From a virus, in IMG/VR virus record IMGVR_UViG_3300032342_000061, positions 1 to 25,750 of that record: a stretch of 25,750 nucleotides of DNA; one strand, given 5' to 3'. How positions within the stretch are numbered: the stretch's first letter is position 1; every line of letters begins with the position of its first letter. A model generated the notes under the pieces. The model had not been told where the DNA came from. It did no database searches and saw only the letters and a list, made by a program, of their open reading frames with translations. The translations under genes were made by a program, and so were the position numbers. This document shows, in pieces, positions 1 to 25,750 of the stretch.

Positions 1-636
1 ACCACCGCCACCACCAAAGGTTGTACCACCAACTGCAACGCCGTTAAGAGCGGATGCACCAGATGTTGCTTGGAATGTTGATGTGAAACCTGCGTTAGCA
101 CGCCATGCGTAACCTGCTGCTAGTGTATTGTCAATATCTGGATCGAACGATGAACCGTCGTTACCATCTGGAGCAAAACCACCAGAACCTGCAGTTTGAT
201 CATCAGCTACTGTTCCTGTACCAGCTGAACCGGAATAGAATCTACGTAGTGCATTGACGTTACCGAATGCTTCGCTGTCGGTTGCTGTTACGATTGCGCC
301 TGATGGTGTATCCCATGCTGCAATAGAACCACCTGGAACGTCTTGGTTATATTTGTAACGAAGGGAATAAACAAGTCCAACTGGACCTGTCATTGGCTGA
401 ACACCAACGAGTTCTGTTGCAATTGAGCCTGGGATAATACGGCGAATCATCGGAATCAGAATTTTTCTAAAACCTGCAATTGCTGTAGTATCGGTGGATC
501 CAGAAACTGCGGATTCACCAAGGACGTGATTCTTCTGGTTTTCCAGAAGGACGTCTACGATCTTTTTCTTTTCGGGGGTAAGACCTTCAAGGAGGGCTCC
601 CTTAATTTCACCCCATTTTTCTACAAGTTCATTCAT
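1..636 (-). CDS. 23: Major capsid protein gp23, N-terminal part (cut by window edge)
   Basis: The first 212 codons of the major head subunit, running off the left edge with no stop. The frame starts MNELVEKWGEIKG and contains the conserved T4-type core (IPMIRRIIPGSIATELVGVQ, then PMTGPVGLVYSLRYKY). The start is the ATG at 636, with AAAGGAGCT about 8 bases upstream. In T4 the gp23 N-terminus is removed by gp21 after an (L/I)-x-E motif; here VLGE|SAVSGS, after residue 41, is the best site and lies just before the conserved body. The stretch from about residue 120 is rich in Gly, Ser, Asp and Thr and ends in a GGGGG run at the edge, probably a surface-loop insertion. No late promoter is visible in the 36 bases between gp22 and gp23, so it is probably co-transcribed with gp22. 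Family identity is confident; the cleavage site is inferred. Confidence 0.93.
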   Translation of the reverse strand, partial: MNELVEKWGEIKGALLEGLTPEKKKIVDVLLENQKNHVLGESAVSGSTDTTAIAGFRKILIPMIRRIIPGSIATELVGVQPMTGPVGLVYSLRYKYNQDVPGGSIAAWDTPSGAIVTATDSEAFGNVNALRRFYSGSAGTGTVADDQTAGSGGFAPDGNDGSSFDPDIDNTLAAGYAWRANAGFTSTFQATSGASALNGVAVGGTTFGGGGG

Positions 637-672
637 TTTAACTAGCTCCTTTAAGCTGTAATCGAACGTTTG

Positions 673-1614
673 TTAAATTTGCATGCCTGCGAGGCGTACA
701 TAATCACTGACGATGTGTGCTTGTGGTTCTTTTTCCTCAACATCACTCTCTGTTAGTGTTTCGTAATTACCTGTTTTGACAATGCCAGAACCTTCAGTTA
801 ATTTGGTTGCTACTTTTTTGGACCCCTCAGCTAGTACTTTAGTTTCCTTCTCTGAAGTGTGTTCCTTGCCTTCATTAACCTGTGTTTGCTTCAATACACG
901 ACCGATAAAGGCCTTGTATGCTTCTTCAAGCCGTTTTGTTGGAACGGTTTGTAGAATTTGCTCCATAACCTCTCGTGGTTGACCACCGAGTGGTTTGAGA
1001 ACTTCACCCATCTTGATTTGACGCTCTAGGCCAGCACGAGCTGTTGCCTCTTGCTCAAGTCTCTTGGAAAGTTCTACATTTTGTTCTTGTGTTTCACGAA
1101 GCTGTCCCTCAACATCATCAGCATCAACGAAGTATTGACGATATTCTTCCTTGAATGCTTCGACCATTCTACGGCCGAGGTTAAGTTCACGTGCTTCCAT
1201 AACATCATCTTTAAGTTCTGCAAATTCTGCTGCAATTCGAACTTCAAGGAACGAATCAAGCTTTTCAACAAGCTGGACTAGATCGTTTTGAACTTCTTCT
1301 GCCATCTGCGACTTTGCTTCTGTCAGTTTCTTTGCATATTCTGTTTGTAGATCTTTGTATGCAGAAATGTCTTCCTTTAGTTCAGCAATTTCTGCACTAA
1401 GGATTTCATTTAGTTTCTCATCGATTGCTTCAACGAGGACGTCTTTTTCTTTGACCCATTGTTCAGTCAGTTCGACTCGAACGGTGTCTTCTGTTTCTTT
1501 GCGTGCAACTGCAACTGCTTCTTGAAGGTGTGCATTAAATGCTTCTTCAAGTTCTTTTTTGGAATCTTCTGAGAGGATATCAGCCTCAAGCAGTTTCTTC
1601 AAAATCTCATCCAT
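673..1614 (-). CDS. 22: Prohead core scaffolding protein gp22
   Basis: Scaffold protein of 313 residues that forms the prohead core inside the gp23 shell. The sequence is Glu/Lys-rich and almost entirely predicted coiled coil, as in T4 gp22 (about 270 aa). Like T4 gp22 it ends in a short hydrophobic tail (VSDYVRLAGMQI). It is studded with likely gp21 cleavage sites of the (L/I)-x-E type: KLLE|A, HLQE|A, KLTE|A, RLEE|A, VLAE|G, KLTE|G and TLTE|S. The last two would free a 15-residue peptide, comparable to the small internal peptides that T4 makes from gp22. The start at 1614 has AAGGAG about 7 bases upstream and an exact late promoter ends 28 bases before it. It lies between gp21 and gp23, the T4 order. 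The cleavage products are inferred. Confidence 0.92.
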   Translation of the reverse strand: MDEILKKLLEADILSEDSKKELEEAFNAHLQEAVAVARKETEDTVRVELTEQWVKEKDVLVEAIDEKLNEILSAEIAELKEDISAYKDLQTEYAKKLTEAKSQMAEEVQNDLVQLVEKLDSFLEVRIAAEFAELKDDVMEARELNLGRRMVEAFKEEYRQYFVDADDVEGQLRETQEQNVELSKRLEQEATARAGLERQIKMGEVLKPLGGQPREVMEQILQTVPTKRLEEAYKAFIGRVLKQTQVNEGKEHTSEKETKVLAEGSKKVATKLTEGSGIVKTGNYETLTESDVEEKEPQAHIVSDYVRLAGMQI

Positions 1615-1641
1615 TTCGATCTCCTTAATAGATTCAGTAAT

Positions 1642-1649
1642 TATTTATA
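1642..1649 (-). promoter_or_regulatory. T4-type late promoter for gp22-gp23
   Basis: TATAAATA on the minus strand, an exact match to the T4 late promoter core recognised by RNA polymerase carrying gp55. It ends 28 bases upstream of the gp22 ATG, in the usual position. The gp22-gp23 pair would form one late unit. Confidence 0.8.
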
Positions 1650-1710
1650 ACCTCTTGTAATTTCACAAGGTTTTTCGGTTTTGTTTGTTAAAATCTGTTT
1701 AAAATCAATA

Positions 1711-1730
1711 CGTTACCAAATGTTGGTACG
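1711..1730 (-). terminator. Hairpin after gp21, possible weak terminator
   Basis: CGTTACCAA-ATG-TTGGTACG (plus-strand reading) is a 6-bp core stem extended by CG pairs around a one-base bulge. It lies 3 bases beyond the gp21 stop. On the minus strand it is followed by TATTGATTTT, a poor U-tract, so it may be an mRNA-end or processing hairpin rather than an efficient terminator. A U-rich run follows it on the plus strand, where no gene needs it. Confidence 0.35.
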
Positions 1731-1732
1731 TT

Positions 1733-2359
1733 TTACTTTTTTCTAAGATCGTTCTTAAGGAACATCTTAATTTCGGTTACAAGGTGCTTCTGTGCTTTTG
1801 GATCGTCACGAATCTCCTCAGCAAGTGTCATGATTCTATTCCCATTTTTTGCGTTCTGAAGTGATTCAAACACACTTTGTGGCATAGCACCTGGTGCTGA
1901 CGGTGTAGCAACAATATCAATTGTAACAAACGAGAATCCTTCAACTTCACCATCGTCCTTAACGTTTCCAGCTCCACGTGAGCTAACACCAAGACGAACA
2001 CCACTCTCAATCAACGTACGAGCAATTCTTCCTGATGGGGTATCAAGAATTTGAAGACGACCAACTGCGTTGCTCCCCTCCATGCGGATTTCTTTGATAG
2101 CGTGTGAGATACGGTCTAGGTTAATGTTAAGTGTTTGTGGATGGTCAAGTTCACCGAAGATTCCATTGCACTCTTTGATCCTTGCGTACGCCTCTGTAAC
2201 AGCACGTGCAATTTCTGTCACAGGATACTTACGCTTGTTGCGGTTCTCAATTGCACCTTGCATGAGAATTCCAGAAAGGTAGCAACTCTTACCATCACGT
2301 GACGCTTCGGTAATAATGTTACATTCTGTTGGGGTAAGTTCTTCGATTAGTAGTTTCAT
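1733..2359 (-). CDS. 21: Prohead core protein protease gp21
   Basis: Morphogenetic serine protease (T4 gp21, peptidase family S77, herpesvirus-assemblin-like fold), 208 residues. It is built into the prohead core and cleaves gp23, gp22, gp67 and itself before DNA packaging. Motifs seen: YLSGILMQGAIENRNKRKYP near residue 27, the catalytic-His motif GELDHP (His73) and the catalytic-Ser motif LGVSSRG (Ser126/127). NIITE|AS near residue 18 fits the enzyme's own (I/L)-x-E cleavage rule and could be the self-processing site. The start at 2359 is supported by AAGGAC about 7 bases upstream, which lies in the last codons of the gp67-like gene; the two genes are 3 bases apart in the same frame, suggesting translational coupling. 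Confidence 0.92.
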   Translation of the reverse strand: MKLLIEELTPTECNIITEASRDGKSCYLSGILMQGAIENRNKRKYPVTEIARAVTEAYARIKECNGIFGELDHPQTLNINLDRISHAIKEIRMEGSNAVGRLQILDTPSGRIARTLIESGVRLGVSSRGAGNVKDDGEVEGFSFVTIDIVATPSAPGAMPQSVFESLQNAKNGNRIMTLAEEIRDDPKAQKHLVTEIKMFLKNDLRKK

Positions 2360-2362
2360 TAC

Positions 2363-2584
2363 TTAGTCCTTCTTTACGTTGGCTTTTTCCATCTTTTGTG
2401 CTTTTTGAAGAAGTTTGACAGCCTTGTCTTCCATCTTTTCAGCAGCGGCATCTGAATCTTTCTTTTCCCCAAGTAAATCACGAACCCTGTTGACGATAAC
2501 ACTATGTGCAATCGTATTGAATGCATCATTATTATCATTCAGTGTTGCATCAACAAGGAGTTTTAGTTGTTCTTTTGCGTCCAT
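2363..2584 (-). CDS. 67: gp67-like prohead core protein
   Basis: Small (73 aa), highly charged, Lys/Asp/Glu-rich and helical protein between portal and protease. This is the place of T4 gene 67, whose product is a prohead core component cleaved by gp21. The start is MDAKEQLKLL at 2584, because GGAGA stands 5-6 bases upstream; the same frame stays open to 2626, but that extension has no ribosome site. DLLGE|K near residue 40 could be a gp21 site. T4 also has gene 68 here, and no counterpart is present. The assignment rests mainly on position, size and composition, since gp67 proteins are poorly conserved. Confidence 0.7.
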   Translation of the reverse strand: MDAKEQLKLLVDATLNDNNDAFNTIAHSVIVNRVRDLLGEKKDSDAAAEKMEDKAVKLLQKAQKMEKANVKKD

Positions 2585-2643
2585 CGATTTTCTCCAGTTA
2601 TAGGATGTCGAGTGAGAAATTCTCACTAAAGACAGTTTGATAC

Positions 2644-2651
2644 TATTTATA
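2644..2651 (-). promoter_or_regulatory. T4-type late promoter for gp67-gp21
   Basis: Exact TATAAATA on the minus strand, 60 bases upstream of the gp67-like ATG and just past the large hairpin that follows the portal gene. It would start a 67-21 late transcript. Confidence 0.7.
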
Positions 2652-2668
2652 GGCTAGTTTACGAAAGG

Positions 2669-2712
2669 ATCAATATTTCTTGTAAACTGGTGATAATACA
2701 AGAAATATTGAT
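2669..2712 (-). repeat. Perfect 16-bp inverted repeat behind the portal gene
   Basis: Arms 2669-2684 (ATCAATATTTCTTGTA) and 2697-2712 are exact reverse complements around a 12-base loop. The repeat begins 8 bases after the portal stop codon. The stem is AT-rich and no U-run follows on the minus strand (CCTTTCG instead), so it is not a standard rho-independent terminator. Possible roles are an RNase III-type processing site or 3'-end stabiliser for the portal mRNA, or a protein-binding palindrome next to the late promoter at 2644. Confidence 0.75.
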
Positions 2713-2720
2713 TATAAGGT

Positions 2721-4385
2721 TTATACAGGAAGTTCAGGTAGAGTTTCACCTTCGGCGCCACCTTCAGGAGCACCCCCAAGACCCTCGCCTTCAGGAGCAC
2801 CTTCGCCGCCCGGAGGAGGACCACCACCACCAAAGATGCTTCCACCTCCGCCACCTCCGCCACCACCTTCGAGGCCAAGTCCCTGTTCTCCACCACCGTA
2901 TAGTTTGATATAGTCACCATCTGTGAATGTTTGTTGGAGACCCTTCTCTTGACGAAGGAACATTTCGTTGGTTGCTTTCTCATCACCAGAAAGTTGTAAG
3001 AATCTAGTGAGAATGAACTGTTTCGACAAATAAGGAATTGAATCAGCATTTCCGATTTGAGTAAGTAGAGCTGCATCGAGTTCTGCTTGACGATACTTAC
3101 CGAAATTCGATGGGGGAATTAACTTTAGTGAATATATGTCTGGATCAATATTGATCTCGACATTTCTTAGGAATCTTTTGAACTCTTCATCGAATACCAT
3201 TTCAATGTGACGTTGAAGTCTTTCGATGTATAGAGCAAAGCGAAGTTCTTCAATATATGCAAGACCGACCTTACCATCATTGAATACAACATCTTTAGCA
3301 CCACGCATTGCTTGTAACCAACTAACTGGAACACGTAGGCCCATCATAACCTTTGCTTGGAAATAGTCAAGGTCAGATAGTTCACCAAGACTCTGACCAC
3401 CAGGAAGTGTCTCAACTTTTGCACCTCGACCATCTGGTCTTGATGCAAAGAAGAAATCTTCGGTCATTGATTGCGGATTGTAGACAGAATCAACCTGATC
3501 TTTCCCGCCAATGGATGTTGGAACACGCTTTTGTCTAATCTCGTTCTTAATCCCTTCTAGATATTGTTTAACGCGCGCTGGTGGCATACGACCAACATCA
3601 ATATAGAACACACGTCGTTCTGGTGCTCTTTGGATACGGTAGATGACAACAGCATCTTCTAGTAGTTCTTTTTGTTTATGTGAACGATAGACACTACGGA
3701 GAACTGAATCTCCAAAGGGCGCAGAATGTGACATATCGTCATTTAGAGTAAATCTAATAACATCAGTTTCAGCAATATACTCAGTGTTATAATTTTGTCC
3801 AAGTGGAACCGCACCTACGCCTACGCCACCAGCACCTCTTGGAATTTTTGTATCGGTACGGATTTGATAACCAACAATTTTTGTTACATCCTGTGCATCA
3901 ACGATCGCAGCAAGAACATTTTGTGGTGGAACCCATTCCCACTTCTTATCTGATCCATATTTACGGAAGAAACAGTCTCCATACATTACGGTGTTTCTTG
4001 CGATCTTGAATAGTCTTCGATCAAAGTCGTGCATCTTTGACCAATGACGAAGTGCAACTCTTAGTGTAGCAACTGTTGTATCATCAAGTGAGGTTCCTTC
4101 GGTGTTCTGGAGATGAATGTCAAAATACAGATTTGTCTTTGTATTGATCCCTGTCATTTCTTCAGCAATGATATCAAGTGCTCTTGTAACCTCAACGTCA
4201 TTATCCATGATATCATATTCACGATACCTTGTTAGACGCGTTGCACTACCTTGAACGAGACGTTGATACCACGTGTAATTGCCATATGATGCATATGAAC
4301 CGTCAACGCCTTGACTGTCCTGTTGGAGAACGGTATCAGGACGTGGCGAAACGATTTTGAAAAAACTAGTTAATTTTCCGGCCAT
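2721..4385 (-). CDS. 20: Portal vertex protein gp20
   Basis: Portal subunit, 554 residues (T4 gp20 is 524), which forms the dodecameric ring where the head starts, DNA enters and the tail attaches. Recognisable blocks are YREYDIMDNDVEVTRALDI with AEEMTGIN near residue 55, HDFDRRLFKIARNTVMYGDC near residue 116, RAPERRVFYIDVGRMP near 250 and DYFQAKVMMGLRVPVSWL near 340. The core is followed by an unusual low-complexity tail from about residue 500: a run of nine Gly, then Gly/Pro/Glu-rich sequence ending TLPELPV. Start 4385 (MAGKLTSFFK) has only a weak ribosome site (AAAGAC about 9 bases upstream), but the N-terminus fits the family. A GATAAATA late promoter lies upstream. Confidence 0.94.
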   Translation of the reverse strand: MAGKLTSFFKIVSPRPDTVLQQDSQGVDGSYASYGNYTWYQRLVQGSATRLTRYREYDIMDNDVEVTRALDIIAEEMTGINTKTNLYFDIHLQNTEGTSLDDTTVATLRVALRHWSKMHDFDRRLFKIARNTVMYGDCFFRKYGSDKKWEWVPPQNVLAAIVDAQDVTKIVGYQIRTDTKIPRGAGGVGVGAVPLGQNYNTEYIAETDVIRFTLNDDMSHSAPFGDSVLRSVYRSHKQKELLEDAVVIYRIQRAPERRVFYIDVGRMPPARVKQYLEGIKNEIRQKRVPTSIGGKDQVDSVYNPQSMTEDFFFASRPDGRGAKVETLPGGQSLGELSDLDYFQAKVMMGLRVPVSWLQAMRGAKDVVFNDGKVGLAYIEELRFALYIERLQRHIEMVFDEEFKRFLRNVEINIDPDIYSLKLIPPSNFGKYRQAELDAALLTQIGNADSIPYLSKQFILTRFLQLSGDEKATNEMFLRQEKGLQQTFTDGDYIKLYGGGEQGLGLEGGGGGGGGGSIFGGGGPPPGGEGAPEGEGLGGAPEGGAEGETLPELPV

Positions 4386-4417
4386 TTACTGTTGTCTTTA
4401 AAGTTTGTGTGATCAAG

Positions 4418-4425
4418 TATTTATC
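4418..4425 (-). promoter_or_regulatory. T4-type late promoter for gp20
   Basis: GATAAATA on the minus strand, one mismatch from the T4 consensus, 33 bases upstream of the portal ATG. The same variant precedes the genes at 10735 and 12688, which supports it as a working form in this phage. Confidence 0.65.
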
Positions 4426-4446
4426 ATCGGACTGATTTGGTTACCA

Positions 4447-5472
4447 TTAGTCTACTTCATACAGAGCACCATACTTGTTTGATACGAATTTATCAAACGA
4501 TAGTGCTTCGTTAGGAACATAACCGTGTCCTGTTAAAACACCCCGAAAATAGCAGTGAATTACAGAGACGGCACCAGCTGCTGTTGTCTTTTGAATTGCT
4601 GTGTATTTTAAGTCACTATAGAATTTTTTCAGGTATGTCTTTGTTGTCAGCCGTCCTTTAATATGTCCTGTAACCTCAACGAATAGAATGACAACATCGT
4701 CATCACAATACGGAACATCACGTCGAAATAGTTCAACGACTTCTTGTTGTGTCATCTGTAAATCATCAATAAGGAACGCTATTCTATCACGATGGCCTTT
4801 GTAACGGATAGACTTATATGTTAGACTTCGTGTTGGTTTTACAGAATCAAATAATGTTCCAATTCCACCAGATGTATTGAACGCTTCATACTCGCAACCA
4901 TCAAGAGCTAATAGTTCGTGTCCTTCTAGAGGCTGCAACATTACGTGTTGTCCGTTAACAATTGCAGGGCACGGTTGCATATATTCATTGACTAACCCTT
5001 CTAAGGACCAAGATAGATAGTATCTAATGTCATTTGTTGCTGCTCTTGGTAGAGCACCGACACGTATTTTTGCGTCACGAACAGTATCAAATTTGGCGGC
5101 GAGATCGTGTGTTATGATACTTACGGCACCGGGAGCAAGTCCGCATTGAGGCATCATAATTGCGTCGTTAGACAGCAATCTAATTGCATCCGTTATTCCA
5201 ATGTCTTCTGTGAGATCAAAATATGCTGTCCCAACCAGAGCTGCAGCTTGTGCGATCCTGAGATTGACAGCGTATGGCGTTGCAGCAATAACGCCATCGT
5301 ATGCTGATACCAGTTTTTCGAGAATTTTTGGATTTGCTGTTACGTCCGTTTGATTGACGTGTGGTACTGTTACATTGGGATCATAAATGTCAACATCGTA
5401 CCCAAGATCTGTTAAATAATCATATACGGTCTGACCAATAAGACCGTATCCGAAAAGTGCGATATGTTCCAT
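4447..5472 (-). CDS. Saccharopine-dehydrogenase-like oxidoreductase (metabolic gene)
   Basis: A 341-residue NAD(P)-dependent enzyme of the saccharopine dehydrogenase / carboxynorspermidine synthase superfamily. An N-terminal Rossmann fold starts with GYGLIGQ (GxGxxG at residues 8-13). The second half carries GLAPGAVSIITHDLA (about 112-126), RYYLSWSLEGLVNEY (about 150-164), EAFNTSGGIGTLFDSV and SIRYKGHRDRI, the pattern of the family's substrate-binding domain. Family members act in lysine metabolism or polyamine (carboxynorspermidine, homospermidine) synthesis; the substrate cannot be told from sequence. It is shorter than the usual cellular enzymes (roughly 370-450 aa). The start at 5472 has AGGGGA about 7 bases upstream and an AATAAATA late-type promoter 24 bases upstream. 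It is an auxiliary metabolic gene inside the structural block, apparently expressed late. Confidence 0.78.
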   Translation of the reverse strand: MEHIALFGYGLIGQTVYDYLTDLGYDVDIYDPNVTVPHVNQTDVTANPKILEKLVSAYDGVIAATPYAVNLRIAQAAALVGTAYFDLTEDIGITDAIRLLSNDAIMMPQCGLAPGAVSIITHDLAAKFDTVRDAKIRVGALPRAATNDIRYYLSWSLEGLVNEYMQPCPAIVNGQHVMLQPLEGHELLALDGCEYEAFNTSGGIGTLFDSVKPTRSLTYKSIRYKGHRDRIAFLIDDLQMTQQEVVELFRRDVPYCDDDVVILFVEVTGHIKGRLTTKTYLKKFYSDLKYTAIQKTTAAGAVSVIHCYFRGVLTGHGYVPNEALSFDKFVSNKYGALYEVD

Positions 5473-5495
5473 ATAATATCCCCTATAATATGACG

Positions 5496-5503
5496 TATTT
5501 ATT
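5496..5503 (-). promoter_or_regulatory. Possible late promoter for the dehydrogenase gene
   Basis: AATAAATA on the minus strand, one mismatch from TATAAATA, 24 bases upstream of the ATG at 5472. Weaker than the other sites and could be chance in AT-rich DNA, but the spacing is right. Confidence 0.45.
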
Positions 5504-5530
5504 TGTCACTTACAGGGTTTAACAGGTCAA

Positions 5531-7939
5531 TTAAAATGTTGCAAGTACTCGAGCACTACCTGGAGCTGGTGATGTTGCTTCGGTAATCTTAGCAACCTTC
5601 ATTCTTTCCATATCCTTATACATCTGGAGAAGTTCTTCCATTGTTTTTCCGGTCGATGTTGATGTAGTATTGAGTCGTTCTAGAAGAACTATCATCGCTG
5701 CGGTTGGGTCACTCTTACCAGTGGCTGATGTTGCTGCTGCAGCGGCTGTACCAGGTTTGATTCCTTCTCCAGGTACTCTTTCAGTTAGTGGTGGTTGCCC
5801 TCTCTGGGCTCTCCTTGCGTTAATATCAGCAAGAGTTATACTTGCAGTTGCTTCAGGTGCCTCACTAGCTAACATTTCTGATAACTTATCTGCCCCACCC
5901 GACTTTTTCATGACATAATCCGTTGCAAAGTAGGCAGCAGCTCCAGTTGCAGCAAGTACGGTGGCGGTACCAAGAAGTCCTATACCTGCGGCTCCAGCGG
6001 CGGCAGTACCTGCACCTCCACCAGCAGCCGCACCTGTAGTAGCTACTCCCTCCAAAATACCACCAGCAACTGAGACGCCTGCCCTTTTTAGTAATGTGGT
6101 TGCTAAAGCACCAAGTCCCTTTTCAAATATGGTACCAAGAAACTTTGTTGCTATAAGTCCACCTGCACCAATCAGAATTCCTGCCAATCCATTACCCTTC
6201 AGCCAACCAAAAATTGCACCAAGTGTAGCACCCATCTCCCCAATTCTATTGAATATACCTTTAGTGGTACCATCAATATTACTGAGGCTTTGTACAGACT
6301 GCTCACTCTTCTTTCCTCCTCCTGATATAGTTGCTTCTGTTGCGACATCCTCAAAGAATTTTCGGTCTGCTGTTGGCATTTTTTCAAGAGCCTTATCTAG
6401 AAACACTTGATTCTGGTCTGCTGCAACATCACCTCGTTTACTCGCTTCGGCGATTTGTTCCTTGATTGCCCTTCCAGCGTTTGCTTGCAGTTCAATAAAG
6501 CGCGCTTTATCTGTGTCAGACATTGCACCTGGTGCTTTTCGTCCAAGTCGTTGTATTTCGGCAACTTGTCCGGGTGGTAACCCAGCCCTAGCTGCAATTA
6601 GAGCCAACATTTGAGCAGACTTCATTCTTGAAACAGGCGTCGTTTGTGCACGCATTTTCTCGAAATTCACAGCAAGCTCACGGGCTTTCTGAGATGAAAG
6701 ACCAATCATTACAAATTCCTCTTGTCTTGCTTTTATGCTAGCCAGCACCTGTTCTCGGTCTTTTTCTGTTACCTTTGACATTGCTTCCCGGAACTCTGAA
6801 TCTTCAAGTAGTTGTTCATCAAGTTCAATAATTCGTTCTGGCAACATATTGGTAACATGTGAGAGACGTTCGACTCCCTTCAGATAACTTGAGGATTCTG
6901 TTTTTAATTCACCAACTGTTTTTGTGTGTGATGATGTTTGTTGCTGTAATTTAAAAGCGGCCGCTGCCAGTTTTCCACTAAGGATTGGATCACTACCTGC
7001 CATTTTGAATGTCTGTTCTTGAAGATCATTCAGTGTCATTGCATACGCTTCAGCACCTTCCTTAACAGCAAGAACAGAATCTTTTTGTGTCTGCATTATT
7101 TCCTGCAGATCCTTAACTTGTATTAGAAGTCTTGCTGATGCTTCATAAAATGGCTGCACACCAGATTTTTGGTAGAACTTAGCTGATTCAACAAGCTGTT
7201 CACCAGCTTTTCTGAATCCATCAATCAGCGTCTTTGTGAACAATGCTGACATGCCTTTTGCTATCTTTGCAGCACCGCCACCCTTTTCAAATGAATCTGC
7301 TATTGATCCTGGTAAACCACCTGCTGATTTCATTCCTTCTAGCATACCGTCATGCACAGCTGTCGCTGCGGACTTCATATCGGTGGCAATGTCATCCATG
7401 GTCTTACGGATTTTCTTTCCTTGCGTTTCAAGGCCAGCACTTTGACTTTGAAAAGCCTGAGAAAGTCGAATTACTTGGTCTTCAGTTAGTTTTCCGCCCT
7501 TTTCTAGCTGTGTAAATATTACTTCAAGATCCTCTCCAACATGAATTACATCTCTTAGATTAGCCCCAACATCCTGGTATGACTTTACAAGTTGTCTTAG
7601 CATTTGTTCTTGCTGACCGACGTTTGTGTCAACCTCTTTAAATGAATCTATAAGTATGTCTGTTTGACCTGCAAGAGCATTCAAAGCTTGCGTGTACTTA
7701 GCCGTACCACGAGCTGTCTTTTCAAATTTGTCACCAGTTAACTGTAGAGAGTCAGCGAGTTCGTCGAGATGTTTGTTGATCTTGTTTGTTTTGAACGAGT
7801 TGGCTGTTGCCGATAGGTGATGCTGAATAGCACCAATAGTCGTATCTGCATCATGAAGGGTATCAGTCAAAAGTCTTGTATTTGATCTAATCTCGCGCGA
7901 CAGCGTTGCCAATTCAGTTGCTGATATTGTATTTGCCAT
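5531..7939 (-). CDS. Probable tail tape-measure protein (large coiled-coil structural protein)
   Basis: An 802-residue protein with long charged, helical heptad-rich stretches (about residues 1-560). A hydrophobic Gly/Ala-rich region follows (about 580-690, including GLAGILIGAGGLIATKFLG and AAGIGLLGTATVLAATGA), then a helical C-terminus. That layout is typical of tape measures, which set tail length and pass into the host membrane. T4 gp29 is about 590 aa; at roughly 1.5 angstroms per residue this one would fit a tail near 120 nm (inference). The neighbouring gp26/gp51 frameshift cassette supports it, since tape measures usually lie beside such chaperone genes, although here the strand is opposite. 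Start 7939 has AGAGGA about 8 bases upstream and an exact late promoter. Another coiled-coil virion protein cannot be excluded. Confidence 0.62.
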   Translation of the reverse strand: MANTISATELATLSREIRSNTRLLTDTLHDADTTIGAIQHHLSATANSFKTNKINKHLDELADSLQLTGDKFEKTARGTAKYTQALNALAGQTDILIDSFKEVDTNVGQQEQMLRQLVKSYQDVGANLRDVIHVGEDLEVIFTQLEKGGKLTEDQVIRLSQAFQSQSAGLETQGKKIRKTMDDIATDMKSAATAVHDGMLEGMKSAGGLPGSIADSFEKGGGAAKIAKGMSALFTKTLIDGFRKAGEQLVESAKFYQKSGVQPFYEASARLLIQVKDLQEIMQTQKDSVLAVKEGAEAYAMTLNDLQEQTFKMAGSDPILSGKLAAAAFKLQQQTSSHTKTVGELKTESSSYLKGVERLSHVTNMLPERIIELDEQLLEDSEFREAMSKVTEKDREQVLASIKARQEEFVMIGLSSQKARELAVNFEKMRAQTTPVSRMKSAQMLALIAARAGLPPGQVAEIQRLGRKAPGAMSDTDKARFIELQANAGRAIKEQIAEASKRGDVAADQNQVFLDKALEKMPTADRKFFEDVATEATISGGGKKSEQSVQSLSNIDGTTKGIFNRIGEMGATLGAIFGWLKGNGLAGILIGAGGLIATKFLGTIFEKGLGALATTLLKRAGVSVAGGILEGVATTGAAAGGGAGTAAAGAAGIGLLGTATVLAATGAAAYFATDYVMKKSGGADKLSEMLASEAPEATASITLADINARRAQRGQPPLTERVPGEGIKPGTAAAAATSATGKSDPTAAMIVLLERLNTTSTSTGKTMEELLQMYKDMERMKVAKITEATSPAPGSARVLATF

Positions 7940-7961
7940 GGTTTCAGTCCTCTACTGAGGT

Positions 7962-7969
7962 TATTTATA
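7962..7969 (-). promoter_or_regulatory. T4-type late promoter for the tape-measure gene
   Basis: Exact TATAAATA on the minus strand, 23 bases upstream of the ATG at 7939. The short leader also contains CCTC-AGTA-GAGG, which can pair with part of the ribosome site AGAGGA. Confidence 0.78.
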
Positions 7970-8055
7970 ACATGTGGCGTTAACGGAGAAAGTGGGTATT
8001 CTGCCAATAGAGACAACGTGATATATAATTTTACATGTACGTAAATGAGGACATT

Positions 8056-8850
8056 ATGGAAACAACAGTAAAATCAAATCCACTTCTAGAAAACCTTCGA
8101 CTTCCCGGTGAAACAGTTCGACTCCCGTCTGGTGGGATGTTTTATAAGAATGGAGAACTAGCATCACATGTAAACAACGGTGAGATTCATGTGTATCCAA
8201 TGAACACATATGAAGAGATTCTGATGAAAAGTCCAGATAAACTTCTCAATGGTGATGCGGTTCAGGAAGTGTTTACAAGATGTATTCCCGATATCCTAAA
8301 ACCTTTAGATTTATTTGCACGTGATGTTGACTATTTGATTCTCGTACTTAGACGAGTAACATATGGAAATACTGTTGATATTCCATATACCCATAACTGT
8401 GATAGTATTTCTCACACCTATGTAGTAGATATTTCGCCGTTTATTCAACAGGCGAAAATTATTGATCCTACGACACTATCAACAAACTATCAATTAACAC
8501 TTCCTAATCAACAAGTGGTTGAGATAATTCCTGTTAGGTTTGGTCAAACAATTAAGATGTTGCAGGAAGGAAGTGTGCAAAGAATACAGGATCTAACTGA
8601 TGATGATATTAAGAATCAGTTCTATGATTCTTTAGTTAGTGTAATATCTGCTGTAGATGGCTGCACAGATCCAAAAATGATCCGTGAGTGGATTGAACAA
8701 ATTAGTGCAGGTTGGTCCCGTCAAATCCAGACTGCCATGGAAAGGAATAGTAACTGGGGTCCTGAAACAGTGTCGACTGTAATATGTAAAACTTGTCAAA
8801 AACCACTAGAACTCGATTTATCGTTAAACCCGATAACTTTTTTCTCCTAA
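8056..8850 (+). CDS. 26: gp26-like baseplate hub assembly / tail chaperone protein (zero-frame product)
   Basis: A 264-residue protein resembling the T4 gp26 baseplate family: RLPSGGMFYKNGEL near residue 26, EIHVYPMNTYEEILMKSPDK and LLNGDAVQEVFTRCIPDI, then DVDYLILVLRRVTYGN. It ends with a Cys-x2-Cys motif (CKTCQKPLELDLSLNP). The start chosen is the ATG at 8056 (METTVKSNP), because GAGGA stands 5 bases upstream; an in-frame ATG at 8035 has no ribosome site. T4 gp26 is needed for hub assembly together with gp51. The last codons hold a -1 slippery sequence, so part of the ribosomes should make a longer gp26-gp51 fusion. A TATATAAT element at 8022-8029 may act as promoter, though it is a poor late-promoter match. 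Confidence 0.78.
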   Translation: METTVKSNPLLENLRLPGETVRLPSGGMFYKNGELASHVNNGEIHVYPMNTYEEILMKSPDKLLNGDAVQEVFTRCIPDILKPLDLFARDVDYLILVLRRVTYGNTVDIPYTHNCDSISHTYVVDISPFIQQAKIIDPTTLSTNYQLTLPNQQVVEIIPVRFGQTIKMLQEGSVQRIQDLTDDDIKNQFYDSLVSVISAVDGCTDPKMIREWIEQISAGWSRQIQTAMERNSNWGPETVSTVICKTCQKPLELDLSLNPITFFS

Positions 8851-8878
8851 CTCTCAGGTATCGGGCTCCGTCTGAGAG
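8838..8878 (+). promoter_or_regulatory. Programmed -1 ribosomal frameshift signal (gp26 to gp51)
   Basis: Slippery heptamer T TTT TTC at 8838-8844, phased with the gp26 codons ACT TTT TTC. After a 6-base spacer that contains the zero-frame stop (8848-8850) comes a stem-loop with arms CTCTCAG (8851-8857) and CTGAGAG (8872-8878), and an inner CGG/CCG stem (8862-8864 with 8868-8870). All three parts of a canonical -1 site are present with normal spacing. A shifted ribosome reads on as FF-LLTLRYRAP into the downstream frame. Confidence 0.8.
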
Positions 8879-9074
8879 AGCTGCCTATATTGCCCGGCTA
8901 CAAGCTGAAGCTGGTATCTTGATCGATAGTGTAATATCTCTCGTGTACTTTATGCGTGGTGCAATATCATACCACGAAATGATGACATTATCTAGAAAGG
9001 AACGAGATCGGATTTCAGACTTTATTAAGGAAAGATTGGAACAAGAAAAGGATAAGCCTAATCCAATATACTAA
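8844..9074 (+). CDS. 51: gp51-like domain, made as a -1 frameshift extension of gp26
   Basis: Seventy-six codons in the -1 frame after the slippery site, from LLTLRYRAPSERAAY through SVISLVYFMRGAISYHEMM to a charged helical tail ending KPNPIY. The fused product would be about 339 residues. The frame has no ATG near its beginning: the only upstream start is a TTG at 8793 without a ribosome site, and the first ATGs lie deep inside at FMRG and EMM. Frameshifting is therefore the best explanation for its expression. In T4, gene 51 directly follows gene 26 and acts in hub assembly; position and size fit, but sequence similarity to T4 gp51 was not tested. The stop overlaps the stop of the convergent helicase gene by two bases. 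Confidence 0.68.
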   Translation, partial: LLTLRYRAPSERAAYIARLQAEAGILIDSVISLVYFMRGAISYHEMMTLSRKERDRISDFIKERLEQEKDKPNPIY

Positions 9075-10657
9075 ACTTCAGTGTATGCTTGCTTCCACCA
9101 TTTTGGAATCATGTGACTGGCTTTACTATATAAATAGCTCCAACTTGAATCAAGAATGTACACGTGCCCCCAATCTTCTTTTGATCTGACAATACGTCCA
9201 CCACCCTGAATCATATCAACAAGTGCTTGTCTTTGATACCATTCACCTGATAGTTCCATTCGTGCTTTAATCCATTGGTCCCCAAGGAATCCATATGGTA
9301 CCTTGACGAAGATTGCGAATCTTGCGAGATCGTTGACAAGATCGAGACCTTCTGTTATACTTGGTGAGATTAGCACTCCTGGTTTACTTGAGTGTTTGAA
9401 GTCGTCGATAACATCTCGACGGTCTCTACGTTGTTCTGATGGGTTATGTTCAAAGATCACATGAGGAACAGAGTTTGATAGTTCATCTATTAACCATTGT
9501 GCAATTGCGAAACTTCCTGTATGAATAATTCCTGAAACGTCGTTATGTAATTCAAGTAGTCCCTTAATCGTTCCAATCATCGCCTTCCTGTTTGCTTGAT
9601 TCTGTGGATCTTTCCAGTTGACATTCATTCTCATAGATGGCATGAAGTAAACAGGTCGGTTCTCAACAGGAAATTCCGATGGTAGTGAAAGGAACGCTGC
9701 TTCATCTTGTGATATTCCAAGATCGTTACAGAATCCCTTGTAATTGAGGATTGTTGAAGACATGAACAGAAATTTATCAGCCATTGGTTCAAGAATCTTG
9801 TAGAAGTTTGTTGAAGCAAAGAGGTACTTAAACTTGATCATTGTTTTATCGTGAACAAGTGTGTATATTTGTTTAACATCGTCAATTCGCTCATTCATCA
9901 CTGTTCGTACAAGTTTTTCATGTTCTTGAAGTGATGCAAGTTCCTTGAGTTTGTTGAGTTCAACAGATGTAGTTTGTCTACTTGAAGGTGAGTCAATAAT
10001 ATACGAACATTCATCAACAAGTTCTGTAAGTTTAATCTCAACGGCTGGGTGATATACATCGTTAAGCCATTTGTGTGTGTGATCTAGAGTTTCGAGAACT
10101 TTCCACTTAACACCCATTCGTTCTGCACGCTTTGCCGTAATCTGTAGTGCGTTTAGTTCTGTTAACTGCTGTTCTGTATTATGACATTCATCAAGAATCA
10201 TTAGTGGACGTCTTTTGAACATATTCGTGTAGTTGAAGCACAAAAGAGCCATCGTATAATTGAGAACAACGTGAGGAACGTTCTTTGCCCTCCCCTTTGC
10301 CATCACAAACGGACACGATTCACATTCGGGCTTTATTAGACTGCCAATATCGCAAGTTGTATTGCGTTGTGAGCACGTGTAGTTGTTCTTTCCGTAGAAA
10401 GCAAACACACGTTCTTCGGGAAATGTATTTTCGTATTGTTCTTGTAGAACTTTTTGGGGAGTTAGAATGAACGACTTTCTGAAGTCGTCGGACTGAATGG
10501 AGTTACCATATGTCACACCTAGGTGGCTTTTGCCACCACCAACAGGTATCTCAAGAATCAGGTATCTTGCTGTTTGTTTTTCTAGCCACTCAAGTGCACG
10601 AAGTTGTGTTTCACGTGGAGGACTATTTGAATGAGACCAATGTTGTAAAATGTCCAT
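9071..10657 (-). CDS. Fe-S cluster SF2 helicase of the XPD/DinG type
   Basis: A 528-residue DNA helicase. In order: Walker A EIPVGGGKSHLG (Lys43); four cysteines, Cys95, Cys102, Cys112 and Cys115, spaced like the 4Fe-4S domain of XPD/DinG; the DEAH-type box LDECH (156-160); motif V-like ISPSITEGLDL near 425; and motif VI QGGGRIVRS near 484, with the arginine fingers present. Such enzymes unwind 5'-3' at forks, R-loops or damaged DNA. T4 has Dda, UvsW and gp41 but no Fe-S helicase of this class. The ATG at 10657 (MDILQHW) is chosen over the GTG at 10663 because AAGAG lies 5 bases upstream. A strong sigma70 promoter precedes it, so it should be early. It is convergent with gp51. Confidence 0.85.
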   Translation of the reverse strand: MDILQHWSHSNSPPRETQLRALEWLEKQTARYLILEIPVGGGKSHLGVTYGNSIQSDDFRKSFILTPQKVLQEQYENTFPEERVFAFYGKNNYTCSQRNTTCDIGSLIKPECESCPFVMAKGRAKNVPHVVLNYTMALLCFNYTNMFKRRPLMILDECHNTEQQLTELNALQITAKRAERMGVKWKVLETLDHTHKWLNDVYHPAVEIKLTELVDECSYIIDSPSSRQTTSVELNKLKELASLQEHEKLVRTVMNERIDDVKQIYTLVHDKTMIKFKYLFASTNFYKILEPMADKFLFMSSTILNYKGFCNDLGISQDEAAFLSLPSEFPVENRPVYFMPSMRMNVNWKDPQNQANRKAMIGTIKGLLELHNDVSGIIHTGSFAIAQWLIDELSNSVPHVIFEHNPSEQRRDRRDVIDDFKHSSKPGVLISPSITEGLDLVNDLARFAIFVKVPYGFLGDQWIKARMELSGEWYQRQALVDMIQGGGRIVRSKEDWGHVYILDSSWSYLYSKASHMIPKWWKQAYTEV

Positions 10658-10681
10658 ATTCACTCTTAGATTTAATTAAAC

Positions 10682-10711
10682 ATTATACACAGGCTTTTAA
10701 TTGGATGTCAA
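10682..10711 (-). promoter_or_regulatory. Consensus sigma70 (early) promoter for the helicase
   Basis: On the minus strand TTGACA (10711-10706), an 18-base spacer and TATAAT (10687-10682). Both hexamers match the consensus, and TGTG directly before the -10 resembles an extended -10. Host RNA polymerase should use it at once after infection. Confidence 0.82.
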
Positions 10712-10719
10712 GATAAATA
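10712..10719 (+). promoter_or_regulatory. T4-type late promoter for the nucleotidyltransferase
   Basis: GATAAATA on the plus strand, 15 bases before the ATG at 10735. It abuts the -35 of the divergent early promoter with no gap, and GAAGGAG follows at once, so the leader is very short. If initiation is about 6 bases downstream, as in T4, the ribosome site lies near the mRNA 5' end. Confidence 0.6.
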
Positions 10720-10734
10720 AAGAAGGAGAATAAT

Positions 10735-11466
10735 ATGTTGACTTTCAAACAATACCTACTCGAGGAAGTTAAGAAGAGTAAGGAAATCAATTTTGAGTAT
10801 CATGCTGAGCTAAATCCAGAAATTTGGAAAGGCGACAAACTCCGTCCAGAAGTGCGAAAGAAAGCACTTGAAATAGCGAAAGAGTTTCTCAATTCGTTCC
10901 CAACAAAGCTCAAGGTCATCGACATTTACATTCCTGGAAGTCTTGCAAACTACAACTGGACAAAGAAGTCCGACTTCGATCTCCACATAATTATTGATCC
11001 TGTTTCCTGTCGTGGTATTAATGTTGACGATTATTTCAAAGCAAAGGGAGCTGAGTGGAAGACTAAGCACAATATTTCAATTCGTGGGTTTAAAGTTGAG
11101 GTGTTTATTGAGCCAAAAGGAACAACACATGAGTCTAGTGCTGAATATAGCATTGAGAGTGATAAGTGGATCAAAAAACCCAAACACATCAAAGATTTAG
11201 AAATTGATGAAGATGAAATTGAGAAAACCGTAAGGAATTTGCAGAAAAAAATACGGATTTTGCTTTCCAAAAATGCAAATCCCAAGGAGATAGAGAAATT
11301 AAAGGAAAAAATTAGGGTTATGCGGGAACGCGGCCTATATCGAACAAAAAAAGGCGAGTTTTCCGTTGGAAACCTCGCCTTTAAAGCACTGAGAAGTAAA
11401 GGTGATCTTGACCGTCTTACACGCGCGAAACGATCAAGAGAAGATGAAAAACTGTCTTTGGATTAG
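10735..11466 (+). CDS. Nucleotidyltransferase with a capsid-targeting-like N-terminus
   Basis: A 243-residue pol-beta-fold nucleotidyltransferase. GSLANYNWTKKSDFDL (68-83) gives the GS motif plus the metal-binding pair Asp80/Asp82, and FKVEVFIE gives a likely third acid, Glu122, so the active site looks complete. A coiled coil follows (about 158-200), then GEFSVGNLAFKALRSKG. The first ten residues, MLTFKQYLLE, match position by position the capsid-targeting tag of T4 internal proteins (MKTYQEFIAE), which ends in a gp21 cleavage site. With a late promoter and a strong ribosome site (AAGGAG), this suggests an enzyme packaged in the head and injected with the DNA. The substrate is unknown; tRNA-type, antitoxin-like and OAS-like families share these motifs. 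A minus-strand terminator is embedded near its 3' end. Confidence 0.75.
   Translation: MLTFKQYLLEEVKKSKEINFEYHAELNPEIWKGDKLRPEVRKKALEIAKEFLNSFPTKLKVIDIYIPGSLANYNWTKKSDFDLHIIIDPVSCRGINVDDYFKAKGAEWKTKHNISIRGFKVEVFIEPKGTTHESSAEYSIESDKWIKKPKHIKDLEIDEDEIEKTVRNLQKKIRILLSKNANPKEIEKLKEKIRVMRERGLYRTKKGEFSVGNLAFKALRSKGDLDRLTRAKRSREDEKLSLD
11346..11382 (-). terminator. Rho-independent terminator inside the nucleotidyltransferase gene
   Basis: Read on the minus strand: AAAGGCGAG, then GTTTCC-AAC-GGAAAA, then CTCGCCTTT, running into seven U. The stem has 9 perfect pairs, one mismatch and 5 more pairs with a 3-base loop. It would end minus-strand transcription coming from the membrane-protein gene, about 90 bases past that gene's stop, within the last 120 bases of the convergent coding sequence. 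Confidence 0.8.
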
Positions 11467-11468
11467 TT

Positions 11469-11957
11469 CTAGTATCCTAGTTGGAAGATCATAATTCTGT
11501 TGATACGTTCGCGACGTACCTCATTCCAAATATCGTCAATATAGTTAATCGTACAATGTCCGTAGCCAACTTCACCAGGACTGTTTGTCCACAATCCAAT
11601 TATCCTTAACAGTCTGATGATGAAAGCACCAGGTAAAAATCCTGTGATGAATACATACAAAACAGCAAAAACTTGCAATAACATGTCAAGTATTAATGTT
11701 ATTGCAACAATTGATATCAGAACCTTGATGAAATCCATCAGTCCGGAGCTTTTGTCTTCGTTACTTTTGGACATCTCGTGACCAATCCACCATCCGACTC
11801 CGTAGCAAAGAAGGCTATCAGGATTATTGCGCACCCATCGAAAAAGTTTATTTGTTAAACGAAACGAACTGTGAAATGATCCTTGACAATCATTTTCGTT
11901 CCAATTCCACAATGTGTTGTGAACTGCTAGAATAGGCTTAAGTAAGAATTTCATCAT
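11469..11957 (-). CDS. Small membrane protein of unknown function
   Basis: A 162-residue protein. A soluble N-terminal half is rich in Trp and Asn (VHNTLWNWNENDCQG, LLCYGVGWWIGHEMS), then come two or three hydrophobic segments (FIKVLISIVAITLILDMLLQ and VFAVLYVFITGFLPGAFII) and a charged C-terminus. No family was recognised. Size and topology would fit a holin-like or inner-membrane effector, but nothing proves this. Two adjacent ATGs (11957 and 11954) follow GGAG by 3 and 6 bases, so either may be used; the upstream TTG at 11966 would overlap the ribosome site. The stop lies 2 bases from the convergent nucleotidyltransferase stop. No clear promoter lies in the 46 bases back to the upstream terminator, so it may depend on read-through. 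Confidence 0.6.
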   Translation of the reverse strand: MMKFLLKPILAVHNTLWNWNENDCQGSFHSSFRLTNKLFRWVRNNPDSLLCYGVGWWIGHEMSKSNEDKSSGLMDFIKVLISIVAITLILDMLLQVFAVLYVFITGFLPGAFIIRLLRIIGLWTNSPGEVGYGHCTINYIDDIWNEVRRERINRIMIFQLGY

Positions 11958-11995
11958 TGTCTCCAATGAATTTTTAAGATGACAAATTATCTCCT

Positions 11996-12034
11996 AAAAT
12001 AAAAAGAGGATCAACGAATACCGTTGATCCTCTT
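11996..12034 (-). terminator. Rho-independent terminator of the acidic-protein gene
   Basis: A perfect 13-bp stem, arms AAGAGGATCAACG (12004-12016) and 12022-12034, with loop AATAC. On the minus strand it runs into TTTTTATTTT. It lies 21 bases past the stop at 12056. Confidence 0.88.
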
Positions 12035-12055
12035 CAATTGTATTATAGATCTGTA

Positions 12056-12688
12056 TTAGTAACTACGCATCCTTGAAACCCGTGGATTTGAGGAACCACA
12101 CGACTCCATATCTTCCATTCCAGGACGTGGCATTTTGCCGGTTTCACCACCGAACTCATCTTCATTGGTTTCGCCACTCTCATCTTCACTGGTTGAAAAA
12201 TCAAACTCATCACCGCTTTCGTCATCGAGTTCACCATCTTCGGTTTCTGAATCACAACAACCTTCGATAATGTCTTCATAATCATCCATTGTTAGATCGG
12301 CAGTACCACGTTCCATTGCGAGATCCAACATGTTATCAACAGCCTTGTGAAGTGCAATATCATCAGGAGCTTCTTCTTTTGCCCATTCCATCATACGAAT
12401 AACGAGCGGAACATCCATAGATACAATATCTTCACCCTCGAGACCTTCTCCGCCTTCCATGTCGTCAGCCTCGCCGCTCTCCATATCACCGAAGTCCTGG
12501 TAATCACCATATGACTCTTCGTCACCATATGTGTTCATTTCAGGATTGTATGGACCATCTGTTGTATCTGGTCCAGGCATTGAACGTGTACCACCCATCA
12601 TGTAATCGTTTTCACGAACGTTACGTTTGCGACTTTTTGCGAGGGCTTCGCTTTTTGACATTCCGAACAATTCTTGTAGTAAAGACAT
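12056..12688 (-). CDS. Highly acidic late protein, unknown function
   Basis: A 210-residue, strongly acidic protein. A basic N-terminal patch (SKSEALAKSRKRNVRE) is followed by a Gly/Asp/Glu/Met-rich region, a probable helical domain (VPLVIRMMEWAKEEAPDDIA through NMLDLAMERGTADLTMDDYE, about residues 92-138), and a long disordered Asp/Glu/Ser tail. The very C-terminus turns basic (NPRVSRMRSY). No family was recognised. The start MSLLQE|LFG resembles a short capsid-targeting tag with a gp21-type site after Glu6, and a late promoter plus strong ribosome site (AAGGAG, 8 bases) mark it as late. It could be an internal head or core protein, or a DNA mimic or decorating protein. It is transcribed alone, between its own promoter and terminator. 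Confidence 0.65.
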   Translation of the reverse strand: MSLLQELFGMSKSEALAKSRKRNVRENDYMMGGTRSMPGPDTTDGPYNPEMNTYGDEESYGDYQDFGDMESGEADDMEGGEGLEGEDIVSMDVPLVIRMMEWAKEEAPDDIALHKAVDNMLDLAMERGTADLTMDDYEDIIEGCCDSETEDGELDDESGDEFDFSTSEDESGETNEDEFGGETGKMPRPGMEDMESCGSSNPRVSRMRSY

Positions 12689-12715
12689 TTAGGGATCTCC
12701 TTGAATCTGATATGG

Positions 12716-13210
12716 CTATTTATCAGTGGTTAGTTTATTTCTTGCAAATTTTCCTAACCAATATGCGTCAATTAGGTCAGTTAGCCCTTTGGTCTTCAAA
12801 TAACCTTGTTTTTTAAACCCGGCAATTATTTCTGGTGGTGCAGCATTAATCATATCATCTTTTGAAGCTTTTCCTTTACCTGTTGCAAATTTCTTTAGCG
12901 CTGTTGGTGCTACTATTTCAATTTGTTTTAAGTTGAGATGCTTTCTCATCGATGCGATCATTAGGAATTGCAGTCCCGCTAGGTCACGAGTTGCATTACC
13001 AAAAGAACCAAACGCAAGCCCTTCGATATAGATTGAATTGGGATTATGGGACTTAATAAGATTAACGGCACCTTCAGCAATTAATGATGCTTGATCGAAT
13101 ACATCAAGGCGTTTGTCGTTTAATAAACAGCCAAAGTCAATAAGTTCACCATCTTTAAATACACAGTAACCAGGCGAACGGTAGGATTGGTCTATTCCAA
13201 TAATGATCAT
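12716..13210 (-). CDS. RuvC-type Holliday junction resolvase
   Basis: A 164-residue RNase-H-fold nuclease of the RuvC family. The acidic residues sit almost as in E. coli RuvC: Asp7 in IIIGIDQS, Glu63 in IYIEGLAFG, and Asp145/Asp148 in LTDLIDAYWLG. VAPTALKKFATGKGKASKDDM (about 100-120) matches the basic segment before the last motif. It should resolve branched recombination intermediates before packaging, the job of endonuclease VII (gp49) in T4, which is not in this window. It follows gp46 by 26 bases, so gp47-gp46-resolvase look like one recombination operon. Its ribosome site (GGAGA) sits in a hairpin loop directly before the ATG, and its last codons (GAT AAA TAG) contain the late promoter of the next gene. 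Confidence 0.87.
   Translation of the reverse strand: MIIIGIDQSYRSPGYCVFKDGELIDFGCLLNDKRLDVFDQASLIAEGAVNLIKSHNPNSIYIEGLAFGSFGNATRDLAGLQFLMIASMRKHLNLKQIEIVAPTALKKFATGKGKASKDDMINAAPPEIIAGFKKQGYLKTKGLTDLIDAYWLGKFARNKLTTDK
12717..12724 (-). promoter_or_regulatory. T4-type late promoter for the acidic protein
   Basis: GATAAATA on the minus strand, 29 bases upstream of the ATG at 12688. It overlaps the last two codons and part of the stop of the resolvase gene. Confidence 0.68.
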
Positions 13211-13231
13211 ATACAGTCTCTCCGACTGTAT
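13211..13231 (-). promoter_or_regulatory. Hairpin presenting the resolvase ribosome site
   Basis: On the minus strand ATACAGTC-GGAGA-GACTGTAT: a perfect 8-bp stem with the Shine-Dalgarno sequence as its 5-base loop. The start codon follows the stem with no gap. The stem begins 5 bases after the gp46 stop codon, so ribosomes finishing gp46 would open it. It may couple or limit resolvase translation. Confidence 0.65.
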
Positions 13232-13236
13232 TTAGA

Positions 13237-14928
13237 TCAAACTATTTTTGAGAAACCAGAGTCTAGTTTAATGGTAATTGTTCGATCAAATGCTGTGTCG
13301 ATTTCGTCTCTGTGTGAAATGATAAGAAGTGAGATTGCTTCTTCTTTGGCTTTCTTTTTTAACATAGCTGCGGCAGCCTGAACGCCAATAGTACTTAGAC
13401 CAACATCAAGTACCTCATCAAACATACAAATGTTAATTGGAGTATGAAGAGCCTGTAGAACATCGCGGAACGCAAGTGCTAGTGACAAATTAACTCTAGC
13501 TCTTTGTCCATTCGATAGACTACCAAAACTTTGCTCGTGACCAAATTGAGAGATTTTTGCATCAAGATCGAATGTAAACTCTACCTTGTGAGGAAGACCA
13601 AGTTCTCCAAGATAGTGTTGCAATCTTGTATTAAGGAATGGTAGGTTACGATTAAGGAATGCCTTTCGAACAAAACTATCCTTCTTTGTTAGTAACTTAA
13701 CAAGAAATTGTTGGTGCTCAAGCCTCTTTGTAAACCCATTGATCTCTGTGTATTCAATTGGATCAAGTTTTGTATTCTCGAGGTCGCCAAGTGCTTCTAA
13801 GTGAGGATTTGTTGCCTCAAGTAACATATCAATCTTTTGTTTTGTAGCCTGACTTTGGTCACGAATCTTCACTAGACTGTCAAGATTAGTAACTGTTATT
13901 TGTTGTTCTATTTCTTTTTGTTTCTTTACGAGATTGGCAAATAAAGATTCCGTTGCTTGCAAATAAGTTTGGTTTTCGGTAACTTGTACCTTATTTTCAT
14001 CTATCCCCCTTGCGCAAACTTCTATTCTGTCCTTTGTGTTAATGAAAGGCTGTTTGCAATAAGGACATTGTGATTTTTGTAATGAGTCTAACTCTGTTGT
14101 AAATTTAGAGACAGCTGTTGTTTGTTCTTTGATTGTTCTTTCCAATGTGCGTTTCTCATTTTCAACTTCTCGAACTTCTTGCTTAAGTTCGGCTAATCTC
14201 TTGTGGAATCCTTGTTGCTCTTCAAAGTTAACTTGTGCGATCTTTTCGAGATCCGTCTGCAGTTGTGTAATTGTTCTTTCGTTGTTCTGAACCCAATTGA
14301 CAACCCGCGACTTTGCGGCTGCGATTTGTTCTTGTAGTCTAATGTATTGTTGTTCAAGTTGGGCGATCTTTGTTTGTTGGATCTGGATATCACTTTGTGT
14401 GTCTTTAATTAGGTCCTTTAGAATCGCAGCCTTTAATGAAAGGATCGTTAGATTAAATAGAGTTTCAATAAATGCAACTTGGTGTTTTGATTCAAGATCA
14501 AGAAATGGTAATTGTGTTGCAGAAATGACAACGATTCGAACAAACATAGAATAATCCATTCCAATAATTTGTTCGATTCTTGCTTCAATGTCTGCCGTTG
14601 TCTTTTCTTTTCCATCTTCGAACAATCTTACGAAACCAGCTTTTGGAGATTTGCGGCCACGTTCAATACGATACATTACACCGTTTTTTTCGAACTCGAT
14701 GGCAACAAACATATCCTTCTTATTTGTGTTGTTGATCAATTCATCAAGGTTGACATCATTGATTGGTTTGTTGAAAAGACAGTACACGAGTGCGTTGAGA
14801 ATTGTTGTTTTTCCGGAACCATTTTCACCCATAATTAATGTTGTTCCCGGTAGATCAAAATTAAATTCTGTCATTACTTTTCCGTAGCTCATAAAGTTAC
14901 GGAACATAATCTTGAGGAATTTTATCAT
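13237..14928 (-). CDS. 46: Recombination endonuclease subunit gp46 (Rad50/SbcC-like)
   Basis: A 563-residue ABC-type ATPase (T4 gp46, 560 aa). Walker A MGENGSGKTT (33-42) is followed by two coiled-coil arms (about 170-285 and 310-375) that meet at the zinc hook CPYC (288-291). The C-terminal lobe has the ABC signature FGSLSNGQRARVNLSLALAF (468-487), Walker B ICMFDE (500-505) and the H-loop SHR (538-540). With gp47 it resects double-strand ends for recombination-dependent replication and helps degrade host DNA. Its ATG overlaps the gp47 stop (ATGA), the usual 47-46 coupling. All motifs are intact. Confidence 0.96.
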   Translation of the reverse strand: MIKFLKIMFRNFMSYGKVMTEFNFDLPGTTLIMGENGSGKTTILNALVYCLFNKPINDVNLDELINNTNKKDMFVAIEFEKNGVMYRIERGRKSPKAGFVRLFEDGKEKTTADIEARIEQIIGMDYSMFVRIVVISATQLPFLDLESKHQVAFIETLFNLTILSLKAAILKDLIKDTQSDIQIQQTKIAQLEQQYIRLQEQIAAAKSRVVNWVQNNERTITQLQTDLEKIAQVNFEEQQGFHKRLAELKQEVREVENEKRTLERTIKEQTTAVSKFTTELDSLQKSQCPYCKQPFINTKDRIEVCARGIDENKVQVTENQTYLQATESLFANLVKKQKEIEQQITVTNLDSLVKIRDQSQATKQKIDMLLEATNPHLEALGDLENTKLDPIEYTEINGFTKRLEHQQFLVKLLTKKDSFVRKAFLNRNLPFLNTRLQHYLGELGLPHKVEFTFDLDAKISQFGHEQSFGSLSNGQRARVNLSLALAFRDVLQALHTPINICMFDEVLDVGLSTIGVQAAAAMLKKKAKEEAISLLIISHRDEIDTAFDRTITIKLDSGFSKIV

Positions 14929-15971
14929 AACTGTTCTATTTTGAGTTCTTTATATAGTTCGATTAGGAACTGTGTATCAATCTTGTCAACGTTCAATTCA
15001 CCGACAAGTTTGACGAATGTATCATCGATGTTCTCTAGATGATCGACGTCAGCGTTTGTGTCAACAATCGCATCAGCTGTTTCTTTTGGTTCTTCAAAAA
15101 CAAGTTCGCGGAGATTAAACGTGTCCGTTATTGTTTGCTTAAGTGTTGTCATTTCTTCATATGTGATTGCAACGTCAGCAATACACTTGATACGGGCGCC
15201 GTCTATAAATGGTGCTTTATTGTCTATAATATCCGAAAGGTTGACCTTTCTATATTTTGGACACTGTTCCCAATTATAGAAGTGCATATTGTGTGTTGTA
15301 TGATCATAGACCATACAACCTCTTTCGTCATCACCAGCGTCACCAAAGTCCATTGGAAAACAGTTACCAATATATGTAACATTGAATCCTCTTTGTCTCT
15401 TATGAAAGTGACCAGATGCTATATGCTTCGGACCAGAGAAATCTCTACAGTCAGATCCATGAGGGTTAGTATAATTTGATCCTGTTAGAATAAATCCCTT
15501 GAATTCAAAGTGACCAGCCCAAAATGGTATATCCGCGTACTTTGCTAGGTCAGGATACTCGTGTTGAAACATATATGGACAAAACATCATCTTGTCGTGA
15601 ATGTCAGTGATCACCTCTGGTTGATCTATAACATGAAAGTTACGAAACTGTTTGAAATGAACAACAGAATGTATGTCTCTTGATGTCTTGTTGTATAGGT
15701 CATGATTACCTACAACGAAGAACACAGGAAGGCCAAAATTGTTGAGTTTCTCAGCACCGGCATAGGAGTATGCTAATGTTAGTACATTAATAGCACTTCG
15801 ATTCTCGTGCCAATCTCCGAGAAATCCTATATAATCAACACCACCTTCTTCTTTAACCGTTTTAATGAACCAATCAATATAGTTAATGCAATCTTGATTG
15901 TGTTGTTCAGAATTGTTCTTTTTGCCGAAATGTATATCAGTCATATAGGCCCCTTTGGCCAATTTTTTCAT
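14925..15971 (-). CDS. 47: Recombination endonuclease subunit gp47 (Mre11/SbcD-like)
   Basis: A 348-residue metallophosphoesterase nuclease (T4 gp47, about 339 aa). Motifs: MTDIHFGKK (Asp12, His14), LGDWHENRS (Asp53, His55), VVGNHD (86-91) and SGHFHKRQ, the full two-metal active site of Mre11. It acts with gp46 at DNA ends. The start is the ATG at 15971 (MKKLAKGAY), which has GGGAGA 5 bases upstream; the longer open frame up to 16022 would read through that ribosome site and into the homing endonuclease leader. No convincing promoter was seen just upstream. Transcription from gp55 would have to cross the inserted endonuclease gene. Confidence 0.95.
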   Translation of the reverse strand: MKKLAKGAYMTDIHFGKKNNSEQHNQDCINYIDWFIKTVKEEGGVDYIGFLGDWHENRSAINVLTLAYSYAGAEKLNNFGLPVFFVVGNHDLYNKTSRDIHSVVHFKQFRNFHVIDQPEVITDIHDKMMFCPYMFQHEYPDLAKYADIPFWAGHFEFKGFILTGSNYTNPHGSDCRDFSGPKHIASGHFHKRQRGFNVTYIGNCFPMDFGDAGDDERGCMVYDHTTHNMHFYNWEQCPKYRKVNLSDIIDNKAPFIDGARIKCIADVAITYEEMTTLKQTITDTFNLRELVFEEPKETADAIVDTNADVDHLENIDDTFVKLVGELNVDKIDTQFLIELYKELKIEQL

Positions 15972-16023
15972 AATATCTCCCATTGTTATTGTTATATATA
16001 AAGGAGTAAGAAAGGACTTCACT

Positions 16024-16719
16024 ATGGTAAGAAAAATATACTATACCTACCTATTAATTGATCCTCAAACAAACGTTCCCTTTTATGTTGGCAAAGGTAA
16101 ACGAAATAGAATGTATATGCACCGTGTTGATGCATTAACTCTGAATGGAATCGACTATAAAAATAATCGACCTCATCACAAACTAATTCGCGAACTTGAA
16201 ACTCAAGGCTTACGAATCAAATATCAAAAAATTCTTGAACGTGCTAGCGAAAAAGAAGCTTTAGATAGAGAACGTGAAACCATCAAAGAAATTGGACGTA
16301 AACTCAATAATACTGGTCCTCTATTGAACACCAGTCGCGGTGGTCATATTGGTGGTGAAACTTGTAAAAGTGTTTGTCAATATGATCTTAACAGTAATTT
16401 AATTTCAATATATCCATCTATAATAGTTGCTGCTGAATGTACTGGTGCTAACAGATCATATATCTCCCAATGTTGTAAAGGAAAGAGAAAATCTGCTGGT
16501 GGCTTTTTGTGGTCATATGAAAATAATCCTATTCCTGTCTTTAATAAAAAGTATTATCGTTCTGTTTTACAACTTTCTAAAGATGGTAGTTTAATTGCAA
16601 CATATCGTTCGCTTACTGAAGCTCAAAATCAAACCCATGTTGAATTACATAACATTAGTGAATGTTGTCGTGGTAAATCAAAAACAGCTGGTGGATTTGT
16701 GTGGAAATATGTCGATTAA
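16024..16719 (+). CDS. Free-standing GIY-YIG homing endonuclease with NUMOD1-type repeats
   Basis: A 231-residue mobile endonuclease. The N-terminal GIY-YIG domain has YYTYLLID near residue 6, FYVGKGKRNR at 20-29, a likely catalytic Glu in LDRERETIKE (about 80-89) and LLNTSRGG at 100-107. Two DNA-binding repeats of the NUMOD1 / intron-encoded repeat type follow, each ending with the same pattern: CCKGKRKSAGGFLWSY (150-165) and CCRGKSKTAGGFVWKY (214-229). Genes like this (T4 seg family) cut phage genomes lacking them and spread by repair. It sits alone on the plus strand between gp47 and gp55, which face the other way, and its stop is 3 bases from the gp55 stop. The start ATG 16024 has AAAGGA 7 bases upstream. 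The ORF is intact, so probably active. Confidence 0.9.
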   Translation: MVRKIYYTYLLIDPQTNVPFYVGKGKRNRMYMHRVDALTLNGIDYKNNRPHHKLIRELETQGLRIKYQKILERASEKEALDRERETIKEIGRKLNNTGPLLNTSRGGHIGGETCKSVCQYDLNSNLISIYPSIIVAAECTGANRSYISQCCKGKRKSAGGFLWSYENNPIPVFNKKYYRSVLQLSKDGSLIATYRSLTEAQNQTHVELHNISECCRGKSKTAGGFVWKYVD

Positions 16720-16736
16720 ACATCATTCTTGATGTT
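16719..16736 (+). terminator. Small hairpin at the convergent endonuclease/gp55 ends
   Basis: AACATCA-TTCT-TGATGTT, a 7-bp stem starting at the endonuclease stop codon and followed by TCTTGTTC. It could be a weak terminator for either strand; the stem is AT-rich and there is no real U-run. Confidence 0.3.
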
Positions 16737-17238
16737 CTTGTTCGTTATGTTCTTCGATTTTTTGTTCTACATATGATATATCGTCTGAGCTGTACTTTTC
16801 TTCACGATTTAGACGTTGTTCATTTTCATAATCTGTCATAAAACTATGGGATGGAGACATTTCGTGTTCGATCAATAAGAGGTTCTTTCCCTTACTGTGA
16901 CGTGTCTCAACATTTAGGTATTGTCTGAAAGAATTCTTGATACATTCTGTGTAATACGAAAATGCATTTGATCCTAGATCAGTTTTGCATCCCATCCAGC
17001 TCTTGACCAACATCATCATAGCATATGACTTCATGTCGTCCAGGTAGCTGTAGTTGATAAAGTTCGCCCGCTTGCCGAACCTATTGCACAACATTGTCAA
17101 CATTAGTGCAAGATTGTTCGACATCCGACCTTGTTCTTTGCTTATCCGAACTTCGGCTAGGAGGTCTTTATTGTTGAGATAGTTCTTTTTCTTTGGGATA
17201 GGTGTAGGTGCACCTATAGTGGGAGGTGTATCTTTCAT
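16723..17238 (-). CDS. 55: Late-transcription sigma factor gp55
   Basis: A 171-residue divergent sigma factor (T4 gp55, about 185 aa) that directs RNA polymerase to late promoters. KKKNYLNNKDLLAEVRISK (17-35) matches the N-terminal T4 motif YNYVNNKELL. The region-2-like core is about 42-110, with YSYLDDMKSYAMMMLVKSWM and NAFSYYTECIKNSFRQYLN. The C-terminus is hydrophilic (EQKIEEHNEQEHQE) and lacks the hydrophobic clamp-binding motif known at the end of T4 gp55. The start is the ATG at 17238 (MKDTPPTIG), with AAGGAC 6 bases upstream; a longer frame to 17433 would extend upstream of the promoter and over the divergent gene, so it is rejected. A near-consensus sigma70 promoter precedes it. Its stop is 3 bases from the homing endonuclease stop. 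Confidence 0.88.
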   Translation of the reverse strand: MKDTPPTIGAPTPIPKKKNYLNNKDLLAEVRISKEQGRMSNNLALMLTMLCNRFGKRANFINYSYLDDMKSYAMMMLVKSWMGCKTDLGSNAFSYYTECIKNSFRQYLNVETRHSKGKNLLLIEHEMSPSHSFMTDYENEQRLNREEKYSSDDISYVEQKIEEHNEQEHQE

Positions 17239-17283
17239 AGAAGTCCTTATTATTGTTGTTATTGGATAGACTTTCTTAACTTC

Positions 17284-17312
17284 ATTATACATTAAGTTAA
17301 GTATGTTTTCAA
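17284..17312 (-). promoter_or_regulatory. Sigma70-type promoter for gp55
   Basis: On the minus strand TTGAAA (17312-17307), exactly 17 bases, then TATAAT (17289-17284), 46 bases upstream of the gp55 ATG. A strong host-type promoter, so the late sigma is made early. Confidence 0.8.
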
Positions 17313-17357
17313 CGAGGCAGGGTGTATTATATATAGTTAGATCGGCGAGGAGTAATA

Positions 17358-18122
17358 ATGACAACAGCACGAGAAGAACCTGTAACACTAACACAAACAT
17401 TAAAGGCTCGTTTGGTTTCCCTTGCAAACCCAAGCGAGTTTATTATCTTTGATGTTTCACCATCAATTGCTGAAGAACGAACGGTTAATTATCAGTCGTT
17501 AAATCCTGTCCATATGCCAGGTAGTATTTGGATGTATCAGAATACAGAATCGAGAACATTTAGTATTACAGCAAAGATGGTTTCTCGAACACCACAAGAA
17601 GCACGAAAGAATCTTGAATATCACAACCGTTTGCGTGGTTGGTGTATGCCATATTTTGGTGCAACAACAGCACAACAAGAAAGACAAAAAGCGAGTGCAA
17701 GAGGAAATAATAATCCGACCCAAAATACAGCAACATCCCCAACTGGTCGAACAGCTACAAATAATCTTCTTGGCTCACCACCTGATGTACTGTCTTTTTC
17801 AGCATATTCAGATGGCGTAGGTGTAACATCAGGAAGTTCCGCGAATGGTCAAAACCGTCTTGTTAGATATGGTAACATCTCACGTATTCCTGTTGTAATT
17901 AGGAACTTTGCATTCACATATCCTAATGATGTTGACTATATTCCAACATCTGGAGGTGGTCCTAATTTTGATCAACTTAAAGATCCAGAGGGACTCTTTC
18001 AGGTTCCATTTCCCATGACGATCGAGTACACAATTGGTCTCCTCGAAGTTCATTCGCCATTGGAGTATGCAACAAAGTTTGACTTATCTGCCTTCAAGCA
18101 GGGAATTTTAACGGAGTTCTAA
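17358..18122 (+). CDS. 48: Baseplate tail-tube cap protein, gp48-like
   Basis: A 254-residue baseplate protein resembling the T4 gp48 type of myovirus proteins that cap the hub and start tube growth. Seen: SRTFSITAKMVSRTPQEAR, NLEYHNRLRGWCMPYFG near residue 87, LGSPPDVLSFSAYS near 138, RIPVVIRNFAFTYPNDVDYI near 175, and a C-terminal IEYTIGLLEVHSPLEYATKF block ending KQGILTEF, like the YTGTF end of T4 gp48. A Gln/Asn/Thr/Ser-rich linker (about 105-137) separates the halves. T4 gp48 is longer (364 aa), and gp54 is the main alternative. The start at 17358 has GAGGAG 5 bases upstream. It heads a tight three-gene baseplate run. TATATATA near 17328 is the nearest promoter-like element; no TATAAATA is present. 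Confidence 0.7.
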   Translation: MTTAREEPVTLTQTLKARLVSLANPSEFIIFDVSPSIAEERTVNYQSLNPVHMPGSIWMYQNTESRTFSITAKMVSRTPQEARKNLEYHNRLRGWCMPYFGATTAQQERQKASARGNNNPTQNTATSPTGRTATNNLLGSPPDVLSFSAYSDGVGVTSGSSANGQNRLVRYGNISRIPVVIRNFAFTYPNDVDYIPTSGGGPNFDQLKDPEGLFQVPFPMTIEYTIGLLEVHSPLEYATKFDLSAFKQGILTEF

Positions 18123-18123
18123 T

Positions 18124-18456
18124 ATGCCAGTTAATACTAATCCAACACAACCGACATCGTCACTTGCTGACAACAAATCTAGGTACGTCAAAGGTGGCGA
18201 AACTGAACTTGATGGTAACTATCTTGGTTGGTGGGAACTAAATCCAATTGCACCAAGTGTCGATGACATAACAATTACAATTCCTAAGAAGTACCACCTG
18301 CGTCCCGATTTACTTGCTTTTGACGTGTATGGAAAAGCAAAATATCAGTGGTTGATCCTTCAATTCAACACAATACTCGACATTGAAGTAGAGTTTGTTG
18401 AAGGTCGAATAATAACAATTCCTTCACCTGCACGTGCAGCGTTCTCATATAGTTAA
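18124..18456 (+). CDS. 53: Baseplate wedge protein, gp53-like
   Basis: A 110-residue protein with the pattern of the gp53 wedge family: YLGWWELNPIAPSVDDITIT, the conserved block KYHLRPDLLAFDVYGKAKYQ with WLILQFN, then a short end EFVEGRIITIPSP that looks LysM-like. T4 gp53 (196 aa) joins wedges to one another around the hub. The ATG is 1 base after the gp48-like stop, with GGAG at the end of that gene as ribosome site, so the two are translationally coupled. The first 20 residues are Thr/Ser/Asn-rich and probably flexible. Confidence 0.75.
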   Translation: MPVNTNPTQPTSSLADNKSRYVKGGETELDGNYLGWWELNPIAPSVDDITITIPKKYHLRPDLLAFDVYGKAKYQWLILQFNTILDIEVEFVEGRIITIPSPARAAFSYS

Positions 18457-18458
18457 AT

Positions 18459-21149
18459 ATGCCACAAACAACAGATGATCTCATTCTAGATCAAGATGTA
18501 ACAACTGGTAATCCTCTACATAGTTATCGTTCCTATAGTTACCAACATATTCTCCTTGCTTGCGTTGAGAGTTCTATCGCTGAGACAGAATTTGAAAATA
18601 TATCACCTGATAAGCTAGTTCCAACCGCGGATGCATTTGGTGATATAAATCGTCGTGCACGGCCACAATACATCAACAACGATACAACACTCCCGTTTGT
18701 TGTTGTTCTCAACACAGCAATAGATGCTGAATTCTTGATTAAGTCATTGAATGTTACAATGACGTTAGGTCCACCTCCAAACATGGGGACAATTAAAGAA
18801 ACAGCAACGTCAATGTATGCAACACAAGCGTTTAATTCAGAAGGGTCAATGGTTATCGAAGAACCTGCTGGAATAAGATTTGGTGAACTTCTTGTTAAGA
18901 TTGCTGAAACATTACGAGCAGATGTATCTAGGATCATTTTTGTTCTTAAAACATATTTCATTGGTGTTACAGACCAGAATAAGACAGAGATTATAACAGC
19001 AGTTAAACCTCTGCCGATATTTTTTACTGACATTGATATGACAATCACTCAGGTTGGTTCCCGGTATGATATTAAGTTCTTACCAGTTGTCAATGGATTT
19101 GCAAATCGTAACGAAGTGTCAAACGTCGGTAGCTCGCTAAAATTTACAACAGGAACAACTATCGGTGAAGCGATGGCTGCAATGGCTGCACGTCTTAATG
19201 CAGAACAACAAGAGCTTGCAAAGACCAATAAAGATCTACAGCCTATTGAATATAAAATTGTTGTTCATGAACCGTATTCGACTTACCCAATCGTTGTTCC
19301 TTCTGCCAACAAGGATAAGACGAACGCACAACTTAGTGCCAATATGAATGAATCGATTACATCGATCATGCAAAAGGTGATGCAACTATCACCAACTGTA
19401 CAAAATGAATTGTTATCGAGAGAGGACATTAATCCTGATGCACAGGAGAAGAAGAAACGATATGTATTTAAGATAATTTCTCGACCACGATCATCGAAAG
19501 GTGCATTTGTTATCGAGTATCATATCATGAGGACTGCTGTGTTTCTTCTTCCACAACCCACAGAAGAAGAAAAGAAGAAAGGTCCAAGTGGTATTGAACA
19601 AGCACGTACTAGAGCATTGGCTGCAATTGAAACAGAAGCTCGTGCTGTTAATAACCTTTTAGTGTACAACTATATTTTCACAGGTCGAAATATTGACATT
19701 CTTGAGTTCGACATGAAACTTGATATGTTTACAACATACCAAGCATATTATTTCGAACAGAATCCGGTTACAGCTGAGGCACAACAAAAACCACAATCTC
19801 ATACATTTGTTGTTTCTGGTAATAAGGATCGTTATGCACAACGTGTAACGACAGACTATCCAAGTTTGCAGACGCTTCCTAAAGTTCCGAATAATCCTCC
19901 ATACAATGTTGAAGATGCTGCATCATATTATCAGTTTAGTGACTATCTCCGTCGAGCGGTTTCATTTACATCTGTCGCAGCAGACTTTACAATCGCTGGC
20001 GATCCAAGGCTATACTCAGGACTATTAACTACACCACTCGACTTTGTGGGTAATGTTGTAAATCAAAGTTCGTCAAATAGTGATACAACATCAAGAGTTA
20101 TGACAGCATGGGGTACAACACCAGCACTTATCAAGATTCGCGTGTTTATGCCTCTACCGCAAAAGATACAAAAAGCAACAGAACGGTTCTCTGCTCCATT
20201 TTGGTATGATGGTCTATTTGCCATAATGCAAGTAACAAATATATTTGGCGAGGATGGTAAGTTCACACAAAAACTTGAAACACTACAAATTCCATTATCA
20301 TTTGACTTGCCGGATAGCAATGCAGGTGCTGCAAGTCGCGCCATTGCTGGTGCTAGCGTTGAGGAAAGGGAAAACAAAGATGCTGAAGCATTGATGAAAG
20401 CACAGGAAACAGAGAGACGTGATATTCATGATGTAGACAAGCATCTATCAACGGATTCCACCCTTCAAGAGGCTCAAAAAGAACTTCTTCGTCTTGCTTA
20501 CGAACTAGCGTTTCCATCGAGAATGCCTACAATTATCCTTCAGTCTATGGTTCTTCAAGATTCAAATGCTGGACAGGAACAATACAGAAGAATAATTGGC
20601 AATATTGTTACAGGTGCTGTCAAGGTTGATGCAGAACGCGTGCAAACGTTATTGAAGACTAATTTAGATCTCATTCCAACTTCATTTCCACAGAAAAGTG
20701 TTGTAGAGCGTGCATCCCGTATCGGTGCTTTTAAGAATAAACAACTATTCAATATTGCTGATCTTAACAGTATACGGAATCAACTTCGAGACGATAACAC
20801 ATTCAATTTACGATGTGCGATTAAACTGTTTGAACAGGATCTAGCTGGCCTTAAGAGAGAGTTTTCACAGACAAGTATTCAGTCCCAATTGTCACGAGAT
20901 ACATTAATTGGAGCCTCTGATTTAGTAACAGAACGAGCAATTATTTTACATGGAATACCAGAGTTGTATAATGCTTCAACATTAAGCTTTCGTCCATATC
21001 TTGAAGTAGTATCGTTAACAGCACAGCAAGTTCTTGAGACACCTTATGTGATACATATAAAGGGTTGGTTTGATAGTGTAAACAAATTTAACGACACTGA
21101 ACTTAAGGGAACTGCTGCTCAAAATGTTAACCGAGATTTGATTCGTTGA
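18459..21149 (+). CDS. Large baseplate/hub-like structural protein
   Basis: An 896-residue virion protein. The middle carries KPLPIFFTDIDMTITQVGSR with YDIKFLPVVNGFANR (about 180-215), VYNYIFTGRNIDILEFDMK (about 400-420), and a segment FWYDGLFAIMQVTNIFGEDG then KFTQKLETLQIP (about 585-618). That last pattern resembles the final domain of hub proteins in other contractile tails. The C-terminal third is helical and charged, with ATERAIILHGIPELY-like sequence near 830 and a Gly-Trp beta end. A hub or tail-tip role is inferred from these patterns and from gp48/gp53 directly upstream. No T4 gene name can be given. Its ATG follows the gp53-like stop by 2 bases and lacks a ribosome site of its own, so it probably depends on reinitiation. 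Confidence 0.6.
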   Translation: MPQTTDDLILDQDVTTGNPLHSYRSYSYQHILLACVESSIAETEFENISPDKLVPTADAFGDINRRARPQYINNDTTLPFVVVLNTAIDAEFLIKSLNVTMTLGPPPNMGTIKETATSMYATQAFNSEGSMVIEEPAGIRFGELLVKIAETLRADVSRIIFVLKTYFIGVTDQNKTEIITAVKPLPIFFTDIDMTITQVGSRYDIKFLPVVNGFANRNEVSNVGSSLKFTTGTTIGEAMAAMAARLNAEQQELAKTNKDLQPIEYKIVVHEPYSTYPIVVPSANKDKTNAQLSANMNESITSIMQKVMQLSPTVQNELLSREDINPDAQEKKKRYVFKIISRPRSSKGAFVIEYHIMRTAVFLLPQPTEEEKKKGPSGIEQARTRALAAIETEARAVNNLLVYNYIFTGRNIDILEFDMKLDMFTTYQAYYFEQNPVTAEAQQKPQSHTFVVSGNKDRYAQRVTTDYPSLQTLPKVPNNPPYNVEDAASYYQFSDYLRRAVSFTSVAADFTIAGDPRLYSGLLTTPLDFVGNVVNQSSSNSDTTSRVMTAWGTTPALIKIRVFMPLPQKIQKATERFSAPFWYDGLFAIMQVTNIFGEDGKFTQKLETLQIPLSFDLPDSNAGAASRAIAGASVEERENKDAEALMKAQETERRDIHDVDKHLSTDSTLQEAQKELLRLAYELAFPSRMPTIILQSMVLQDSNAGQEQYRRIIGNIVTGAVKVDAERVQTLLKTNLDLIPTSFPQKSVVERASRIGAFKNKQLFNIADLNSIRNQLRDDNTFNLRCAIKLFEQDLAGLKREFSQTSIQSQLSRDTLIGASDLVTERAIILHGIPELYNASTLSFRPYLEVVSLTAQQVLETPYVIHIKGWFDSVNKFNDTELKGTAAQNVNRDLIR

Positions 21150-21175
21150 TCCAACGCTTGTGGTTACTATATAAT
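21146..21175 (+). promoter_or_regulatory. Possible sigma70 promoter for the dsbA unit
   Basis: TTGATC (21146-21151, 4 of 6 consensus), an 18-base spacer and TATAAT (21170-21175), at the end of the large structural gene. It would start an early transcript over the leader peptide and dsbA. Weaker than the other sigma70 sites. Confidence 0.5.
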
Positions 21176-21198
21176 ATCAATACAATAAGGAGACTATC

Positions 21199-21225
21199 AT
21201 GTCTATACAAAGGGGAGAACTATAA
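21199..21225 (+). CDS. Leader peptide ORF MSIQRGEL before dsbA
   Basis: Eight codons and a stop. It has its own strong ribosome site (AAGGAG, 6 bases before the ATG), and its stop overlaps the dsbA start as TAATG. The dsbA ribosome site (GGGGAG) lies inside it. It may couple or pace dsbA translation, or the real signal may be the doubled ribosome site. No homologue is known to me. Confidence 0.4.
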   Translation: MSIQRGEL

Positions 21226-21479
21226 TGCAACTTAATAGTGCAGAAGATAGAGAAAAATATAGGATCATGCTTGATCAAATTAGTGTCTGTATGTCCGCAG
21301 TTGAAGAACAACAGGAAATAATTAAGGAAATTATCGACGCGTCAGAGGCAACATTTGGTGTCGACAAGAAGACAACAAGGAACCTAGCAAAAGTTCTTCA
21401 CAAAGCAAATTATGAAGACGTCAGACAGTCTTTTGAGACGCTTGAGTCGCTATACGAACTGATTACTAAATCTAAGTAA
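21225..21479 (+). CDS. dsbA: DsbA-like dsDNA-binding late transcription protein
   Basis: An 84-residue helical protein resembling T4 DsbA (89 aa), a small double-strand DNA-binding protein reported to act at late promoters. The shared pattern is in the second half: EIIDASEATFGVDKKTTRNL, then AKVLHKANYEDVRQSFETLE and LYELITKSK, against T4 sequence with GVDGKMFNRLLALYHKDN and a closing ELYDTVFSK. The start at 21225 has GGGGAG 6 bases upstream, inside the leader ORF. It precedes the transglycosylase and polymerase genes. Confidence 0.75.
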   Translation: MQLNSAEDREKYRIMLDQISVCMSAVEEQQEIIKEIIDASEATFGVDKKTTRNLAKVLHKANYEDVRQSFETLESLYELITKSK

Positions 21480-21488
21480 CAACTTTTT

Positions 21489-21528
21489 GATCGTAAGGTA
21501 CGATCGCCTATTGTGGCCGGCAACCACA
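21489..21528 (+). repeat. Two tandem hairpins between dsbA and the transglycosylase
   Basis: First: GATCGTA-AGG-TACGATC (21489-21505), 7 perfect pairs. Second: TGTGG-CCGGCAA-CCACA (21512-21528), 5 pairs. There is no U-run, so they are more likely mRNA processing or protein-binding elements than a terminator. The sequence ACGATCGCCTATT here resembles ACGATCGCTATT in the gp43 leader palindrome. Confidence 0.45.
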
Positions 21529-21556
21529 CTAACACTCGTGAAATATAGGAGGCATT

Positions 21557-22261
21557 ATGAGGTGTCTTTTTACTGGTATCCTCTTAACCAACCTTGTCAC
21601 AGCGTTTTTCCTTGCAAACTTTTATCTGGATGCAAGAACGACAGCTGTTACGCAACAACAGCAACAAGAGCAAGTGCAGCAAGACCGAGAGCAGCGAGAA
21701 CAACAGAAGGAAGTAGCACTCAAAAGAAATCCACGACTTCGTGTTCAAGGCTATACAGCAACACAAACAAATCTTCTAGCAAACGCTTACAATATAGCAT
21801 CAAAATACGGGCGTAGTACTGCTGAGGCAATTCAAGGAATTCTCCTTCAAGAAAGTACAGCTGGAACATCAATTAAGGTTGGTGGGATGCATCTACCTGT
21901 AGGTAAGCGATACTACGGAGTGATGCAAATTAAAGTATCTGCAGCACGTGATGTACTTGATGGCAAGCAGTCATTAGCACAACATTTCTTTGGTCGCTCC
22001 TCTTATAGAGTAACAGACGAAGAGATTATTGCTCAACTGATTTCTGATGATAAGTTCAATATTGTCATTGGAACGGAGTACTTTGTCAAATACAAAAAAG
22101 ACGTGCAAACACTTGCAGAAGCAGTTTTAATCTACAATCAAGGTCCAGTGGGTGCTAAAAAGTATAGTAACCCTCAGGATGTTGAATACGTTACCAGCGT
22201 TCTTGATCATATCGAGTACAACGTTCGACCATTTAACGTAAAATTCGTTAAAGGTATCTAG
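21557..22261 (+). CDS. Membrane-anchored lytic transglycosylase (SLT family)
   Basis: A 234-residue peptidoglycan-cleaving enzyme. A single N-terminal hydrophobic segment (CLFTGILLTNLVTAFFLANF, residues 3-22) looks like a signal-anchor, followed by a Gln/Arg-rich linker (33-52). The SLT lysozyme-like domain begins about residue 65 with catalytic Glu99 in GILLQES, then YYGVMQIK (119-126) and VLIYNQGP. The domain looks complete. The weak, Thr/Ala/Gly-containing anchor would suit a signal-arrest-release endolysin, but a tail-associated or entry role cannot be ruled out. The start at 21557 has a near-perfect TAGGAGG 5 bases upstream. It lies between dsbA and gp43, an odd place for a lysis gene. 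Confidence 0.82.
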   Translation: MRCLFTGILLTNLVTAFFLANFYLDARTTAVTQQQQQEQVQQDREQREQQKEVALKRNPRLRVQGYTATQTNLLANAYNIASKYGRSTAEAIQGILLQESTAGTSIKVGGMHLPVGKRYYGVMQIKVSAARDVLDGKQSLAQHFFGRSSYRVTDEEIIAQLISDDKFNIVIGTEYFVKYKKDVQTLAEAVLIYNQGPVGAKKYSNPQDVEYVTSVLDHIEYNVRPFNVKFVKGI

Positions 22262-22287
22262 TCGAAGTAGCGCATCAACAGTAACCG

Positions 22288-22317
22288 TTGACACCCTAAT
22301 AGTGGTCGTCTTATAAT
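22288..22317 (+). promoter_or_regulatory. Consensus sigma70 promoter for gp43-gp45
   Basis: TTGACA (22288-22293), an 18-base spacer and TATAAT (22312-22317): both hexamers perfect. The expected start point, near 22324, leaves a leader of about 26 bases before the gp43 ATG. Confidence 0.82.
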
Positions 22318-22334
22318 AGACGATCGCTATTAGG
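22295..22334 (+). promoter_or_regulatory. 17-bp interrupted palindrome around the gp43 -10 box
   Basis: Left arm 22295-22311 and right arm 22318-22334 match in 15 of 17 positions, and both mismatches are G-U pairs in RNA; the six central bases are the TATAAT box. The right arm ends in CTATTAGG, which overlaps the gp43 ribosome site AGGAG (22332-22336). As DNA it could be a repressor operator. In read-through RNA it would hide the ribosome site, whereas mRNA started at the local promoter lacks the left arm. Confidence 0.7.
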
Positions 22335-22349
22335 AGTACAATAAGAATA

Positions 22350-24938
22350 ATGAGCTACATCTCTTCAATAAGAAAAGGCAACAGTGTCATTGTCTGGGAA
22401 CGTGATGAATCCGGACGTCGTGCTGTAAGCCATAAAGCTCCATTTTACTTTTATGTCGAAGATCTTGAAGGTACTGAACGAAGTATTTTTGGTACTCCTC
22501 TAAAAAGGTATGATTTTGATACATACGAAGATTTTGTCAAGTCTAGAACTGAATATCAGTCAAGACGTATGCGATTGTACGAGTCTGATATCCCACCTGA
22601 AGTCAAAATTCTTTCTGAACTGTATTACAATAGACCAACTCCAAAACTGAATATCACGCTGTTTGATATTGAGGTCGACTATAACGAAAAGATTGGTTTT
22701 CCGAGTCCATCAAACCCCTATGCTCCCGTTTGTGCTGTGTCTATCTATCATGTATGGCAGGACCGTTCTGTTGTTTATGTAGTTCCTCCTCCAGGTTGGG
22801 ATGAAAAGACGTTTGATCCCTCATTAAGAGACCTTTCAGAGGTTGTCATATGTCGTAACGAGTTTGACTTGTTATTGTACTTTTTAGCCGAAATTGAAGA
22901 CACTGATATTCTCAGTGGTTGGAATAGTGGCTTCTTCGACATTCCGTACCTATGTAAACGAATTGAATCCGAACTTGGACGAACCCATCTTCGTAGGATG
23001 TCATTTGCTCAGGCAGAGGTTCCAAGATATAGGGATGTTGAGCTATTTGGTAGAATACAAACAACTGCAGAACTATCAGGTCGAGTGCATCTTGACTATC
23101 TTGACCTATTTAAGAAGTATGAAATGACACAACGCCCGTCATATAAGTTGGAGTCGATTGCAGAAGAGGTTCTTCCACATCTGCCAAAATTATCGTTTAG
23201 TGGTACGCTTGCTCAATTATACAAAAACAACTTTAATCATTTTGTTCGATACAACGTTCGTGATACGGAAATTCTGAAAGGTTTGGAAGAAAAGTTAGGA
23301 TACGTCAACCTAGCAAATATGATGTGTCATATTTCACTTACGCAGTTTAGAAACGTTTTTGGGACGTTGCAATTGTTTGACATGGCGATTGTTAACTATT
23401 GTCATTATGATCTTGGTGGTCTACGAGTTCCTGACTATCAACAATCTACTGAGGACAGACAAATTCAAGGTGCGTATGTTCTGGTTCCACAGATGGGTCT
23501 TCATGAATGGATCGGTAGCATAGACATCAACTCTCTGTATCCATCGTCGATTCGTAGTTTAAACCTTAGTCCCGAAACTGTAATAGGACAATTTGATGGA
23601 ACATTTAGAGATTGGGACGAATTGGTTGATAATAGCAACACAACACTTGTTCTCAAGTACGACAATGGTATTGAGGAAGAGAGAACAGCAAAAGAATGGA
23701 GAGAGTTTCTAAAGAGCAAGAAGTGGGCTGTATCTGGATACGGGACTGTATTTGATCAAAACAAACCTGGTATTGTTCCAATGATTCTTGCATCTTGGTA
23801 CAAACAAAGAAAAGACTATCAGAAACTTAAAGCACAGGCATATGAAGCAGGAGATCATGAACAATCAGGATACTATGATCGTCTTCAGTATGTGTACAAA
23901 ATTAAATTGAACTCATGTTATGGTGCACTAACAAACTTTTATTTTAGGTTCTTCGATTTGAGATTTGGTGAGTCTACGACTGCTACTGGACGAATGATTC
24001 TAAGACATCAAATTCGTAAGGTTGCAGAACTACTTGATGGAAACTATAACATTGACCTTCCTCTATCAGAAGATGATCTCGCTGATACACATGGTAAGTT
24101 CCCATCAGATTCTATAATCTATGGAGACACAGATTCAGTCTATTTTAAGACACACGCAGATGATAAACAACAAGCAGTGATGGTTGCTGATGAGGTTGCG
24201 AAGCAGGTTAATCAATCGTTCAATACGTTTATGCAGGACGCGTTTTTATGTAGTTCTGGTTTTGATGATATTATCAAGGCCGGTCGGGAAGTCGTTGCCG
24301 ATCGTGGGATCTTTGTTGAAAAGAAACGATATGTTCTTCACGTTGTCGATCTAGATGGTAATCCAACAGACAAACTCAAGACGATGGGTCTTGAGATGAA
24401 AAAGACGACAACACCAAAGTCCGTGCAGAACTTTCTTTCAGCAACAATTGAGATGATTCTAAAGGGTTGTCAATGGAATGATGTTGAACGACATGTGATT
24501 GACTTTCGAGATAAGGCAATTGATGTAATGGAGGTGTTTGATATCGGTCTGCCAAAAGGGTGTAACAAAGTAGAGGAGTATACCCGAAACTTTAAAGATG
24601 ATCCAAAAACAAGAATTCCAGGTCATATAGCCGCTGCAATTCATTATAATCTATGTTTGGATGAATATGATGACCATAGTAGTCCACCAATTATTTCAGG
24701 AATGAAAATTAAAGTGTTCTATTTGAAGAGGGATTACGGTCGGTTCCATTCGATTGCGCTACCAACCGATATTGACGTGATACCACAATGGTTTCTCGAT
24801 GAGTACCAACCAGTCGTCGATCGTTATAAACAGGCCGAACGGCTTGTTGATGATAATTTGAAACTTGTGTTTAAGGCAATACGTAAAGAAGTACCAACAA
24901 GACAAATAGTCTTGTTTGACGATATATTTGGATTTTGA
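22350..24938 (+). CDS. 43: DNA polymerase gp43 (family B)
   Basis: Replicative polymerase with proofreading, 862 residues (T4 gp43, 898). Exonuclease motifs: LFDIEVDY (Asp106, Glu108), GWNSGFFDIPYL (Asp197) and YNVRDTEIL (Asp305). Polymerase motifs: A, SIDINSLYPSSIRSLNLSPE (Asp392); B, KIKLNSCYGALTN (near 517-529); C, YGDTDSVYF (Asp593, Asp595). The C-terminus RQIVLFDDIFGF corresponds to the clamp-binding tail of T4 gp43 (SLDFLFG). All catalytic residues are present. The ribosome site TAGGAG lies an unusually long 13 bases from the ATG and inside the end of a palindrome, which suggests controlled translation; T4 gp43 is known to repress its own mRNA. The stop nearly touches the gp45 start. 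Confidence 0.97.
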   Translation: MSYISSIRKGNSVIVWERDESGRRAVSHKAPFYFYVEDLEGTERSIFGTPLKRYDFDTYEDFVKSRTEYQSRRMRLYESDIPPEVKILSELYYNRPTPKLNITLFDIEVDYNEKIGFPSPSNPYAPVCAVSIYHVWQDRSVVYVVPPPGWDEKTFDPSLRDLSEVVICRNEFDLLLYFLAEIEDTDILSGWNSGFFDIPYLCKRIESELGRTHLRRMSFAQAEVPRYRDVELFGRIQTTAELSGRVHLDYLDLFKKYEMTQRPSYKLESIAEEVLPHLPKLSFSGTLAQLYKNNFNHFVRYNVRDTEILKGLEEKLGYVNLANMMCHISLTQFRNVFGTLQLFDMAIVNYCHYDLGGLRVPDYQQSTEDRQIQGAYVLVPQMGLHEWIGSIDINSLYPSSIRSLNLSPETVIGQFDGTFRDWDELVDNSNTTLVLKYDNGIEEERTAKEWREFLKSKKWAVSGYGTVFDQNKPGIVPMILASWYKQRKDYQKLKAQAYEAGDHEQSGYYDRLQYVYKIKLNSCYGALTNFYFRFFDLRFGESTTATGRMILRHQIRKVAELLDGNYNIDLPLSEDDLADTHGKFPSDSIIYGDTDSVYFKTHADDKQQAVMVADEVAKQVNQSFNTFMQDAFLCSSGFDDIIKAGREVVADRGIFVEKKRYVLHVVDLDGNPTDKLKTMGLEMKKTTTPKSVQNFLSATIEMILKGCQWNDVERHVIDFRDKAIDVMEVFDIGLPKGCNKVEEYTRNFKDDPKTRIPGHIAAAIHYNLCLDEYDDHSSPPIISGMKIKVFYLKRDYGRFHSIALPTDIDVIPQWFLDEYQPVVDRYKQAERLVDDNLKLVFKAIRKEVPTRQIVLFDDIFGF

Positions 24939-24940
24939 TT

Positions 24941-25651
24941 ATGAAACTACTAGAAGATGTTGTGTTATATATTAAGAATGCTGTTGCTACGGCGAAACTT
25001 GTTGGGGTAGAAGGAGTTGTTATTGAACGCAATCTCGTGGCGGCAATGAACGAACAACGAACAGCAGTGATTCTCGAACTCGATGATAAGGTGGATCTTC
25101 CATTTGATCGTATAACAATTGATCGTTTTGATCTATTTTTGTCAAGATTGGCACTTGTTGAAGGACAAGAAAAGTTTGAAGTTGAGTATCTTGTATCACC
25201 AAAGACAAATGAAGCACAACTATTAACAATGAAGTGTAAAGGAACGAAAGTTGAGTATAGATGTGCAAATCCGAAAACTGTTAAGACACCACCGCGTGAG
25301 TTGAAGGAACAATTCAACTATGCAACAACTCTTACTGCTGATGCTGTACAATTATTAGCGAAGGGTATGGCAGCGATGAAGTCTGATTCAATAACACTCG
25401 TCAGTAATGATAGTGGTGTTATGATGGAACTTGTTGATGGAAATGGTGATGTATTCTCACATAAGTTTGCAGAACGTGCTGAAAACGTTGTTAATGAAGA
25501 TGAGCCAGCAAACTTTGTTCATCGTTATGAAGCCAAATTATTGCTAACGATGATGAAACACGATCCACAAGCAACGATTCTTGTTAGTAAACGTGGTTTG
25601 TTGCTATTCACTATAAATGACGTTAATGTATACGTCCTTCCGCAAGTTTAA
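24941..25651 (+). CDS. 45: DNA polymerase sliding clamp gp45
   Basis: A 236-residue clamp (T4 gp45, 228 aa), the trimeric ring that tethers gp43. In T4 it also activates late transcription. The N-terminal half (KLLEDVVLYIKNAVATAKLV, MTMKCKGTKVEYRCANP-like strands) and the second half beginning FNYATTLTADAVQLLAKGMA repeat the two-domain clamp fold; the latter corresponds to T4 FPVASAVTEIKAEDLQQLLR. The protein is diverged, so the call also rests on position directly after gp43. The start chosen is the ATG at 24941, 2 bases after the gp43 stop, with a weak GGA upstream; coupling to gp43 is likely. The in-frame TTG at 24935 is less likely. Confidence 0.85.
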   Translation: MKLLEDVVLYIKNAVATAKLVGVEGVVIERNLVAAMNEQRTAVILELDDKVDLPFDRITIDRFDLFLSRLALVEGQEKFEVEYLVSPKTNEAQLLTMKCKGTKVEYRCANPKTVKTPPRELKEQFNYATTLTADAVQLLAKGMAAMKSDSITLVSNDSGVMMELVDGNGDVFSHKFAERAENVVNEDEPANFVHRYEAKLLLTMMKHDPQATILVSKRGLLLFTINDVNVYVLPQV

Positions 25652-25664
25652 TAAGGAGACTACT

Positions 25665-25750
25665 ATGTATCTTGGTGAACGCATCCATCGATACGCGAAA
25701 CGTTATTTTGAAAAGAATAACGGTAAAGTGTATTATCCATATCCTACAGT
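25665..25750 (+). CDS. Start of an unidentified gene (cut by window edge)
   Basis: Twenty-eight codons of an open frame starting MYLGERIHRYAKRYFEKNNG and continuing KVYYPYPT, basic and aromatic. A strong ribosome site (AAGGAG, 6 bases before the ATG) starts 2 bases after the gp45 stop. In T4 the clamp-loader genes 44 and 62 follow gp45, but this beginning does not look like them. The basic helix could belong to a small DNA-binding protein. Too short to assign. Confidence 0.6.
   Translation, partial: MYLGERIHRYAKRYFEKNNGKVYYPYPT

Follow-up and report, generated by a model that had tools for sequence, protein, structure and literature searches.

The window, by which we mean the whole stretch of DNA analysed here, is a 25,750-base virus record with T4-type portal and prohead protease genes on its minus strand. 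On the plus strand lies a gp26-like gene, overlapped at its end by a second open frame in the −1 register and flanked upstream by a long divergent gene; the coordinates of these features are collected in the table below. The start assigned to gp26 agrees with that of its relatives, and a second in-frame ATG is present at 8035. An IMG/VR contig (L001) carries a gp26 that is 100% identical to that of the window, with the same site and the same −1 frame. The minus strand also holds, between the portal gene and the tape-measure-like gene, a gene for a saccharopine dehydrogenase-like enzyme (4447–5472; PF16653, 6e-16), i.e., a metabolic gene within a structural block, and the plus strand encodes a nucleotidyltransferase-domain protein at 10735–11466 (PF01909, 2e-5; phrog_36119, 7e-48).

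Table. Features of the gp26 region of the window. TAC, tail assembly chaperone.
Feature	Position	Strand	Basis
gp26-like gene, putative TAC-N (264 aa), zero frame	8056..8850	+	PF12322, phrog_150, tblastn 63 phage records
Slippery heptamer T TTT TTC, in phase	8838..8844	+	sequence; T TTT TTY in 46/51 distinct loci
Zero-frame stop TAA of gp26	8848..8850	+	sequence
Stem-loop of putative stimulatory role (stem of 7-8 bp, 3 bp inside)	8851..8878	+	folds at -12.4 kcal/mol
Putative TAC-C, -1 frame, 76 codons after slip + stop	8844..9074	+	identity to XacN1, RAS14, CM1, Atu_ph07
Probable tape measure, 802 aa, divergent from gp26	5531..7939	-	composition, position

The zero-frame codons at the end of gp26 are ACT TTT TTC TCC TAA, which places the heptamer in the phase required for a −1 slip and leaves a 6-base spacer, TCCTAA (8845–8850), that contains the zero-frame stop. 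In the −1 frame, codons run without interruption from 8790 to 9071 before a stop at 9072–9074, so that a ribosome slipping at the heptamer would produce a protein reading ...NPITFF-LLTLRYRAPSERAAY..., with 263 + 76 = 339 residues. Within 15 codons after the slip the −1 frame of the window has no ATG, GTG or TTG, and the sole start codon in the open frame upstream of the slip is a TTG at 8793 without any SD-like stretch. A preliminary description of this DNA had proposed the heptamer, its phase, the spacer with the stop and a downstream frame without a nearby ATG or ribosome site, and all of these were verified on the sequence. The heptamer alone is not rare, since TTTTTTC occurs six times on the plus strand and three times on the minus strand of the window, and it is thus phase, position and conservation that decide. 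Among 21 chosen open reading frames of the window, gp26 alone combines an A/T-type in-phase heptamer in its last 60 bases with a long −1 continuation. Three others have long −1 continuations (562, 897 and 237 codons) without a heptamer, each being simply the next gene, and one (1733–2359, minus strand) ends in AAAAAAG followed by 6 further codons only.

To compare the site between phages we used tblastn, which found gp26 in 63 phage records, 17 of which were fetched, and gathered further relatives from IMG/VR, partly with two tight gp26 alignments. Before counting we dropped L001 (the same as the window), L003 (the same as L002), L020 (near L008), L079 (near L066) and exact repeats; the resulting set comprises 41 distinct loci, window included. 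The nearest named relative in gp26 is XacN1, at 37.8% identity. At the terminal Phe-Phe of gp26, 38 of the 41 loci carry T TTT TTY, compared with 9.06 expected from their own codon use, though the loci share ancestry. Beyond the gp26 stop, every one of the 41 has an open −1 frame, which in three of them runs off the end of the contig. When the second frame was itself used as a tblastn query it matched 5 phage records, all among the 63 with gp26 and all offset by −1; the identities are 38.0% for XacN1, 35.5% for RAS14 and CM1, and 30.8% for Atu_ph07, in each case in the −1 frame relative to gp26. The differences beyond the gp26 stop fall on codon positions 1, 2 and 3 of the −1 frame in the numbers 58, 30 and 195 (nine relative pairs, 598 codons), which means that this frame is selected as protein.

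The same arrangement extends to the wider T4-like phages. The profiles phrog_150 and phrog_634 located gp26 and the C-terminal part in all six of the wider records. At a Phe-Phe near the end of gp26, with the −1 frame open behind it, P-SSM2, S-PM2 and KVP40 have T TTT TTC and phiM12 and HTVC008M have T TTT TTT, and a further clade (L011, L080 and L082, with L081 repeating L080) has T TTT TTC in three of three distinct loci. Treating L011 and L012 separately from the original 41, and adding L012, T4 itself, the five phages just named and the three loci of the further clade, we find T TTT TTY in 46 of 51 distinct loci. The remaining five are L056, L063 and L064, which have T TTC TTC, L012, where the second part is likely to lie in the +1 frame, and T4. 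The comparison of relatives suggested in the preliminary description recovers the conserved slippery site, but not a stem-loop common to them. A separate, ATG-started gp51 in the absence of a conserved site, which would have spoken against frameshifting, is the situation of T4 itself and not of the 46 loci.

The most serious alternative is that the second frame forms a small gene in its own right, expressed unfused by a restart at or after the gp26 stop through translational coupling. An ATG lies within 15 codons of the slip in 25 of the 41 loci, several times as an ATGA overlapping the gp26 stop, so in those loci a restart could yield a separate TAC-C, and the second frame is annotated as a coding sequence of its own in, e.g., Phosso, 121Q, BF and XbC2. 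However, 14 of the 41 loci (the window and 13 others) have no ATG, GTG or TTG in that interval, and in Paride and PA5oct we found none anywhere in the open −1 frame. SD-like stretches for the second frame occur in only 4 of the 41 loci, the mutual similarity of the relatives in this frame begins at the slip, and T TTT TTY is retained beyond what codon use would give. Taken together, we regard a separate gene as improbable. Still less probable, if slightly, is a fusion made by RNA polymerase, through transcriptional slippage on the run of T, and not by the ribosome. The runs of 6 to 8 T would be in its favor, but most loci keep exactly the six T needed for T TTT TTC, and a run of six T before a C is rather short for a polymerase to slip on. 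Finally, the idea that T TTT TTC merely reflects the codons of a conserved Phe-Phe, with the −1 frame open by chance, would account for the invariance of FF in the gp26 protein alignment and for a heptamer that occurs nine times in the window, but T followed by TTT as the first Phe codon in 38 loci, against the 9.06 expected, and a −1 frame that stays open in each of the 41 and shows protein-type evolution leave it with a negligible probability.

The preliminary description had also pointed to a GC-containing stem-loop, with 7 bp plus an inner 3 bp, behind the slip. The structure exists, as an inverted repeat of CTCTCAG (8851–8857) and CTGAGAG (8872–8878) with CGG and CCG inside, but it is no stabler than shuffled sequence and is not shared. 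Compared with dinucleotide shuffles the hairpin of the window has a z of −0.57, with 57 of 200 shuffles folding as well, and a second test gave a z of −1.00. For the 45-base stretch after the slip, in 34 of the 41 loci (window included), the mean z is −0.73 and 7 of the 34 fall below −1.5, the strongest folds being those of L048, L007, L050, L051 and L008. For a 60-base stretch, 5 of 14 relatives fall below −1.5, among them XacN1 (z −5.09, with no shuffle as good), Paride (−3.54) and Atu_ph07 (−2.65). A stem-loop as a common driver of frameshifting is not supported, since the relatives have no such element in common, but some of them may each rely on a different hairpin.

The membership of the window protein in the gp26 family is clear from its match to PF12322 (T4_baseplate; E 6e-8 and 33.1 bits, the cut-off being 24.5) and to phrog_150 (E 3.5e-12). 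We modelled gp26 with AlphaFold2 from a 22-sequence alignment (pLDDT 85.3) and compared the model with 470 Foldseek-preselected PDB chains using VIA. The best match was YqbN (3klu, Z 6.2), the second the HK97 tail assembly chaperone (2ob9, Z 5.7), the third 5ir0 (Z 4.4) and the fourth had a Z of 2.9, where any Z below 8 may reflect no more than a common arrangement. YqbN is classed as a tail chaperone; a search of the literature to 2012 for the name YqbN found no paper. The alignment to 2ob9 covers 98 residues with an rmsd of 5.1 and has a Foldseek E of 4.2, and Foldseek alone found no match to the gp26 model in the PDB with E < 0.001. The resemblance of the predicted fold supports a chaperone role without proving it. 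Among predicted viral structures, the relatives of gp26 are baseplate hub or hub assembly proteins where they are named, the best matches being baseplate hub assembly. A lone PDB match to the gp26 profile, the ribosomal protein uS4 with an E of 0.3, was taken as chance and rejected.

A T4 review (PMC3004832) counts both gp26 and gp51 among the chaperones of hub assembly, and describes gp51 as required for T4 assembly yet absent from the particle. The same review refers to genetic studies that put T4 gp26 in the hub, which argues against a purely non-structural chaperone, as does the annotation of the CBB homologue of gp26 as a 'structural protein'.

The name gp51, which the preliminary description gave to the second frame, is appropriate in the sense in which it is used for cyanophages, but not in the sense of T4. 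Gene 51 of T4 is separate and divergent from gene 26, and its product is full-length with a gp26-like part of its own: the phrog_150 profile matches over its positions 13–280 of 282, phrog_634 matches the end, and a single BLASTP comparison of T4 gp26 with T4 gp51 gives an E of 2e-6. This is what would be expected if T4 gp51 consisted of TAC-N plus TAC-C. T4 shares with the window the gp26 family, but differs in having two separate divergent genes, no slippery site and a gp51 with its own N part. The end of T4 gp26, K-E-F-F-E-L-L with the codons GAG TTC TTT GAG, keeps the Phe-Phe while the slippery site is absent. The short end domain of T4 gp51 can be aligned to the cyanophage one, and in a single hhalign comparison the TAC-C of the window matches the cyanophage/T4 C-terminal part weakly (E 2e-4, probability 47%, 34–35 columns). 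The second frame of the window thus corresponds, weakly, to the last part of gp51. The window TAC-C had no match to T4 gp51 alone, and the window gp26 alignment matches T4 gp26 alone and gp51 alone weakly, with probabilities of 22% and 6%. A protein search with the window gp26 across the 25,750 bases finds only itself; this record is a fragment, and a further copy, such as a full-length gene 51, may lie outside it. PMC3037559 describes the cyanophage 'gp51' as found without its first ~200 residues, and a frameshift offers a reason for this.

The preliminary description had further named the 802-residue neighbour as the tape measure served by this chaperone, which is plausible from its position, its composition and weak family matches of its relatives, but is not backed by any similarity to T4 gp29. 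The protein has no Cys, 2.1% Pro and two hydrophobic segments. A gene for 709–1239 residues lies in the same divergent position in 28 of the 33 relatives examined, a count in which L056 and L057 are repeats and the annotated start was used for Paride. The five others are XacN1, RAS14 and Atu_ph07, where the immediate neighbour of gp26 is another gene, a vibriophage in which the adjacent gene lies on the opposite strand, and L053, where the flanking sequence does not reach far enough. By BLASTP against a small database the window protein matches 8 of the same-position proteins at < 1e-3, the best at 8e-12. Cys is absent from all nine same-position proteins tested (window included) and hydrophobic segments are present in eight, 121Q having none; T4 gp29 is similar, whereas all three other window proteins used for comparison contain Cys and none has a hydrophobic segment. 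In a set of 18 same-position proteins that were aligned, 2 match phrog_794 and 2 phrog_23574, both tape measure families, and among the same 18 there are matches to peptidase (8), endolysin (7) and tail lysin (3) families.

Several other searches with this protein or its relatives were negative or pointed elsewhere. The 802-residue protein itself has no match in PHROGs and none to T4 gp29, for which reason we rejected an identification by similarity to gp29; a tblastn search with it against phages gave nothing at 1e-4, and Pfam recognizes no family at 1e-3 in the 18 same-position members. The copy of the neighbour in L048 matched 27 records, over a short part at most, in genes annotated, where listed, as peptidase, hypothetical or late control gene D. 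The same-position gene of RaK2 is annotated as similar to tape measure, in a family that PHROGs files under head and packaging, and that of PA5oct carries the annotation of a virion protein found by mass spectrometry, a remark that is missing from PA5oct gp26. For Atu_ph07, the authors of PMC6102473 name gp701, 15 genes from gp26, as the tape measure. On balance the 802-residue neighbour is probably the tape measure of the window phage.

The site, its phase, the open frame and their conservation strongly support the central claim of the preliminary description, a −1 frameshift that yields a tail assembly chaperone in two forms. Judging from the sequences, gp26 is very probably the TAC-N of this phage and its fusion to the second frame the TAC-NC, with the divergent 802-residue neighbour as the most likely client. 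For most ribosomes the end of gp26 would then be the end of translation, and the product the 264-residue TAC-N. A minority, holding one tRNA-Phe on TTT and another on TTC, would move back by one base to pair again with TTT TTT, read past the gp26 stop in the −1 register and append the 76 residues of TAC-C; their product would be a TAC-NC of 339 residues, joined at ...NPITFF-LLTLRYR.... Both the slip and its low rate are what we infer from the arrangement of the site. The tape measure protein, for which the 802-residue neighbour is the likeliest candidate, would be covered by many copies of TAC-N and a few of TAC-NC, and this mixture would recruit tail tube subunits as gpG and gpGT do in lambda.

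Lambda G/GT and similar pairs of tail assembly chaperones make a short and a long form by a −1 shift, near the tape measure gene. The window resembles lambda in the two forms that such a shift would make, but has another slippery sequence, and the resemblance in fold to the HK97 chaperone is limited to the Z of 5.7. The tail assembly chaperones of T4-like phages were reportedly identified by Vladimirov, Gautam and Davidson in 2022 (Virology 566:9-15), who reportedly saw frameshifting retained by several groups of T4-like phages, with separate genes 26 and 51 in T4; our results fit this. The suggestion that such a mechanism had gone undescribed for T4-type gp26/gp51 consequently does not stand: the 2022 study, cited in PMC12846349, had already assigned these chaperones, and section 3.8.3 of PMC12846349 credits it with polyT slippery sequences in T4-like TAC-N genes. 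The same paper describes a GTTTTT slippery site in the Vandenendeviridae, whose chaperone is alike in having a short and a long form but differs in this slippery sequence. The closest likeness is to the T4-like chaperones, with a gp26-family TAC-N and a polyT −1 site at its end leading into TAC-C, the site being the same in P-SSM2, S-PM2, KVP40, phiM12 and HTVC008M; the difference is that the window phage belongs to a deeply diverged jumbo-phage branch. In the open-licence literature we recognised no paper describing the site in RaK2- or XacN1-type phages. The window is a new example of a known mechanism, with a well-conserved −1 site in a new phage. A joined gp26 coding sequence is annotated in none of 15 annotated phage records (L004–L010 and L013–L020), where the C-terminal part is either missing or a separate hypothetical or predicted protein; for Paride, PA5oct and RaK2 nothing is annotated there. 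An overlooked C-terminal part is thus present in many jumbo T4-like phages.

The exceptions to the common site take different forms. T TTC TTC lies at position 4765 of L056, 4771 of L063 and 4768 of L064, each with a −1 frame that is still open and conserved, and in L063 and L064 an ATGA overlaps the gp26 stop. By our reasoning this is a poorer site, since an A-site mismatch would remain after the slip. L012 (4150–4570; LR756508, a 484-kb uncultured phage) has a TAC-C-like YYSNGGYSWYNVYHHMPVHHRKF downstream of its gp26 relative in the +1 and not the −1 frame, and no T TTT TTY site; a search of IMG/VR for a relative of this locus found none, and L012 is possibly a +1 frameshift variant. It is conceivable, though we consider it rather unlikely, that members of the gp26 family are changing how they produce TAC-NC: most branches would keep an ancestral T TTT TTY −1 site, three metagenomic relatives would have altered it to T TTC TTC (an ATGA for restart being present in two of them), LR756508 would have a +1 arrangement in its place, and T4 an additional full-length gene. 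In that case these relatives would preserve stages of a transition from frameshifting to separate genes.

A few bases beyond TTTTTTC, a GCTTCT is found repeatedly in the enterobacterial-type jumbo phages (L009, L010, L014–L018, L074 and L078), and may be an effect of coding in two frames or an extra signal.
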